Part shown: piece after piece, positions 1 to 64,000 of the stretch
Layout of the letters: the number at the start of each line of letters is the position of its first letter
How positions within the stretch are numbered: the stretch's first letter is position 1
Assembly: GCA_011620605.1 (NCBI GenBank)
Contig: WOYW01000014.1
Span: forward strand, 62,001 to 126,000
Direction: 5' to 3'
Source of the DNA: Bacteroidales bacterium
GTDB taxonomy: Bacteria > Bacteroidota > Bacteroidia > Bacteroidales > UBA932
Length of the DNA stretch: 64,000 nucleotides
Program-made: the position numbers and the translations under genes
The notes under the pieces: model-generated
Told to the model about the DNA's origin: nothing
What the model saw: only the letters and a program-made list of their open reading frames with translations
The model's database searches: none

Positions 1-90
1 TTTGTCAAAGTTGTTTCCTGGTACGACAACGAGTGGGGTTACTCCTGCAAGATCCTGGAAATGATCTGCTACATGAACACTGTAAAATAA
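1..90 (+). CDS. gapA: Glyceraldehyde-3-phosphate dehydrogenase, C-terminal end (partial)
   Basis: Only the last 29 codons and the TAA stop are in the window; the gene begins upstream. The peptide contains SWYDNEWGYS, the nearly invariant C-terminal signature of phosphorylating glyceraldehyde-3-phosphate dehydrogenase, where the helix packs against the catalytic domain. The enzyme oxidises glyceraldehyde 3-phosphate to 1,3-bisphosphoglycerate with NAD in glycolysis. The gene is followed within 30 bases by a strong intrinsic terminator, so it ends its own transcript. The motif is diagnostic, but the isoform cannot be judged from so short a piece. Confidence 0.93.
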   Translation, partial: FVKVVSWYDNEWGYSCKILEMICYMNTVK

Positions 91-116
91 TTACGACAAT
101 ACTTACATTAATGAAG

Positions 117-146
117 GGGATGGCCGCAAGGTCATCTCTTTTTTTT
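117..146 (+). terminator. Intrinsic terminator of gapA
   Basis: GGGATGGCC (117-125) and GGTCATCTC (130-138) pair as nine base pairs including two G-U pairs, closed by a GCAA (GNRA) tetraloop, and are followed by eight T residues. It sits 27 bases after the gapA stop codon. The T-run merges with the -7-like element of the next gene. Confidence 0.85.
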
Positions 147-153
147 ATATTTG
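146..153 (+). promoter_or_regulatory. Candidate -7 element of the glycosyltransferase gene
   Basis: TATATTTG matches the Bacteroidota consensus TAnnTTTG exactly. It starts in the T-run of the gapA terminator and ends three bases before the ATG at 157. No TTG lies at the usual 19-base spacing. If it is used, transcription would start at or next to the start codon, giving an almost leaderless mRNA. Confidence 0.4.
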
Positions 154-156
154 TGT

Positions 157-1170
157 ATGGTTTCGGTCATTATGGCAGCATACAATACTCGAGGGTTTAT
201 TTCTGCCGCACTGGATAGTGTTTTTGCACAGACATATGCTGATTATCAGGTCATTGTGGTAGATGACGCATCTACCGATGGAACCGCTGAGATCCTATTG
301 TCCTACCATGATCCGCGTTTGATCATCCTGCGTAACGAAACCCGGCGGGGAGCAGCCTTTTCCCGTAACAGGGCTATGGATGAGGCCACGGGTGAATACC
401 TGGCCATTCTGGATGCCGATGATTTCTGGGCTCCCGATAAGCTTAAAGAACAGGTGGAGTTCATGAACAACCATCCTACAATTGCCGGGGTTGGAAGTTA
501 TGTATATGAGACCGATGAAACCGGAAGACGTATACGAGCCGTACGCTTCCCGGTGTACTCCGGACAGATCCGGTGTTCCATGTTTTTTCGCTGTACCATT
601 GTTCATTCCTCAATAATGCTGCGACATTCATTTATGATAGAAAATGAACTCCGGTACAACGAATCTTTTCCGGGATCCCATGATTTTGAATTGTGGAGTC
701 GAGCCGTGTTTATGGGAGATTTTCATCACATACCTCGTTACCTGACCTATTACCGCAGTAGTCCGGGCCAGATATCGGAAGACCTTACCGGCACCCAAAA
801 AGAGCACGCCATAAAAGTGTACCATACCCTGCTGCATAAAATGGGTTATGAACCCACCCAAAACGAATTGGATTGTCACCTGATGCTTGTCGGTATTGAC
901 ACGGACCTGGAAGATGAAAAGACCAGATGCAACAGCGTACTGGACTGGTGTGACAAACTCTACCACAGGAACCTGGAAAAGTCTGTTTTCAGACAATACT
1001 TCTTTGCCAATGAGATCCTTTTGCGTTTCCTGAAATATTGTTACGATAATTCTTTGGGTTTCTTCAGAACGTTCCGGTTGATGATCTCCCTACATTGGCG
1101 TATGAAATGGTGTTTCTTCCCGTATTTCCAGATATTCCAGCGTCTGTCCATTAATTACAAAGATGTTTGA
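157..1170 (+). CDS. Family 2 glycosyltransferase
   Basis: A GT-A fold glycosyltransferase of 337 residues that should transfer a sugar from a nucleotide-sugar donor onto a surface glycan or lipid at the cytoplasmic face. The N-terminus MVSVIMAAYN, the DDAST motif (residues 36-40) and the DADD metal/nucleotide motif (86-89) are typical of family 2. A SHDFELWSR stretch in the middle matches the acceptor-side helix of the family. I chose the ATG at 157; a TTG two codons upstream is in frame but weaker. The 3' end overlaps the next gene by eight bases, so translation is probably coupled and the two products may modify the same glycan. The sugar specificity cannot be read from sequence. Confidence 0.88.
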   Translation: MVSVIMAAYNTRGFISAALDSVFAQTYADYQVIVVDDASTDGTAEILLSYHDPRLIILRNETRRGAAFSRNRAMDEATGEYLAILDADDFWAPDKLKEQVEFMNNHPTIAGVGSYVYETDETGRRIRAVRFPVYSGQIRCSMFFRCTIVHSSIMLRHSFMIENELRYNESFPGSHDFELWSRAVFMGDFHHIPRYLTYYRSSPGQISEDLTGTQKEHAIKVYHTLLHKMGYEPTQNELDCHLMLVGIDTDLEDEKTRCNSVLDWCDKLYHRNLEKSVFRQYFFANEILLRFLKYCYDNSLGFFRTFRLMISLHWRMKWCFFPYFQIFQRLSINYKDV

Positions 1171-1924
1171 TATAAAACAATACCGCCGTAAAGAAGCCGA
1201 GGTACAGCGGGTAGGATCTCTTATGCGTATGCTTCCCGCTGATGCTGTGGAAGTTTTGGAAGCAGGATGCAGGGAAGGTTATATCACCCTAAAACTGGCA
1301 GAAAAATATCCGTCCGTAATCGCGCTGGACCTGAAATTACCCCAGATCTATCACCCCAATGTAACTTGCATGCAGGGAGATATTACCGTCTTACCTTTTA
1401 AGGACGGATCATTTGACCTGGTCGTCTGTACGGAAGTCCTGGAACACATCCCGCCTGAAAAACTGGGAACAGCCTGCCGGGAATTGATGCGTGTGTCCCG
1501 CCGGTACTTGTTGATAGGGGTGCCATACAAACAGGATCTGCGCGTTCATGCCATGAAATGCATCCATTGTGGCACAATCAATCCTACTACAGGACATGTC
1601 AATACTTTTGATGAAGACCTTCTTAAGGACCTTTTCAAAGACATGCCTTTAGGGACTGTTGAATACCCGGTGACAGGAGTATACAAAACAAACCGCCTTT
1701 CGTATGGCTTATACAAACGGTTTGGTTTTCCCTATGGGTCTTATGAGCAGGAAGAACCCTGCATCCATTGCGGTTTGCCTTTGAAAAAACCGCACCTGAA
1801 CATACTGGCGCGTATGGTATGTCTTTTTGCCAAGGGTTTGGAATTTCTCCAAAACAAAACAGGGCCCAGTAAGAGCCCTGTCTGGATCCATATTCTATGG
1901 GATACTAATCGGCGGGATTCATAG
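1163..1924 (+). CDS. SAM-dependent methyltransferase with two CxxC pairs
   Basis: A class I Rossmann-fold methyltransferase of 253 residues. Motif I is VLEAGCREG (31-39), the acidic residue after strand 2 is D56, and the FDLVVCTEVLEHI segment (84-96) is the usual strand-4 motif of the methyltransferase-11/UbiE-like group. Unusually it has two CIHC pairs at residues 133-136 and 200-203, which could together bind zinc. The gene overlaps the glycosyltransferase by eight bases and its last codons run across the terminator and stop codon of the convergent M16 protease. It probably methylates a glycan or a lipid-linked intermediate made with its neighbour, but the substrate is inferred from context only. 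Confidence 0.8.
   Translation: MFDIKQYRRKEAEVQRVGSLMRMLPADAVEVLEAGCREGYITLKLAEKYPSVIALDLKLPQIYHPNVTCMQGDITVLPFKDGSFDLVVCTEVLEHIPPEKLGTACRELMRVSRRYLLIGVPYKQDLRVHAMKCIHCGTINPTTGHVNTFDEDLLKDLFKDMPLGTVEYPVTGVYKTNRLSYGLYKRFGFPYGSYEQEEPCIHCGLPLKKPHLNILARMVCLFAKGLEFLQNKTGPSKSPVWIHILWDTNRRDS
1851..1881 (-). terminator. Intrinsic terminator of the M16 protease gene, inside the methyltransferase CDS
   Basis: On the minus strand a seven-base-pair stem (1875-1881 with 1859-1865) is followed by TTTTGTTTT. It lies 24 bases beyond the protease stop codon and wholly within the coding sequence of the convergent methyltransferase. Confidence 0.65.
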
Positions 1925-4718
1925 AAATGTCTATGAAGTTGCCTTGTTTAAGGAATTTCTTCAGGAATTTCTGTACCGAACCGGGAGTGATACCTTTCAC
2001 GATCTGTTCATAGTCGGTCATGATATCAATATCATCTGTGTAGTAATTCACAAGTACCTGGTTCCAGAAATTGTTCCTGATGATGTTTTCCTGGCGGTTT
2101 TTCAGGAAGTTTTCTTTTGTCTTGTTCACGTATTCTTCCGATGGGCCGTTATCAACCAGGTTGGTAACATCGGCTTCTACGATCTGGCGCATCCGCTTTT
2201 GCTTTTCGGGATCGGTGTCGAATAATATGATCATGGCAGCATGAGCTTCCGGCTGATCGGCAGTGATCACCTGTACAGATGCTCCATAGGTACCGCCTTC
2301 GTCTTCACGCAGACTCTTTACATAAGCCATATCCAGGATGGATTTAACGGCATCCATATACACCTGGTTGTTGAGGGTGTAATCCAGATCGGCAGAATAG
2401 ACATTTACGATACTGGTCTTGGGTGTTTCCATGACTACAGTGAAATGATTCTCTACCTTTCCTTTCTGAATGCGGTCGTCGTTTTTCACCCAGCCTGCAG
2501 GTTCGGTGGCTGCGGGCAAGGATCCCAGGTACAGTTCCACCATGGGCTTGAGTGCCTGAAGGTCAACATTCCCAACGATGGTCACCACAGCACCGTTGGT
2601 GTTTTTAAAACAGGTACGGTAAGCCTGCTCAAGGGATCCCAGGTTAACCTTAGCCAGTAGTTCAGAAGAGATCAACTGGCTGCGGGGGTTGTTGTTGTAC
2701 AGGGATTTGTAGAGTTCTTTTTGCAGCACATAATTGGGTGTTTTCTCCAGGTTAGGTACTATGGCATTCAATTGTGCCATGGAAGCTTCAAATTCATTGG
2801 CTTCAAAACGAGGACTTACTATATTGGCGTAAACCAGTTCAAACAGTGTTTGCAGATCCTGCGGAGAGGCACTGCCACGGATGCCCTGGCTGTAATCACT
2901 GATGTAAGGTGTGGCGTTGGCAATTTTACCGGTCAGTTTTTTCTTAAGTGCCGTTGCACTGAAATCGCCGACCCCGTTGCTTTGTGTCCACAATGTAAAT
3001 ACGTTGCTTTCTACAGAAGGTAGCAATTCTTCGGAAAGAATGGACAGACCTCCGTCATTCTTCAAATTGAATAGCACTTCGTCTTTTTTGTAAGTGGTAG
3101 GTTTAACTACTACTTTGATACCGTTGGACAAAGTCCAGACCGTACTTTCAAAAGCGCCGGCTTCTTCTTTAACGACTTTTCCGGGAACAATGGCAGCAAC
3201 ATCAACAAGAGGCTCGTCCGACACTTCTTCTTCATAAGCCTGAAGTTCCATACCTTCCACTTTATCCATGTTGCCTTTCAATTCTTCCTCTGTAGGAATG
3301 ATCAGACCTTCCCTTTCGGGGCTGGAAAGCACCAGAACCCTGTTTTCCGGAGTAATTACCTGTTGTGCTATCTGGTTGACCTGTTCCAATTGAATGAAAG
3401 GAAGGTATCCTTTGGCTACATCCAGTTCATATGCCGGAGCTAAAATGGGCTCGTTGAAAGCGAAGTTATTGATCATATCATTGATGAATTCGCTGTTCAT
3501 CCTGTCATCTGCATTCTCTGCGGCACGTTCCAGGCGGCGCATGAAATTGGTTTTTGCGCGTTCCAGTTCGGATTCGGTAAATCCAAAACGGCGCATTTTT
3601 TCCACTTCCATCATGAGGGCTTCAAATGCCCTGGAACTTTCCCCGTCCTTGCTGGCCACGGAAAAATAGGTGGCATCCGTGGATGTAGTAATAGGGGAGA
3701 ATGACATATTGGCTCCCAGGAATGGAGCATCGGGTTTTTGTGCAATTTCTTCAAACCGGTCGTTCATCATCCGGGATACGAAATATTTGAACATGTCAAC
3801 CATGTAGATCATACCCAGGGGACGCATTTCGTTGGGAACGGGTTCCGATTTTATAAGAAATTCTATGGAAGTTCCCTGTGCCTCAGGATCGGTAACTATA
3901 CCTATTATTGGTTCATCGTTTTCCGGGATGGGGATCACTTTTTTGGGACTTGGTGTTGCAGGGGCGGGTACATCCTCAAATAAAGCAATAAGTTTGTTTT
4001 CCACCTGGTCAACATCTACATCACCAACCACTAAAACTGCCTGATGATCCGGGCGGTACCATGTTTTGTAAAAATCAACAAGTTCTTCGGCAGGAAAAGT
4101 GGCGATTCCTTCAACCGTACCTATCAGGTTGCACCCGGCATATTTGGATCCCTTATATAAATATGGAAGGGATTCTTCAAAAAGACGCCATTGGGCGGTT
4201 CTTCGCGTGCGCAATTCTTCTATGATCACACCGCGTTCCTTGTCTATCTCTTCAGGATCGTTAGTAACATAAGCGGCATAATCGTGCATGATCAGCAAAC
4301 AGGTATCCAGAACACCTTCCCGCAACATGGGAACGTTATTCAACATATACATGGTTTGCTCCACACCGGTTCCGGCGTTGATGTTCCTGCCGAAACTGCA
4401 GCCTATGCTTTCCAGGTAGCTGATAATCATTTTCCCGGGAAGGTTTTTGGTGCCGTTCAGGCACATGTGCTCCAGAAAATGGGCAAGACCTGCCTGGCGT
4501 TCGTTTTCCTGGATAGCACCCACGTTGGTAAAGAGGTAAAACTCGGCACGTTTCTCCGGTTTTGTATTATGCCGGATATAATACGTAAGCCCGTTATCAA
4601 GTTTCCCAATCCGTACCGCCGGGTCGTTCTGCAGGGGTTCGTTTGGATTGGCCATTTGCGCAAAACTGGCCGTGCCTGCCATCAAAAGGACAAGCAGACT
4701 TGTAAATAATTTCTTCAT
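1905..4718 (-). CDS. Periplasmic M16 family zinc metalloprotease (PqqL/pitrilysin-like)
   Basis: A secreted two-half M16 peptidase of 937 residues. A signal peptide covers about residues 1-20 (hydrophobic core, ASFAQ cleavage region). The inverted zinc motif HFLEH is at 80-84 and the distal glutamate ligand is in ERGVIIEE near residue 168, so the N-terminal half should be catalytic. The second half, about 530-900, has the M16 C-domain fold pattern without HxxEH, as usual for one-chain M16B-like enzymes of this length. Such proteins degrade peptides in the periplasm. The gene is transcribed alone: a candidate promoter lies upstream at 4750-4757 and a terminator downstream at 1851-1881. Its stop overlaps the methyltransferase by 20 bases. 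Confidence 0.93.
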   Translation of the reverse strand: MKKLFTSLLVLLMAGTASFAQMANPNEPLQNDPAVRIGKLDNGLTYYIRHNTKPEKRAEFYLFTNVGAIQENERQAGLAHFLEHMCLNGTKNLPGKMIISYLESIGCSFGRNINAGTGVEQTMYMLNNVPMLREGVLDTCLLIMHDYAAYVTNDPEEIDKERGVIIEELRTRRTAQWRLFEESLPYLYKGSKYAGCNLIGTVEGIATFPAEELVDFYKTWYRPDHQAVLVVGDVDVDQVENKLIALFEDVPAPATPSPKKVIPIPENDEPIIGIVTDPEAQGTSIEFLIKSEPVPNEMRPLGMIYMVDMFKYFVSRMMNDRFEEIAQKPDAPFLGANMSFSPITTSTDATYFSVASKDGESSRAFEALMMEVEKMRRFGFTESELERAKTNFMRRLERAAENADDRMNSEFINDMINNFAFNEPILAPAYELDVAKGYLPFIQLEQVNQIAQQVITPENRVLVLSSPEREGLIIPTEEELKGNMDKVEGMELQAYEEEVSDEPLVDVAAIVPGKVVKEEAGAFESTVWTLSNGIKVVVKPTTYKKDEVLFNLKNDGGLSILSEELLPSVESNVFTLWTQSNGVGDFSATALKKKLTGKIANATPYISDYSQGIRGSASPQDLQTLFELVYANIVSPRFEANEFEASMAQLNAIVPNLEKTPNYVLQKELYKSLYNNNPRSQLISSELLAKVNLGSLEQAYRTCFKNTNGAVVTIVGNVDLQALKPMVELYLGSLPAATEPAGWVKNDDRIQKGKVENHFTVVMETPKTSIVNVYSADLDYTLNNQVYMDAVKSILDMAYVKSLREDEGGTYGASVQVITADQPEAHAAMIILFDTDPEKQKRMRQIVEADVTNLVDNGPSEEYVNKTKENFLKNRQENIIRNNFWNQVLVNYYTDDIDIMTDYEQIVKGITPGSVQKFLKKFLKQGNFIDISMNPAD

Positions 4719-4749
4719 ATTGTCAAATTTGTATAAGAATCAAGAACAA

Positions 4750-4757
4750 CAAAGGTA
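4750..4757 (-). promoter_or_regulatory. Candidate -7 element of the M16 protease gene
   Basis: On the minus strand this reads TACCTTTG, an exact match to TAnnTTTG, 31 bases before the start codon. No clear TTG is seen at the usual spacing upstream. The predicted leader is about 25 bases. Confidence 0.45.
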
Positions 4758-4768
4758 GTAAAAAAACG

Positions 4769-4797
4769 TTGCGGTGTCTGTCTTTTTTGTATTTTTA
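4769..4797 (+). promoter_or_regulatory. Weak candidate promoter of the C69 dipeptidase gene
   Basis: TTG at 4769-4771, an 18-base spacer, then TATTTTTA at 4790-4797, which differs from TAnnTTTG in the last base. It would start transcription about 15 bases before the ATG at 4819, back to back with the M16 promoter. Confidence 0.3.
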
Positions 4798-4818
4798 CAA
4801 ACTTGACAAATAAATTTT

Positions 4819-6495
4819 ATGCCAATGAAACCAAAAAAAATCGTGTTGAGCCTTGCCGCTCTTTTCCTGAGTGCCGGTACGCTTTTGCCGTGTACAAACC
4901 TAATAGTCACCAAAGGTGCGTCTAAAGACGGATCCGTAATGGTTACTTATTCAGCCGATTCACACCAGTTATACGGTGAATTGTACTTCTGGCCCGCTGC
5001 TAAGTGGAAAGAAGGAAGTATGTTGAAAATTTATGAATGGGATACCGGAAAATTCATGGGTGAAATACCCCAGGCAAGAGAAACGTATTCGGTTACCGGA
5101 AATATGAACGAGCATCAGCTGGTCATAGGGGAAACCACTTATGGCGGCCGAAGGGAATTCAGGGACAGAAACGGGATCATGGATTACGGGTCTTTGATAT
5201 ACGTTTCCCTGCAGCGCTGCAAAACGGCACGTGAAGCCATTGCCTTGATAGACAATCTAATGCAGACATACGGTTACGCTTCAAGCGGGGAATCGTTTAC
5301 CATTGCCGATCCCGATGAAGTCTGGATCATGGAGATCATGGCCAAAGCGCCCCGTATGGTGGAAGGTGAAAATGTAAATAAAGGTGCAGTATGGGTGGCC
5401 AAACGCATACCCGACGGCTATATAAGTGCCCATGCCAACCAGGCCCGCATCACAACCATAGATTTTAACGACCCGGATAATTGCCTGTACAGCCCGGATG
5501 TGATCTCGCATGCCAGGGAAATGGGTATCTATTCCGGCAACGATAAGGAATTTAGTTTCTCAGACGTATATGCTCCGGTAGATTTTGGAGGAGCCCGTTT
5601 TTGTGATGCCCGCGTCTGGGCTTTTTTCAATCGCTATGCAGACGGCATGGACAAATACCTGGATTATGCCATGGGATATGATCTTTCCAACCGCATGCCG
5701 CTGTATGTAAAACCCAATACAAAATTGTCTGTTAAAGACGTAGCAGATATGATGCGCGATCATTACGAAGGAACACCCATGGACATGACCTGTGACATAG
5801 GTGCCGGCGGAAACGCAGTACCTTACCGCTGGAGGCCCATGTCTTTTGAAGTGGACGGGAAAACATACCTGAACGAGCGGGCCATCGCCACACAACAGAC
5901 AGGTTGGTGGTATGTGGGACAATGCCGCAGCGACATGCCCCGCAATCTGGGTGGTTTGTTCTGGTTTGGAGTGGACGATGCCGGAACCTCGGCGTTAATA
6001 CCGATATACAGTGTGTCCGGGAACGTTGCAGAATGTATAGAAAAAGGGAACGGGAGCATGCTGGAGTATTCGGAAACTTCTCTTTTCTGGATCGTGAATC
6101 GTGTAACACAATTTGCATACCTGCGTTACAACCAGGTAGGTACCGAAGTGCGTTCCGTTGTGGATAAGTGGGAAAATGAAATGATTGACAAAACACGTCA
6201 GGTAGATCAGATTGCCGTAGATATGTATCGCAGGGATCCTGAGCTTGCCCGGGAGTTTTTGACCGACTTTTCCGTGAATGCGGCACAAACCTTATTTAAA
6301 ACATGGGTTGAACTTGACAAATATTTGATGGTAAAATATATTGACGGAAACACAAAACGCCAGGAAGCAGACGGGTCCTTCTCCAATAACGGCCATGATC
6401 CGCGTATACCGGCCTCTCCCAAAAACGAAGGCTATACGCAAAAATGGAAAGAAGCCGTAGTTAAGGACCACGGCAATGTCCTGGAAACAAAATAG
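4819..6495 (+). CDS. C69 family dipeptidase (PepD-like), secreted
   Basis: An N-terminal-nucleophile hydrolase of 558 residues. After a hydrophobic leader (about residues 8-23) comes PCTNLIV; Cys25 is the expected nucleophile, exposed as the N-terminal residue after cleavage, as in lactobacillal PepD and acid ceramidase relatives. The following TKGASKDGSVM and the DEVWIMEI segment are typical of peptidase family C69. It should cleave dipeptides in the periplasm or at the surface, a common route of amino-acid supply in Bacteroidota. The start could equally be the second ATG, at 4825. It stands six bases upstream of the NfeD gene, so the two may be cotranscribed. It is divergent from the M16 protease, which makes a small peptidase cluster. 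Confidence 0.9.
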   Translation: MPMKPKKIVLSLAALFLSAGTLLPCTNLIVTKGASKDGSVMVTYSADSHQLYGELYFWPAAKWKEGSMLKIYEWDTGKFMGEIPQARETYSVTGNMNEHQLVIGETTYGGRREFRDRNGIMDYGSLIYVSLQRCKTAREAIALIDNLMQTYGYASSGESFTIADPDEVWIMEIMAKAPRMVEGENVNKGAVWVAKRIPDGYISAHANQARITTIDFNDPDNCLYSPDVISHAREMGIYSGNDKEFSFSDVYAPVDFGGARFCDARVWAFFNRYADGMDKYLDYAMGYDLSNRMPLYVKPNTKLSVKDVADMMRDHYEGTPMDMTCDIGAGGNAVPYRWRPMSFEVDGKTYLNERAIATQQTGWWYVGQCRSDMPRNLGGLFWFGVDDAGTSALIPIYSVSGNVAECIEKGNGSMLEYSETSLFWIVNRVTQFAYLRYNQVGTEVRSVVDKWENEMIDKTRQVDQIAVDMYRRDPELAREFLTDFSVNAAQTLFKTWVELDKYLMVKYIDGNTKRQEADGSFSNNGHDPRIPASPKNEGYTQKWKEAVVKDHGNVLETK

Positions 6496-6501
6496 AATTA
6501 A

Positions 6502-7803
6502 ATGAAACGATTTTTTCTCCTGTTGCTTTGCCTTCTGCCGTTAACGGCGCGGGGAGCTGATACGTGCCGGGTGTATGTATTGACCATTGACAGCGAAATC
6601 CATGCTAAATCGGCCAGAACACTGGAGAAGGCACTGGAAGAAGCCGAAACTCTGAATGCAGACGTATTCCTGATGCGTCTCAATACTTTCGGAGGGGCAT
6701 TGGATGCGGCGGACAGAATGCGGACAGCGTTGCTGGAAGCTCCGTTTACCACCGTTTCTTTTATTGACCACCAGGCCGCCTCGGCAGGAGCTTTGATATC
6801 CCTGGCGTGCGATCTGATCTACATGTCCCCGGGTTCTACGGTGGGCTCGGCAACCGTGGTCAATCAGAACGGAGAGCCCATGCCCGAGAAATACCAGTCC
6901 TACATGCGTTCGCTGATGCGTGCCACGGCGGAGGAAACGGGCAGGGACCCGGAACTTGCCGAGCAAATGGTAAACGGGGAAAAGATCGTAAGCCTTACTA
7001 CACAGGAAGCCCTGGATATAGGATTTAGCCAGGGAAAGGCAGACAATATTTCCCAGGTGGTTGAACAGTTGGGATACACCAATTATGAGATCAGCGAATA
7101 CAAGGAAACCTGGCTGGATAAAGTGATAGGATTTTTCCTGCTGCCCATGGTTCAGACCTTATTGCTGATGGGGATCATCGGAGGGGTGTTCTTTGAACTC
7201 AAGACGCCCGGAGTAGGATTTCCCCTGGGTCTGGCCGTTGTTTGCGCAATATTCTATTTTTCTCCACTGTTCCTGGAAGGCATGGTTCAATATTGGGAAC
7301 TCATAGTCATGATTTTGGGGATCATACTCCTGTTCCTGGAAATATTCATTACACCCGGCTTTGGCGTTTTGGGTATACTGGGTATTTTAACCGTGGGTAT
7401 AGGGTTGACTTTTTCCATGATAGACAACTGGGTTTTTGAATTTGAAGGACCTTTCCCGTGGAACAGTATTCTGATGCCTGTGGCCATTGTTTCCATTTCC
7501 GGGCTGGCAGCCGTTTCCACTCTTCTGTTCTCCGTTCACATGCTTTTCCCTACTAAAGCATTCAATCACATTGCCTTACGAAAAAATCTGAAAACCGAAG
7601 ACGGATTTGTGGGTGTTCCCGTTCTGGAAGGCATAAAGACGGGGCAGGAGGGAGTAGCCTTTACCGATCTGAGGCCGGCCGGGAAAGTGACCATTAACGG
7701 CAAATGGGTGGAAGCCCGTGCTGTGGTGGGTTATATTACAAAAAACACGAAAGTGAAGGTTGTCCGAATAGAAGGAGGCGTTATTTTTGTTGAGACTCTA
7801 TAA
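6502..7803 (+). CDS. NfeD-type membrane-bound ClpP-class serine protease
   Basis: A 433-residue NfeD1b-type protein. A signal peptide (1-19) is followed by a ClpP/crotonase-like protease domain (about 22-200) with the nucleophile in AASAGA (Ser94) and a possible lysine base at Lys130. Then come four or so transmembrane helices (about 212-345) and a C-terminal OB-fold NfeD domain (about 355-433). Family members form a Ser-Lys protease linked to membrane quality control, often paired with a flotillin-like floA gene. No floA gene follows here; the next gene, ispG, is on the other strand and its 3' end overlaps by 23 bases. Domain order and length are as expected, so the class is secure; the exact substrate is unknown. 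Confidence 0.9.
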   Translation: MKRFFLLLLCLLPLTARGADTCRVYVLTIDSEIHAKSARTLEKALEEAETLNADVFLMRLNTFGGALDAADRMRTALLEAPFTTVSFIDHQAASAGALISLACDLIYMSPGSTVGSATVVNQNGEPMPEKYQSYMRSLMRATAEETGRDPELAEQMVNGEKIVSLTTQEALDIGFSQGKADNISQVVEQLGYTNYEISEYKETWLDKVIGFFLLPMVQTLLLMGIIGGVFFELKTPGVGFPLGLAVVCAIFYFSPLFLEGMVQYWELIVMILGIILLFLEIFITPGFGVLGILGILTVGIGLTFSMIDNWVFEFEGPFPWNSILMPVAIVSISGLAAVSTLLFSVHMLFPTKAFNHIALRKNLKTEDGFVGVPVLEGIKTGQEGVAFTDLRPAGKVTINGKWVEARAVVGYITKNTKVKVVRIEGGVIFVETL

Positions 7804-9052
7804 GCTCCAGTAAACGCTGTACGGCTTCTTCCTGAGGGATCCCCCGCATGACGGGGGTTTTTCCTTTATACAGGGTTATCTTCCCGTTGCCTTCCCCTAC
7901 GTAACCGTACTGGGCATCAGCCATTTCCCCGGGTCCGTTTACTATACATCCCATAATGGCAATGGTGCAGCCTTTCAGGTGCGCGGTAGCTTCTTTTACG
8001 GCACGGACTGTTTCTTCCAGGTTGAATTTTGTGCGTCCGCAACCGGGACAGGAAATGTATTCGGGTTTGGTAAAAACGCAGCGGGTTGCCTGCAGTAGAT
8101 CCATGCAAAAATCCTTAAGTTCTTCTTCCATGGCAAATGGAGCGTGCACAAAAGGCATGGGCAGTGTTTTCCAGTTCGTAGTACCGTCCAGCAGGCCGGG
8201 AGCCCACTTATAACAGGCACTGACTATAAGTTCGTCCCAGGTTTCTGCCCGGCTTTCTTCCTTCACGGAAAGAAACAGTTTACCAAAACGGATCTCTTCT
8301 TCCGGAGCTTCGGTAAGCGAAACACGGAATGTATCTCCTATGCCTTCCCTGAGCAATGTAATGATGCCTGCCGCAGATTTCAATCGTCCCTGGCGGTCGC
8401 TGCCCGATTCGGTAACGCCCAGGTGGACCGGATAACTCATTCCGGCATCTTCCATGCGGGCTGCCAGCATGCGGTTGGACTGCACCATGATGCGGGTGTT
8501 GCTGGATTTAAGGGAGACCACCACATCCTGAAAATGCAGTTCCCGGCACAAAGACAGGTATTCCATGGCGGCCTGACACATCCCCTCGGGAGAATTTCCG
8601 TATTTTTCCAGAATATGGGGCGGCAGGGAACCGTGATTTACCCCTATGCGCAGACACGTTTTGTTTTCCCGGCATATTTCAAACAATTGGATCAGCAATT
8701 CCTTAATACGGGAGCGGTCACGCGAGAAATTGCCCGGATTGATACGCACTTTTTCCGCTACCCGGGCAGCTTCCATGGCTGTGGAAGCCGAAAAATGCAC
8801 ATCGGCAACCAGGGGAACGTCAATGCCTTTGGCACGAAGATGCTCTTTAATGAGAGCCAGGGCTTTTACCTGAGGCGACCCCTGCGTGGTAAGACGGATC
8901 AATTGCGCTCCTTCACGGGCCACCCGTTCACACTGGGCCAGAGAGGCTTCAATATCCAGAGTATCTGTATTGCACATGGTTTGTACAGAAACGGGATTTC
9001 CGCCTCCTATGGCAAGTTTGCCGGCAAGAACGGTATGTGTTTTCATGGTCAC
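7781..9052 (-). CDS. ispG: 4-hydroxy-3-methylbut-2-enyl-diphosphate synthase, compact form
   Basis: IspG reductively opens methylerythritol cyclodiphosphate to HMBPP in the MEP isoprenoid pathway, using a 4Fe-4S cluster. The N-terminal TIM barrel is clear (VSVQTMCNTD, VRINPGNF, LRIGVNHGS, RVSLTEAP). Cluster ligands are Cys335, Cys338 and Cys369 with Glu376 (ISCPGCGR, MGCIVNGPGE). The protein has 423 residues, whereas Bacteroidota IspG proteins are normally about 600 because of an extra domain between the barrel and the reductase module. Here only about 80 residues (252-332) fill that place, and a smaller insert after NPGN is also absent. The start codon overlaps the stop of the upstream barrel gene (ATGA), so it is the last gene of the recQ run. 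Confidence 0.95.
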   Translation of the reverse strand: MTMKTHTVLAGKLAIGGGNPVSVQTMCNTDTLDIEASLAQCERVAREGAQLIRLTTQGSPQVKALALIKEHLRAKGIDVPLVADVHFSASTAMEAARVAEKVRINPGNFSRDRSRIKELLIQLFEICRENKTCLRIGVNHGSLPPHILEKYGNSPEGMCQAAMEYLSLCRELHFQDVVVSLKSSNTRIMVQSNRMLAARMEDAGMSYPVHLGVTESGSDRQGRLKSAAGIITLLREGIGDTFRVSLTEAPEEEIRFGKLFLSVKEESRAETWDELIVSACYKWAPGLLDGTTNWKTLPMPFVHAPFAMEEELKDFCMDLLQATRCVFTKPEYISCPGCGRTKFNLEETVRAVKEATAHLKGCTIAIMGCIVNGPGEMADAQYGYVGEGNGKITLYKGKTPVMRGIPQEEAVQRLLELIESQQK

Positions 9053-9717
9053 AAATGTATAAAGACGCCCAGTGTGAAGAGCAATTGATTGGGATATCCA
9101 TAGGTGTAATACTCGTTGCTGTACAATGCGGGGTTCTCAATCATGGAAAGTGAATAGAGGTAATTTGCCTCTATATGGAATTCAACAGGGTGGAACACCA
9201 GGGCCAGTCCGGCTCCGGCCTGGATGCCGTAATCAATATATATATGGTTGCAATCAAATACGACTTCCTGCCCCCCGGGATACTCCGGGCTAACATCCAC
9301 GGCACTCATCCGGTAACTGCCAAAACAGCCCAGGTTGATAAGGATCCTCATTTTCCAGAAATCTATGTGGAATTGAGAGGTCAGTGGAATGCGGATCACT
9401 TCGTAGACCCGTTTAAGATCGGGGGTTTCGTATCCCTGCTGTGTATAGGTCAGACCTGTCTGCAACCCGAAATAGGGCATGGTGCCCCAAAGGTCATGGT
9501 AATAGGTATAGAGCAGGGATGCATTCATAAAGGACGGTACCGAACTTTGCTTCCTGTTCGGGTTGAAATGTACTCCGTTGATGGCGTATCCTCCCCGGAT
9601 CCCTATCATGTGCTGTTTTTCGGGAAGAGTCTGCCCAGCCAGGACAGGGCCGGAGAGCAGCATGATCAGCAGGATCAGGGTTTTAGCGTTTCCGCGCCGG
9701 TACAGTAAGTGTAACAT
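9049..9717 (-). CDS. Small outer-membrane beta-barrel protein
   Basis: A 222-residue protein with an N-terminal hydrophobic leader (about 12-27, ending VLAGQ) followed by alternating beta strands rich in Tyr, Gly and hydrophobic residues, such as GIRGGYAINGVHF and YFGLQTGLTYTQQGYET. This pattern resembles the PorT/OMP_b-brl barrels common in Bacteroidota. The C-terminus ends FTLGVFIHL, an amphipathic last strand. Its start lies inside the end of the Ig-like lipoprotein gene (35-base overlap) and its stop overlaps the ispG start. The function is not evident; a structural or transport role in the outer membrane is inferred from the barrel pattern only. Confidence 0.7.
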   Translation of the reverse strand: MLHLLYRRGNAKTLILLIMLLSGPVLAGQTLPEKQHMIGIRGGYAINGVHFNPNRKQSSVPSFMNASLLYTYYHDLWGTMPYFGLQTGLTYTQQGYETPDLKRVYEVIRIPLTSQFHIDFWKMRILINLGCFGSYRMSAVDVSPEYPGGQEVVFDCNHIYIDYGIQAGAGLALVFHPVEFHIEANYLYSLSMIENPALYSNEYYTYGYPNQLLFTLGVFIHL

Positions 9718-11566
9718 TCTGATTGATTACTTGTTCAATATCCATGGTTTGGGTCAGTTCCATCTTTTCGGCAAGTTCCAGCAAACTGCCTCCCGCGGGC
9801 AACCGGAACATACGGACCTTTTCGGCCTGTCTTCCCAGGGTGACGTTTCCCGTATCCCACAGTCCGTTCCCGTTCATGTCCCCGGTAATGCGTATGGCAT
9901 ATTTACCGGCTTTCAGATAGGGGATCACTACAGTGGTATCTTTTTTTACGTAGTGAGTTCTGAGTACCTGTGTGCGGCCTTCATTCATCAAATCGATGAT
10001 CACCGGCGAGAATACGTTTTCTACATTCAGGGTAAGGGATCCGAAATCATCGGACAAAAGCGTCTTAAATGCGGTCATCAGGGAATCGTTTTTGTATCCG
10101 TTGATATCGGTAAATACATCAGTCGGTATCAGGTATCTGTATTGTGTCCCTTCCATATAACTACCTGGAAAGACATGATACAGACACAGATCCAGGGAAT
10201 CCCGCGTTACGGAAAAAGCAACCGGGACCGTATCTTCCTGTGGTGTTATACGTGTGAGCTGCGTAAGTGTGAAATCGGGATCAGCGGGCAGATCATTGAA
10301 TTTAACGCCAAATCCTTCATTCATAACAATCTGGGGATCAACGTCAACTTTCAGTTTCATACTTTCCCTTTCGGGCTTCACAGACGGCGGGGCTTGTTGT
10401 CTTTCACCGCGTCTGGCCAGATTGTTCATGTTGTCCTGAGCCTGATCCCCTTCTTTTTCTTCACTGAACGGAGCAAAACGAAGGGTATCGGTTCGGGGCA
10501 TAAGCATATTCAGGGAATCATCCGTAGCCATATAGCTCAGGTGCAGGACTACCGTATCCGGAACGGCAGGAGAGGCAAGCCACCAGATGAGGCTGTCGCG
10601 GTAATAATTGTGCTGACGAATGATCTCTGTGGAATCCATACCCGGAATGACGGCTTTGATAATTTGGGGATTCGGGGCCCCGAATTTCAGTTCCAGGGCC
10701 CTGGGACGTACCCTTTTATAACTGCGCAGGTATTGCCGGGAACTGGCTTCTTTAAAAAGGAAAACATTTCCTTCCACAGGACGGCGCAACAGACCGGCCG
10801 TATCTTTTGCAAAATAAGGTTGTATCTCCGGAGCATAAGTAAACATGGTTTTTCGCGGCCTGATGCTATCATTGATGAATCCTACCAGTTCCCCGCTTGT
10901 GGGATCGTACCGGTAATTGTTGTTTTCATCCGTGATGGCAAACAGTGAATACAGGGTATCCTTGAGATTGCGCAAAACAAAATACCCGTAAGGATCGGTA
11001 CGTGTAGCGGCTACAGGCAACGAACTTACAAGGGAAGTATCCGAGGGGTTGATATGAAGCAATACGGTGGCGTTATCAACAGGCAAAAGGGTAGAGGCAT
11101 CAACAACCAGTCCCGAATACATCAGGGAATCTACACGGTCCCCGGTTGAAAAGCTGAGTGCGAACACGGGAAAGGGATTGCCTTCGTTGTTATCCTGTAT
11201 GGCATTCCCAAAATAGAGACTGTACGTTGTATTTGGAAGGAGTTCCTCTTCCAGCTGCACGACCACTCCTTTTCCTTTTGTACGTACTACGGGATTCTTT
11301 CCCGGAGGGGGAGAAAGCATAATGTTTTTGTTGGGATCCACTAATTTAACGTATTCGTTGAATTGCAATTCCACCTGTTTTATTTTAGTGCTGACTCCGG
11401 TCTGGTTCACATCGGGCAGGGTAGCCGTCAGTTGCGGAGGAAGCGAATCCACGGGTCCTCCGGAAGGAGAGGCCGTTGTATTGGCGCAACTCTGAGGAAG
11501 AACCAAAGATGCCGCAAACAAAATTACAGCCACCGGCAGAATGCTTTTTTTTATGATCTTTTTCAT
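9683..11566 (-). CDS. Ig-like domain lipoprotein of Bacteroidota
   Basis: A 627-residue predicted lipoprotein: the leader ends LPQSC with Cys27 as the lipid site, followed by the SGGPVDSLPPQL stretch typical of a widespread Bacteroidota lipoprotein with an SbsA-type Ig-like (Big_5) domain. That domain covers about residues 45-150 (QVELQFNEYV, NTTYSLYFG, ALSFSTGD). A carboxypeptidase-regulatory-like fold may follow (GLVVDASTLLPVDNATV). The rest is beta-rich with a final KAGKYAIRITGDMNGNGLWDTG unit. It is probably exposed on the periplasmic or outer face. It starts three bases after the rel stop codon and overlaps the barrel gene downstream, so these are cotranscribed. The precise role is unknown. 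Confidence 0.75.
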   Translation of the reverse strand: MKKIIKKSILPVAVILFAASLVLPQSCANTTASPSGGPVDSLPPQLTATLPDVNQTGVSTKIKQVELQFNEYVKLVDPNKNIMLSPPPGKNPVVRTKGKGVVVQLEEELLPNTTYSLYFGNAIQDNNEGNPFPVFALSFSTGDRVDSLMYSGLVVDASTLLPVDNATVLLHINPSDTSLVSSLPVAATRTDPYGYFVLRNLKDTLYSLFAITDENNNYRYDPTSGELVGFINDSIRPRKTMFTYAPEIQPYFAKDTAGLLRRPVEGNVFLFKEASSRQYLRSYKRVRPRALELKFGAPNPQIIKAVIPGMDSTEIIRQHNYYRDSLIWWLASPAVPDTVVLHLSYMATDDSLNMLMPRTDTLRFAPFSEEKEGDQAQDNMNNLARRGERQQAPPSVKPERESMKLKVDVDPQIVMNEGFGVKFNDLPADPDFTLTQLTRITPQEDTVPVAFSVTRDSLDLCLYHVFPGSYMEGTQYRYLIPTDVFTDINGYKNDSLMTAFKTLLSDDFGSLTLNVENVFSPVIIDLMNEGRTQVLRTHYVKKDTTVVIPYLKAGKYAIRITGDMNGNGLWDTGNVTLGRQAEKVRMFRLPAGGSLLELAEKMELTQTMDIEQVINQNVTLTVPARKR

Positions 11567-11569
11567 GGA

Positions 11570-13717
11570 TTATTCCGGTTTTACCGTTTCAATGCCTTTG
11601 ATCTTTCTCAATTGTTCAACAAGGTTGTCCAGATCTGTTTCTTTCTGGACGTATACTTCCAGTTCCCCGTCAAATATATTGTCGTGAGCAATAAGTTGAA
11701 AACTACGAATATTGACACATAATGTCAACGAAACTGTATAAGTGATCTCGTGTATAATTCCCATTCGGTCCTGTCCCCTGAGGTTCAGTTTTGTCAATGT
11801 GGAAGGAAGGTGTTGTTTTTTCCATACCACATTCACCGTGGCATTGTCGTTGCGGTGCAATCTTTTCAGAGCTTCTATACGAGGACAACTTACCGAATGT
11901 ATGTAAAGATCACGTGTCTTCCTGTCAATAAAGCCAATTAGTTTGTCATCCTTTGTGGGACGGCAACATGGAGCAAAATGGAACGCATTGAAATCTTTTC
12001 TTCGTTTCCAGTCAGGGGATGGTATCCAGGTTACGAATTTTCGTGAAGGAGTTCCTTTCAGCAACACATCACGCAATCCGGAAAGATCCAGCATCCCGGC
12101 ACCTATACGTCCAAAAAGTTCCTCCCGGGATCCTATACTGTATGCAGCCAGTAATTTGTTCATCAGACGGGTATTGGGCTTGATGCCGAATTCCGCCAGC
12201 CTTTTGTTCAAAAGGTTCCTGCCTTCCTGTATATGGTCGAGACCCCGTTTTTTCAATGCTTCCAGGATCATGTTGCGGGCTTTGGATGTGGTAACGCTTC
12301 CCAGCCATTCTATCATCACCCGGGATCCCTGTGTAGTGATGATTTCTACCTGATCTCCTCCGCGCAGCGGTGTGGAAAGAAGCACCAGCTTTTCGTTGAT
12401 CTTTGCAGCCAGCGCATGATTTCCCACCTGGGAATGGATGTAGTAGGCAAAATCAAGGGCAGTAGCTCCTTTTGGCAACATCCGTATCTCTCCTTTAGGT
12501 GTGAAAACATACAATACCGAGATCAGGTTCCCGGGCTGGAAATTGTCAAAGAACTCCAGGCTTTCGGTGTCTTTTTTCTCCAGGGTTTCACGTACCCGCG
12601 AAAGCCATCTTTCCATACCGCTTATCTCGGGTGTTATGCCTTTGTATTTCCAGTGGGCAGCCACCCCCTGCTCGGCAATGTCGTCCATACGTTTACTGCG
12701 TATCTGGACTTCCAGCCACTTCCCAGAAGGCGTTAAAAAAGTGGAGTGCAATGCCTCGTACCCGGTCTCTTTAGGTTGCAAAAGCCAGTTACGCCGGCGT
12801 ACGGGATAAGGTTCCCAATGCCTGTTCAGCAGCCTCTCAATGTGATAACATATCCTGCGTTCTTCTTCTATGTTTGTTTCCTTTGGCCGAAAAACGATAC
12901 GCAGGGCAAAGAGGTCAAACACCTCTTCAAAGGGAACATTCCTTTTTCTCATCTTGGACCAGATGGAATAAGGTGTTTTGATACGTGTGGAAACGGTAAA
13001 ATTCAGGCCTTCTCCGGCAAGGATTTCCTTTATAGGTTCCAGAAAAGTTTGGGTGATCTCGGTTCCCTGTCTCCCCATTTCTGCTTTTACTTTATCCTCA
13101 ATTTCCCGGTATTCGGCAGGCAGGGCATATTTCATCCAGATATTCTCTATCTCGGATTTGATGGAATACAATCCCATCTGGTGGGCCAGGGGAGCAAACA
13201 CGTACATGGATTCCCCCAGGTTGCGGGCCCGTTTCTCCACCGGAAGTTCCTCCAGGTTCCTGAGGTTATGAAGCCTGTCTGCCAGTTTGATAAGCAAAAC
13301 ACGGACGTCCTGGTTGACAGTCAGAAGCATCTGTTTGAAGGTTTCCTCCTGCGTCTTGTTCTGCGCGGCAAAAACGCGCTCCATCTTGCCGAGTCCTTCC
13401 ACCAGCTCTCCGACTTTTTCTCCGAACATCCCGGCAATCTCTTCTTTGCTGTAGTCGGTATCGGTAAAAATGTGATGAAGTAAAGCCGTAACGATGGATT
13501 TATAACCCAGTCCGATTTCATCTACCACTATCCGGGCCACGTCAATGCTGTGCATGATTATGGGATCGCCCGATATGCGCTTCTGGTTTTTATGCGCTTC
13601 CTTGGCAAACTGGTACGCTTTGATCACCAGATCACATTCGTCCTGGCCTGCACAACGTTTGAGGGCAGATAGCCTTAGCGGTTCAAAATGTTGATCTATA
13701 AGGTCAGGTGTTTTCAA
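11570..13717 (-). CDS. rel: RelA/SpoT-family (p)ppGpp synthetase with a degenerate hydrolase motif
   Basis: A long RSH protein of 715 residues that makes the stringent-response alarmone (p)ppGpp. Order: HD hydrolase region (about 30-190), synthetase domain (about 225-345, with RIKTPYSIWSKM, DLFALRIVF and WLEVQIRS), TGS domain (about 395-455, VFTPKGEIRMLPKGATALDF), helical linker and C-terminal ACT domain. The catalytic HDxxED motif reads HHIFTD (residues 81-86): the metal-binding Asp becomes His and the Glu becomes Thr. The first His (MHSIDV) and the LADRLHN motif remain. Hydrolysis is therefore probably lost and the enzyme should act as a synthetase, like E. coli RelA. It lies 12 bases after the flavodiiron gene, within the recQ run. 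Confidence 0.93.
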   Translation of the reverse strand: MKTPDLIDQHFEPLRLSALKRCAGQDECDLVIKAYQFAKEAHKNQKRISGDPIIMHSIDVARIVVDEIGLGYKSIVTALLHHIFTDTDYSKEEIAGMFGEKVGELVEGLGKMERVFAAQNKTQEETFKQMLLTVNQDVRVLLIKLADRLHNLRNLEELPVEKRARNLGESMYVFAPLAHQMGLYSIKSEIENIWMKYALPAEYREIEDKVKAEMGRQGTEITQTFLEPIKEILAGEGLNFTVSTRIKTPYSIWSKMRKRNVPFEEVFDLFALRIVFRPKETNIEEERRICYHIERLLNRHWEPYPVRRRNWLLQPKETGYEALHSTFLTPSGKWLEVQIRSKRMDDIAEQGVAAHWKYKGITPEISGMERWLSRVRETLEKKDTESLEFFDNFQPGNLISVLYVFTPKGEIRMLPKGATALDFAYYIHSQVGNHALAAKINEKLVLLSTPLRGGDQVEIITTQGSRVMIEWLGSVTTSKARNMILEALKKRGLDHIQEGRNLLNKRLAEFGIKPNTRLMNKLLAAYSIGSREELFGRIGAGMLDLSGLRDVLLKGTPSRKFVTWIPSPDWKRRKDFNAFHFAPCCRPTKDDKLIGFIDRKTRDLYIHSVSCPRIEALKRLHRNDNATVNVVWKKQHLPSTLTKLNLRGQDRMGIIHEITYTVSLTLCVNIRSFQLIAHDNIFDGELEVYVQKETDLDNLVEQLRKIKGIETVKPE

Positions 13718-13729
13718 ACAAACAATAAT

Positions 13730-14926
13730 TTATAACGTAGAGGCAAATGCGGCGATCGGGTCGTTCAGGCTTTCCAGGGCTTTGGCCGAAGGATTCCCCG
13801 GAAGTTCCGTTCCGGGATGCTGTACTATCCATTTATGCTTTTCGGACATATTCTGGGCAAAAAGACGTAAATTCTTCAGCCCTCCGCCACTCCACGAGTA
13901 TCCTCCAAACAGAAAAGCTTTTTTATTGCCCGGTTGCATGATCTCGATCTCATGACATAGATGGTGCATATTGGGATGCATACCGGTGTTGTAGGAACAG
14001 GATCCCAAAACGATCCCGTTGTATTTCCATATCTCCTTTAAGATGAAAGAAGGATGCGTGTTGGATACATTGAATACACGTATGTTCCGGATCCCGTTGA
14101 CGGCCAGTTGCCTGGCTATGTGATCCGCCGTTTTTTCAGTATGGCCGTACATAGAGGCATAGGCCAGCACTACGCCGGTATCTCCTTTATTGGCAGCCCA
14201 CCGGCTGTACCAGTCAAATACTACGGAGGGCCGTGTGCGCCATACAGGTCCGTGAACCGGGCATATGATCTTAATGGGCAGGGAAGCGGCTTTTTGAAGG
14301 GCTTTTTCAACCTGTGCCGAGAAACGTCCTATGATATTGGTATAATACCGGAGCATTTCATCTTTGTAATAATCCAGGTTGATCTCATCGTCAAAGATCC
14401 CGCCGTCCAGCGTCCCGAAAGTGCCGAACGCATCTTGCGAGAACAGGATATTTTCCGTGGTACAGTATGCCATCATGGATTCCGGCCAGTGTACCATGGG
14501 TGTCATGACAAATTGCAGGTTGTGATGTCCCAGTTCCAGGGTATCACCCTCTTTGACTTCCCGGATCCTGTTTTTTTCAAGTTCCGGAAAATAAATTTCC
14601 AGCAGTTTGATGGCCTTTGCGTTGGTAACCACCGTAGATGAAGAATAACGCAGCAGCATTTCACCTATCATGCCGGCATGGTCCGGTTCCATGTGCAGGA
14701 TCACCAGGTAATCCAGATCCCTTCCGTCCAGTATCCCGGCCACTTCTTCCATATAGGAACGATCGCTGCCATATTCAATGGTGTCCAGGAGAGCGGTTTT
14801 GGTGTCTTTGATAATATAAGAATTGTATGAGATCCCGAAGGGGAGAGGCCAGTTGCTTTCGAATAACAGTTTGTGCCTGTCGTTTGTGCCAATAAAATGA
14901 AGGGTTTCCAGAATTTTTGCTGTCAT
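13730..14926 (-). CDS. A-type flavodiiron protein (FprA family)
   Basis: A 398-residue flavodiiron protein that reduces O2 or NO to harmless products in anaerobes, taking electrons from rubredoxin or a similar donor. The metallo-beta-lactamase-like domain carries the di-iron ligands His78, Glu80, Asp82 and His83 (HMEPDH), His146, Asp165 and His225 (PVHGP). A flavodoxin domain follows (about 250-390; YASMYGHTEKTAD is the FMN phosphate loop). No rubredoxin domain is fused. It sits two bases after ligA and twelve before rel. Placement of an oxygen-defence enzyme with DNA repair genes (recQ, ligA) and the stringent-response synthetase suggests a shared stress theme, but that is inference. Confidence 0.94.
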   Translation of the reverse strand: MTAKILETLHFIGTNDRHKLLFESNWPLPFGISYNSYIIKDTKTALLDTIEYGSDRSYMEEVAGILDGRDLDYLVILHMEPDHAGMIGEMLLRYSSSTVVTNAKAIKLLEIYFPELEKNRIREVKEGDTLELGHHNLQFVMTPMVHWPESMMAYCTTENILFSQDAFGTFGTLDGGIFDDEINLDYYKDEMLRYYTNIIGRFSAQVEKALQKAASLPIKIICPVHGPVWRTRPSVVFDWYSRWAANKGDTGVVLAYASMYGHTEKTADHIARQLAVNGIRNIRVFNVSNTHPSFILKEIWKYNGIVLGSCSYNTGMHPNMHHLCHEIEIMQPGNKKAFLFGGYSWSGGGLKNLRLFAQNMSEKHKWIVQHPGTELPGNPSAKALESLNDPIAAFASTL

Positions 14927-14928
14927 GA

Positions 14929-17007
14929 TCAGAATAAGGTTGTTTGTTGTTCCGCTTCAAAAACTGTGCCTTCGGGAGGGATTTCTCCTGTGAGCCGCAG
15001 AAAGTCAGCTTCGTTGATTACGGGAATATTGAGTTTTGTCGCTTTTTGTAGTTTGGCCGGTCCCGGTTTTTCCCCGGCAAGCAGGTAATCCACCTGTCCC
15101 GAGATTGCCGAGATGACTTTTCCTCCGTGGGATTCGATCAGCTTTTTCATCTCTTCGCGGGAGTGGGAAAAATTGCCCGAGATGACCAGCTGCTTTCCCC
15201 CGAGTTTATCGGAAACGCGTGCCGATTCGTCCGCGCTCTGACTGAATGGCAGTCCTGCCGCGCGAAGTCTCTCCAGCATGATGAGGATCCGCTGGTCTCT
15301 GAAATATTGGATGATGGATGACGAAATTTTTTCTCCGATCTCGGGCGCCTGTGTCAGTTCTTCTTCCGGTGCGTTGCGCAGGTTGTCCAGCGATCCGAAG
15401 TGGGATGCCAGGTATTTGGCCGTGGTTTCTCCCACGTAGGGGATCCCTATGGCGTACAGGAAACGGTGGAACGGTACGGAGCGCGAGGCCTCAATACTTT
15501 TTAATAAATTTTCGGTGGATCTGTCACCCCAATTGTCCAGGGATCTCAGAACATCCGGGTTTAAATCGTACAGGTCCGACGGGTCTTTGACCATTCCCTT
15601 GCTGTACAATTGTTCCACAAGTGCTTCCCCGCCAAGTATGTTCATGGCTTTACGGCTCATGAAATGTTCTATCCTCCCTTTGATCTGCGGGGGACAGCCC
15701 CAGCGGTTGGGGCAAAAATGTTTGGCTTCTTCCGGATCCCTTTCCAAAAGAGTCCCGCACTCGGGACAGTGTGTAATGTAGCGGAAGGGTACGGTGTCTT
15801 CCGGTCTGGCTTCCAGGTCCACACCAACCACCTTGGGGATGATCTCTCCGCCTTTTTCCACAAATACCGTATCGCCCAACCGGATATCGTGCAAAGCGAT
15901 CTGATCTGCATTGTGCAGGGAGGCTCGTTTAACGGTAGTTCCCGATAATAGCACAGGCTGAAGGTTGGCCACAGGAGTCACGGCACCCGTGCGTCCCACC
16001 TGGAAATCCACGGACAAAAGTCTGGTGGCGGCCTGCTGCGCCTTGAATTTGTATGCGGTTGCCCAACGGGGGCTTTTGGCGGTCATTCCCAGGGAACGTT
16101 GCAGGGAGAAGTCATTGACCTTGATCACCACACCGTCGGTAGCTACGCGCAAACCGGTTCGTTCCGTATCCCAGTGATCCAGGAATTCATTGATCTGGTC
16201 CAGATCCCGGCATAATTTCCGGTGTTTTGATATGGGAAAGCCCCATTGCAGGGCCGCTTCCATGGCCTGCCAATGGGTGTCTATCCCGGGTATGTCGGCT
16301 ATCAGGTGGTACAGGAAACAATCCAGGGAGCGACGTTCCACTTCATCGGCCGAAAGTAATTTCAGCGTCCCGGCAGCAGCGTTGCGGGGATTGGCAAACG
16401 GGGTTTCCCCGTTTTCTTCTTTCAGGGCGTTCAATTCCCTGAAACTGCTGAAAGGCATGAGTATTTCCCCGCGAATTTCAAATTCATGGGGCCAGGGAAT
16501 CTGGCCCGATGATACAGGAGACAGCTGTGTGGGTATGGATTTTATGCGTTCTACATTGCGCGTTACGTCGTCTCCAACGGTACCGTCACCACGAGTTAGA
16601 GCCCTGAAGAGTTGCCCGTTTTTGTAGGTCAGACAAATAGCGGTTCCGTCAAATTTGAGCTCACATACGTATTCCACATCCCGGTCCGTTGTTTTGGCTA
16701 TCCTGTTGTGAAATTCGGCCAAAGCTTCCCGGCTGTAGGTATTGCTTAAGGAAAGCATGGGGTTTTTGTGAGGATACTGACGAAAAGCCCTGCTTTCCGT
16801 GGAAATGTCACTGCCAACGGTTTGGGTAGGGGAATCTTCTGTGATCAGGTGGGGGAACATCCGCTCCAGGGTATTGAGTTCCTGCAGGAGCATATCGAAT
16901 TCGAAATCGGAGATCGCGGGTGCATTCAGCACATAATATTTCTTATTGTGCTCATTGATAGCGTTTTTCAACTCGCTGACCCGGATGGCGGCCTGACTTC
17001 GGTTCAT
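14929..17007 (-). CDS. ligA: NAD-dependent DNA ligase
   Basis: A full-length bacterial DNA ligase of 692 residues, which seals nicks in replication and repair. The adenylation domain has the active-site lysine in ELKFDG (Lys118). The OB domain follows (about 320-405), then a Cys4 zinc finger with Cys414, Cys417, Cys432 and Cys438, helix-hairpin-helix repeats (about 450-590), and a C-terminal BRCT domain from about 610 (LGGKQLVISGNFS). All family modules are present and the length is normal. It starts 27 bases after recQ and ends two bases before the flavodiiron gene. Confidence 0.97.
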   Translation of the reverse strand: MNRSQAAIRVSELKNAINEHNKKYYVLNAPAISDFEFDMLLQELNTLERMFPHLITEDSPTQTVGSDISTESRAFRQYPHKNPMLSLSNTYSREALAEFHNRIAKTTDRDVEYVCELKFDGTAICLTYKNGQLFRALTRGDGTVGDDVTRNVERIKSIPTQLSPVSSGQIPWPHEFEIRGEILMPFSSFRELNALKEENGETPFANPRNAAAGTLKLLSADEVERRSLDCFLYHLIADIPGIDTHWQAMEAALQWGFPISKHRKLCRDLDQINEFLDHWDTERTGLRVATDGVVIKVNDFSLQRSLGMTAKSPRWATAYKFKAQQAATRLLSVDFQVGRTGAVTPVANLQPVLLSGTTVKRASLHNADQIALHDIRLGDTVFVEKGGEIIPKVVGVDLEARPEDTVPFRYITHCPECGTLLERDPEEAKHFCPNRWGCPPQIKGRIEHFMSRKAMNILGGEALVEQLYSKGMVKDPSDLYDLNPDVLRSLDNWGDRSTENLLKSIEASRSVPFHRFLYAIGIPYVGETTAKYLASHFGSLDNLRNAPEEELTQAPEIGEKISSSIIQYFRDQRILIMLERLRAAGLPFSQSADESARVSDKLGGKQLVISGNFSHSREEMKKLIESHGGKVISAISGQVDYLLAGEKPGPAKLQKATKLNIPVINEADFLRLTGEIPPEGTVFEAEQQTTLF

Positions 17008-17034
17008 GCGGTAAAGATACTAAGTATATCTGAA

Positions 17035-18963
17035 TTATTTTGTATTACCGTTCCAATGCAGGGTTTCGTCCTGAATGCGAATCTCCCCGCTTTCGGCCAT
17101 GGCACGCAAAACGTCCATGACCTGTTCCTTTGACTCGGCAAAAAGAAGGTCAAGTTGCTGCACCTGAAGGGGCCCTTTGCGGAGGGTCCGGCTTATCTTC
17201 CCGGCGATCCTTTGGAAGGTTTCGTTGGGGTTTTCGCGGCCTTTGCGCGCTATACAGACATCGCATATGCCACAGTCCACGGAAGTGCCCTGGCCAAAAT
17301 ATGCCAGCAATTGTTTGCTGCGGCAGGGAGCATCGGAACCTGCATATTGCAATATGGCTTCCATCCTGCGGGCGTAGGCATCTTTTCTCTGCAGGAAACG
17401 GGCGGGGTTCAGGGCTACGTTTCCCGGTTCAAGGCGCTGGGAATGCAAAAAGACCTGCGGGGATCTTTTACGGGGAATGTAAGCGATCACGCCCAGGCGG
17501 GATAAATGCAGGAGGTATTCGCTAATGACAGCGGGTGCGTTGCGGCTTACATTGGCCAGGTATTGTTCGTCTATGGAAACGAATCCGTTGAACAAACCGG
17601 TATAGGTTCGCAAAAGCAATTTAATAAAGGTATCCAGCCGCGGGTTGGCAATTTGTACACGGTACAATTCATCCCGGGAAACACGGAACATGATGCGTGA
17701 AGGATTGTCTACTTCTTCGGTCAGGGAGATGTATCCTTCCTGTTCCAGGCTTTGCAGGGCGTACCAGAGGGTGGAGGGATGTTTCTTTTTGCGCCGTGCA
17801 AATTCTTCCAGTTTGAAATCAAATTGCTGTTCGGTTCCTTCGCCGTATCCCAGTCCCAGGAATGAATATAGTTCCTGGTATGTTTCCTTGACCAGTTCCG
17901 GGTCCGGAAACGAAACGGAATAGATCTGTTTCAGGCGTTTGGCATCGGAGGGGTTGTAGAGCAGCACGGCATACGCTTTTTCCCCGTCCCTTCCTGCTCG
18001 GCCGGCTTCCTGGAAATACGCCTCGGGAGAATCCGGAACATCAAAGTGACAGACAAAACGGACATCGGGTTTGTCAATTCCCATACCGAAGGCATTGGTG
18101 GCTACCATCACCCGGATCTGCCCTTTCTTCCAGGCATCCTGCTTGGAAGCCCTCTGGCGGGAATCCATCCCGGCATGGTACGCATCGGCTTTGATCCCGT
18201 TAAAAATGAGAAACTCGGCAACATCCTGGGCTTTTTTCCTTTCGCGGACGTACACCAGGCCGCTGCCTTCCACTCCCTGGGCAATGCGCAGCAGCTGTCC
18301 CATTTTATCCTCGGCTTTACGGACCACGTATGCCAGGTTTTTTCGCTCGAAAGAGCTTTGGAAGACTTTGTGGTTTTTGCGGAATTGCAGTTTTTCCGTA
18401 ATGTCTTCCACTACCTGCGGGGTTGCTGTGGCAGTGAGCGCCAGAACGGGCACGTTGGGGAATATTTCCCTGAAAGTGGCAATACGAAGGTAGGAGGGAC
18501 GAAAGTCATACCCCCATTGGGAAATGCAATGGGCTTCATCTACCACCAGAATTGACGGTTCCATTTTCCGGACACGTACGCGGAACAATTCCGTTCCCAA
18601 TCGCTCCGGGGAAAGGTAGAGAAATTTATAGGATCCGTACGCGGCGTTGTCCAGGGCTATGTCTATTTCATAGGAACTCATCCCTGAATGGACACAGAGG
18701 GCTTTGATGCCCAGTGTTTTAAGCTTTTCCACCTGGTCGTTCATCAGGGCTATCAATGGCGTGACCACTATGCAGATCCCGTCTTTTAAAAGGGCCGGGA
18801 CCTGGAAACACACGGATTTCCCTCCTCCGGTGGGCAAAAGAGCCAGTGTATCGGTCCCTTCGAAAATTGAAGCTATGATATCTTCCTGGTTTTCACGGAA
18901 CGAAGTGTAACCCCAGTAACGGAGCAAGGTCTGGAGAAATATTTCGGAACGATTTTTGTTCAT
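17035..18963 (-). CDS. recQ: ATP-dependent DNA helicase RecQ
   Basis: A 642-residue superfamily 2 3'-5' helicase acting in recombination and fork repair. Motif 0 (FRENQEDII), Walker A LPTGGGKS (43-50) and the DEAH box (142-145) are clear, followed by the second RecA domain with [17 protein letters not shown] and [11 protein letters not shown] zinc-binding site lies near residue 560 ([18 protein letters not shown]). The C-terminal tail looks like a winged-helix segment and I see no clear HRDC domain, as in many Bacteroidota RecQ proteins. It is the first gene of a seven-gene minus-strand run, with a well-formed promoter that overlaps the pckA promoter on the other strand. Confidence 0.95.
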
Positions 18964-18973
18964 AATACCCTTA

Positions 18974-19003
18974 TTGCAAAGATAAATAAAATGAGTATCT
19001 TAG
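18974..19003 (+). promoter_or_regulatory. Promoter of pckA
   Basis: TTG (18974-18976), a 19-base spacer and TATCTTAG (18996-19003), one mismatch to TAnnTTTG. The predicted leader is about 50 bases and AT-rich. The element forms an 11-base inverted repeat with one mismatch together with the opposing recQ promoter (TTGCAAAGATA and TATCTTAGCAA). Confidence 0.6.
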
Positions 19004-19006
19004 CAA
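18977..19006 (-). promoter_or_regulatory. Promoter of the recQ operon
   Basis: On the minus strand TTG (19006-19004), a 19-base spacer and TATCTTTG (18984-18977), an exact TAnnTTTG match. It lies 13 bases before the recQ start codon, so the leader is very short. It occupies almost the same bases as the pckA promoter on the opposite strand. Confidence 0.7.
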
Positions 19007-19058
19007 GCCGGTTTTTAAAGAAAATAACTCCGTTTTATTAATTATTTATTTATTGATT

Positions 19059-20654
<1,596 letters not shown>

Positions 20655-20692
20655 TTTTACGGTCAGGTAAAAAAAGATGTTAAGGTACATAC

Positions 20693-20714
20693 GGATGAGG
20701 CTGGCTGCCTCTCC
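20693..20714. terminator. Weak hairpin between the convergent pckA and pfp genes
   Basis: GAGGC (20697-20701) and GCCTC (20707-20711) pair around a five-base loop, with three further outer pairs if one base bulges. No T-run follows on either strand, so this is a poor intrinsic terminator, but the 63-base convergent gap holds no better candidate. Confidence 0.25.
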
Positions 20715-20717
20715 GCA

Positions 20718-21959
20718 CTAGAATTTCAGGATCTTGTGAAAATCAAATTCTTCAGGATTGGGCACGATTTCTTTGGCTGCTTCGTAATCTTCCTCGGTAA
20801 TGTAATCCATGATGTGCCTCATGTAAAACTGAACTTCTTGTGATTGCATATTCACTATACGGGGCGGGATTTTTCCTGTGATGGGATCCTGAAGGTCCTG
20901 TAAAAACAACGGGATGATCTTGCCGTTACCGTCGCGACAGACCATGCAGCCGCTCACACCTTTTATGAAGAGTTCGTATACACCCATTCCCAGCATAGAG
21001 CAATATTCCAGGTCAAAGGATTTGGGAGTGATACAGCGAACCTCGTAACCTACTTCCACGGGACGTGTTTTGACTTTTATCCCGAGCTCTTTCATTTTCT
21101 TTTCCACCAGGTGATCAATGATGTGGGATTTGGATATTTTACCCAGTTCCGGGTGTCCGTGGTCATCATAGGTAAAGGCGATCCCGGAGCTCTTAACGTC
21201 TTCTTCCGAAAGAGACTGGAAAACGCCTTCAGAGATCATGATGCAACCGTAAGGGATATTGCGGATCTGGCGTTTGATCACAGAGGATATTATCAGGTTC
21301 ACGATCTTGTCTATGGTCATCTGTGTTTTGTAAAACATTTCCGATATGATGATCATAGGAAAATGGCAGGACGATCCTATGCCAAAAGCCAGGTGACCGG
21401 CCGAACGTCCCATGGCTGTAACAATAAACCAGTTCTCGCTGGTACGTGCGTCTTCGTAAACAGTCCGTCCCAGGTCGGTGCCTTGTGCCTTTGCGCTCTG
21501 ATAACCGAAAGTGGGAATGCCTTCGGGCAGGGGCAGGTCGTTGTCTATGGTTTTTGGTACGTGAATGTTGGCAATATTATACTGTTTCTGGACCAGGAAC
21601 TTGGATATGTGGTTGGCAGTAGAGGCAGTATCATCCCCGCCCACCGTAACCAGAAGCTTCACGTTGTTTTCCTTGAAAAAGTCCAGGTTAAAACGCTCTT
21701 CAAAATCTTCATTGGCCGGTTTAAAACGGCTCATGCGAAGGTATGATCCCCCACGGTTAAAGAGCATGTCGGCCTTGTCAAAATTCAAATCTTCCTGACG
21801 GCATTTTTCTTTACAGAACAAACCTGTATACCCGCCGTGCAGACCTATAACACGGTATCCTTTAGTAATGAATGTTTTGGTGATGGTGCCCACTACTGTG
21901 TTGATCCCGGGGGCCGGGCCGCCACCACAAAGTATGGCTATTGAAGGTTGTTTTTCCAT
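20718..21959 (-). CDS. pfp: 6-phosphofructokinase, PPi-dependent type
   Basis: A 413-residue phosphofructokinase making fructose 1,6-bisphosphate. The phosphoryl-donor site reads GGDDT (107-111) rather than the GGDGS of ATP enzymes, and the catalytic loop is PKTIDNDL (135-142) with Lys in place of Gly. These two features are the established signature for pyrophosphate use. The N-terminal loop CGGGPAPGIN is normal. A PPi enzyme makes the step reversible and saves ATP, which fits a fermentative Bacteroidota. It lies 45 bases after maf on the same strand and may be read from the kdsC promoter, although it may have its own. Confidence 0.92.
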   Translation of the reverse strand: MEKQPSIAILCGGGPAPGINTVVGTITKTFITKGYRVIGLHGGYTGLFCKEKCRQEDLNFDKADMLFNRGGSYLRMSRFKPANEDFEERFNLDFFKENNVKLLVTVGGDDTASTANHISKFLVQKQYNIANIHVPKTIDNDLPLPEGIPTFGYQSAKAQGTDLGRTVYEDARTSENWFIVTAMGRSAGHLAFGIGSSCHFPMIIISEMFYKTQMTIDKIVNLIISSVIKRQIRNIPYGCIMISEGVFQSLSEEDVKSSGIAFTYDDHGHPELGKISKSHIIDHLVEKKMKELGIKVKTRPVEVGYEVRCITPKSFDLEYCSMLGMGVYELFIKGVSGCMVCRDGNGKIIPLFLQDLQDPITGKIPPRIVNMQSQEVQFYMRHIMDYITEEDYEAAKEIVPNPEEFDFHKILKF

Positions 21960-22004
21960 ATCTGATGTTTTTTAGAAGCGATAAATTTAAAGAAAAAGCT
22001 TTGT

Positions 22005-22670
22005 TTACGGAAATGATACGACATTAAGTTGCTTAAGCAGGCTCCAGATTTTATGCACGGGGAATCCCATAACGTTGAAATAGCTGCCCTCAATACGGTC
22101 AATCCCTATGTATCCTATCCATTCCTGCACGCCGTACGATCCTGCTTTGTCGTAAGGTTCATACCTTTTTATATAATAGTCGATCTCCCAATCGCTCAAT
22201 GGGGTAAACCATACAAGTGTCTGATCATCGAAACCTGCGGAAATTGCGGGATCTTCGCCGGAACGCAGGTAAACACCTGTAATTACTTTGTGACACCTCC
22301 CTGAGAGATCCTGCAGCATCCGGCGGGCGTCTTTTGTCGAGTGGGGTTTTCCCAGCACCGACCAGCGACCGTGCTTTTGAATAGGGATAAAGTGGCCCTG
22401 AGCACCTGCAGGAGCGGCAGACTGTTGACCTGTAAAGACAAGGGTATCTGCCGTGATCAGCAATTCATCCGGTCGCAGCGTCCAGGGAAAAGCAAGGGAT
22501 TTGGACTTTGCCAGCCACAGTGGGATTTCGCAGGGATCCAGGTCCCCGGGAAAATGATCTTCATCCAGTCCGTGAACCGGCTCTACGGTAAACGGCATGT
22601 CAGTGCCTTCCAGAAGTTGTTTTCTGCGTGGGGAAGCCGAGCCGAGTATTAATTTGTAGTTTGAGTGCAT
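22005..22670 (-). CDS. maf: Maf-family nucleoside triphosphate pyrophosphatase
   Basis: A 221-residue Maf protein, which hydrolyses non-canonical or excess nucleoside triphosphates. SASPRRKQLL (11-20) is the Maf signature, Asp75 in ITADTLV is the catalytic acid, and LGKPHSTKDARRML and GSYGVQEW follow in the expected order. Between ADTLVF and VLGKP lie about 26 residues (80-105, with SAAPAGAQGHF) where typical family members have five to eight, so the protein carries an insertion close to the active site. It starts three bases after kdsC, a pairing seen in other Bacteroidales. Whether it acts on dTTP/UTP or on other nucleotides is not decidable here. Confidence 0.9.
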   Translation of the reverse strand: MHSNYKLILGSASPRRKQLLEGTDMPFTVEPVHGLDEDHFPGDLDPCEIPLWLAKSKSLAFPWTLRPDELLITADTLVFTGQQSAAPAGAQGHFIPIQKHGRWSVLGKPHSTKDARRMLQDLSGRCHKVITGVYLRSGEDPAISAGFDDQTLVWFTPLSDWEIDYYIKRYEPYDKAGSYGVQEWIGYIGIDRIEGSYFNVMGFPVHKIWSLLKQLNVVSFP

Positions 22671-22673
22671 AGG

Positions 22674-23222
22674 TTATTCCGAGGGAGCTTTCAGCATATC
22701 TTCCGGAACGTTTTCCTTTTCCTTGTACCATTTACCGTGAAGCCTGAGTGTCTGTTCTACCAGGTCCCGTACACAACCCCTTCCACCGGGGAAAGGAGAT
22801 ATATATTGGGATATGTGACGCACCTCGGGCGCAGCATCGGCAGGGCAGAAGGGTAGTCCGCATGCTTTCATGGGCGGTATGTCCGGGATGTCATCTCCGG
22901 CATAAGCCACCTCGGCAGGGTCCAGATCGTATTTTTTGCAAAAATCCAGGAACGGGGGGATCTTATCCCTGGCCCCCGAATAAATGTCTTTGACTCCTAT
23001 GTTTCGGTAACGTTTTTCCACGGAAGGCGACACTCCTCCCGTGATTATGGCCACTGGATACCCGTGTTCCACAGCTATCCTGATGGCATAGGCATCACGT
23101 GCATAATGGGTTCTGAAAAGATCGCCATCCGGCATGGACATTACACCTCCGTCTGTAAGTACTCCGTCAACGTCAAAAGCAAACGCTTTGATCTTATGGA
23201 GCTGGCTTTTGTAATTACTCAT
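22674..23222 (-). CDS. kdsC: 3-deoxy-D-manno-octulosonate 8-phosphate phosphatase
   Basis: A 182-residue HAD-superfamily C0-type phosphatase giving free Kdo for lipopolysaccharide. Motif I is FDVDGVLTDGG (16-26), motif II IITGG, the lysine is in GARDKIPP, and motif IV is AGDDIPD. The small capless size and the sequence GLPFCPADAAPEV are typical of KdsC. With kdsA at 46195-47010 it covers two steps of Kdo synthesis in this window. The start is preceded by a perfect -7 element on the minus strand, closely interlocked with the -7 element of the divergent lipoprotein gene. Confidence 0.93.
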   Translation of the reverse strand: MSNYKSQLHKIKAFAFDVDGVLTDGGVMSMPDGDLFRTHYARDAYAIRIAVEHGYPVAIITGGVSPSVEKRYRNIGVKDIYSGARDKIPPFLDFCKKYDLDPAEVAYAGDDIPDIPPMKACGLPFCPADAAPEVRHISQYISPFPGGRGCVRDLVEQTLRLHGKWYKEKENVPEDMLKAPSE

Positions 23223-23225
23223 AAT

Positions 23226-23250
23226 GATGCAAAGTTATTATATTTGCATC
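23226..23250. promoter_or_regulatory. Interlocked divergent -7 elements of kdsC and the BACON lipoprotein gene
   Basis: Minus-strand TAACTTTG (23237-23230) serves kdsC and plus-strand TATATTTG (23239-23246) serves the lipoprotein gene. Both are exact TAnnTTTG matches separated by one base. Together with flanks they form an inverted repeat GATGCAAA (23226-23233) and TTTGCATC (23243-23250). Neither has a clear TTG at 19 bases. Confidence 0.5.
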
Positions 23251-23266
23251 ACAAACATACTGGTAT

Positions 23267-26086
23267 ATGCGTATTTTTCGTTTCCCGGGTTTTGCCATGT
23301 TTCTTCTGGCAGCTTCTTTTTTTATTGCCTGTGATAATACAGGAACTACAACCACTTTTGCCGGAACGGTGACAGACGCAAAGACTGGAGATCCCATCAA
23401 AGGTGTATCGGTCACCGTTATGCCTTTCAGCCTGGGAGAAGAAACGGGTGATGACGGTACGTATACCATAGAACTGCCACGGACTACTGAAAACGTATAC
23501 CTGGTCTTCAGTATCCCCGGATATGACAGCTGGCAAACGGAATCCATGCCCCTTTCTCCAAAAAGGAAGAATCTGTATACTATTGATGTTTCCCTTGAAC
23601 CGCGTATAGCTAAAGCCGTGCTTTCCTCAAATACAGTTGATTTTGGGGCCGATGCCGTGTCTGTGGAACGGATTCTGACCAATCCCGGAAGTGACACATT
23701 GCGCTGGAATTTCCTGGAACTTTATTTTCCGGAATGGCTAACCGTTGATCCGCTTGAAGGTGTCCTGATCATGGGTGAGTCCCAAACGATCACTTTCCAT
23801 TGTGACCGTACCGGTTTGCTTATTGGGGAGCAAAGCGCTGAAATACAGCTGGTAGGGGGGCAAAGCCCTCTAACTGTGGAGGTGCTGTTACTTGTTGAAG
23901 GTGCCGTGTTGTCCGTCAAGAACACGGATTTTGATTTCGGGGAAGAAGAAGCACAGATGCAGACAACGCTTTCAAATGCGGGTAACATCCCCCTGGAATG
24001 GCACCTTGAAGATGAGTTACCGGCATGGCTTTCCTGGGATCCGGGTGTGAGCGGCAGCGTTCCGGCCGGGAAAGAAAGACAGATCACCATTCAGGCCGAC
24101 CGCTCTGTGCTGGATTACGGAACAACTACCTTTAGCACCAACCTGCTATCCAACGGGGGAGATACTTCTTACATTTTTTCTGTCACAAAAACACAGGACC
24201 TTATACAGGTTTCGCCCCAATCGCTTGATTTTGGAACGCAGGATACGGAAAAGACACTGACCGTATCCAGGCTTTCCGGGATCCATGACGTGCCTTTTAC
24301 CGTTACGTGTGAAGATCCGCTTCTGAGCCTGTCTGTGGAACAGGGAAGCATTACCCGGGAGGTCAACTCGGCAGAGATCCGTATTACACTCGACAGGGAA
24401 AACATCCCGGCAGGGGCATCGGAAAGTACGATCACCGTCAATGCGCCGGAACAACAATTCACCATACAGGTTACGTATTCCACTGCAGCGGTGCCGGCGG
24501 ATGTGACCACAGACGGCTTTGGCCTGGACGCGGCATACAGGTTGCATTTCCGGGGAACTCTGGTGAGCAACGGGGAAGGATCGGTCTTTCAGCACGGACA
24601 TTGCTGGGGAACCACAGCTGATCCTTCTTTGGAAAACAGCACCTTCTCGGCCCTGGGACCTTGTGAGGAAGGTCGTTCATTTGCCACATATCCCGATCAG
24701 CTGCCCCAACCCGGCACCAAATGGTATTACAGGGCATACGCCACCAATGAGTTGGGTACATCATACGGTCAGACGCAAGTGCTTGATTACGTACCGCCGG
24801 TCACGGGGACTTCTGTGTTACGGTTTGATGATTTTTTACTGGACAAACTCATTTTCAGGCTCAACAATGTTGGGGGAACTCCTTACACAGAGCATGGATT
24901 TATCTGGAACACCAACGGTACAGTTCCCGAATTGGATTCCGATAATGTGATCCGCCTGGGTACCAAGGAAGAAGGAACTTACGTTGTCCATCAAATGGAT
25001 AATCCCGTCAGGGGTACAAGGTACACCATGCGTGGTTTTGCAGTCAACAATTTCGGCATTTCTTATTCTGATACGGTATCCTTATATGTGGAAATTCTAC
25101 CGCCTGAAGTTATTACGGGTGAAAATGTCAGTGATGTATCCTATTACGGAGCCGTTCTGGAAGGAAATATTAAAACTAAAGGGTCCCAGGGTATCCTGGA
25201 CTACGGACATTGCTGGAGCACTTCACCGAACCCTGATATTAGTCATAACCGTACTCAGCTGGGAAAACCGCAATACACCGGAAATTACACATCACAGGCC
25301 ACCGGATTGCTTATCAACACCAGGTATTATTACCGGTCATACATACAAACTGCCATAGGAGTCTATTATGGTGAGGTATATGAATTTACTACACTTAAAG
25401 ATGATGCTGTTGTTGTACAGGAAGGCCTTAAAATGTATATCACTACCAACAACATTCCCAAAGCTTACGAATGGACAGGGCATGTACCTGACCTGGTTGT
25501 TTCCAATGGGGTAACCTACAATACAGGGAATAAACCATCAGGCACTAAGGCGGCTATCTCTTTCAACGGCAGCAGCGGTTATCTGTTGAGCCGTTATTAC
25601 AACCCGTTATCGGGAGCTGACAGAGGAACTTTTAATTTTTGGATGCGTTTCCGGAATAAGATGAACAAATCCCTGGTTTATCCATTCTTCGGTTCGATAT
25701 CCGAAGGCGGATTCTTTGTGGAGATCCGGCACGACGGCACCAACTGGGTACTGACCTTATGCCTGGGCCCCGGTAAAGAAACGTACGTCATTCCGTTGCC
25801 TTCCTATGCAGGGATGGATATTACTGATTTCCTGGGAGTCAGCTGGCATATGATGTCCATAGTTTCCAACGGCACGTCCATGACTGTCTACCTGGACGGC
25901 ATAAATCTCTATACTGGACCCATGGAAATGTCTTTTGGCGTACAGGACGATTTTGTGATCGGGGCCAATGCCCTGAACGGGACTACGCTGAATACGTTCC
26001 TGCCGGCCGATATGGCCTGCATGCGTTTTTACGACATGATTTTGACAGATTCGGAAATTGTAGAGATATTTAATGCAGGTCAGTGA
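23267..26086 (+). CDS. Large surface lipoprotein with regulatory-like, BACON-like and LamG-like domains
   Basis: A 939-residue predicted lipoprotein; the leader ends FFIAC with Cys22. A carboxypeptidase-regulatory-like domain comes first (about 30-115, FAGTVTDAKTGDPIKGVSV). Three BACON/Ig-like repeats follow (about 115-400), each with a phrase of the type LDFG...TL and later PAWLSWD or EWLTVDP. Then there are three repeats of about 95 residues with HGxCWxT/GHCWSTSPNPD and YYRxYxxxxxGxxYG motifs (about 405-700), known from Bacteroidota and Fibrobacter surface proteins. A C-terminal concanavalin/LamG-like domain (about 705-939) ends the chain. Such architecture suggests binding of glycans or proteins outside the cell. 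The gene stands alone, and a pseudogene converges on it two bases after its stop. Confidence 0.8.
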   Translation: MRIFRFPGFAMFLLAASFFIACDNTGTTTTFAGTVTDAKTGDPIKGVSVTVMPFSLGEETGDDGTYTIELPRTTENVYLVFSIPGYDSWQTESMPLSPKRKNLYTIDVSLEPRIAKAVLSSNTVDFGADAVSVERILTNPGSDTLRWNFLELYFPEWLTVDPLEGVLIMGESQTITFHCDRTGLLIGEQSAEIQLVGGQSPLTVEVLLLVEGAVLSVKNTDFDFGEEEAQMQTTLSNAGNIPLEWHLEDELPAWLSWDPGVSGSVPAGKERQITIQADRSVLDYGTTTFSTNLLSNGGDTSYIFSVTKTQDLIQVSPQSLDFGTQDTEKTLTVSRLSGIHDVPFTVTCEDPLLSLSVEQGSITREVNSAEIRITLDRENIPAGASESTITVNAPEQQFTIQVTYSTAAVPADVTTDGFGLDAAYRLHFRGTLVSNGEGSVFQHGHCWGTTADPSLENSTFSALGPCEEGRSFATYPDQLPQPGTKWYYRAYATNELGTSYGQTQVLDYVPPVTGTSVLRFDDFLLDKLIFRLNNVGGTPYTEHGFIWNTNGTVPELDSDNVIRLGTKEEGTYVVHQMDNPVRGTRYTMRGFAVNNFGISYSDTVSLYVEILPPEVITGENVSDVSYYGAVLEGNIKTKGSQGILDYGHCWSTSPNPDISHNRTQLGKPQYTGNYTSQATGLLINTRYYYRSYIQTAIGVYYGEVYEFTTLKDDAVVVQEGLKMYITTNNIPKAYEWTGHVPDLVVSNGVTYNTGNKPSGTKAAISFNGSSGYLLSRYYNPLSGADRGTFNFWMRFRNKMNKSLVYPFFGSISEGGFFVEIRHDGTNWVLTLCLGPGKETYVIPLPSYAGMDITDFLGVSWHMMSIVSNGTSMTVYLDGINLYTGPMEMSFGVQDDFVIGANALNGTTLNTFLPADMACMRFYDMILTDSEIVEIFNAGQ

Positions 26087-26087
26087 T

Positions 26088-26537
26088 CTACCTTCTATAG
26101 ATCATGTACTGGTTCCAGTCAGTAAATGCTTTTTGGTGCCTTCCATTAACAAGCAATACGTGATTTTCCATTCCGTTTAAAATGAAAATCATCCAACGTT
26201 TGTTCCATATGCAAACATCATGGTTAACAGGGTTGGATAATAGCCAGGGAGAAGGGCCTCCAATGAGTGCCAGGTGTGATTTTTTGAGCTTACGTACCGT
26301 GTGTTGCATGCGGTAAAACACTTCCATATTTGTCGGTTTAAGCTCGTTTTCTGAAAAGATCATGGGAACATTCAGCTTGCCGCCAGAAAAGTAAGTGGCC
26401 AGCTCCAGGGCGGCAGGTAGTGAATTGTGCATGTGGTCGTACAGGAAGATGAGCGGCAGGGGCAGGGCAAAGACCTTCCTGATTCCACCAATACCCGGAA
26501 ATCCTGTATAGGGGAAAAAAAGAAGATCAGTTCCAGC
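26088..26537 (-). pseudogene. Truncated remnant of a fucose-isomerase-like sugar protein
   Basis: Directly after, and in frame with, the TAG stop of the DUF3467 gene, the minus strand encodes DLLFFPYTGFPGIGG, PLIFLYDHMHNSLPAALELA, then KLKKSHLALIGGPSPWLLSN. From memory of Bacteroidota proteins annotated as fucose isomerase (about 400 residues), these correspond to a TGGTEGIF-like segment, an NSLAASLE-like segment and a KLxxxxLGVIGKPSDWLIAS segment, in that order and spacing. The N-terminus is missing and reading stops about 40 residues after the last segment, so roughly two thirds of the gene is gone. An ATG at the MHNS codon could still give a 114-residue protein. The assignment rests on recalled motifs, not on an alignment. 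Confidence 0.5.
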
Positions 26538-26852
26538 CTACGCTTCAGGGGTTCCATCACCGAAATGTAAAGGGATATTTGGCATTCCTTTTCCGGACAG
26601 GTTGATCTTACCAAAATGTTCCTCGTATTTATTGAGGTTATCCTGGAGAGCGTTGAAGAATCTTTTGGCGTGTTCAGGAGTCATAACAATCCTGTTCTGG
26701 ACCTTTGCCTTGGCAATGCCGGGCATCATCCGAATGAAATCAAATACGAATTCACTGCTGGAATGCGTTATTATAGCCAGGTTTGAGTAGCATCCCTGGG
26801 CAACGTCTTCCGGCAATTCAATATTGATCTCTTTCTTGGGTTTTTGTTCCAT
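26538..26852 (-). CDS. DUF3467 domain protein
   Basis: A 104-residue protein matching the DUF3467 family: an N-terminal PELAEGxxSN-like stretch (LPEDVAQGCYSNLAIITHSS), SEFVFDFIRMMPG, then VQNRIVMTPEHAKRFFNALQDNLNKYE and a C-terminal IPLHFG. It is widespread and single-copy in Bacteroidota, often next to RNA polymerase genes, with no proven function; the fold resembles gas-vesicle/host-integration-like beta proteins only in outline. Here it is divergent from valS, sharing a 66-base promoter region. Its stop codon is followed in the same frame by the pseudogene remnant, so a deletion joint probably lies at its 3' end. Confidence 0.88.
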   Translation of the reverse strand: MEQKPKKEINIELPEDVAQGCYSNLAIITHSSSEFVFDFIRMMPGIAKAKVQNRIVMTPEHAKRFFNALQDNLNKYEEHFGKINLSGKGMPNIPLHFGDGTPEA

Positions 26853-26871
26853 AGCCTTATCTTTTATAATG

Positions 26872-26897
26872 CAAAAGTAGTATTTTTTATATATTTG
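26872..26897. promoter_or_regulatory. Divergent -7 elements of the DUF3467 gene and valS
   Basis: Minus-strand TACTTTTG (26879-26872) and plus-strand TATATTTG (26890-26897), both exact TAnnTTTG matches, lie ten bases apart. The valS leader would be about 15 bases and the DUF3467 leader about 13. No convincing TTG is seen at 19 bases for either. Confidence 0.5.
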
Positions 26898-26918
26898 CGT
26901 CTTATTCCCAAAAAGTAT

Positions 26919-29570
26919 ATGGAACTACCTGCAATATACGATCCCTCGGTTACAGAAGATAAATGGTACAGCTACTGGCTAAAACACCGTTTTTTCCATT
27001 CGGAGCCTGATGAGCGTCCCAAATACAGCGTGGTGATCCCGCCCCCCAATGTTACGGGAGTGCTTCACATGGGGCACATGCTCAATAATACCATCCAGGA
27101 CGTTCTGGTAAGACGGGCCCGTATGCAGGGTAAAAACACTTGCTGGGTACCGGGTACCGATCATGCTTCCATAGCCACTGAAGCCAAAGTAGTTGCCCTA
27201 TTAAAAGAAAAAGGGATAGACAAGACCGGCATATCCAGGGAAGAATTTCTGGAGCATGCCTGGGCCTGGAAAGAAAAACACGGCAACATCATATTGGAAC
27301 AACTGAAAAAACTGGGTGCCTCCTGTGACTGGGACCGTACCAATTTTACCATGAACCCGGATATGAGCCGTGCCGTAACGGACACTTTTGTTCATCTCTA
27401 CAACCAGGGACTGATCTACCGGGGAGTGCGGATGGTTAACTGGGACCCACAGGGGAAAACTGCAGTAAGTGACGAAGAAGTCATTCACAGGGAAGTCAAC
27501 GAAAAATTGTATTACCTGCGGTATTTTTTCAGCAACGACGGAAAACGTGGCGACGGATATCTGTCTGTAGCCACCACAAGGCCCGAGACCATTATGGCCG
27601 ATTTAGCCGTATGCGTCAATCCTCAGGATGAGAGGTATTTAGGACTGATAGGGAGAAAAGTGTTGATCCCTTTGATAGACAAAGAGATACCTGTAATTGC
27701 GGATGATTACGTGACCATGGATTTCGGGACCGGCTGTCTGAAGATCACACCGGCTCACGATCCAAACGACTACGAAATAGGATTGCGTCACAAACTGCCT
27801 GTTATAGACATCATAGATCCGGACGGTACCCTGAACGATCAGGCACAGATTCTGGTAGGTGAAGACCGTTTTGCAGCACGCAAAAAGATCCGCACCATGC
27901 TGCAGGAATCCGGCTGCCTGGAGAAAGAAGAACCGTATGTCACACAGGTGGGCTTTTCCGAACGGACCGATGCCGTTATTGAGCCGAGGCTTTCGCTGCA
28001 GTGGTTCTTAAAACTGGAAGTGCCTGCAAAAAAAGCACTGGAGTACGTAGAAGACGGCCGGGTAAAACTGATTCCCGATAAATACCGAAACACATACCGC
28101 CACTGGATGGAAACAGCCCGTGACTGGTGCATATCCCGCCAGTTGTGGTGGGGACAACAGATCCCTGCCTGGTACCTCCCGGACGGGGAAGTGGTCGTGG
28201 CATCTACTGCGGAAGAAGCCCTGAAACTGGCCATGAAAAAGGATCCTTCCCTAAAGCAGGAAGACCTGCAACAAGACCCCGATGTGGTGGATACCTGGTT
28301 CTCTTCCTGGTTGTGGCCCATTTCTGTATTTGATCCCGGGAAGCCCGGTCATCCCCAAAAAACACCCAATGCAGAACTGGCCTATTATTATCCCACTGAT
28401 GACCTGGTTACGGCTCCCGACATCCTGTTCTTCTGGGTAGCCCGGATGATCATGGCAGGAGAAATTTATTGCCAGGAAAAACCTTTCTCCAATGTCTACC
28501 TGACCGGAATGGTACGCGACAAACTGGGAAGAAAAATGTCCAAATCACTGGGAAATTCCCCCGATCCCATAGAATTGATAAACAAATACGGAGCCGACGG
28601 TGTCCGTATGGGTTTGATGTTGTGTACTTCTGCCGGAAACGATATTTTATTTGACGAAAGCCAGGTGGAACAGGGACGGAATTTCTGCAACAAGATATGG
28701 AATGCTTACAGGCTGGTACGTTCCTGGAAACGGGACAAATCTTTGCCCCTGGAAGAAACTTCCGGACAAGCCATCAAGTGGTTCCGTCAATTGCTGGCTT
28801 CCACCCGGGAAGAAATGGAAGACCTTTTTTTAAAATTCCGTTTGTCGGAAGCCCTGATGTTGCTTTACAAACGCTTCTGGGATGACTTTTGTTCCTGGTA
28901 TCTGGAGATCATAAAACCTGTCGGTACCGGAAAGAAAAAAATTGATGCCGCCACTTACGACACAACATTGGAATTCTTTGATATTCTGTTGCATATGCTG
29001 CATCCGTTTATGCCCTTCATCACGGAAGAATTGTGGCAAAACCTTTACGAACGTAATGAAGGGGAAAGTATCATGGTTTCTTCAATACCGGGAACCGGCT
29101 CCTACAAACAGGAAGAGCTGGAACAATTTGCCCGATTGCAGGAACTGATCGTTTCAATAAGGGGTTTGCGTCAAAAGAAGCAAATACCCGGAAAAACCGC
29201 CCTGAAACTTTATATTAAAGGTAAATTTCCCGAAAACCTTTATGGGATTGTCAAACGTATGGGAGGCCTGGAAGAAGTTGTTCCTGTTAAGGATACTCCC
29301 CGCGAAGGCAATTTGTATGCGTTCCTGATAGGGACGACTGAATTTTTCATTCCCCTGGGAGAACTTCTGGATACGAAAGAAGAACGTTCCAAACTCCAGG
29401 GGGAACTGGAGTACTACCGTAATTTCCTGGCTACTGTTGAAAAGAAACTCAAAAATCCCAATTTCGTTCAACGAGCCCCGGAACAGGTAGTAGTTACCGA
29501 ACAGAAAAAACGTTCGGATGCCCTGGCAAAGATTGCCGCTCTTGAGCAGCAATTATCATCATTAAAATGA
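26919..29570 (+). CDS. valS: Valine-tRNA ligase
   Basis: An 883-residue class I aminoacyl-tRNA synthetase charging tRNA-Val. The HIGH motif is VLHMGHM within PPPNVTG, the editing domain covers about 190-340 (TTRPETIMADLAVCV, TPAHDPNDYEIG), and KMSKS is in GRKMSKSLGNSPDP. A C-terminal coiled coil (about 810-883) binds tRNA. The open frame extends 25 codons further upstream, but the family start is MELPAIYDPS and the -7 element at 26890-26897 lies inside that extension, so I set the start at 26919. It opens a nine-gene run; its stop overlaps the next start (ATGA). Confidence 0.97.
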   Translation: MELPAIYDPSVTEDKWYSYWLKHRFFHSEPDERPKYSVVIPPPNVTGVLHMGHMLNNTIQDVLVRRARMQGKNTCWVPGTDHASIATEAKVVALLKEKGIDKTGISREEFLEHAWAWKEKHGNIILEQLKKLGASCDWDRTNFTMNPDMSRAVTDTFVHLYNQGLIYRGVRMVNWDPQGKTAVSDEEVIHREVNEKLYYLRYFFSNDGKRGDGYLSVATTRPETIMADLAVCVNPQDERYLGLIGRKVLIPLIDKEIPVIADDYVTMDFGTGCLKITPAHDPNDYEIGLRHKLPVIDIIDPDGTLNDQAQILVGEDRFAARKKIRTMLQESGCLEKEEPYVTQVGFSERTDAVIEPRLSLQWFLKLEVPAKKALEYVEDGRVKLIPDKYRNTYRHWMETARDWCISRQLWWGQQIPAWYLPDGEVVVASTAEEALKLAMKKDPSLKQEDLQQDPDVVDTWFSSWLWPISVFDPGKPGHPQKTPNAELAYYYPTDDLVTAPDILFFWVARMIMAGEIYCQEKPFSNVYLTGMVRDKLGRKMSKSLGNSPDPIELINKYGADGVRMGLMLCTSAGNDILFDESQVEQGRNFCNKIWNAYRLVRSWKRDKSLPLEETSGQAIKWFRQLLASTREEMEDLFLKFRLSEALMLLYKRFWDDFCSWYLEIIKPVGTGKKKIDAATYDTTLEFFDILLHMLHPFMPFITEELWQNLYERNEGESIMVSSIPGTGSYKQEELEQFARLQELIVSIRGLRQKKQIPGKTALKLYIKGKFPENLYGIVKRMGGLEEVVPVKDTPREGNLYAFLIGTTEFFIPLGELLDTKEERSKLQGELEYYRNFLATVEKKLKNPNFVQRAPEQVVVTEQKKRSDALAKIAALEQQLSSLK

Positions 29571-32500
29571 AATACAGACATCTGATCCTGACATTGATCT
29601 CTTTCACATTGGTTGCTCAATGTGTGAAAGTCAGTGAACTGGATGACAATGCCGACATTTCTTCCTGCGGAATCACCGCAGTATCTCCTCAGGCAGTGGT
29701 TTTTGACTCACCTGTATTAGAGGGGAACCGGATCATTCTCCCCATGGATTACGGAAAATACGAATTCCCGGTAACCGTGGCCCTGGATATCAAAACAGCC
29801 CAGAAGATAGATAAGATCCTGGGCATGGACGAAAGCAATACGCTCGTATTTGAAAATGAAGGAACAATCCGGAAAATACACCTTATAGCCCTGAGCGGCG
29901 TTGTACGCACTTATGAGATCCGTATTGAAGTGGCTCCACGCAACGACCTGGCTTCCGTATCGGCTGCCACATTGCTGGAATTTACGCCGGATAACTTTTT
30001 GCTTGCCCGTGAAGTAATGATAGATTTGGTTGAAAACCATGTGGTAATTTATGCTCTTACGGGACAGACATTACCTATAAACATATCTCTCCAGATGGAA
30101 CTCAGCCCGGGAGCGCACCTGGACGATCAGCAGGCAGTTCAGAGCTTTACCATAAATGCTTACGATACCGCGATCCCGTTTACCGTTACTGCTGAAAGCG
30201 GAAAAAAAGAAACATGGTCCGTAGTTTTAACCGGTATCACACCTGTCGAAGATCTTTCGCAGACTCAGCCCGATGTTTGGGAGCGGATGGCACCCGCGGG
30301 ACCTTACACGGTTTCTTTCAAAAATGAAGGCCCTGTGACGGAAAGTGTACGGGCCCATGCTTCCGCAGGGAAAATGATCGTATGTGTACGTGAACAGGGA
30401 ACGGCTTTCCCCTGGAACGTGTCCCTGAATTATGGCCTGCAACCCTACATCTTGCCTGTAGAGATAGCTCCTGGAGATGTTTTCACTGTTTCGGGATGGG
30501 AAGAAACACACACGTTCTATCTTTTGGATGTATTGTCTTTGCAGGCCCGTGCCTGGGACCTGATCTGGGAAAGGTGGCTGAACCCGGAAAACAAGGTGAT
30601 CTCGTTTGCTGTTCTGGAATACAACTCGGCACAAAACCAGATGGAACCGGGCGATCCCGTGATAGATACCCTGACTTCATCTGTAAGTGTTCCCCTGATA
30701 TCCGGGAATGATTTTCCGTTGCAGATCACTTCATATATTATGACGGTTTCCGACAGTGCTAAATACCAAATGCCGGAACAAATATTTTTTGAAACCTACA
30801 AAAGTGAAATCCCTTTTACCGTAACCTCCCAGTCGGGCAATGAAAAACAATGGATGCTTAAACTGGATCCCTGGTTCAGTACAGGAACTGATATATTGTC
30901 TTTTACAGCGGAAAGTTACCACTCGGAACAAAACATGGTGCAGCTGGAATCCACCCGGGCTGCTATAGATTCGGATAATAAAACCCTCACGCTGGTGCTT
31001 AAGGCCGGGTATGACTTTCCCCTTGTCATTGACAATTTTGACCTGGAAATCTCTGAAAACGCCGTATTGCAGGAAGATTATTCGCAAGGTATCGTGTTCC
31101 ATACGATCGATCAGGCTATCCCCTTGACAGTAGTGGCTGAAAGCGGAGATACCATGCAATGGACACTGCTGTTGGCCGATGAACGTACGGAGAACCTGGA
31201 AGCTCTTGTGCTGGATTATCGCATAGCAGGTTACCGGGGAACTACGGAAACAAACAACAACATAGTCATGGAAGAGTGGGGAGTAGTGGATACCCTGAAC
31301 AGGACCGTGACGTTGATCATCAACGACTGGTCCTCAAAAATGCCGGTAACCGTTAACGGGGTCATGAACATTTCCAAAAACGCCACCCTGGAAGGCACAA
31401 TGGTTAATGCCTGTGATCACCAGGTTGTCTTCCATTCCGTGGGTGATATGTTTGAATTTTCGGTTACTTCTGAAAGCCGCACAAATACTACCGTCTGGAC
31501 CCTGATGCTGGAAGATCGTTCTCCCGCCAGGAGTTCAGAAGCGGAAGTGACCGGATTTTTCACCGGAAATCCTTCATCGGGTTTTGAATTCGACAAAAAA
31601 TATTTGGAATCCTCTATCAGCACCATCACGCTGTTGGTAAGCACAAGGCCAGCTCCGGATGCGTTGCTGGCCATTAAACCACAGATCACTGTTTCCCAGG
31701 GAGCCAGGCTTCAGGGGATCACCTCGGGAGCCCTGCTTGCCTTATCCTTTGCTGAGCCTTATGTTTTCCGTGTCATGGCCAGGGACGAAACCGTCAGGGA
31801 ATGGCAGGTAAAGCTTATATATGCCCCGCAGGTGTACAACAGCGGTTATGAAGAATGGGGTACTGTAGACGGTATCCAGAATATTCTGCCATCCAACGGA
31901 AACGGATGGACTACCGGCAACAATACCCAGGTTATTGGGACAACAAGAGAACCCGGAAAAGACAGTCCTTATGCTGCCCAGATGCTAACCCAACTCAGAA
32001 CGGTCAAATTACTGAATCTCAAGGTGACCAGCCTTGCAGCCGGAGCCGTCATGTTGGGCGAATTCAATTTTAGTATAGATGTGGAGGCCGTAATGAATCC
32101 CACCAGTATGTCCGATTTCGGGATCCCGTTTACGGCAGATTCAAATCCCGTAGGTTTTGAAATTGATTACAATTACCAATCCGGGGGCCAACGGGTATAC
32201 ACCAAAGCTTATAAGAAATATATTGTTGGTATTCCAACTCCCGCTTTCAAAGATCCGGTAAATGTATCCGGACCGGATAAAGGAGTTATCGCTACCGAAT
32301 TACACTATAATGATGGAAGCGCCTGGGAATACGACCTGAAAAACCGTCCTACCCTGATAGCCGAAAGCGAGATCCTGACGGAAGGAACCGCCGGGTGGAC
32401 CCGTGCCCGCATGGTTTTTAATAAGGTTCCCGGAAAAGAGAACCTGAAAATGACACACCTGGTAGTGCGTATATCTTCTTCCTATAAGGGAGATGAATTC

Positions 32501-32587
32501 ATGGGAGCCGACGGGAGCAAGCTGATCGTGGACAATTTTAAACTGATCTATTACCTTCCCGGCGATACGGCTACAATATTGGAATAA
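29567..32587 (+). CDS. Large exported repeat protein with C-terminal PCMD domain
   Basis: A 1006-residue exported protein. The leader ends LVAQC with Cys19; glutamine before the cysteine is atypical for a lipobox, so lipidation is likely but not certain. About five repeats of roughly 105-115 residues each end in a phrase like IPFTVTAESGKKETWSVVL or IPLTVVAESGDTMQWTLLL (near residues 220, 430, 540, 655, 755), the DUF5018-like pattern. The last 250 residues match the PCMD (putative carbohydrate metabolism) domain: YNSGYEEWG, later NFSIDVEAV and a final LIVDNFKLIYY strand. PCMD proteins are usually found in glycan-utilisation loci, so its placement between valS (ATGA overlap) and a housekeeping thioesterase is unusual. 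Confidence 0.82.
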   Translation: MKYRHLILTLISFTLVAQCVKVSELDDNADISSCGITAVSPQAVVFDSPVLEGNRIILPMDYGKYEFPVTVALDIKTAQKIDKILGMDESNTLVFENEGTIRKIHLIALSGVVRTYEIRIEVAPRNDLASVSAATLLEFTPDNFLLAREVMIDLVENHVVIYALTGQTLPINISLQMELSPGAHLDDQQAVQSFTINAYDTAIPFTVTAESGKKETWSVVLTGITPVEDLSQTQPDVWERMAPAGPYTVSFKNEGPVTESVRAHASAGKMIVCVREQGTAFPWNVSLNYGLQPYILPVEIAPGDVFTVSGWEETHTFYLLDVLSLQARAWDLIWERWLNPENKVISFAVLEYNSAQNQMEPGDPVIDTLTSSVSVPLISGNDFPLQITSYIMTVSDSAKYQMPEQIFFETYKSEIPFTVTSQSGNEKQWMLKLDPWFSTGTDILSFTAESYHSEQNMVQLESTRAAIDSDNKTLTLVLKAGYDFPLVIDNFDLEISENAVLQEDYSQGIVFHTIDQAIPLTVVAESGDTMQWTLLLADERTENLEALVLDYRIAGYRGTTETNNNIVMEEWGVVDTLNRTVTLIINDWSSKMPVTVNGVMNISKNATLEGTMVNACDHQVVFHSVGDMFEFSVTSESRTNTTVWTLMLEDRSPARSSEAEVTGFFTGNPSSGFEFDKKYLESSISTITLLVSTRPAPDALLAIKPQITVSQGARLQGITSGALLALSFAEPYVFRVMARDETVREWQVKLIYAPQVYNSGYEEWGTVDGIQNILPSNGNGWTTGNNTQVIGTTREPGKDSPYAAQMLTQLRTVKLLNLKVTSLAAGAVMLGEFNFSIDVEAVMNPTSMSDFGIPFTADSNPVGFEIDYNYQSGGQRVYTKAYKKYIVGIPTPAFKDPVNVSGPDKGVIATELHYNDGSAWEYDLKNRPTLIAESEILTEGTAGWTRARMVFNKVPGKENLKMTHLVVRISSSYKGDEFMGADGSKLIVDNFKLIYYLPGDTATILE

Positions 32588-32589
32588 TT

Positions 32590-33000
32590 ATGATGGAATA
32601 TACTTCAAAAATTACAGTCAGATATTACGAAACAGACCAAATGGGAGTAGTGCATCACTCAAACTACATCCGTTATTTCGAAACAGCACGTGAAGAAATG
32701 ATGGAACATTACGGCGTTCCATATACCGAAACCGAATCGCGCGGAATCATTATGCCGGTGCATGCCGTTCACTGCGATTACATACATCCTGCACGTTACG
32801 GGGAAGTGTTGTCCGTTGAAACGCGTCTGGAAGAAATGCCCCGTTCACGCATTACGTTCCGTTACAACATCTTAAATCCGGACAACGTGCTGCTGGCCAA
32901 GGGCTATGTAACACTCGCTTTTGTGGATGTTTCCCGGGGTAAACCGGTAAGGGCTCCCCGTTTTTTAACGGAAGTATTGGAAAAATACATAAATTTGTAA
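32590..33000 (+). CDS. Hot-dog fold acyl-CoA thioesterase (YbgC/FadM-like)
   Basis: A 136-residue single hot-dog domain. The family motif YYETDQMGVVHHSNYIRYFE (residues 12-31) contains the catalytic aspartate of the 4-hydroxybenzoyl-CoA thioesterase/YbgC group, and GYVTLAFVDVSRGKPVRAP is the typical second half. Members hydrolyse short or aromatic acyl-CoA esters in the cytoplasm; YbgC is linked to the Tol-Pal envelope system in Proteobacteria, but no tol genes are near. It begins three bases after the PCMD protein and ends 17 bases before tatA, so it is inside the valS run. Confidence 0.9.
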   Translation: MMEYTSKITVRYYETDQMGVVHHSNYIRYFETAREEMMEHYGVPYTETESRGIIMPVHAVHCDYIHPARYGEVLSVETRLEEMPRSRITFRYNILNPDNVLLAKGYVTLAFVDVSRGKPVRAPRFLTEVLEKYINL

Positions 33001-33017
33001 AACAAGACTAAAGGGAT

Positions 33018-33224
33018 ATGAATAAATTATTGTTGTTTGGCACTCTGGGTGCCACCGAAATCATCATCATTGCTCTGATCGTTCTGCTTCTGTTCGGAGG
33101 CCGCAAGATCCCCGAATTGATGAAAGGCATAGGTAAAGGCGTAAAAAGTTTTAAAGAAGGTGTAAAGGGCATTGAAGACGACCTGAAAGAAGAAGATGAT
33201 GAGATTAAGAAAGAGCTGAAGTAG
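33018..33224 (+). CDS. tatA: Twin-arginine translocase subunit TatA/E
   Basis: A 68-residue TatA-type protein: a short N-terminus, one transmembrane helix (about 12-27, ending [13 protein letters not shown] with the conserved FG hinge), an amphipathic helix ([15 protein letters not shown]) and an acidic/basic tail. TatA oligomers form the passage for folded proteins. It is followed five bases later by tatC, and no separate tatB is seen, so this is a minimal TatAC system in which TatA may also act as TatB. Confidence 0.95.
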
Positions 33225-33229
33225 CAGAG

Positions 33230-34054
33230 GTGGCCGATTCTTCCCGGGATAAGATTGAGATGACCTTTTGGGAACATCTGGATGAGTTCCGCAAGGTATT
33301 GTTTCGCTCTGCAATTGCCCTGATTTTATTAATGGTAATTGTCTTTGTGAATAAAAACTTTGTGTTTGAGACTGTCATTTTTGCTCCCAGAACATCCGAT
33401 TTTATTCTTTACAGGTGGATTGGATCCCTGGCCGCATGGACCGGGTTTTCATCATTTACACCGGAACCTTTTGAACTTCAATTACAAAACATAGAGCTTT
33501 CCGCTCAGTTCTTTACCCATATAAGTGTTTCTTTCAGTATAGCCTTTGTGTTGGCTACTCCTTTTTTATTATACCAGCTTTGGCTTTTTGTTAAGCCCGC
33601 TCTTTATCCAAACGAGAAAAAATCCGTAGTGGGAGCCTTTGCCTGGTGTTCCCTGCTTTTCTTTCTGGGTGTGGTAGTCGGGTATCTTTTTGTTTTTCCC
33701 CTGACCATTAATTTCCTTGGCAGTTACCAGGTAAGCGACTTGGTGGAAAACCAGATCACCCTGCAATCCTATGTACACATGTTTACCTGGCTGGTGATCA
33801 TAATGGGAATTGTGTTTGAAATGCCTGTTTTGTTGCGTGTTTTATCCCGAATGGGTATCATATCCAAGGAATTGTTGAAAAAATACAGGAAATATGCGGC
33901 CGTTATTCTGTTGGTTCTGGCCGCCATCATAACACCAAGCGGGGATGCATTCACATTGTTCGTCGTAGCATTGCCCTTGTATCTTCTCTACGAAATAAGT
34001 ATACTTGTATGTTACAGTAAGTCGGCAGAAGAAGATGAAACCTCCAAAGCGTAA
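33230..34054 (+). CDS. tatC: Twin-arginine translocase subunit TatC
   Basis: A 274-residue six-helix membrane protein that recognises twin-arginine signal peptides. MTFWEHLDEFRK is the conserved cytoplasmic N-terminus that binds the signal; PFLLYQLWLFVKPALYPNEKK and the F-P-L loop (YLFVFPLTINFLGSYQV) are family hallmarks. Relative to typical TatC there is a longer first periplasmic loop (about 45-80). I used the GTG at 33230; the ATG at 33260 would remove ten residues and is possible. The end overlaps the WG-repeat gene by 20 bases. Confidence 0.94.
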   Translation: MADSSRDKIEMTFWEHLDEFRKVLFRSAIALILLMVIVFVNKNFVFETVIFAPRTSDFILYRWIGSLAAWTGFSSFTPEPFELQLQNIELSAQFFTHISVSFSIAFVLATPFLLYQLWLFVKPALYPNEKKSVVGAFAWCSLLFFLGVVVGYLFVFPLTINFLGSYQVSDLVENQITLQSYVHMFTWLVIIMGIVFEMPVLLRVLSRMGIISKELLKKYRKYAAVILLVLAAIITPSGDAFTLFVVALPLYLLYEISILVCYSKSAEEDETSKA

Positions 34055-35615
34055 ATCCTTTTTTCTGATCACAGGCGCGATCGTTCTTTTGTGCCTGATC
34101 CTGCTTATAATGCCTTTTTTCTGGAAACAGCCCGTTTTTTGGCTGTTGAAAAGCGATTGGATGAACGGTTACGGCAAAGCCCGGCTCATCGCTTTTTACA
34201 ACCCGGCTCCTGCTGATATCCTACGCGAACACGTTGATCAGTACAACGGAGGATTCAAACCAGGTGATTTTCGGGCAGGCCTCGTATATGTACCGGGAAA
34301 AGGATACAACTACAAAGATTCACTGGGACTGCTTCTGACTCGTGATTTTTACCTTCTGGCAGAACCTTTCAGCAAAGGGCTTGCCCGTGTAAAAACGGGA
34401 TCGGGTTACGGAATGCTGAATCCCAAAGGAAAATGGGTTATTCTTCCGGAATACGATACCGTAATAACTCAGGAAAAAGTACTCATAGTAAAACGTGACA
34501 ACAGGTACGGAATAACAAGCCGCAAAGGTCGTTTCCTTATTCCTTTGCAGGAAGAAAAGATCTCAAACACCTATTACTCACAGGCATTGCCTTTCATGTT
34601 GAGATACGGTACGAACGGGTCTTTTTCCGTTATCCATCCAAAAGGGACACGATCAGAGGCAGCCCTATACGACAGTCTTTATTTCCGGGACAACACCCTG
34701 TTCGCGGGCAGAAAGGATCTTTGGGGTGTTCTGGACAATACCGGATCGGAGATCATACCCGTTATTTATGATAGTCTGTTTGTCTATAAGCCGGAATTAT
34801 TCACAGTGATCCGTAATGGACAGCAGGGATTTCACTTTCCCGGCGAAACCCAACCGCTTATCCCTGCAAAATATGAAAAAGTGGATGTCTGCACCCCGGA
34901 TACTTACAGGGTCTACCTGGACAATCATTACGGACTGCTGGACCGGGAAGCGGCAACACTTATAGAGCCGGTATACGATACGATATATGCTCATCACGGA
35001 GATGAATGGATCGTTACGGGGAATCACAACCGTTATGCCTTACGCAATACAAATGACCTGTCGTATCCCTCGGAATTTTTTGAAATGGTAGGTCCATGCA
35101 GGGAAGGTATGACTGTCGTTCGTAATGAAGACGGGTACGGTGTTGTGTCTGAAGACGGAACCGTTACGGTAATCCCGCAATACGATTCCATAAGCCACTA
35201 CAGCAGCGGCCTGGCGGTAATTTATGATAACAGTCAATACGGAGTCATTGACAAAACAGGAACCTTTACCATCCCGTTTTCCCTGAAACTGGTGGAACTG
35301 TATGATTTTCACGACGGCATTGCACTGGCTGCACAATTGAACCTGATGACATCACGCATCAGGAAACAATATGGATTTATTGACAAAGACGGCAACACCG
35401 TAGTTCCTTTCATCTATGAAGACGGACATAAAGTCTTTTCCAACGGGCTGGCAGGAATGCGCCTGAACGGTGCCTGGGGTTTTATCAACATAAAAGGGGA
35501 AAATGTCATTCCTTTCCTGTACGATACCGTTACACGGTTTTCAAACGGCAGGTCACAGGCAGTTTACCACGGATTGATACATACTATTGATACACAGGGG
35601 AGAACAGTAGAATGA
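34035..35615 (+). CDS. Membrane-anchored WG-repeat protein
   Basis: A 526-residue protein with one N-terminal transmembrane segment (about 9-29, FFLITGAIVLLCLILLIMPFF) followed by many WG/KWG-type repeats: for example YGMLNPKGKWVILPEYD, YGVVSEDGTVTVIPQYD, YGVIDKTGTFTIPF and WGFINIKGENVIPFLYD. Each unit is about 40-50 residues. Such repeats form beta-propeller-like or solenoid surfaces for protein binding, here in the periplasm. The in-frame TTG at 34005 would give a poor start, so I chose the ATG at 34035. It overlaps tatC upstream and the ABC-F gene downstream (ATGA), so its expression is tied to both. The binding partner is unknown. Confidence 0.85.
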   Translation: MKPPKRKSFFLITGAIVLLCLILLIMPFFWKQPVFWLLKSDWMNGYGKARLIAFYNPAPADILREHVDQYNGGFKPGDFRAGLVYVPGKGYNYKDSLGLLLTRDFYLLAEPFSKGLARVKTGSGYGMLNPKGKWVILPEYDTVITQEKVLIVKRDNRYGITSRKGRFLIPLQEEKISNTYYSQALPFMLRYGTNGSFSVIHPKGTRSEAALYDSLYFRDNTLFAGRKDLWGVLDNTGSEIIPVIYDSLFVYKPELFTVIRNGQQGFHFPGETQPLIPAKYEKVDVCTPDTYRVYLDNHYGLLDREAATLIEPVYDTIYAHHGDEWIVTGNHNRYALRNTNDLSYPSEFFEMVGPCREGMTVVRNEDGYGVVSEDGTVTVIPQYDSISHYSSGLAVIYDNSQYGVIDKTGTFTIPFSLKLVELYDFHDGIALAAQLNLMTSRIRKQYGFIDKDGNTVVPFIYEDGHKVFSNGLAGMRLNGAWGFINIKGENVIPFLYDTVTRFSNGRSQAVYHGLIHTIDTQGRTVE

Positions 35616-37570
35616 TATCTCTTTCCAATATAACCGTATCGTTTGCACATCTGGATCTGATGACGGATGTGTCTTTTGTGTTGAATCGCCGGGACAGGGT
35701 GGCTTTGGTAGGAAAAAACGGGGCCGGGAAATCCACTTTATTAAAGATCATGGCCGGGATCCAGGAACCCACCGCAGGTACGGTAGTACGTTCAGGGGAC
35801 CTGAAGATCGGTTACCTGCCCCAGCAAATGGCACATGCCCGGGACAAATCGGTGCTGGAGGAAGCCCTGACTGTATTTGCGGCTGTTGAGAAACTTCGCC
35901 GGGAAACGGAAAGGATCACAAAAGAGCTTTCCCTGAGGGAAGATTACGATTCCGATGCGTACAAAAAATTGATGGTAGACCTGACCGAGGCTACCGACCG
36001 CTTGCATATCCTGTCTTCTGACAATCCCCGCGGGAATGCCGAGAAAACGCTTGTAGGCCTGGGTTTTAAACCCGCTGAACTGGACCGGCCCACCCACACC
36101 TTTTCCGAAGGATGGAACATGCGCATTGAGCTGGCAAAATTGCTGCTGTCCCGTCCCGATGTGCTGTTGCTGGACGAACCCACCAATCATCTGGACATTG
36201 AAAGCCTCCGGTGGCTGGAACAATACCTGGAATCGTTCCCCGGATCTCTGCTTGTTATTTCGCACGACCGGACCTTTCTGGATAACGTCACCAAAAGGAC
36301 CATTGAGATATCACTGGGTAAAATATACGATTACAAAGCGCCTTATTCCCAATATCTTGAACTGCGTCAAGAACGTCTGGAACAGCAAACAGCAGCCTGG
36401 GAAAACCAGCAACGCACCATAGAAAAGACAGAAGATTTTATTGCACGTTTCCGTTACAAACCCACTAAATCCAACCAGGTACAAAGCCGTATCAAACAGT
36501 TGGAAAAGATGGAACGCATAGAAATTGAGCCCATAGATAATGCACAAATCCGGATCTCATTTCCCAAAGTTCCACGAAGCGGAAAAATTGTATTCAAATG
36601 CCATAACGTGGCAGCGGGTTACGATAAAGGTCCTATCTTTATGGGAGCAGAGATACTAGTGGAACGCGGGGAAAAAGTGGCGTTTGTGGGCAGGAACGGG
36701 GAAGGAAAGACAACCATGATGAAACTGCTGACCGGGCAGAAAACGGCTATGGAAGGCAAATTTGAAACAGGTTACAATGTACTGTTGGGCTACTATGCAC
36801 AAAACCAGGACGAATTGCTGGATAATACCCTGACTGTATACCAGACATTGGATGAAATTGCCGTAGGTGATGTGCGTACCAGGTTGCGGGATATTCTGGC
36901 TTCGTTTCTGTTCAGGGGAGAAGAGGTAGATAAGAAAGCAGGTGTGTTGAGCGGTGGTGAACGGTCCCGCCTGGCCATGGCCAAACTGATGCTCCAGCCC
37001 TACAACGTTCTGGCCCTTGACGAACCTACCAACCACATGGATATCCGATCCCGGGAAGTGATGAAAGAAGCCTTGCGGCAATACAGCGGGACGCTGGTGG
37101 TCGTTTCCCATGACAGGACTTTTCTGGACGGACTGGTAAACAAGATCTACGAATTCCGGGACGGGAAGGTAAAAGAACATTTGGGAGGGATCATGGATTT
37201 CATGGCAAGAAGAAAACTGGAAACCCTCCGGGAACTGGAAGAAAATACGGCAGCAGAAAACAATAGCCGGGCAGGACAGGAAAATAAGGAAAAAGATGCC
37301 CAAACACTTTACCGGTTGAAAAAAGAGCGTAATAAAGTATTGCGCAGGTTGCAACAGAATGTGACGCGATGGGAAAACCGGATAGAACAACACGAAAAGG
37401 GTCTGGCCATAATGGATGAAAAATTATTATCTCCCCCGGCCGAAGGGTTCAGTACGGCTTTTTACCAGTTGTACGACAAAGAAAAGAGGGCGCTTGATGA
37501 AGCTATGACAGCTTGGGAACAAGCTCATAATGAATTAGATACATTTATTAAAACAGAAGTGGATGCCTGA
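35612..37570 (+). CDS. ABC-F family ATPase
   Basis: A 652-residue soluble protein with two ABC ATPase cassettes and no membrane domain, the ABC-F arrangement of ribosome-associated translation factors (Uup/YdiF type). Cassette one has GKNGAGKST (35-43) and LLLDEPTNHLDIESL; cassette two has GRNGEGKTT, VLSGGERSRL and ALDEPTNHMDI. The inter-cassette linker (about 235-310) is charged and helical, and a C-terminal coiled coil (about 530-640, TLYRLKKERNKVLRRLQ) is like that of Uup. It probably helps stalled ribosomes. The first-cassette signature reads FSEGW rather than LSGGQ. It overlaps rlmB by eight bases. Confidence 0.93.
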   Translation: MISLSNITVSFAHLDLMTDVSFVLNRRDRVALVGKNGAGKSTLLKIMAGIQEPTAGTVVRSGDLKIGYLPQQMAHARDKSVLEEALTVFAAVEKLRRETERITKELSLREDYDSDAYKKLMVDLTEATDRLHILSSDNPRGNAEKTLVGLGFKPAELDRPTHTFSEGWNMRIELAKLLLSRPDVLLLDEPTNHLDIESLRWLEQYLESFPGSLLVISHDRTFLDNVTKRTIEISLGKIYDYKAPYSQYLELRQERLEQQTAAWENQQRTIEKTEDFIARFRYKPTKSNQVQSRIKQLEKMERIEIEPIDNAQIRISFPKVPRSGKIVFKCHNVAAGYDKGPIFMGAEILVERGEKVAFVGRNGEGKTTMMKLLTGQKTAMEGKFETGYNVLLGYYAQNQDELLDNTLTVYQTLDEIAVGDVRTRLRDILASFLFRGEEVDKKAGVLSGGERSRLAMAKLMLQPYNVLALDEPTNHMDIRSREVMKEALRQYSGTLVVVSHDRTFLDGLVNKIYEFRDGKVKEHLGGIMDFMARRKLETLRELEENTAAENNSRAGQENKEKDAQTLYRLKKERNKVLRRLQQNVTRWENRIEQHEKGLAIMDEKLLSPPAEGFSTAFYQLYDKEKRALDEAMTAWEQAHNELDTFIKTEVDA

Positions 37571-38303
37571 AAATCGCATTTACGGGATACATCCTGTCCG
37601 GGAAGCCCTGACAGGAAACAAAAAACTGGAAAGAATACTTATCCGTAAGGGGATAGACAGTCCGGCCGCAGCTGAGATCACGGAGCTGGCAAGAATGCAA
37701 AGCATTCCGGTCCAGTATGTACCGCAGGAAAAACTCAACCACATGACGGGAAACAGAACCCATCAGGGCGTAGTGGCCGTTTTGGCGCAGCTGGATTACG
37801 TCTCGCTGGAAGAAGCTGTGCAAGCAGCCTCGGCAAAAAGCAATTATCCAACGGTACTGCTCCTGGACGGTGTCAGCGATGTGCGCAATTTCGGAGCGAT
37901 AGCACGCACTTGCGAATGTGCCGGGGTAGGGGCCCTGATCCTGCCGGCCAAAGGTGGTGCTGCAGTCAACCAGGATGCCATCAAAACTTCGGCAGGGGCT
38001 TTGCTGCGCATTCCCACCTGCAAGGTGCCCAACCTGAAAACGGCTATATATTATCTGAAAGAATCCGGTTATACCATTACAGGTACGGTAGCCGATGCAG
38101 AACGCACCATGTACCAGGCGGATTTCTGCCGCCCGGCGGCAATAATTATGGGGGCCGAGGGAAAGGGAATTTCGGACGGTGTGATGCAATTGTGTGACCA
38201 GCTGGTTTCCATTCCGCAATTGGGAGAGATTGGGTCCCTGAACGTATCTGCGGCTACGACCGTTGTATTGTATGAAGCCGTAAGGCAACGTATAAATAAG
38301 TGA
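37563..38303 (+). CDS. rlmB: 23S rRNA (guanosine-2'-O-)-methyltransferase RlmB
   Basis: A 246-residue SPOUT-class methyltransferase that modifies G2251 in the peptidyl-transferase P loop. An N-terminal L30-like RNA-binding domain (MPENRIYGIHPVREAL, RTHQGVVAV) precedes the knotted SpoU domain with motif 1 NFGAIARTCECAG, motif 2 IIMGAEGKGIS and motif 3 IPQLGEIGSLNVSAATTV. The start lies inside the ABC-F gene, giving a translation-linked pair of ribosome factors. A second SpoU protein is encoded at 39764-40516, on the far side of the flippase. Confidence 0.93.
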   Translation: MPENRIYGIHPVREALTGNKKLERILIRKGIDSPAAAEITELARMQSIPVQYVPQEKLNHMTGNRTHQGVVAVLAQLDYVSLEEAVQAASAKSNYPTVLLLDGVSDVRNFGAIARTCECAGVGALILPAKGGAAVNQDAIKTSAGALLRIPTCKVPNLKTAIYYLKESGYTITGTVADAERTMYQADFCRPAAIIMGAEGKGISDGVMQLCDQLVSIPQLGEIGSLNVSAATTVVLYEAVRQRINK

Positions 38304-38304
38304 G

Positions 38305-39825
38305 ATGATGCTTTTCCGGAATAATGCCTTAAAACGTTTGGCCGGGGAAACCGCTGTTTACGGGATGAGTACCATCCTGGCCAGGGTTTTGAACTTTTTG
38401 CTGGTTCCCCTGTATACCCGCGTGCTTACCGATCAGGCGGCTTACGGGGTGGTTGCCGAGTTTATGGCTTACATCGCCGTGTTGCAGGTGCTACTGGTCA
38501 TGGGCCTGGAAACCGGATGTTTCCGGTACGCATCGCTGGCGGGGCAGAAGAACGACAGGGAGGGGGCATCGCGTGTTTTTTCTACTTCGCTGACTACGGT
38601 AACCCTTGTGGCCGGTCTGTTTTTTGCTGCAGTTGTTCTGTGGAGGCAGCCCATTGCTGGAGCGTTGGGGTACGGCAACAACCCGCAATGCATCTTGTAC
38701 GTTGCCGGGATCCTTCTACTGGACAGCATAACGGCCATTTTATTCGCCCGTCTGCGTTACGAACACAAAGCCCTGAAGTTTGCCGTCTTTAAAACCATAA
38801 AGATCTGTTGCGAACTGGGATTCAATTTGCTCTTTTTCCTGTGGGCTTCTGGATTTATGCAGGCAAACCCGGGTTCGTTCCTGGAACGTTTTATCCCCTC
38901 AGTTCCGGATTACAATTACGTGCTGTTTGCCATATTCCTTTCCTGCATAGTAGCCCTGTTGCTCTTTATTCCCGATCTGATCAGAAAAAATGCTTTTCTG
39001 TTTGACCGGAAACTCTGGTCCCGCCTGATGATCTATTCACTGCCTTTGATGATCGCGGGATTGCCGGGGATCCTGAACGATTTCAGCGATCGGTTGCTGT
39101 TCCGGTTCCTGATACCCGAAGATGTTTCCTGGAGGGCCCAAATGGGGATATACCAGGCCGGGATCAAGCTGGCCGTTCTGATCAATTTGTTTATTCAAAT
39201 GTTCCGTTACGCGGCCGAACCCTTCTTTTTCGGACAGTCGGAGGACAAGAATGCCCCGGGGACTTACTCCCGTGTCCTGGATTATTTTACGGGGTTTACA
39301 ATGCTTGTCTACCTGGGGATACTGCTCTATATAGATCTTTTTGGACTGATCCTGGGTGAAAATTACCGGGAAGGAATTGTAGTGGTGCCTGTCATGGCAT
39401 TGGCTTACGTTATGCTGGGTATCTATTTCAATATAAGCATCTGGTTTAAATTGTCCGGGAAAACCGGTTATGCCGTGCTGATCACATCGGCCGGCCTGGC
39501 CGTGACATTATTGGTTAACTTGCTGTTCTTACCCCGTTACGGGTATATTGCCGCTGCCTGGGGTCATCTGGCCAGCTACCTGACAATGACCGTTATATGT
39601 GCTCTTATGGGGCGCAAACGCTATCCCATACCTTACAACTGGCCAAGGAACGGTTTTTATATTGCTGCAGGAGTAGGACTGTATTTATTCTCACAATTGT
39701 TCAGCCGGATGGACCTGTTGCCCAAGCTGGTGATAAATACCGGAATTCTTTTGGTATACCTGGCTACCTGGGCAGGGGTGGAAGGTTTCTACGGAAAGTT
39801 GCGCAAACTATGGCGGCGGCAATAG
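38305..39825 (+). CDS. Polysaccharide flippase (Wzx/MVF type)
   Basis: A 506-residue membrane protein with about fourteen hydrophobic segments and the N-terminus LAGETAVYGMSTILARVLNFLLVPLYTRVL, which is the signature of the polysaccharide-synthesis/oligosaccharide flippase family. It should move lipid-linked glycan units across the inner membrane for surface polysaccharide. It is two bases after rlmB and closes the valS run. Its 3' end overlaps the convergent SpoU methyltransferase gene by 62 bases, so no terminator can lie between them. Two adjacent ATG codons (38305 and 38308) are both possible starts. Confidence 0.9.
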   Translation: MMLFRNNALKRLAGETAVYGMSTILARVLNFLLVPLYTRVLTDQAAYGVVAEFMAYIAVLQVLLVMGLETGCFRYASLAGQKNDREGASRVFSTSLTTVTLVAGLFFAAVVLWRQPIAGALGYGNNPQCILYVAGILLLDSITAILFARLRYEHKALKFAVFKTIKICCELGFNLLFFLWASGFMQANPGSFLERFIPSVPDYNYVLFAIFLSCIVALLLFIPDLIRKNAFLFDRKLWSRLMIYSLPLMIAGLPGILNDFSDRLLFRFLIPEDVSWRAQMGIYQAGIKLAVLINLFIQMFRYAAEPFFFGQSEDKNAPGTYSRVLDYFTGFTMLVYLGILLYIDLFGLILGENYREGIVVVPVMALAYVMLGIYFNISIWFKLSGKTGYAVLITSAGLAVTLLVNLLFLPRYGYIAAAWGHLASYLTMTVICALMGRKRYPIPYNWPRNGFYIAAGVGLYLFSQLFSRMDLLPKLVINTGILLVYLATWAGVEGFYGKLRKLWRRQ

Positions 39826-40516
39826 CTACGTTCAGGGATTCCGACCCTTCCCGGTAAGCGGGAATAAACAAACGTGTCTGAATGTATTCCGGCAACCCGG
39901 GGCTGACACCCCTGGATTCGTTTCCCATAACGACAATCCCGTCTGAAGGCAGGGAAAGTGTGTTGATATCCATGCCTCCCTGCAGAACGGTTCCCAATAC
40001 AGGGAGCTGTGTTTCTTTCAGGAGGGTTTCAAGAGACGTATAATAAACCGGGACCCTCAGGATAGCACCCATAGTGGATTGAACCGTCTTGGGATTGTAA
40101 AGTTCCACACAGTCCGGGGAAGCATAGACGGCAGCAATGTTAAACCAGTCGGCCAGTCGCAGTATGGTCCCGAAATTCCCGGGATCCTGCACCCCGTCAA
40201 GTGCCAGGTAAAGATCCCCTTTTTGCGGAACAGCCGGCTTGATGTCCGGAATGCCAACCACGGCCAGTGCTCCGGAGGGGGTGGATTGAGCCGAGATGCG
40301 TTCCATTTCCGAGGCAGATACATATTCCGCGATCGGAGCTTTCCGGGCATCCAAAACACCTTCCTGCAGGAACAGTCTTTTGATGACGAACGGTCCGGGC
40401 GCTGCCAGCAACTCGGCAATCATTTTTTTCCCTTCTATTATAAATTCCTTCCTTTCCTGGCGGAATTTTTTCTGATTCAGGGCTTTAATGTATTTTATTT
40501 CGGCTTTGCTCAACAT
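39764..40516 (-). CDS. TrmH/SpoU-family RNA methyltransferase
   Basis: A 250-residue SPOUT methyltransferase with an N-terminal substrate-binding domain (KYIKALNQKKFRQERKEFII, EGKKM, SAQSTPSGALAVV) and the knotted domain with NFGTILRLADWF (motif 1), VVMGNESRGVS (motif 2) and FIPAYREGSESLNVAIAAAI (motif 3). It methylates the 2'-OH of an RNA nucleotide, probably in 23S rRNA, but the site is not known; it is distinct from RlmB. It starts four bases after the decarboxylase gene, so the pair is an operon, and its end is antisense to the last 62 bases of the flippase gene. Confidence 0.9.
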   Translation of the reverse strand: MLSKAEIKYIKALNQKKFRQERKEFIIEGKKMIAELLAAPGPFVIKRLFLQEGVLDARKAPIAEYVSASEMERISAQSTPSGALAVVGIPDIKPAVPQKGDLYLALDGVQDPGNFGTILRLADWFNIAAVYASPDCVELYNPKTVQSTMGAILRVPVYYTSLETLLKETQLPVLGTVLQGGMDINTLSLPSDGIVVMGNESRGVSPGLPEYIQTRLFIPAYREGSESLNVAIAAAIVCATFRRNLPPLPR

Positions 40517-40520
40517 GGTA

Positions 40521-41909
40521 TCAATACCCCAGTACCTTTAACATAGATTTATAGGTCTGCTCCTTGGAAAACAATTTGGTGTAGTATTCCCCGTCTTCTT
40601 CACCTATGATGACCATTTTTGGGGCAGGCATCAGGCAATGCTGCACGCCTCCGAAGCCGGATATGGATTCCTGGTAAGCTCCCGTATTGAAGAATCCAAT
40701 ATAAAGCGGTTCCCCGTTTTCATTTTTGGGAAGGAAGACGGCATTGGCATGCGCTTCTGCATTGTAGTAGTCCTGCGAATCACAGGTCAGACCTCCCAGG
40801 AAAACACGTTGATAGGGTTCGTCCCATTTGTTGATGGGAAGCAGTATGAAACGCCGTTTGATACCCCAGGTGTCCGGTAAAGTAGTCATAAAGGAAGAAT
40901 CGATCATATACCACCTTTCCCGGTCGTTCTGTTGTTTGTCTCCCAGAACCTGGTAAATATTTGCCCCGCTTTCGCCTACCGTGAACGATCCGAATTCTGT
41001 AAATATGTCGGGTTCTTTTACATTACGGCTGGCACATATACTTTTGATCTGGGCAATTATCTCTTCTGTCATGTACTCATAATCGTAATCAAAAGAAAGA
41101 GAATTTCTTACCGGGAACCCTCCGCCAAGGTTCAGGGAGTCCAGGTCTTCGCAGAAATTCTTTAGGTCGCAATATACGTTCACGCACTTGGCCAGTTCGT
41201 TCCAGTAATAGGCATTGTCCTGGATCCCCGTATTGATGAAAAAATGGAGCATTTTGAGCTTGAACTTGGGGTTGCGTTTGATGTATTTGTGGTAAAAGGG
41301 GACTATGTCACTGTAACGGATCCCCAGCCGGCTGGTGTAAAATTCAAATTTGGGTTCTTCTTCCGCTGCTATGCGAATACCTATTTTACATTCATCATTT
41401 ACCGTTTTGTCCAGGGCTTCTATTTCAGGCATATTGTCCAGTATGGAAATGGTGTTTTTCCAGCCCGAATTCATAAGATTGGCAATGTTTTCGACATATT
41501 GCTGTTTCTTATACCCGTTGCAGATCACGTACAAGTCCTTGTCCACGATCTTTTGTTCGTAAAGCGACTCTATCAGGTTAATGTCAAAAGCCGAAGATGT
41601 TTCAATATGTATGTCGTTTTTTAACGCTTCTTCCAGTACAAATGAAAAATGGGATGATTTTGTACAGTAACAGTAATGGTATTCCGCATCGTAATCGACC
41701 TTGGCCATGGCTACGTTGAACAACCTTTTTGCTTTTTGTATCTGTTTACTTATCTGGGGCAGGTAATAAAACTTTAAAGGAGTTCCGTATTGCTGGATCA
41801 GATTCATTACGGGTATATCATGGAACAAAAGTTCCCCGTCTTCAACCCGAAATTCTTCCTGCGGAAAATCAAAACTTTGCTGGATCAGATCAATGTACTT
41901 ATTCTTCAT
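40521..41909 (-). CDS. PLP-dependent arginine-decarboxylase-like enzyme (fold type III)
   Basis: A 462-residue alanine-racemase-fold decarboxylase. The PLP lysine is in CYCTKSSHFSF, the phosphate-binding glycine loop is LNLGGGFPV, and the C-terminal barrel has FNTGAYQESISGFGG; the cysteine-aspartate pair of the active site is in GGLTCDSQDYYN. The length and sequence match the short Bacteroidota proteins called arginine decarboxylase, which feed agmatine into polyamine synthesis. Diaminopimelate or carboxynorspermidine decarboxylase are related alternatives but are usually shorter. A -7 element lies at 41969-41976 and the SpoU gene follows by four bases. Confidence 0.82.
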   Translation of the reverse strand: MKNKYIDLIQQSFDFPQEEFRVEDGELLFHDIPVMNLIQQYGTPLKFYYLPQISKQIQKAKRLFNVAMAKVDYDAEYHYCYCTKSSHFSFVLEEALKNDIHIETSSAFDINLIESLYEQKIVDKDLYVICNGYKKQQYVENIANLMNSGWKNTISILDNMPEIEALDKTVNDECKIGIRIAAEEEPKFEFYTSRLGIRYSDIVPFYHKYIKRNPKFKLKMLHFFINTGIQDNAYYWNELAKCVNVYCDLKNFCEDLDSLNLGGGFPVRNSLSFDYDYEYMTEEIIAQIKSICASRNVKEPDIFTEFGSFTVGESGANIYQVLGDKQQNDRERWYMIDSSFMTTLPDTWGIKRRFILLPINKWDEPYQRVFLGGLTCDSQDYYNAEAHANAVFLPKNENGEPLYIGFFNTGAYQESISGFGGVQHCLMPAPKMVIIGEEDGEYYTKLFSKEQTYKSMLKVLGY

Positions 41910-41968
41910 CTTTGTAATGTAAGTGAGTTACTTTTACTAAAATTATCCAATGTAAACCAATCGGATTG

Positions 41969-41976
41969 CAAATATA
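41969..41976 (-). promoter_or_regulatory. Candidate -7 element of the decarboxylase gene
   Basis: The minus strand reads TATATTTG, an exact TAnnTTTG match, 59 bases before the start codon. No TTG is visible at the expected distance upstream. Confidence 0.4.
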
Positions 41977-42017
41977 AAGGAATATTTACATGTAGTATAG
42001 TATTTGTCCTTTTTTTC

Positions 42018-42025
42018 TACTTTTG
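42018..42025 (+). promoter_or_regulatory. Candidate -7 element of the BamA/TamA-like gene
   Basis: TACTTTTG matches TAnnTTTG and ends four bases before the ATG at 42030, so the predicted transcript would be leaderless or nearly so, as proposed for the glycosyltransferase gene at 157. Confidence 0.4.
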
Positions 42026-42029
42026 TATT

Positions 42030-44288
42030 ATGCGCAAAAGCCGGGGATTTCTCTTCATATCAGCCTTCACTTTATTGCTGAATTTTATGTTATCTGGTTG
42101 TTCAGCAACACGTTACGTTCCTGATGGAGAATACCTTTTAAAAAAGAATAAGGTTGAAGTTGTTCCAAAAAAGATCGTACCGGTATCTGCCCTGACTCCG
42201 TATATCCGGCAAAAGCCCAATACCAGCATTGTTTTTGGATGGAAAGCATTCCTTAATATTTACAGCCTGAGCCCGGACAAAGACAACGGATGGAGCCGGT
42301 TTCTGCGCAGACTGGGAGAACCTCCCGTTATCTTTGATCCGTTGCTGATAGATCTGAGCAAGCGGAATATGAACAATTACCTGACATCGCTGGGGTATTA
42401 TTTCAACACCCTTACAGATTCTGTCACGTACCATAACCAAAAAGCCACCGTTCATTATACCGTCATACCCGGCAGGACTTACACGGTGGATTCCATTGCC
42501 CTGAGCCGGGCTGACACCAACCTGGCACGGTTGTATGACAGTCAACTGGACGGGTCACTGCTTCAGACAGGAGACAGACTGTCTTCGTTGACGCTGGAAA
42601 AGGAAGCTGCCCGCATAACCACTGTGATGCGTAACAACGGCTATTACAATTTTAACAGGAGCCTGGTGTCGTTCAGGGCAGATACGCTGGAACGGGACGG
42701 GACGGCAGCCCTGGAAGTAGTCTTACCTGCAGACACCTCCCAAAAACCTTACCGCATAAGAGAGATCAATGTGTACCCCGGTTATGATCCCATGCAGGCT
42801 GTTATGGACTCTTCCTATTTTTTGCATATGGATACCCTCAATTACAGGGATATGGTGTTTCATTTAAAGGGCAAACCCACTATCCGTCCGCGGGTGATCA
42901 GAAACATGAGTTACATACGACCGGGAGAACTGTACGACGAATCAAAAGTCAAAACGACCTATGACCGTTTTTCCTATATCAGTCTTTTTAACGGAGTTAC
43001 GTTGCTTTTTGATGAAGTCCCGGGGTCACGGCAACTGGATACTGCTCTGGTAGATTGTACCATACGCCTGAGCCCCGGAAATTCTCAGGGGTACAAGCTG
43101 AACCTGGAAGCGTCCAGCAACTCGAACGGCCTGATAGGGATCTCTCCGGCTTTGTCCTATTACCACAAAAACATATTCAGGGGAGGGGAGTGGCTGACGT
43201 TGGGATTTATGGGAAATTTCCAGTTTAAGCTGAAAGATCCCACCCGTGCCACCGAATTGGGCGCCTCTTTGTCCCTTTCTTTTCCCAAAATGCTTTTCCC
43301 CATAAGCCAGCGGATTTTCCGCGGACGTGTTCCCCGCACGGATGTCTCGGCAAGTTACAATTTCCAATCGCGTCCGGAATATACGCGGAATATCGTTTCC
43401 ACCACATTCGGTTATATCTGGAGTATGGGTGACAGATTTCACTACACGGTGAATCCGCTGCGGCTGAAACTGGTAAAACTCTACAATATGAGTCCCGGTT
43501 TTTTGGTTTCCCTGAACGATCCTTTTTTAATAGATACGTACAGGGACCACTTTGACCTGGGATTTTCTTCCATTTTTTATTACACCAGCGATAACGTTAC
43601 TGTTCACCGCGACAGCTGGCATTATGTAAGGGTAGGGCTTGAATCGGCCGGAAACCTGCTGAGTGCCTTCAATCCCCTGATGCGGACCGATACCACCGGA
43701 AGTCATACGATAGGAGGGATCGCTTATTCCCGGTACATTAAGGCCGAACTGAACACGGGATATACATTTATCCGCAATGCGCATCAGCTGGCGGGACGTT
43801 TTTATGCCGGAATAGGTGTGCCCTACGGAAACGCTTCCACACTTCCCCTGGAGCAAATGTTCTTTGCCGGTGGTGCCAACAGCCTGCGCGGCTGGCAGGC
43901 TAGAACGGTAGGTCCCGGGTCCATGCCGGTAGATTCCACGTTTACCATTCCCAACCAGGCCGGGGACATCCGGCTGGAAGTCAACCTGGAGTATCGGTTC
44001 CCTCTCTTTTGGAAGCTGGAAAGTGCGATCTTTGCCGATGCCGGGAATATCTGGACATTGCCCCGTGAAGAAGCAGCGGAAGCGGGCGTTTTCCGGTTCA
44101 ATAACTTTTACAAAAGCATAGCCATGGATGCAGGCCTGGGGGTCCGTGTTAACTTGGATTTTGTCATCCTGCGCCTGGACATGGGCATGATAGTAAGAGA
44201 TCCGGTGAAACAGGCATGGGTACCCGTTTCCCAATGGCTCAGGCGGGATAATTATACGATCCAGTTTGGTGTGGGATACCCGTTCTAG
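42030..44288 (+). CDS. Lipid-anchored BamA/TamA-family outer membrane protein
   Basis: A 752-residue protein of the Omp85 group. The leader ends LSGC with Cys24, so the N-terminus should be lipidated, as in Bacteroidota TamL. POTRA-like domains cover about 40-390 (VHYTVIPGRTYTVDSIAL is typical). The barrel follows, with the conserved loop-6 motif SLRGW (in ANSLRGWQARTVGPG) and a C-terminal phenylalanine after VGYP. The family inserts or exports outer-membrane proteins; TamL pairs with TamB, which is not in the window. The open frame extends 80 codons upstream, but only the ATG at 42030 gives a proper lipoprotein leader. It shares the CTAG tetranucleotide as stop codons with the convergent NagB-like gene. 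Confidence 0.92.
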   Translation: MRKSRGFLFISAFTLLLNFMLSGCSATRYVPDGEYLLKKNKVEVVPKKIVPVSALTPYIRQKPNTSIVFGWKAFLNIYSLSPDKDNGWSRFLRRLGEPPVIFDPLLIDLSKRNMNNYLTSLGYYFNTLTDSVTYHNQKATVHYTVIPGRTYTVDSIALSRADTNLARLYDSQLDGSLLQTGDRLSSLTLEKEAARITTVMRNNGYYNFNRSLVSFRADTLERDGTAALEVVLPADTSQKPYRIREINVYPGYDPMQAVMDSSYFLHMDTLNYRDMVFHLKGKPTIRPRVIRNMSYIRPGELYDESKVKTTYDRFSYISLFNGVTLLFDEVPGSRQLDTALVDCTIRLSPGNSQGYKLNLEASSNSNGLIGISPALSYYHKNIFRGGEWLTLGFMGNFQFKLKDPTRATELGASLSLSFPKMLFPISQRIFRGRVPRTDVSASYNFQSRPEYTRNIVSTTFGYIWSMGDRFHYTVNPLRLKLVKLYNMSPGFLVSLNDPFLIDTYRDHFDLGFSSIFYYTSDNVTVHRDSWHYVRVGLESAGNLLSAFNPLMRTDTTGSHTIGGIAYSRYIKAELNTGYTFIRNAHQLAGRFYAGIGVPYGNASTLPLEQMFFAGGANSLRGWQARTVGPGSMPVDSTFTIPNQAGDIRLEVNLEYRFPLFWKLESAIFADAGNIWTLPREEAAEAGVFRFNNFYKSIAMDAGLGVRVNLDFVILRLDMGMIVRDPVKQAWVPVSQWLRRDNYTIQFGVGYPF

Positions 44289-46192
44289 AGTTTCATCCCT
44301 TCCCGGTAAACCCGGAAAAGCTCTATGGCCTGGTACTCGGCCATCCCCAGTTTATCGTATAGAACGGCGGTATTGTGGTTGCGTTCCTCGGCCCTTTTCC
44401 AGAATTCGCGCGGGTCGTTCCCGGGGAACATGGCCGGATCTTTCTGGCTCTGGTGACGGAAAATGGCATTTCGTTTAATAACCACTTCCTCCGGACTTAA
44501 GGGAACGGCCATATCTACATCGGCTACGTCCCATTCCTGCCAGGCACCCCGGTACAGCCACAAACGGCAGTCTTTCATCCAGGGCCTGTCTCTGAGCTCT
44601 TCCATAGCTGCCAGAATAGCCATATAGCAAACACGGTGCGTCCCGTGCGGGTCGCTCAGGTCACCGGCAGCAAAGATCTGGTGGGGTTTGATACTTTCCA
44701 AAAGATCGCAAATGATCTGTATATCTTCCCGGGACAATGCTTTTTTCTTGACACCTCCGGTTTCGTAGAAGGGCATTTCCAGGAAATGGACGTGCTCGGG
44801 TTCTATTCCCAGGTAATCACAGGCAGATTTGGCTTCTCCCCGGCGGATCATGGTCTTTACCTGGCGAATGGCCAGTGTATCCGGTTCCCCGGGTTTTTTG
44901 TTGGCCATATCCTTGCGGGCCTGTTTGAAGATGGCTTTTGTTTTTTCCTCATCCAGCCCGTATACAGGGGATATTTCGTGCAGAAAATCCAGGAAACGGG
45001 TGACTTCGTGATCAAATACGGCAATATTGCCTGAGGTATGATACGCTATATGTAATATGTGTCCCTGCTCAGATAACCTTGCCACGGTTCCTCCCATGGA
45101 GATCGCATCGTCATCGGGGTGTGGACTGAATACGATCACACGTTTGGGATAGGGCAGAGCTCTTTCCGGACGGGTAGAATCGTCGGCATTGGGTTTTCCC
45201 CCGGGCCACCCGGTAATGGAATGCTGTAAGAAATTGAATGTATCAATGTTGATCTTACTGAAAGGTCCGCGTTCGGTGATCAGGTCACTCATCCCGTTAT
45301 CGTTGTAATCTCGCGCAGTAAGTTTCAAAATGGGCTTGTCCAGGTGACGGCACAGCCAGAATACGGCTTTCCGTGTTAGTTCTTCCGTCCAAATGCAGGG
45401 TCCTGTAAGCCAGGGTGTTGCCACACGGGTTAATTCAGCCGATGCGGCCTGGTCTATGATCACTTCTGTCTGGGCATGGTTTTGCAGGTAACTGGACGGA
45501 TTTGTCTCGTCCACTTTGCCTTCCACCATTTTCTTAACGGCTTTGGCTTCTCCTTCTCCCCAGGCCAGGTAATAAATGGACCGGCTCTCCAGTATGGTTT
45601 GGATGCCCATGGTAAGAGAATAATTGGGAACGTAATCCACTCCAAAAAATTCACTGGCAGCCGATATACGGGTATTGGTATTGAGTGTGATCAAACGGGT
45701 CCGGGAACTGTAATGGGAACCGGGTTCGTTTGTGCCCATACCCGCAGTGATCAATACGTCTATGCCTCCGTAAGAGGCTATCTTGTTTTCAAAATCTGTA
45801 CAATGACGGGCAACCTGGGACCGGGGAACGTTTCCGTCCAGGTAATGTACCTGGGTAGGGGGGATGTCCAGTAAGTCAAAAACGTATTCTTTCAGAAAAC
45901 GGTAGTGAGATTGTATTTCGTCCTTATGCAGCGGGTAATATTCATTGATGCCGAATACCACCACATTCTTGAAACTTCTCCCGTTTTCGTATGCCTTGGC
46001 AAAAAGTTCGAAGACGGGGATCATGGCAGGCCGGGAAGATAACCCCAGCACCAGTTTTTTCCCCTGTGATTCTTTTTGTGTGAGTAACGTAAGGATGTTT
46101 TCCACCAGGTAACCGGATGCTTCCAACTGGTCATTATAAATAAAAACAGGTAAGTTTTCGTACCTTCTGCTAAAATCGTAGTTCACTGCCAT
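44285..46192 (-). CDS. NagB-like domain fused to a PIG-L/LmbE deacetylase-like domain
   Basis: A 635-residue two-domain protein. The N-terminal half (about 10-290) is homologous to glucosamine-6-phosphate deaminase; the C-terminal half (about 345-620) is a PIG-L/LmbE zinc deacetylase-like domain with HPDDD (358-362) and HGTH (516-519). Such fusions are known in Bacteroidota and are usually annotated nagB. Here the deaminase active site looks destroyed: the catalytic Asp of the MDEY motif is Asn83 (INEY), and the GxxGHIxFNEP loop is shortened to GMGTNEP (151-157), losing the catalytic Asp/His region. The deacetylase-like motifs are intact. It lies two bases after kdsA and probably works on amino sugars, perhaps as a sensor or deacetylase. 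Confidence 0.88.
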   Translation of the reverse strand: MAVNYDFSRRYENLPVFIYNDQLEASGYLVENILTLLTQKESQGKKLVLGLSSRPAMIPVFELFAKAYENGRSFKNVVVFGINEYYPLHKDEIQSHYRFLKEYVFDLLDIPPTQVHYLDGNVPRSQVARHCTDFENKIASYGGIDVLITAGMGTNEPGSHYSSRTRLITLNTNTRISAASEFFGVDYVPNYSLTMGIQTILESRSIYYLAWGEGEAKAVKKMVEGKVDETNPSSYLQNHAQTEVIIDQAASAELTRVATPWLTGPCIWTEELTRKAVFWLCRHLDKPILKLTARDYNDNGMSDLITERGPFSKINIDTFNFLQHSITGWPGGKPNADDSTRPERALPYPKRVIVFSPHPDDDAISMGGTVARLSEQGHILHIAYHTSGNIAVFDHEVTRFLDFLHEISPVYGLDEEKTKAIFKQARKDMANKKPGEPDTLAIRQVKTMIRRGEAKSACDYLGIEPEHVHFLEMPFYETGGVKKKALSREDIQIICDLLESIKPHQIFAAGDLSDPHGTHRVCYMAILAAMEELRDRPWMKDCRLWLYRGAWQEWDVADVDMAVPLSPEEVVIKRNAIFRHQSQKDPAMFPGNDPREFWKRAEERNHNTAVLYDKLGMAEYQAIELFRVYREGMKL

Positions 46193-46194
46193 AT

Positions 46195-47010
46195 TTATTC
46201 CTGAATATCTTGTTTTGTGATTATGTAAGTTTGCCGGAAAGCAATTATTTTACGGACCAGAACCTCCATTTGGTTCAGGGGTAGCATGTTGCTTCCGTCG
46301 GACAGTGCTTCCGCCGGATTGGGATGCGTCTCTATGAACAAACCGTCGGCACCGGATGCAACCCCGGCAGCTGCCAGCGTTGAGATCATTTGCGGATCTC
46401 CGCCCGATATGCCTCTTGTCTGGTTGGGCTTCTGCAGGGAGTGGGTAACATCCAGTATCACAGGCACATGCAGTTTTTGCATTATTGGGATACTGCGCAC
46501 ATCAAATATCAAGTCAGTATAACCGAACTGGGCGCCTCTTTCGGTCAACATGATCTTCTCCCGGATGGCCCCAAACTGAAGCAATTTTTCCACAACAAAG
46601 CGCATCTGTTCCGGAGCCAGGAATTGTCCTTTTTTGACGTTGACTTTTTTCCCCGTCTGGGCAGCGGCCTTTAACAGGGATGTCTGCCGGCATAGAAAAG
46701 CCGGTATCTGGATAATGTCCACATCGTACTCGGCTGCCATTAAGGCTTCGTCGGGAGTATGCACGTCCGTTGTGATCTCTACGCCAAAGTATTCTCGGAT
46801 GTTTTGCAGGACTTCCAGCCCGTTCCGGTCACCGATCCCGGTAAAGGAATCTATTCGGGTCCGGTTTTCTTTCCGGTAAGAAGCTTTAAAAATAAGAGGA
46901 ATGCCGTACTTTTGGGTAATTTGTAAAAGTTTTTCGGCCGTTTCCATGCAGATCTTTTCAGATTCTACGACACAGGGACCGGAAATAAGGAAGAAACCCT
47001 GGAGATCCAT
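46195..47010 (-). CDS. kdsA: 3-deoxy-8-phosphooctulonate synthase
   Basis: A 271-residue TIM-barrel enzyme that condenses PEP with arabinose 5-phosphate to give Kdo 8-phosphate. ISGPCVVES at 9-17 has cysteine (Cys13) at the position that separates metal-dependent from metal-independent enzymes (Asn in E. coli), so this is the metal-dependent class. KASYRKENRT, EITTDVHTP, LTERG and DVTHSLQKP are further conserved stretches. It lies between rarA and the NagB-like gene with gaps of 37 and two bases. Together with kdsC it indicates lipopolysaccharide synthesis. Confidence 0.95.
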   Translation of the reverse strand: MDLQGFFLISGPCVVESEKICMETAEKLLQITQKYGIPLIFKASYRKENRTRIDSFTGIGDRNGLEVLQNIREYFGVEITTDVHTPDEALMAAEYDVDIIQIPAFLCRQTSLLKAAAQTGKKVNVKKGQFLAPEQMRFVVEKLLQFGAIREKIMLTERGAQFGYTDLIFDVRSIPIMQKLHVPVILDVTHSLQKPNQTRGISGGDPQMISTLAAAGVASGADGLFIETHPNPAEALSDGSNMLPLNQMEVLVRKIIAFRQTYIITKQDIQE

Positions 47011-47047
47011 AATGCAAATATTTAATTTGTAAAGTTACAATTTTTTC

Positions 47048-48334
47048 CTATCCTTTGTCATATTTGCCTTTCCAGCGTGCCAGAAATTTGGAGATCTCTC
47101 TTTCCCGCGGGTTGTCCCCTGGCGTATAAAAGCGTGTGCCACTGATCTCTGAAGGCAAAAATTCCTGCTCTACGAAATTTTGTTCATATTGGTGGGCATA
47201 CTTGTAGTCTTTGGCGTAGCCCAGTTCTTTCATCAGTTGGGTAGGAGCGTTGCGCAAATGAAGCGGTACGCTCAGATCTCCCTTGTCCCGGACCATTTCC
47301 AGGGCGGCATCGATAGCCATATAGGCCGAGTTGCTTTTGGGGCTGGTGGCCAGGTATACGGCCGTCTGCGAAAGCGGGATCCTTCCCTCGGGCATCCCGA
47401 TCTTGTGCACGGCGTCAAAACAGGCATTCGCCATTAAAAAGGCATTAGGATTGGCCAGCCCGATGTCTTCCGAGGCCAGGATGACCATCCTGCGGGCAAT
47501 GAACAGGGGATCCTCACCGGCCGCGATCATCCTTGCCAGCCAGTAAACCGCCCCGTTGGGATCGCTTCCGCGGATGCTTTTTATGAATGCCGAGATAATA
47601 TCGTAGTGCTGTTCGCCGTTTTTATCGTACAGCACTATGTTTTTCTGCAGTCTTTTCTGAACTTCATCGTTATTGAACAGGATGGTTTCACCTTCATCGT
47701 AGCTGGAAATAACTATTTCTATAATATTCAATAACTTACGCGCATCTCCACCCGAAAGGCGGAACAATGCCTCTGTTTCCTCTACACGGATATCCAGGGA
47801 ACTGATGTATTCATCTTCTTTGAGCGCACGTTCAAATAATGTTTTCAAATCATTGACGCCCAGTGTTTTAAGAACATATACCTGGCACCGTGAAAGCAGG
47901 GGAGCGATCACTTCAAAAGACGGGTTCTCTGTAGTGGCGCCAATAAGCACTATGGTACCGTCTTCTACGGCACCCAGCAGCGCATCCTGCTGGGATTTGC
48001 TGAAACGGTGGATCTCGTCTATAAAGAGAATGGGCCGGTTTTTCTGGAACATTTTGTTGGATCGGGAACGTTGTATAACATCCCGCACGTCCTTAACACC
48101 GGAACTCACCGCAGATAAACTGTAGAAGGTACGTTCCAGATCCTGAGCTATGATACGGGCCAGGGTGGTTTTTCCAACGCCCGGAGGTCCCCAGAGAATA
48201 AATGAAGACAGGTTCCGGCTTTCAATCATTTTCCGTAGTACGGCATCGGGAGCCACCAGGTGTTCCTGTCCCACAAAATCAGCAAAAGTAGTGGGACGCA
48301 TCCGTTCGGCCAGGGGGATACTGCTGTTCAACAT
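47048..48334 (-). CDS. rarA: Replication-associated recombination AAA ATPase RarA
   Basis: A 428-residue clamp-loader-like ATPase (MgsA/WRNIP1 family) acting at stalled replication forks. The N-terminus PLAERMRPTTFADFVGQEHLV is diagnostic; Walker A is GPPGVGKTT (49-57), Walker B with sensor-like residues is LFIDEIHRFSKSQQDALL, and the Arg finger region is SRCQVYVLKTL. The C-terminal tetramerisation part contains IKSIRGSDPNGAVYWLARMI, the family's most conserved stretch. It lies 71 bases after the upstream gene and 37 before kdsA, so cotranscription is possible but not required. Confidence 0.95.
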   Translation of the reverse strand: MLNSSIPLAERMRPTTFADFVGQEHLVAPDAVLRKMIESRNLSSFILWGPPGVGKTTLARIIAQDLERTFYSLSAVSSGVKDVRDVIQRSRSNKMFQKNRPILFIDEIHRFSKSQQDALLGAVEDGTIVLIGATTENPSFEVIAPLLSRCQVYVLKTLGVNDLKTLFERALKEDEYISSLDIRVEETEALFRLSGGDARKLLNIIEIVISSYDEGETILFNNDEVQKRLQKNIVLYDKNGEQHYDIISAFIKSIRGSDPNGAVYWLARMIAAGEDPLFIARRMVILASEDIGLANPNAFLMANACFDAVHKIGMPEGRIPLSQTAVYLATSPKSNSAYMAIDAALEMVRDKGDLSVPLHLRNAPTQLMKELGYAKDYKYAHQYEQNFVEQEFLPSEISGTRFYTPGDNPREREISKFLARWKGKYDKG

Positions 48335-48405
48335 ATACCGGTTAAACTATGTCTATTGCCAAAAAGCTATTTAACATAATATAAATTGTGTGCCTTTTAT
48401 CGTAT

Positions 48406-49689
48406 TTAGCGCTCGCGGCGTCTTAATTGGCGTATAATACGGGATATGACACTTTCCATGGAAGACTCGGGTTCTATCACGTTGTAGTCCTCCCAGAATC
48501 CGGGGTCTTCAAAATCGGCTACCCGGTCAAGTGTAATGTCCGTAGTTTTCACACGGCTCTCCCTCGGGATCTTGTACGTTTCCCGGCTGTACTCGGTCAT
48601 GGCCATTTCCGAACTGATGGTATAATTCTGTCTGAACAGTTTACGGTCCCATTTGGCATTGAACTTGAGATCAGTCCTGGAATAATCAAAAACCCACAGA
48701 CCTTCCGGAATTTGCCTGTATTGCACCATATAAGCAGCATATTCCACACGGGCTTTCAACCCGAAGGGTTTCCGGCGAATAAATAAGGACGTAGCATTTT
48801 CTTTGTCTTCAATGTTCATGTTGAATTCCACGCGTGTGATGGCCATGCTCTCCCGGTCAATATACATTTTACCCCGGAACAGGATCTCGTCCAGGAACGG
48901 CTTCTGATCAAAAGAGATCACGTAATTGATCCTTTCGTTCATCTGTACCGGATGTTCCATGGTAAAATCGTAATACTGTTCTATCTCTGTGACATTCACA
49001 CCCAGGAAAAGATTGTTTACAATATCAATATCCAGTGCGGAACGGATCCCTCCCTGGAATTTCACAAATACCGTATCAATACGCCGCCAGTCAATACTTC
49101 CGCGGCCCTTGTAAATACCCACCTGGTCTATGGCAAAACTGGGTGTATACGGGGATTTGTGAACGTCTATAACAGCCTCTGAAAGTGTTACATACGTATT
49201 TCCCTTGCGGATCATTTCCCGGTAAAATCCCGTCATCTGCATCCGCTCCTGCGGGTAATTGTGTTTGATATTGCTAACGGCTTCTTTTACAATTACCAGC
49301 GGGTCCAATGGCCTTATAGTGGTCATGGGTATAGGCAACGCCGCCTGGATAAGGCCTATGGTCAAAGGCTTGTTGGAATCCAGAAAGCTGCTTATTGGAA
49401 TTGAAGCGGTGTGATAACCCAAATAACTAATAATTAATGTCTTATCTGCATAAGCACGGGGAAATTTCAGGGTAAAATATCCTTCCCCGTTAGTTACTAT
49501 GCTTATACCTATATCTTGTATACTGACCGAGGCAAAAACCATCGGACGTTTAGTTCCGGCATCTATGACCGTTCCGGAGATGCTGAGCGTATTCTCCTGG
49601 GCTCTCATTGAAAATACAGCTCCTGCTACAAACAAAATGCTCATTATCAGCACTTTGACTGTATTTTTTGTGATAATGTTCGTTTTCAT
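48406..49689 (-). CDS. Exported protein with carboxypeptidase-regulatory-like domain
   Basis: A 427-residue protein with an N-terminal signal peptide (about 12-30, ending SMRAQE). A carboxypeptidase-D-regulatory-like domain (about 36-115, ISGTVIDAGTKRPMVFASVSIQDIGISIVTNGEGYF) is followed by a conserved beta-rich C-terminal region (KEAVSNIKHNYPQERMQMTGFYRE and later DRESMAITRVEFNMN) that is common in uncharacterised Bacteroidota envelope proteins. It lacks a TonB receptor barrel, so it is not a SusC protein. It is probably periplasmic or anchored at the outer membrane. The function is unknown. It is divergent from rlmD. Confidence 0.78.
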   Translation of the reverse strand: MKTNIITKNTVKVLIMSILFVAGAVFSMRAQENTLSISGTVIDAGTKRPMVFASVSIQDIGISIVTNGEGYFTLKFPRAYADKTLIISYLGYHTASIPISSFLDSNKPLTIGLIQAALPIPMTTIRPLDPLVIVKEAVSNIKHNYPQERMQMTGFYREMIRKGNTYVTLSEAVIDVHKSPYTPSFAIDQVGIYKGRGSIDWRRIDTVFVKFQGGIRSALDIDIVNNLFLGVNVTEIEQYYDFTMEHPVQMNERINYVISFDQKPFLDEILFRGKMYIDRESMAITRVEFNMNIEDKENATSLFIRRKPFGLKARVEYAAYMVQYRQIPEGLWVFDYSRTDLKFNAKWDRKLFRQNYTISSEMAMTEYSRETYKIPRESRVKTTDITLDRVADFEDPGFWEDYNVIEPESSMESVISRIIRQLRRRER

Positions 49690-49761
49690 ATCTGGGCTGT
49701 TTTATACATTCCTCTAAAATACGCTTTTTTTTCGCATTTTTGCCATTTGTAAAAGAATCTT

Positions 49762-51360
49762 ATGGGAAAACGAGACAGGGAAATTCTGGAGAATGTACTA
49801 ATAGAAACGGTGGCCGCCGAGGGTAACGCGCTGGCTCATGTCAACGGTAAAGCGCTGTTTGTACCTATGGCCGTTCCGGGAGATATTGTGAACGTACAGG
49901 TCACGCACAAGAAAAAGAATTATATGGAAGGATATATTCTGGAAATGGTAAGCCCTTCCTCCATGCGCCTGGAACCGTTCTGCAGCCACTTTGGGGATTG
50001 CGGAGGTTGCCGCTGGCAGCCCATACCTTATAATAAACAGTTGGAATTCAAGCAACAGCAAGTCATAGATCAGCTGACCCGCATAGGCAAACTGGAGCTT
50101 CCCCCGGCAGCACCCATTATGGGCTCGAAAAAAACCATCAGGTACCGCAACAAGCTGGAATTCACCTTCTCCAATAGCCGTTGGGTGCCGTTTGAAGAGC
50201 TCCGGCAGGAAGCTGGTGCTCCCCTGCCGGGATCCCTGTCTGCAAAAACCCCAGCACCCGGGGCCGCTCCCCTGCCGGGTTCCCAATCTGCACCGGATAC
50301 TGCACCCGGGGCCACTTCCTTCACGAGGTCCGAGTCCGCTCAGGCAGCGGCACCCGGTAGCGCTCCCCTGCCCCCACCCCTGCTTCCGCCGCTGGCGTCT
50401 CAGTCCCCTGCTTTGGGATTCCACGTCCGGGGCCGGTTTGACAAGGTGCTGGACATTGAAACATGCCATTTGCAGGAAGAACCGTCCAATGCCATCCGCG
50501 TGGCGGTCAGGGATTATGCCATTGAAAAAGGTCTGTCCTTCTTTGACCTGCGGCAACAGACCGGTTTCCTGCGCACCCTGATGATCCGCATAACCCTGAC
50601 CGGTGAAGTAATGGTAGTTGTGGTATTTGCCCACGACAAACCCGATGCCAGGGAAGACGATACGGCGCGTTTTGCGTTGCTGGACTATCTGAAACAAGCG
50701 TTTCCGCAGATCACATCCCTACATTATGTGATCAATACCAAACGCAACGACAGCCTTCCGGACCAGGAAGTGATCCATTACGCCGGAAAACCCTATATTG
50801 TGGAAACCATGGAAGACCTGGAATTCCGCATCGGCCCAAAATCCTTCTACCAGACCAACAGCCGGCAGGCCCTGCGTATGTACCAAAAGATCAGGGAATA
50901 TGCAGATCTTCAGGGAGATGAGACCGTTTACGACTTCTACACGGGAACAGGGACCATCGCCCTGTTCCTGGCCCGGCATTGCCGCCGGGTGACAGGCATT
51001 GAATACGTCCCGGAAGCCATCGACGATGCACGGAAAAACGCCTCGGCAAATAACATTGAAAACGTACGTTTTTATGCCGGGGACATGAAGGATGTGCTGA
51101 CGCCGGATTTCATTGCTGCAGAAGGCCATCCCCGTGTGGTGGTGCTGGATCCGCCGCGCGCAGGGGTGCACGAAAACGTGCTGAAAGTGCTCCTGGAGAC
51201 GGCCCCGGAAAAGATCATCTACGTGAGCTGCAACCCCGCTACCCAGGCGCGCGACCTGGCCCTGCTGCAACCCGCCTACCGGATCACGCACGTGCAGCCC
51301 TTTGATATGTTTCCACACACGCACCATGTTGAAAATATTGTTGTTGTTGAAAAAAAATAA
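49762..51360 (+). CDS. rlmD: 23S rRNA (uracil-C5)-methyltransferase with a repeat insertion
   Basis: A 532-residue RumA/RlmD-type methyltransferase. An N-terminal TRAM domain (about 10-65) precedes the 4Fe-4S ligands CSHFGDCGGCRW (Cys74, Cys80, Cys83) with a fourth cysteine in IETCHL. The SAM motif is VYDFYTGTGTIALFLA and the catalytic cysteine is near residue 490 in YVSCNPATQARDL. It should methylate U1939 or U747 of 23S rRNA. Between LEFTFSNSRW and LGFHVRGRFDKVLDI, which normally lie about 15 residues apart, sit about 70 Pro/Ala/Ser-rich residues made of 16-residue repeats. The frame stays open, so the gene is probably functional. Confidence 0.93.
   Translation: MGKRDREILENVLIETVAAEGNALAHVNGKALFVPMAVPGDIVNVQVTHKKKNYMEGYILEMVSPSSMRLEPFCSHFGDCGGCRWQPIPYNKQLEFKQQQVIDQLTRIGKLELPPAAPIMGSKKTIRYRNKLEFTFSNSRWVPFEELRQEAGAPLPGSLSAKTPAPGAAPLPGSQSAPDTAPGATSFTRSESAQAAAPGSAPLPPPLLPPLASQSPALGFHVRGRFDKVLDIETCHLQEEPSNAIRVAVRDYAIEKGLSFFDLRQQTGFLRTLMIRITLTGEVMVVVVFAHDKPDAREDDTARFALLDYLKQAFPQITSLHYVINTKRNDSLPDQEVIHYAGKPYIVETMEDLEFRIGPKSFYQTNSRQALRMYQKIREYADLQGDETVYDFYTGTGTIALFLARHCRRVTGIEYVPEAIDDARKNASANNIENVRFYAGDMKDVLTPDFIAAEGHPRVVVLDPPRAGVHENVLKVLLETAPEKIIYVSCNPATQARDLALLQPAYRITHVQPFDMFPHTHHVENIVVVEKK
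50212..50412 (+). repeat. In-frame 48-base degenerate tandem repeat in rlmD
   Basis: Residues 151-217 of RlmD comprise about four imperfect 16-residue units: GAPLPGSLSAKTPAP, GAAPLPGSQSAPDTAP, GATSFTRSESAQAAAP and the start of a fourth, GSAPLPPP. The DNA period is 48 bases and GC-rich, consistent with slippage or unequal recombination followed by drift. Confidence 0.75.
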
Positions 51361-51430
51361 TATGTACTGCCACGAAAATCTCCACAGGTTTCTACTGCAG
51401 CACATTGTTTGTTAACCACTTGCATACGTC

Positions 51431-53125
51431 ATGAACACAGAAGCATCAATAACCGGCATCAACGGCACCTCCGGCACGAATAGCGAGCCGGCCACCACCA
51501 TTTGCGCTCCGGCCACCACCATCTGCGCTCCGGCCACCCCGCACGCCGTTGGGGCACTGGCCCTGATCCGCATGAGCGGGCAGCAAGCGCTGGAGATTGC
51601 CGGGAAAGTGTTCCATTCGGCAGCCTGCCCGGACCTGACCCAAAGCGAAGGCTACCGCACCTACTTCGGGCGTGTGACCGACTCGGCAGGGGAACTGCTG
51701 GACCAGGTGCTACTGAGCGTTTTCCGCGCCCCCCACTCATTCACCGGCGAGGACAGCGTGGAGATCTCGTGCCACGGATCGCTGTACATCCAGGATACCC
51801 TGCTGCGCACCCTGGTGGAAAACGGCGCGTTGATGGCCGGTCCCGGGGAATTCTCGCAACGTGCCTTCATGAACGGCAAGATGGATCTGGCCCAGGCCGA
51901 GGCCGTTGCCGACCTGATCGCCTCGGAAAACCGAACCTCCCACAAACTGGCCATGGACCAGATGCGCGGCGTCTTTTCGCAGGAACTGTCCTTATTGCGG
52001 TCCCGCCTCCTGGAACTGGCTTCTTTGATGGAACTGGAATTGGATTTTGCCGAGGAGGATGTGGAGTTTGCGGATAAGACCGAATTGCACCGCCTTGTGG
52101 GGTCACTGCTGGAACGCATCGGGAAGCTATGCGATTCGTTCCGGATGGGTAATGTCATGAAAAAAGGTGTACCGATAGCTATTGCCGGGGTTGTAAATGC
52201 CGGGAAATCAACGCTATTGAACGCACTGCTGGGTGAAGAAAAAGCGCTGGTTACACCTGTGGCCGGCACTACGCGCGATATCATAGAAGACGTACTTGTA
52301 GTGGACGGGATCCCGTTCCGGTTCATAGATACGGCCGGGTTGCGTTTCATTGGTGATGTGGATGAGTTGTCACAGGAACATATTGAGAAGCTTGGCGTGG
52401 CACGTTCCCTGGAAACCATACGCTCGGCGGCCGTTTTGATGCTGGTTATGGACGCCTCCAGGCCCGATACCTACACGGAAAGCCTGCAATCTGTCCGAAT
52501 TAACGACCTGTTGGGCAAAGCACATCCGGTGATACAGCCAGGATCCTTCTTAGGGAGCCAACCGGGAACTCCCTTAGGGAACCAACCGGGAACTCCCTTA
52601 GGGAGCCAACCGGAAGGCCTGCAATCTTTACGGAAATACAAGAAAGAACATATCTTGTTTGTAATCAATAAAATTGACCTAGTGGACAACAAAGATGTTG
52701 CATTGGAGCATTTTATGAATACTTTGCGTAACTATATTGTTACAAATAGTTTGAATTTGAATGTTTATGGGGAAGTCAGGCCAAGTGAAAATGCGGCTAT
52801 TAACAACGGGCAGTATTCCATATTGCCGGTATCAGCGGCCAATAACGATGGTATTGAAGCTATTAAACAAGCTTTAGTTGGGATGATCCGGCCTGTACTG
52901 GATGAAAATACCGTTATGCTCACTAACCTGCGTCACTACCAGGAACTTAGCGCTGCCCGGGAAGCCCTGGAACGCGTTCGCGAGGGCCTGGAAGCCAGCC
53001 TTAGCGGCGACCTGCTCACCCCCGACCTGCGCCAGGCGCTGCACCACGTCGGCAGCATAGTGGGTGAGATCACCCCTGACGACATACTGGGTGAGATTTT
53101 CGGGCGCTTCTGTATAGGTAAGTAA
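51431..53125 (+). CDS. mnmE: tRNA modification GTPase MnmE with insertions
   Basis: MnmE works with MnmG to place the (carboxymethyl)aminomethyl group on U34 of certain tRNAs. The N-terminal folate domain (TICAPATPHAVGALALIRMSG), helical domain and embedded G domain are clear: G1 GVVNAGKS near 253, the TTRD G2 region, DTAGLR, and NKID near 411. The C-terminus ends FCIGK, as required. At 564 residues it is about 100 longer than usual. The TICAPAT segment is duplicated at 23-29 and 30-36, an eight-residue repeat array is inserted at about 374-398 in the G domain, and a further extra stretch lies between NKID and VSAANN (about 415-455), where the DNA turns AT-rich. The frame is intact. Confidence 0.94.
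   Translation: MNTEASITGINGTSGTNSEPATTICAPATTICAPATPHAVGALALIRMSGQQALEIAGKVFHSAACPDLTQSEGYRTYFGRVTDSAGELLDQVLLSVFRAPHSFTGEDSVEISCHGSLYIQDTLLRTLVENGALMAGPGEFSQRAFMNGKMDLAQAEAVADLIASENRTSHKLAMDQMRGVFSQELSLLRSRLLELASLMELELDFAEEDVEFADKTELHRLVGSLLERIGKLCDSFRMGNVMKKGVPIAIAGVVNAGKSTLLNALLGEEKALVTPVAGTTRDIIEDVLVVDGIPFRFIDTAGLRFIGDVDELSQEHIEKLGVARSLETIRSAAVLMLVMDASRPDTYTESLQSVRINDLLGKAHPVIQPGSFLGSQPGTPLGNQPGTPLGSQPEGLQSLRKYKKEHILFVINKIDLVDNKDVALEHFMNTLRNYIVTNSLNLNVYGEVRPSENAAINNGQYSILPVSAANNDGIEAIKQALVGMIRPVLDENTVMLTNLRHYQELSAAREALERVREGLEASLSGDLLTPDLRQALHHVGSIVGEITPDDILGEIFGRFCIGK
51488..51545 (+). repeat. 21-base tandem repeat at the 5' end of mnmE
   Basis: Units start at 51488, 51509 and 51530 with CCGGCCACCACCAT; the first two are identical except one base and the third is partial. 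They duplicate the conserved TICAPAT segment in frame. Confidence 0.85.
52550..52621 (+). repeat. 24-base tandem repeat in the mnmE G domain
   Basis: Three units start at 52550, 52574 and 52598 with TTAGGGA; the first two differ at one base and the third diverges at its end. They encode LGSQPGTP, LGNQPGTP and LGSQPEGL, an eight-residue repeat inserted in a surface loop before the NKID motif. Confidence 0.9.
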
Positions 53126-53147
53126 AGTAAAAAATTCATAATTTAAC

Positions 53148-53178
53148 TTTCGATCACACCTCATTTTTCCTAACTTTG
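53148..53178 (+). promoter_or_regulatory. Promoter of the hairpin-array/RAYT-like transcription unit
   Basis: TTTC (53148-53151), a 19-base spacer and TAACTTTG (53171-53178), an exact TAnnTTTG match. The predicted start at about 53184 lies just before the first hairpin unit, so the whole array would be transcribed as the leader of the gene at 53458. Confidence 0.65.
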
Positions 53179-53191
53179 GAAAGCCAGAGAG

Positions 53192-53456
53192 CCACCAGGG
53201 GCAATATTCCCGTGTTTTTGCCCCTGGTGGGGCTCAAAACAACCCCACCAGGGGCAGTTTTGTGGGGTTTTTGCACATGGTGGGGCCTAAAACATACCCA
53301 CCAGGGGCAGTTTCCCAGTGTTTTTGCCCCTGGTGAAACTCAAACCCTACCCGCCAGGAGCACTTTTGCCCTGTTTTCGTACCTGGTCAACCTAATAACA
53401 ACCCCATCAGGGGCCGTCTGACTTTAGTTATGCCCCTAGTAATTAAATTTTTTAGT
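53192..53456 (+). repeat. Five tandem 53-base palindromic (hairpin) units
   Basis: Units start at 53192, 53245, 53298, 53351 and 53404, exactly 53 bases apart. Each has a left arm CCACCAGGGGCA, a 15-base loop ending in TTTT in units 1-4, a right arm TGCCCCTGGTGG, and a 14-base link such as GGCTCAAAACAACC. In unit 1 the arms (53192-53203 and 53219-53230) pair perfectly; unit 3 has one mismatch and unit 2 two, while units 4 and 5 are more eroded. The array fills the region between mnmE and the RAYT-like gene and stops one base before its ATG. It has no spacers of independent sequence, so it is not a CRISPR. I saw no further copy elsewhere in the window. Confidence 0.93.
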
Positions 53457-53457
53457 T

Positions 53458-54315
53458 ATGAACAAAATGTATCACGTATTCAGTGAAGGAGAAAATGTGC
53501 TGTTCAGGGAGAATGGTGACTATGTTTTCTTCAACAACAAGTTTGCTTCTTCAATTTACACTTTCCAGTTGCAGGCTTTGGCAGAAACGACTATGTCTAC
53601 GCATTTTCACTCTATGTTGGAAACTGCAGACGAAAAAGCGGTTGATGATCTCATCCTAAAACTCCGCAAAGCTTACTCTCTTTACTATTCGGCTAAATAT
53701 GGCTATTCCATTGGCGATTCTTTCAAAGTCTCCAAACTTGAGATATCGGGCATGGAATCTATTGTGAACGAATTGAGATACGTTATGAAAAACCAGGTCC
53801 ACCATTACGTGGCCTCATATCCCTTTGCTTACCCCTATTCAAGTGTCTCGTATGTATTTATTGACAGCCTTATCCCCCCGGTTTTCGTTGATGCTTTAAA
53901 TGCCCGAATTTCAAAGATCTGCGAATTGAACTACCGTCAAAAGAGACGCCTGGTAGGTCTGGATGAAGTTCCTGACAACTGGCTGGTATTGGATAACAAC
54001 ATGATCCTACCCTCATCATACATTAATACCGCAAGGGTCCGAACATTCTGGAATAACAATGTCAAGTCGTTTATGTTCGACATCAATAAGAATCAGACAG
54101 ATGCCAGAAAAGAGATCATCAGGGCCGATAATCTTGACATCAGGATTGCAGGATACAGCGACATTGATGTTTGCAGGATCATTGATGACTTCTCGGCCCA
54201 GGCCGGCCGCAAGAGCTTCCACTTCCTAAACAACCATGAACGAAACTCCATAGTCAGGATACTGAAACAGAAAGCGGTTAACGAAGAACAGATCCGGAGG
54301 TGTTTGTGGCTCTGA
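53458..54315 (+). CDS. RAYT-like HUH/Y1 transposase-domain protein
   Basis: A 285-residue protein of the Y1-transposase/REP-associated tyrosine transposase type. It starts MYHVFSEGENVLFRENGDY, as RAYT proteins do (YHVxxRG...LF...DY). The HUH motif is THFH (48-51, His49 and His51) in ETTMSTHFHSML, comparable to MPNHFHLLV. The likely nucleophile is Tyr108 in ELRYVMKNQVHHYVASYP, followed by YPYSSVSY, matching the YIxxNPVxxG...YPWSS block of RAYTs. A C-terminal extension of about 120 residues lacks a motif I recognise. RAYT proteins nick and mobilise palindromic REP sequences; the 53-base hairpin array next to this gene is the natural substrate candidate. Lower GC than rlmD/mnmE suggests acquisition. 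Confidence 0.75.
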   Translation: MNKMYHVFSEGENVLFRENGDYVFFNNKFASSIYTFQLQALAETTMSTHFHSMLETADEKAVDDLILKLRKAYSLYYSAKYGYSIGDSFKVSKLEISGMESIVNELRYVMKNQVHHYVASYPFAYPYSSVSYVFIDSLIPPVFVDALNARISKICELNYRQKRRLVGLDEVPDNWLVLDNNMILPSSYINTARVRTFWNNNVKSFMFDINKNQTDARKEIIRADNLDIRIAGYSDIDVCRIIDDFSAQAGRKSFHFLNNHERNSIVRILKQKAVNEEQIRRCLWL

Positions 54316-54434
54316 ACTGCGGGTCAGTGATTGGCAATGAATACATATACGGAAAGTAGTCACCAATGAACAGATACGGAGGTGTTTGTGGCTTGGAGCT
54401 GCGGGTAGTGATCAGCAATATATGTACTCTCTCC
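54271..54434 (+). repeat. 82-base duplication of the 3' end of the RAYT-like gene
   Basis: Copy 1 (54271-54352) covers the last codons and beyond; copy 2 (54353 to about 54434) follows at once. The best-matched part is GAACAGATNCGGAGGTGTTT (from 54286 and 54368). Copy 2 still encodes NEQIRRCLWL, in a different frame, and reads on where copy 1 has its TGA. It may be the remnant of a second gene copy. Confidence 0.75.
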
Positions 54435-54531
54435 TTGGTAAAAAGACATGTACGGGGAACAGTAATTTTAGACGGACCAACATTTTTCGTGAATCCTTCT
54501 ACGTAAAAAACGCTCTCCTGCATTATCCGCA
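54435..54531. other. Intergenic remnant without a recognisable gene
   Basis: The stretch between the duplicated segment and the pruA stop codon holds no convincing gene or terminator. In the frame of copy 2 the plus strand stays open to about 54550 without homology that I recognise, which would fit a decayed gene end. Confidence 0.4.
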
Positions 54532-56157
54532 TTACATCATATACGGATACCGATAATCATCCGGGCTGACGAAGGTTTCCTTAATGGTTCTGGGATTGAC
54601 CCAGCGTATGAGGTTGTATTCGCCACCGGCCTTATCGTTGGTTCCGGATGCCCGGGATCCTCCAAAGGGTTGCAATCCCACAATAGCTCCCGTTGGTTTG
54701 TCGTTGATGTAGAAGTTCCCGGCGGCGTACCTGAGCTTTTCACACATATGTGCAGCGGCAATGCGGTCGGTGGAAAAGACGGCTCCTGTCAGCCCGTAGG
54801 GCGATGTGGTATCACAAAGTTCCAGGGTTTCTTCCAATTTGGAGTCTTCATATACATAGACACATAGTACCGGGCCGAAGATTTCTTCTTCCATCAATTT
54901 AAAACGGGGGTTGGTAGTTACCACGATCGTAGGACGAATAAAATATCCGGTTGATTTATCGCATTGACCGCCGGCAATGATTTCTGCTTCAGGGGAATTC
55001 CGGGCATAATCAATGTAGGATTTGATATTGTCAAATGCTTTTTCGTCAATTATGGCATTCATGAAATTACCGGCATCTTTCACATCGCCCATCTTAATAT
55101 CCCCGGCAAGATCACACATGCATTTCTTAATTCCTGCCCATAAAGAACCGGGCACGTACATGCGGGAAGCGGCACTGCACTTTTGACCCTGGTACTCAAA
55201 AGCACCGCGGATAGCATTGATGCAGACATCTTTGGTATTTGCCGAGGGGTGGACAAAAATGAAGTCTTTCCCTCCGGTTTCTCCAACCAGGCGGGGATAA
55301 GACTTGTACCCCGAAAGATTGGTGCCGACCCGAGTCCATAATCCGTTGAAGGTGGCGTTTGAGCCTGTGAAATGAATGCCTGCCAGGTCCTTGGAATCCA
55401 GGCATGTGTTGCCTATGACGGATCCCTGTCCGGGTAAGAAGTTGATGACACCAGCGGGCAATCCGGCTTCCATAAAGACTTTCATCAGGTAATAATTGGA
55501 CAGGACAGCTGTAGAGGCCGGCTTCCAAATAGTAGTATTGCCCATCATTACAGGGGCCATGTTCAGGTTTGATGCTATGGATGTGAAATTAAACGGGCTA
55601 ACGGCCAGAACAAAACCTTCCAGGGCCCTGTATTCCATACGGTTCAGCTGATTGTAAGCAGATTTGGGCTGCATTTCGTAAATACGCCCCGCGAAACCCA
55701 CGTTGTATTTCAAAAAGTCGATGGCCTCGCAAACGGCATCAATCTCGGACTGATATATATTTTTGCTTTGGCCGAGCATGGTGGCGGCGTTGATCACCGG
55801 ACGGTAGCGGGACGAGATCAACTCGGCAGCCTTAAGCAAAATGGAGGCTCTGATGGTCCAGGTCATGTCCGACCAGGTTTTCCGCGCTTCAAGTGCTGCG
55901 CTGATGGCCATTTCTACCTGGGCCTTTCCGGCTTTATGATATTTAGCAATTACTTTGTTGTGATCATGGGGCATTCTGATCTCTCCCAGGTTCCCGGTCC
56001 GGATCTCCTTACCTCCGATGATCAGGGGAATATCTACAATAGTTTGGGATTGTCTTTCAAGTTCTTTGTCTAAAAGAATTCTTTCAGGACTACCTCCCAA
56101 ATAGCCAAGAATGGGTTCGTTCTGAGGTAACGGAAAATTGTAAACAGCATTATTCAT
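54532..56157 (-). CDS. pruA: 1-pyrroline-5-carboxylate dehydrogenase
   Basis: A 541-residue aldehyde dehydrogenase that oxidises glutamate semialdehyde to glutamate, the last step of proline breakdown. The catalytic cysteine is in EYQGQKCSAASR and the general base in VGETGGKDF; VSPFNFTSIASNLNMAP and the C-terminal FGGSRASGTNDKAGG are hallmarks of the group. The length suits the stand-alone PruA of Bacteroidota, without the fused proline dehydrogenase. No proline dehydrogenase gene is next to it. It lies downstream of a ModE-like regulator, separated by a hairpin with a -7-like sequence at its centre. Confidence 0.95.
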   Translation of the reverse strand: MNNAVYNFPLPQNEPILGYLGGSPERILLDKELERQSQTIVDIPLIIGGKEIRTGNLGEIRMPHDHNKVIAKYHKAGKAQVEMAISAALEARKTWSDMTWTIRASILLKAAELISSRYRPVINAATMLGQSKNIYQSEIDAVCEAIDFLKYNVGFAGRIYEMQPKSAYNQLNRMEYRALEGFVLAVSPFNFTSIASNLNMAPVMMGNTTIWKPASTAVLSNYYLMKVFMEAGLPAGVINFLPGQGSVIGNTCLDSKDLAGIHFTGSNATFNGLWTRVGTNLSGYKSYPRLVGETGGKDFIFVHPSANTKDVCINAIRGAFEYQGQKCSAASRMYVPGSLWAGIKKCMCDLAGDIKMGDVKDAGNFMNAIIDEKAFDNIKSYIDYARNSPEAEIIAGGQCDKSTGYFIRPTIVVTTNPRFKLMEEEIFGPVLCVYVYEDSKLEETLELCDTTSPYGLTGAVFSTDRIAAAHMCEKLRYAAGNFYINDKPTGAIVGLQPFGGSRASGTNDKAGGEYNLIRWVNPRTIKETFVSPDDYRYPYMM

Positions 56158-56175
56158 TATATGTACTTTTAAAAA

Positions 56176-56207
56176 TTAGCGAATTGCAAATTTATGCAAT
56201 TCGCTAA
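56176..56207 (-). terminator. Perfect 13-base dyad: terminator of the regulator gene and possible pruA promoter site
   Basis: TTAGCGAATTGCA (56176-56188) and TGCAATTCGCTAA (56195-56207) pair perfectly around six bases. On the minus strand a TTTTT run follows, as in an intrinsic terminator 39 bases after the ModE-like stop codon. The minus strand also reads TAAATTTG (56194-56187), an exact TAnnTTTG match, across the centre, 29 bases before the pruA start. Confidence 0.7.
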
Positions 56208-56246
56208 CAAGTTCATATGTTTTCAAAAAAGATTTGGAAGATTTTG

Positions 56247-56594
56247 CTATTTTCCTGTAGAAATCTTTTGGGTTATTTCTGATAAAAACGGATCACACAG
56301 ATCGTGTAATTTTTCGAAAGTCTCCATCAACTGCACCCCTTGCGGGGTTAGGGTTGTTGTTCCTCCTGCAGGCCCTCCCTGTTTTGTTTCCAGGATAGGA
56401 TAACCCAATCTTTCCTCTATGGCTCTTACCCTATCCCATGTTTTCCGGTAGCTCAGATCCAGCTTTACAACAGCATGTTTAAAAGATCCGGTTTCCTCTA
56501 TGGTTTTCAACAGCTTGTATTTCCCATCCCCGAAAATACTGACCCCATCCTGATCCTCGATCCAGAATTTGTATTTAAAATGCAATTGGTTCAT
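56247..56594 (-). CDS. ModE-like winged-helix regulator (DNA-binding domain only)
   Basis: A 115-residue protein matching the N-terminal domain of ModE: KLLKTIEETGSFKHAVVKLDLSYRKTWDRVRAIEERLGYPILET followed by the GGPAGGTTTLTPQG wing. The molybdate-binding TOBE domains of full ModE are absent, so it is one of the short LysR-type wHTH proteins common in Bacteroidota, whose signal is not obvious. It lies upstream of pruA on the same strand, with a hairpin in between, so it could regulate pruA or merely neighbour it. Confidence 0.85.
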   Translation of the reverse strand: MNQLHFKYKFWIEDQDGVSIFGDGKYKLLKTIEETGSFKHAVVKLDLSYRKTWDRVRAIEERLGYPILETKQGGPAGGTTTLTPQGVQLMETFEKLHDLCDPFLSEITQKISTGK

Positions 56595-56659
56595 AATTAT
56601 AGCGAATATACAGTATTTTTGAAAACAACCTGGTTTTTTACAGGATGGTGTAAAAAATG

Positions 56660-56693
56660 AAAAAGGGGCTTGCTGAAAGACAACCCCCTTTTT
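56660..56693 (-). terminator. Terminator of the SusC/SusD operon
   Basis: AAAAAGGGG and CCCCCTTTTT flank a TTG/CAA pair with one bulged base. On the minus strand the stem is followed by further T residues. It lies 35 bases past the LamG lipoprotein stop codon and looks usable on both strands. Confidence 0.75.
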
Positions 56694-56727
56694 CCGTCAA
56701 TAAACGACCGTTTCTGCACTAGATCGT

Positions 56728-57807
56728 TTATTTTTCATCGTTGTACAATTTGGCTACCTGTCCGGCATCCAATGCAATATTGTACAATTTCAACTCATCT
56801 ATTAACCCTACAAAACCATCCCAGCCATCAGGAGTGCGTGACCAGGCCCAATCCCATACGGCATCTGCTTCTTCATATGTTGTACATGCACCTATCATTA
56901 ACGGCAAGACAGTTTCGTAATTAAATGCGCCGGTTCCGGTAAGACCGGTCTTGGTGGTTTCGTCCCATTCCATTGTTGCTTCTCCGTTCACGTAGAACAC
57001 CAGTTTCTTGGTGTTCATGTTCAGGGTTACCACCAAATGGGTCCATTCACCGTTGGGAGCAGAGAAATCCATCTGGTTGTCTGCATCTACCCATCCGTCT
57101 TCATTGGTGTGAATGGTAAAGAACGGTTTGTTTTGTTCCTGAAGCTGGAATTTCCAGGAATTCCAGTAATTGAATGACATAATGTAATTACCGGCCCTTG
57201 TGGAATCGGGTTTTACCCAGGCCGAAATTGACAACTGACTTCCCAACAAGTCGTTGGCCGTATAATCGTTGATCCGCAGGTGTGACCCGTTGTTAAAATA
57301 AATAGCGTTCCCTACTTTACCTGTCTTGAAACTGGGTAAATTCGTATTCTCTCCAAATATTTCAGCCGGCCCCATTGTGAGCTCTGCAGTCCAGCCTTTA
57401 CCGGCTGTTTCGAACTGGTTATTGCTCACTGATTCATCAAAAGTCATACCCATTATAAGAGCAGTTTCAGGAATTAGCCCGTATTCAGACGCTAAAAATG
57501 TTTCTTTTGCCTGAGTTAGCTGTACCACTATTGCATTTACTTGTGCCTGAGTGGCTTCTTTGTCGTTGATAATTGTTTTGGCAGCATTTACCACAGTTGT
57601 AAAGGCAGTAATGGCATCAGCAGGAAAATCGGTAGATAAAGTGGGAGAATTCAACAGTGCATCGCATTCATCAACAAGTGCACTAAGCTCAGTTTTGTCA
57701 GCTTCTTCTACAACAGGATCATCTTTATCGCAAGCGGTAAAAGAACCTGTCAGCAAGATGAATGCAAACAATGCAATAAGAGCATTTTTTAAGTTTACTT
57801 TTTTCAT
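56728..57807 (-). CDS. FIVAR/LamG-domain surface lipoprotein of the SusCD locus
   Basis: A 359-residue lipoprotein (start set at 57807, with MKKVNLKNAL; leader ending FTAC, Cys26). A helical FIVAR-like segment (about 35-105, with FTTVVNAAKTIINDKEATQAQV) is followed by a LamG/concanavalin-like domain (about 115-355, KVGNAIYFNNGSHLRI, LSISAWVKPDS, FVGLIDELKLYN). It occupies the SusE/SusF-like position after susD and is therefore a likely surface glycan-binding protein that captures substrate for the SusCD pump. The longer frame to 57858 lacks a better leader. Ligand unknown. Confidence 0.82.
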   Translation of the reverse strand: MKKVNLKNALIALFAFILLTGSFTACDKDDPVVEEADKTELSALVDECDALLNSPTLSTDFPADAITAFTTVVNAAKTIINDKEATQAQVNAIVVQLTQAKETFLASEYGLIPETALIMGMTFDESVSNNQFETAGKGWTAELTMGPAEIFGENTNLPSFKTGKVGNAIYFNNGSHLRINDYTANDLLGSQLSISAWVKPDSTRAGNYIMSFNYWNSWKFQLQEQNKPFFTIHTNEDGWVDADNQMDFSAPNGEWTHLVVTLNMNTKKLVFYVNGEATMEWDETTKTGLTGTGAFNYETVLPLMIGACTTYEEADAVWDWAWSRTPDGWDGFVGLIDELKLYNIALDAGQVAKLYNDEK

Positions 57808-57832
57808 AATAGTGTAGTTTAGATTGTAATTT

Positions 57833-59254
57833 TTATTGTATGGCATGGTTAGTATCAATCTCGGATTGAGGTATGGGGAAGTAGAACCGGGGTCCTATCC
57901 ATTTGAGATTGGGAGCCAGGGCAGCCTCGGCCACTTCCCTGCCCCAGCGCATAAGATCAAAGAAACGATGGAATTCAAATCCCAGTTCTTTCCTGCGTTC
58001 GTTCCGGATAACCTCACGAAGTAAAGACTGGCTTGCCGAGACCAGGGGAGACAAATGAACCCTGTTTCTGACTTTGTTCACTTCAGTGATGGCAGCCTGT
58101 GTCTGGTTTGTTTCGTTCAATGCCTCGGCTTTCATCAACAGGATATCGGCATAACGAATGGCATGGTATGGAATCACCGATTGGGCTTTGGCCTTGCCGG
58201 GAATCATGTCCTCGTTGTATTTTTTTACCAGATAACCGGTTGCTTCTGACCATGCAGCCGAATAAGTGGTGTCGTTGAACCAGGATTTACCGTCACGGCC
58301 AATAGAAGCATCCAAACGGGGATCGTCCAGACCATCAATTGTTTTTTCTGTAAACGCATCTACATAGCTCTGGGTGGGGGCATTGAAATAGTAACCTCCC
58401 TCCATGGAAGGAGCAAACCAAACGTTCAAATGATTGCCCAGTGATACCTGATCGTTATCTACGTAACGGATGCCAAAAAGAACTTCACGGCTGTCTTCGG
58501 CACCGGCTTTAAAGAGATCTTCATAGTTATCCTCCAAGACGTATTTACCCAAGCTCTCCAACGTCTGTATATGATTCAGGCTCTCTTCGTATTTTTTCTG
58601 GTACAATGCTACTTTTGCCAACAATCCCAAGGCAGCACCTTTTGTTACACGTCCTTGATCCATGTCGTAGGAATCCGGCAAATCGGCTTCCGCTTCGCGC
58701 AGGTCCTTTTCAATCTGTGCATATATTGCCGGCACATCGCTCAGTTCCACATAAATGGTCTCACTTGTATTCTGAGGAGCCAGCTTCAAAGGAATCTCCC
58801 CAAAAATATTTACCAGGTTAAAATAGGCATATGCCCTCAGAAATTTAGCTTCGGCTATAAGACGTTTTTGAAGTGTTTCGTCCATCTGAATACCGGGCAC
58901 GTAAGCTATTACGTTATTTGCACGCGCTATCGTTTCGTAAGTGTTCTGCCAATAAGTATTCAGAACACCGTTATCTGCCTTTGCCGATAAATCGTCTATG
59001 GAGTTGATATCTGCCTGGTCGCCGGCATTCCCACCTTTGACAGCGTCGTCCGAGGCGACATCACCGAATATCCACAACGTACTCCCGTAAAGTGAATTAT
59101 ATACACCTGTAGTCGCCGCGATCGCATTTTCGGCAGATATGAAAAAGCTTTCCGATGTGTATTGTCCTTTCAGGTCGGCCTGGAGAAAATCGCCACAGGA
59201 AGCGGCCAGAAGACCAAAACCGGTTAATGCCAAAATGGATTTTATTGTTTTCAT
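57833..59254 (-). CDS. SusD/RagB-family lipoprotein
   Basis: A 473-residue SusD homologue; leader ending LLAASC with Cys20, then the TPR-like fold with NTYWQNTYETIARANNVIAYV and KFLRAYAYFNLVNIFGEIPL, the family's strongest signatures, and a C-terminal ELGFEFHRFFDLMRWG. SusD proteins form the lid of the SusC transporter and bind glycan or peptide at the cell surface. It lies 13 bases after susC and 25 before the LamG lipoprotein. Substrate not predictable from this sequence. Confidence 0.95.
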   Translation of the reverse strand: MKTIKSILALTGFGLLAASCGDFLQADLKGQYTSESFFISAENAIAATTGVYNSLYGSTLWIFGDVASDDAVKGGNAGDQADINSIDDLSAKADNGVLNTYWQNTYETIARANNVIAYVPGIQMDETLQKRLIAEAKFLRAYAYFNLVNIFGEIPLKLAPQNTSETIYVELSDVPAIYAQIEKDLREAEADLPDSYDMDQGRVTKGAALGLLAKVALYQKKYEESLNHIQTLESLGKYVLEDNYEDLFKAGAEDSREVLFGIRYVDNDQVSLGNHLNVWFAPSMEGGYYFNAPTQSYVDAFTEKTIDGLDDPRLDASIGRDGKSWFNDTTYSAAWSEATGYLVKKYNEDMIPGKAKAQSVIPYHAIRYADILLMKAEALNETNQTQAAITEVNKVRNRVHLSPLVSASQSLLREVIRNERRKELGFEFHRFFDLMRWGREVAEAALAPNLKWIGPRFYFPIPQSEIDTNHAIQ

Positions 59255-59267
59255 AATGCAATCGTCT

Positions 59268-62200
59268 TTAAAAAGTTAAATTTAACCCAATGGTGACGCT
59301 CCTGGCAACAGGATACGTTCCCCAGTCAATGCCGTTGGCAATATCACCTTCAGCCGCAGAGTTCGTACTCACAGTCATTTCAGGATCAAGCCCCGAATAA
59401 TTGGTAATCGTGAAGAGGTTTGTTCCCGACAGGTATAAACGTATGTTGTTAATATGCCATTTCTTGGTATTCGGAATGGTATAACCCAGTTGAACGTTCT
59501 TAAGCCTGAAATAGGATCCGTCTTCCAGGAATCTTGTGGAAGCCCTTACGTTATTGGCCTTTGCTGCCCAGGATGCACGCGGCTGGGTATTGGATGTACC
59601 TTCACCGGTCCAGTGCTCATTGTAATACCTTTGGGTAACATTGAATCCGCGGTAGAATCCTTCAATATCATAATTCACCTGCGAAAAGATCTTTTGTCCG
59701 AATGCTCCCTGGAAAAACAATGAAATGTCAAATCCTTTATAATCTCCGGATATATTCAAACCAGTTGTTACCATAGGAATAGAACTACCTGCATAAACCC
59801 GGTCGTTGGCATCGATGATGTTGTTGCCATCCTGATCAACGTATTTTACGTCACCCGCCTTGATATTCTTTCCCTGGTAGGCCGAGGTCAGGACTTCCAT
59901 CTCGTTTTGGAAGATCCCTGCCATTTCATACAGGAAAAAGGAACCTATGGGGTAACCAGATTCTGTTTTTGTAGCATAGACACCTGTATCTACCCTTCCA
60001 CCGTAATAAGGAAATTCCAGCTCCCGTACCTGGTTGTATAAATAACCGGCATTTAACGAGATATTGAACCCACCGTCATTGAATTGCCTGCGGTAGAATA
60101 TTTCCAGGTCCACCCCGGTATTCAATACGTTTCCGGTACTGTTGAGGTACGGAGGACCTGCCAGACCCGAAGAAGGTGGCAATGATGCAGGCAACAGCAT
60201 GTCTTTGGTCGTTTTATAATAATAATCCAGGGTTATACCAAAAGTGTTCCCAAAGAATTCCATGTCTATCCCCGCATTGAATTGACTGCTGGTCTCCCAT
60301 TTAAGATCTTCATTACCAAGAAGGGACTGGGCAAAACCGTCGTAACTGTTCCCTCCAAAAGTATAGTAATAATTAGGAGTAAACCGGTCCAGATAGGAAT
60401 AAAGTGGAATATTCTGGTTCCCAATAGCACCATACCCAACACGGATCTTCAGTTTGTCAATGTTATCTGCCTGTTTCATGAACTCTTCCTCTTCCATGTT
60501 CCATCCCCCGGATACAGAATAGAATGTTCCCCAACGGTTTCCCTGGCTAAACCGGGAAGAACCGTCCCGACGAATGATCCCGGACAGGTAATATTTCTGC
60601 TTGTAATTATAATTGACATTGGCAAAAAATGACAAGAGACTGGAAGACCATTCGGTTTGGTTATTGTTCTTTTTAGTAGTTCCCAGACCCAGGTATACGA
60701 AATTCGGATCTGCGTTGGTAAATTCGCTTTCACTGGCGTACAAACCCGTACCTGTATTCCTTATGACTTCACCTCCCAGCAACGAGGTGATGTTGTGACT
60801 CTCTCCAATTGTAATGCTGTGATTCAAGGTGGTATTAACCGTCCAGGTGTTCTGTTTCACCGTGGAAACATCCAGGTTGTTGGTACTATTGATCCTGTTG
60901 GCTGTTCCCCATGTCTTGTTAAACACCCTCATTTCGGTATCGTTGTAGTCGGTACCGGCCGTTGCTTTAACAAAGAAGTTGGCTGGCAGTGTAAGAAGTA
61001 CATTCCCTGAAACAAGCAGGGATTTAATTTTTCTTGTTCTGTCAGTGTTGACACACAATCCTTCGGGACTGTAACCGTCACCGAAAAACGAATTATATAC
61101 CGAATTGCCGTAATATTCAGAAGGCAGATCCACAAACTTCTCGTTTTCATCGTAAACGGGGATGGCCGGATTCCTAAACAGGGCATACCTGACCACACTG
61201 CCCCCTTCGCCGGCATATCCGTCTCCCGAACTGGAAACCAGACGGTTATTTGAAAAACCGCCACTTACGTTCAGACTAACTTTCAGCCAGTCTTTCATAT
61301 CTGAAGAAACGTTGGAACGCATATTATACCTGTTGTAATCCGTTCCTTTGATGATCCCATCCTGCTTGAAAAGGGTTCCGGAGATCAGGTATTGTGTTCT
61401 TTCGTTTCCACCGCTGAATGAAAGTTCGTGTGAATGAATGGGAGCAACCCTGAAAATTTCTTCCAGGTGATTCACATCGGGAAAATCCTGTACCCAGTCT
61501 CCCTGGATCAATTGCCGTTTTACAATAGACGCGGCATTATCCGTGGCTGCCGCCTGGTTGTATAACTCGATGTATTGCTCTGTGTTGGCCATGGGTGTTA
61601 GCCTGCCGTGAAACTGGTTTCCCAATTGGGCATTGTAACTAATCCTGGCTTCTCCGGTCCTTCCGCTTTTTGTCGTAATAAGAATTACTCCGTTGGAAGC
61701 ACGCGAACCGTAAATGGCTGCCGAAGAGGCATCTTTTAGCACGGTCATGTTCTCAATTTCGTTGGGGGAAATGTTGTTCAGGGCGCCTTCCTGGGGAATA
61801 CCGTCCACGATATAAAGAGGTTCGTTACTGGCATTAATGGAGCCTACACCACGGATCCTGACGGCAATAGGCGATCCGGGGGCTCCTGTTTGCGTTGCTA
61901 CGTTCACACCGGCCACACGACCCTGCAATGCCTGTTGGGCCGAGGCTACCGGTGTTTTTGTAAGGTCCTTGTCTTCCACTTTACTTATAGCTCCCAGTAC
62001 ATCGCGTTTTTTCTGTACACTGTAACCCACCACAACCAGTTCATCCATAACCATGGATTCCTGCTCCAGAGTAATATCCAGCGTTGTCTGTTCTGTCACC
62101 AGGATTTCTTTGGCAGTAAAACCGATGTATGAAATCCTCAGGGTACTGTTCTGCGGTACGGTCAGATTGAATTTTCCGTCAATATCTGTCGTCGTTCCGC

Positions 62201-62351
62201 TGTCAGTACCAACAACAAGGACAGTAACTCCTATGAGAGGCTCACCTGTACCTGCCTCTTTTACAACTCCGCTGATTTCTAAAGGCGTTTGTGCCTGCAG
62301 TAAATTGGCAATGCAACCAAATAAAATGATCAACAGTGCTTTTTTCATCAT
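59268..62351 (-). CDS. SusC/RagA-family TonB-dependent outer-membrane transporter
   Basis: A 1027-residue TonB-dependent transporter. Signal peptide (1-20), carboxypeptidase-D-regulatory-like N-terminal extension (about 24-110, ISGVVKEAGTGEPLIGVTV), TonB-box/plug (about 115-240 with LYIVDGIP and NGVILITTKSG, family hallmarks), then the 22-strand barrel ending SVTIGLNLTF. It imports oligosaccharides or peptides with SusD. A second ATG three bases inside is equally possible. It begins two bases after the upstream gene's stop, so all four genes form one operon whose promoter is outside the window. Confidence 0.96.
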   Translation of the reverse strand: MMKKALLIILFGCIANLLQAQTPLEISGVVKEAGTGEPLIGVTVLVVGTDSGTTTDIDGKFNLTVPQNSTLRISYIGFTAKEILVTEQTTLDITLEQESMVMDELVVVGYSVQKKRDVLGAISKVEDKDLTKTPVASAQQALQGRVAGVNVATQTGAPGSPIAVRIRGVGSINASNEPLYIVDGIPQEGALNNISPNEIENMTVLKDASSAAIYGSRASNGVILITTKSGRTGEARISYNAQLGNQFHGRLTPMANTEQYIELYNQAAATDNAASIVKRQLIQGDWVQDFPDVNHLEEIFRVAPIHSHELSFSGGNERTQYLISGTLFKQDGIIKGTDYNRYNMRSNVSSDMKDWLKVSLNVSGGFSNNRLVSSSGDGYAGEGGSVVRYALFRNPAIPVYDENEKFVDLPSEYYGNSVYNSFFGDGYSPEGLCVNTDRTRKIKSLLVSGNVLLTLPANFFVKATAGTDYNDTEMRVFNKTWGTANRINSTNNLDVSTVKQNTWTVNTTLNHSITIGESHNITSLLGGEVIRNTGTGLYASESEFTNADPNFVYLGLGTTKKNNNQTEWSSSLLSFFANVNYNYKQKYYLSGIIRRDGSSRFSQGNRWGTFYSVSGGWNMEEEEFMKQADNIDKLKIRVGYGAIGNQNIPLYSYLDRFTPNYYYTFGGNSYDGFAQSLLGNEDLKWETSSQFNAGIDMEFFGNTFGITLDYYYKTTKDMLLPASLPPSSGLAGPPYLNSTGNVLNTGVDLEIFYRRQFNDGGFNISLNAGYLYNQVRELEFPYYGGRVDTGVYATKTESGYPIGSFFLYEMAGIFQNEMEVLTSAYQGKNIKAGDVKYVDQDGNNIIDANDRVYAGSSIPMVTTGLNISGDYKGFDISLFFQGAFGQKIFSQVNYDIEGFYRGFNVTQRYYNEHWTGEGTSNTQPRASWAAKANNVRASTRFLEDGSYFRLKNVQLGYTIPNTKKWHINNIRLYLSGTNLFTITNYSGLDPEMTVSTNSAAEGDIANGIDWGTYPVARSVTIGLNLTF

Positions 62352-62353
62352 AT

Positions 62354-64000
62354 CTATTTTTTATAAATGGCGTTTTTATTGATCCTGCTCCCGGTGGGCA
62401 ATTCCACAACCAGACATGCCTGGTCTGCCGGGATGGTTATTAAGGCATGATCCTCTACATCTGTGGCCAGGTAACCAGCAGAAAGGATATCATACAGATC
62501 TGCCTTCTGACCGGATACCTGATAGGTAACTCTCCGGTCTTGTTCATACGGATTGAAGAGTAAAAAAACAGGATGTGACGGATAGGAATAAAAATCGGTC
62601 ACATTGCAATCATGTTTTAAAATGCCGGGCACATCCGTTGTGTCTGTTATGGCTCCCAGGATGCCCACAGGTGCTGTACTATAGAGACTGAACATGGATT
62701 CTTTGGGGTTGTTGGGATGCCATTTGGGTCCGTCTCCCAAGGCTACCGGATGGATGTCTTTCAAACGGGGACTATCATAACAGTCCTCGTACCTGAGTCC
62801 TTCATAAGCAATGACGGAACGGGTAAAGTCCTTCATTTCCGGCAACCACTGGTTTTCATCTGCTATCTGGTCAGGATAAAACAGACGGCATGCATTTACA
62901 TTGTTCAGCATCCACTTACCTATTGCCCGGGCAAATGACGGTTGGTATTTAACCATGGGTACTAATGGCATCGCCATAAGGATACTATTCATTAAGAAAG
63001 CATAACCGCCTCCGTCAATAATGTTTCCCTGCAAACCACTTACATCGTATTGACCCCATTTACCTACGATTACTCCCCACCCATTCCGTCCAAGGGAATC
63101 CTGGTTCCCTTCAAATACCCAATCCAGCATTTTTGCAACATCGTAGACTGTCCCTTCTTCGGCATTCAGACGGGCAGCAGTATAGATGCCAATAGGCAGC
63201 AGAATTTCATAGAAACGGCTCTCTTTTTGGTCATTAAGTACCTGAATGGCACTTTTGGCATGTTTAAGGTAACGGGCATCACCGTATTTCATATAAGCCG
63301 AGTACAGTACGAACCCGTGACCTCCGGCAGCATCCTGCTGGAGTGGAATGTTGTTGACCATGCCCTGCATACGGGCATAATCAAAATAAGAGTAGTCGTA
63401 ATTCCCGTTTAGCACAGAATCGGCTTTACATAACTGTTCTGCAATAATCTGCTGAATGTTGTCTGCATTCTCCACTGACGGAAAAATATCGCATATATTA
63501 TAATAAAGGATGTTGGGTAAAAGATCGTACCACCAGTCACGACCGTAACCTCCTCCCAGTAAGGCCACATGGGGGTTGGTATTGTTCATCATGATATTCC
63601 ATCCGTTATCTGAATTGAAATAATTCTGAACCATCTTTACATAATTATACCCTTCCTGATTGGTCTTATCTATGCCCATCAATCCGGCCCCCAAAATGGC
63701 TGCCAGAGAATTTATGCTCTCATGGAATTCTCCGTTATTCTTGTCAGGACCCTGGCGGGCATCGTTTACGGCAGTGTACAATCCAAATGTGAACTGTGGA
63801 ATATTGCGTTGATTGTCATCCAGCCAGATCATAGTGCCAGCCGGAAGGCCGGCATTGAAATCAAAGACATAGTCATCAAAATCCATGGCTTTTTGTTTCC
63901 AGTCAATGATCTTGTACGGTTGTGGCATATTGGGCATGAGCTCAATACGTTCAACATTAACCTGTTTTACTTCGCTGCCGTATCTGTCAGAACAACTGTA
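62354..64000 (-). CDS. Unknown secreted protein of the SusCD locus (5' end outside window)
   Basis: An open frame runs from its stop at 62354 past 63937 to the window edge; the 21 codons before the first internal ATG read on as YSCSDRYGSEVKQVN, so the true start is outside. The visible 548 residues are rich in helices and aromatic residues, with stretches such as LLGGGYGRDWWYDLLPNILYY, QDAAGGHGFVLYSAYMKYGD and FYEILLPIGIYTAARL, which suggest an (alpha/alpha) toroid as in several polysaccharide lyases and hydrolases; a beta domain ends the chain. I do not recognise the family. As the first visible gene of the SusCD operon it may be the enzyme acting on the imported substrate. Confidence 0.7.
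   Translation of the reverse strand, partial: YSCSDRYGSEVKQVNVERIELMPNMPQPYKIIDWKQKAMDFDDYVFDFNAGLPAGTMIWLDDNQRNIPQFTFGLYTAVNDARQGPDKNNGEFHESINSLAAILGAGLMGIDKTNQEGYNYVKMVQNYFNSDNGWNIMMNNTNPHVALLGGGYGRDWWYDLLPNILYYNICDIFPSVENADNIQQIIAEQLCKADSVLNGNYDYSYFDYARMQGMVNNIPLQQDAAGGHGFVLYSAYMKYGDARYLKHAKSAIQVLNDQKESRFYEILLPIGIYTAARLNAEEGTVYDVAKMLDWVFEGNQDSLGRNGWGVIVGKWGQYDVSGLQGNIIDGGGYAFLMNSILMAMPLVPMVKYQPSFARAIGKWMLNNVNACRLFYPDQIADENQWLPEMKDFTRSVIAYEGLRYEDCYDSPRLKDIHPVALGDGPKWHPNNPKESMFSLYSTAPVGILGAITDTTDVPGILKHDCNVTDFYSYPSHPVFLLFNPYEQDRRVTYQVSGQKADLYDILSAGYLATDVEDHALITIPADQACLVVELPTGSRINKNAIYKK

Follow-up and report, generated by a model that had tools for sequence, protein, structure and literature searches.

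What can be the function of a protein that joins a glucosamine-6-phosphate deaminase (NagB) domain stripped of its catalytic residues to an LmbE-type domain? The gene in question occupies 44285..46192 on the minus strand of the window, by which we mean the whole 64,000-nucleotide stretch of a Bacteroidales bacterium that was analysed. The reading frame is full length, as a sequence-only reading of the locus had stated (635 aa, P0001, no internal stops), and its product matches the NF002557/PRK02122 family ('glucosamine-6-phosphate deaminase-like protein') over residues 8-629 at 872.7 bits against a curated cut-off of 384. Members of this family have the same two-domain layout over their full length, and the window protein is a variant within this known family. 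Pfam domains PF01182 and PF02585 (PIG-L/LmbE) are found at residues 26-240 (39.8 bits) and 353-529 (72.6 bits, gathering cut-off 28.2), respectively, and the protein comprises a NagB-fold half (residues 14-255, 45428..46153), a linker (residues 256-348, 45149..45427) and an LmbE/PIG-L half (residues 349-633, 44294..45148), all on the minus strand, as are the other features given below. The profile of glucosamine-6-phosphate deaminase proper (TIGR00502) scores 161.8 bits, below its curated cut-off of 236.9, and the N-acetylglucosamine-6-phosphate deacetylase NagA (TIGR00221) is absent from the NCBIfam matches of the protein up to an E value of 1. A 6-phosphogluconolactonase in disguise is ruled out, TIGR01198 reaching only 32.2 bits against 124.45. 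A search of solved structures by sequence returned 18 chains, the longest of 289 aa and none spanning both halves, and an open-literature search of titles, abstract openings and some passages found no published description of a NagB-LmbE fusion, which is not proof of absence.

In the HMMER alignment to Escherichia coli NagB (1cd5), NMDEY is replaced by INEY, with Asn83 at the position of Asp72 (45944..45946), and GGVGNDGHIAFNEP is shortened to AGMGTNEP (45722..45745), so that Asp141 and His143 are gone while Glu148 is retained as Glu156. A 135-row alignment also places Asn83 at this position, and there the canonical NagB that this genome encodes as well (L001) has GGVGPDGHIAFNEP where the fusion has the shortened loop. 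The losses of Asp72 and His143 claimed in the sequence-only reading are thereby upheld, and the flanking GGID, PGSH and SRTRLITL are present as described. No conserved replacement for the lost residues was found near the loop: the only His there, that of PGSH, varies among the other relatives with a deleted loop (Pro, Tyr, Ala, Gln or Thr), so the claim of loss survives. The loss of Asp141 stands in comparison with E. coli, yet none of the 289 fusion rows has Asp in this column (mostly Thr, Asn or Ser, although in loop-deleted rows the alignment dictates the letter). The B. subtilis enzyme, too, carries Asn here. The telling losses are those of His143 and Asp72.

Changes extend to the TGGT loop 41-44 (here SRPA, 46025..46036), Arg172 (Ser180, 45653..45655) and Lys208 (Glu215, 45548..45550), which we take to be phosphate ligands of NagB. 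Lys160, assigned to the allosteric site of NagB in a published study (PMC4008608), is replaced by Ile, and Arg158 and Glu73 are retained. The fold of this half is predicted to be intact, resembling both E. coli NagB (1dea; Z 33.8, 245 residues aligned, rmsd 2.0) and B. subtilis NagB (2bkv; Z 33.5, 236 aligned, rmsd 1.4); in contrast to both enzymes, it has the catalytic loop deleted, Asp72 replaced and the phosphate pocket altered.

The LmbE half is intact, as had been proposed: it possesses the HPDDD (His358-Asp362, 45107..45121) and HGTH (His516-His519, 44636..44647) motifs, and both are retained in all 104 collected fusion rows that lack His143. HPDD and HxxH presumably supply the metal and base residues of the PIG-L/LmbE family. 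The fusion contains the only PIG-L match found in this genome, which is 94.5% complete. The predicted fold of this half resembles those of BshB (6ull; Z 20.4, 210 aligned, rmsd 3.3) and of archaeal diacetylchitobiose deacetylase (3wl3, Z 19.9, 224 aligned, rmsd 3.0; 3wl4, Z 19.6, rmsd 2.9). The PHPDD motif of 3wl4 aligns with the LmbE half, the alignment stopping short of the HxxH motif, and all four solved relatives retrieved with this half are diacetylchitobiose deacetylases. Identity to 3wl3, 3wl4 and 6ull is about 20%, and unlike them the window domain is fused to NagB through a conserved linker. A second structure model, for the intact-type fusion of Marinigracilibium pacificum (L073), is weaker (pLDDT 77.2, pTM 0.48) and serves as a fold match only.

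These changes are not peculiar to one gene. Among aligned fusions, which were taken if longer than 480 aa (400 in a later set) and clearly similar, so that broken genes fall outside the counts, the loop is deleted in 71 of 289 rows, or 61 of 275 after de-duplication, a set that still contains the window protein twice (P0001 and L002). Because the deletion recurs in so many rows, many of them from separately assembled records, it is attributable neither to chance nor to sequencing or assembly error. Loss of the loop characterizes a clade of Bacteroidales, and the change of Asp72 to Asn the genus of the window (11 distinct proteins), the latter change occurring separately in one fusion from outside the order that keeps the loop (L308); Asp72 is still present in 44 of the 71 loop-deleted rows. 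Sampled family members from outside the order keep His143 (147/147) and Asp72 (146/147), in contrast to the window protein, which lacks both along with the loop. The degenerate state is common to a large clade, beyond the single sequence of the initial view, and judging by residues many fusions of the order cannot act as standard deaminases.

The presence of a separate canonical NagB, defined as a short frame scoring above 200 bits, was compared in a sample of 198 genomes of the order, 43 of them with a fusion above cut-off. Where the fused NagB half is degenerate, 23 of 24 genomes encode one; where it is intact, 3 of 19 do (Fisher p 5.6e-8, before any correction for relatedness). Mapped on a phylogeny of the linker plus LmbE half, the association requires at least four changes, and a kinship-aware test gave four independent pairs, about three in one direction, none in the opposite one and one tie (median p 0.25). 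Loss of the fused deaminase residues thus appears to accompany a stand-alone NagB within the order, weakly once kinship is corrected for. No canonical NagB was found in one genome with a degenerate fusion (G408), and one with an intact fusion that was scored as having none carries a more divergent NagB scoring 146.8 bits (G436). Decay of the fused half is not an invariable consequence of having a separate NagB, as six genomes outside the order have both a canonical NagB and an intact fusion. In the genus of the window, canonical NagB is present in 13 of 13 genomes and the fusion in 11, the two genomes without it being 79% and 82% complete.

NagA appears to be missing from this genus. No match above cut-off was found in the 13 genomes (three partial hits, E 5e-4 to 6e-6), and a repeated search with a query from the same family (L143) returned none at E 0.001, which disfavours an overlooked gene. 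Over the whole order, the set of 15 genomes (out of 198) recovered with the L143 query was identical to that obtained with TIGR00221. At E 1e-30 TIGR00221 gave no match in the control Bacillus subtilis, which we take to have NagA, so a divergent NagA may be missed. With NagB present throughout the genus and GH20 in 12 of its 13 genomes, yet no NagA found, a GlcNAc-6-phosphate deacetylase is wanting. In a phylum sample of 296 genomes, 121 of them with a fusion (at least seven, G164, G167, G207, G246, G258, G270 and G278, left unclassified for missing coordinates), NagA occurs in 29 of 121 fusion genomes versus 17 of 25 genomes with canonical NagB (a short frame above 300 bits) and no fusion (p 6.6e-5, uncorrected). 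Within the order, the corresponding figures are 6 of 43 and 5 of 16 (p 0.15), and replacement of NagA cannot be argued from the order by itself. NagA was not found either in 11 of these 16 fusion-less genomes with NagB, and across all 198 genomes it occurs in 6 of 43 with a fusion versus 9 of the other 155, hence it is not rarer with the fusion.

We consider it reasonably probable that the fusion is a GlcNAc or GlcNAc-6-phosphate deacetylase that replaces NagA and keeps a dead NagB domain as a fold or scaffold. Its ancestor would be a Bacteroidota NagB-LmbE fusion whose C-terminal half took the acetate off GlcNAc or GlcNAc-6-phosphate and whose N-terminal half deaminated GlcN-6-phosphate. As the relatives suggest, His143 would have been lost first, then the loop, and then, in the genus of the window, Asp72 and Lys208, deamination being left to the separate canonical NagB of the cell. 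The intact LmbE half would be the best candidate for the deacetylase in place of NagA, to which it is unrelated in sequence although the same reaction is proposed for it. The NagB fold, under weaker but real constraint, would most likely persist because it supports the deacetylase half structurally, and a scaffold role, also raised in the sequence-only reading, is compatible with its intact predicted fold.

The rates of evolution bear on whether the NagB half has any role. If it were a passenger decaying without function, with only the linker and LmbE half mattering, its faster divergence would be expected: relative to the LmbE half it evolves at a ratio of 2.0 in the loop-deleted class versus 1.06 in intact fusions (2.15 versus 1.29 in close pairs only). 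In the genus and across the degenerate classes, it is the linker that evolves most slowly, with many invariant columns and a distance ratio to the LmbE half of 0.55-0.67, as opposed to 0.94-1.02 in intact fusions. Such a passenger is nevertheless unlikely, given that the NagB half is under purifying selection in the genus (dN/dS about 0.08, with dS saturated), that it keeps invariant NEPGS and TR motifs besides its predicted fold, and that all 43 over-cut-off matches in the order begin at profile position 24 or earlier, the NagB half never being missing. Continued deamination through other residues is the least credible reading. It could appeal to Glu148 and Glu73, to the His shortly downstream of NEP in the window protein and to the loop-deleted relatives with Asp72, but that His is not conserved, no other conserved His or Asp in or beside the loop substitutes for His143, Asp72 is Asn across the genus, and all 13 genomes have a canonical NagB. 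The sequence-only reading had suggested a sugar-phosphate sensor regulating the deacetylase; the NagB fold and Arg158 are in its favour, as is the allosteric activation of E. coli NagB by GlcNAc6P (PMC4008608). We regard such a sensor as very improbable because the phosphate-pocket and allosteric-site residues are changed.

The gene neighbourhood offers another reading. A gene which we take, from its sequence, to be kdsA-like (46195..47010) lies directly upstream of the window fusion on the same strand, outside any GlcNAc cluster, and the 2-base gap suggests one transcript. Of the loci that could be tested, 45 of 53 in the loop-deleted class have a BLAST match to this gene at the same position, versus none of the 23 others, and the flanks of 55 loop-deleted loci, covered for up to 6 kb, yielded no match to GH20, ROK or NagB. 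The LmbE half might accordingly have abandoned GlcNAc breakdown for envelope synthesis, deacetylating a lipid A, LPS or nucleotide-sugar intermediate alongside kdsA. This, too, seems unlikely: kdsA is not adjacent in 8 of the 53 loci, a NagP-like transporter flanks 8 of 55 loop-deleted loci (compared with 4 of 17 intact fusions and 2 of 8 among the remaining degenerate ones), GH20 is scarce beside intact fusions as well (2 of 17), the common position may reflect vertical inheritance only, and the genus would still want a GlcNAc-6-phosphate deacetylase.

Replacement of NagA by the fusion can be extended, at slightly less than even odds, to the Bacteroidota at large: in many genomes that lack NagA, their NagB-LmbE fusions may supply the missing GlcNAc-6-phosphate deacetylase. 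The deaminase half would then decay in the presence of a separate NagB and the deacetylase half in the presence of NagA or another fusion, the window protein being a deacetylase that needs its dead deaminase scaffold. If so, the LmbE half would fill the pathway gap of NagA-less Bacteroidota, the NCBIfam name 'glucosamine-6-phosphate deaminase-like' would be misleading, and the family would offer a natural series in which one half of a bifunctional enzyme turns into a pseudoenzyme while the other persists. The 'NagB' gene of the Flavobacterium johnsoniae chitin locus is presumably a fusion of the NF002557 family. According to the original report, expression of that protein in E. coli was unsuccessful and its role was left open (PMC5127042). 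The accessible part of another study lists alternatives for AgaS/AgaI, NagB and NagK and none for NagA (PMC5583593). Decay in the reverse direction is seen in 7 of 181 distinct NagB-intact fusions, in which a catalytic position of an LmbE motif is changed. Apart from one genome (G146) in which neither NagA nor a second fusion was found, the genomes concerned have one or the other (6 of 7), which suggests that each half may be free to degenerate when its task is covered elsewhere in the genome.

The fusion gene (44285-46192, minus strand) encodes a protein of 635 aa without internal stops, in agreement with the full-length frame described in the sequence-only reading. The protein belongs to the NF002557/PRK02122 family, 'glucosamine-6-phosphate deaminase-like protein' (872.7 bits vs a cut-off of 384), and profile matches divide it into two halves, one of NagB type (PF01182) and the other of PIG-L/LmbE type (PF02585). 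The genome (94.5% complete) contains one PIG-L match, namely this fusion, and encodes a canonical single-domain NagB elsewhere (L001; 415 bits to TIGR00502). The end of the fusion gene shares 4 bases with a convergent ORF (41790-44288, plus strand).

Asp72, Asp141, Arg172, Lys208 and the 41-44 loop are taken here to be functional elements of NagB. In the alignment to E. coli NagB, Asn83 occupies the Asp72 position and the loop GGVGNDGHIAFNEP is reduced to AGMGTNEP, while Glu148 and the loop flanks are still present, all as had been read from the sequence. The proposed loss of Asp141 holds relative to the E. coli enzyme but not as a specific loss: Asp is found at that column in 0/289 fusion rows, and B. 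subtilis NagB has Asn there. Four changes had not been listed before: TGGT to SRPA, Lys160 to Ile, Arg172 to Ser and Lys208 to Glu. His143 is catalytic and Lys160 sits at the allosteric site, according to PMC4008608. Judged by its residues, the domain almost certainly cannot be a standard deaminase. A structure prediction (44 sequences, pLDDT 82.7, pTM 0.71) retains the NagB fold (against E. coli NagB, 1dea: Z 33.8, 245 aligned, rmsd 2.0), as does the model of the intact relative L073 (Z 36.9, 248 aligned, rmsd 1.6). The LmbE fold is likewise retained: comparison with BshB gives Z 20.4 (210 aligned, rmsd 3.3), and this half of the model also resembles diacetylchitobiose deacetylase (Z 19.9, 224 aligned, rmsd 3.0).

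Among the 289 fusion rows collected (275 after imperfect de-duplication), Asp72 and His143 are both kept in 182, His143 without Asp72 is seen in 3, 33 have a full-length loop but no His143, and 71 have the loop deleted. Outside the order, His143 is present in 147/147 fusions (118 fetched, 29 from L083-L112) and Asp72 in 146. Within the fusions sampled, decay of the NagB half is confined to Bacteroidales. The relatives suggest the order in which the losses came: loops such as LDGRGQIGANEP occur in records titled Symbiothrix and Azobacteroides, Asp72 is still present in 44 of the 71 deleted-class rows, and the change of Asp72 to Asn is characteristic of the window's genus, where 11 distinct proteins have it. 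A separate Asn occurs in L308, a fusion from outside the order.

The LmbE half, described earlier as intact, has unbroken HPDDD and HGTH motifs in all 104 fusion rows without His143. The rate of divergence of the NagB half is 2.0 times that of the LmbE half in the deleted class vs 1.06 times in intact fusions (2.15 and 1.29 in close pairs only). Median dN/dS in the genus comes to 0.077 (NagB half), 0.037 (linker) and 0.052 (LmbE half); these values come with saturated dS, and none was obtained for 10-11 of 36 pairs. A mirror image of the window's protein is seen in 7 of 181 distinct NagB-intact fusions (L120, L215, L252, L287, L289, L290, L292), in which a catalytic LmbE position is altered (HPADD, RPADD/HGTR, NGTH). 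In six of the seven source genomes, NagA or another fusion whose LmbE motifs are intact is present; in G146, the source of L215, the search found neither. The order also contains a second, more distant fusion family of ~780 aa (L181-L190); its member L187 (933-3278, minus strand) scores 206 bits to NF002557, below the cut-off, and GPDGHIAFN and PHHDD are kept in the single member that was translated.

The fusion scores above the cut-off in 43 of the 198 genomes of the order sample. Canonical NagB (a separate short frame of >200 bits) accompanies a degenerate half (no His143 or no Asp72) in 23/24 genomes vs an intact half in 3/19 (Fisher p 5.6e-8, kinship ignored). G436, which counts among the 16 intact-fusion genomes lacking canonical NagB, carries a more distant NagB (146.8 bits). 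On a tree of the linker and LmbE half (60 rows: the 43 fusions and 17 family relatives) at least 4 trait changes are needed, and the kinship-corrected test has just 4 pairs, about three in one direction, none in the other and one tie (median p 0.25). Decay beside a stand-alone NagB is not a rule, because six genomes outside the order combine intact fusions with canonical NagB and G408, within it, lacks NagB although its fusion is degenerate.

Our best reading is that the window's fusion is a deacetylase that would act on GlcNAc or GlcNAc-6-phosphate in place of NagA, with the dead NagB fold as a structural partner that may serve as a scaffold. In the window's genus, canonical NagB is present in 13/13 genomes, the fusion in 11 and GH20 in 12, and NagA is above the cut-off in 0/13 (three partial matches, E 5e-4 to 6e-6); a same-family NagA query also gave 0/13 at E 0.001. 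In the phylum sample of 296 genomes, NagA occurs in 29/121 fusion genomes vs 17/25 with canonical NagB but no fusion (p 6.6e-5, uncorrected). Within the order the corresponding counts are 6/43 and 5/16 (p 0.15, not significant); the other 11 of those 16 lack both NagA and an NF002557-type fusion, and three of them (G361, G389, G482) carry a second, more distant fusion. Over the whole order sample, NagA is found in 6/43 genomes with the fusion and 9/155 without it, and a second NagA query (E 1e-10) recovered the same 15/198. A divergent NagA may be missed, because the NagA model at E 1e-30 gave no match in the control Bacillus subtilis, which has NagA.

A role of the fusion in the envelope is a less likely alternative, suggested by the position of the gene directly upstream, which we take from its sequence to be kdsA. 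Among 80 loci picked for closeness to the window's protein, those with at least 1 kb upstream have kdsA at this position in 45/53 deleted-class cases vs 0/23 others. Within the flanking DNA covered, NagP-like transporters occur at 8/55 deleted-class, 2/8 other degenerate and 4/17 intact loci; the two tested match NagP best, under its cut-off (280 and 455 bits vs 625), and exceed that of the glucose/galactose transporter subfamily. The corresponding counts are 0, 2 and 2 loci for GH20 and 0, 0 and 3 for ROK. A CBM9_2 gene, not seen beside the window's fusion gene, occurs in the flanking DNA of 32/55 deleted-class loci (e.g., L016:7920-8663 and L015:9152-9901). Elsewhere in the window, a presumed MnmE-like ORF (51431-53125) contains tandem repeats with units of 21 and 24 bases (51488-51538 and 52549-52613), and its neighbour, presumably TrmA-like (49762-51360), also has a Pro/Ala-rich stretch.
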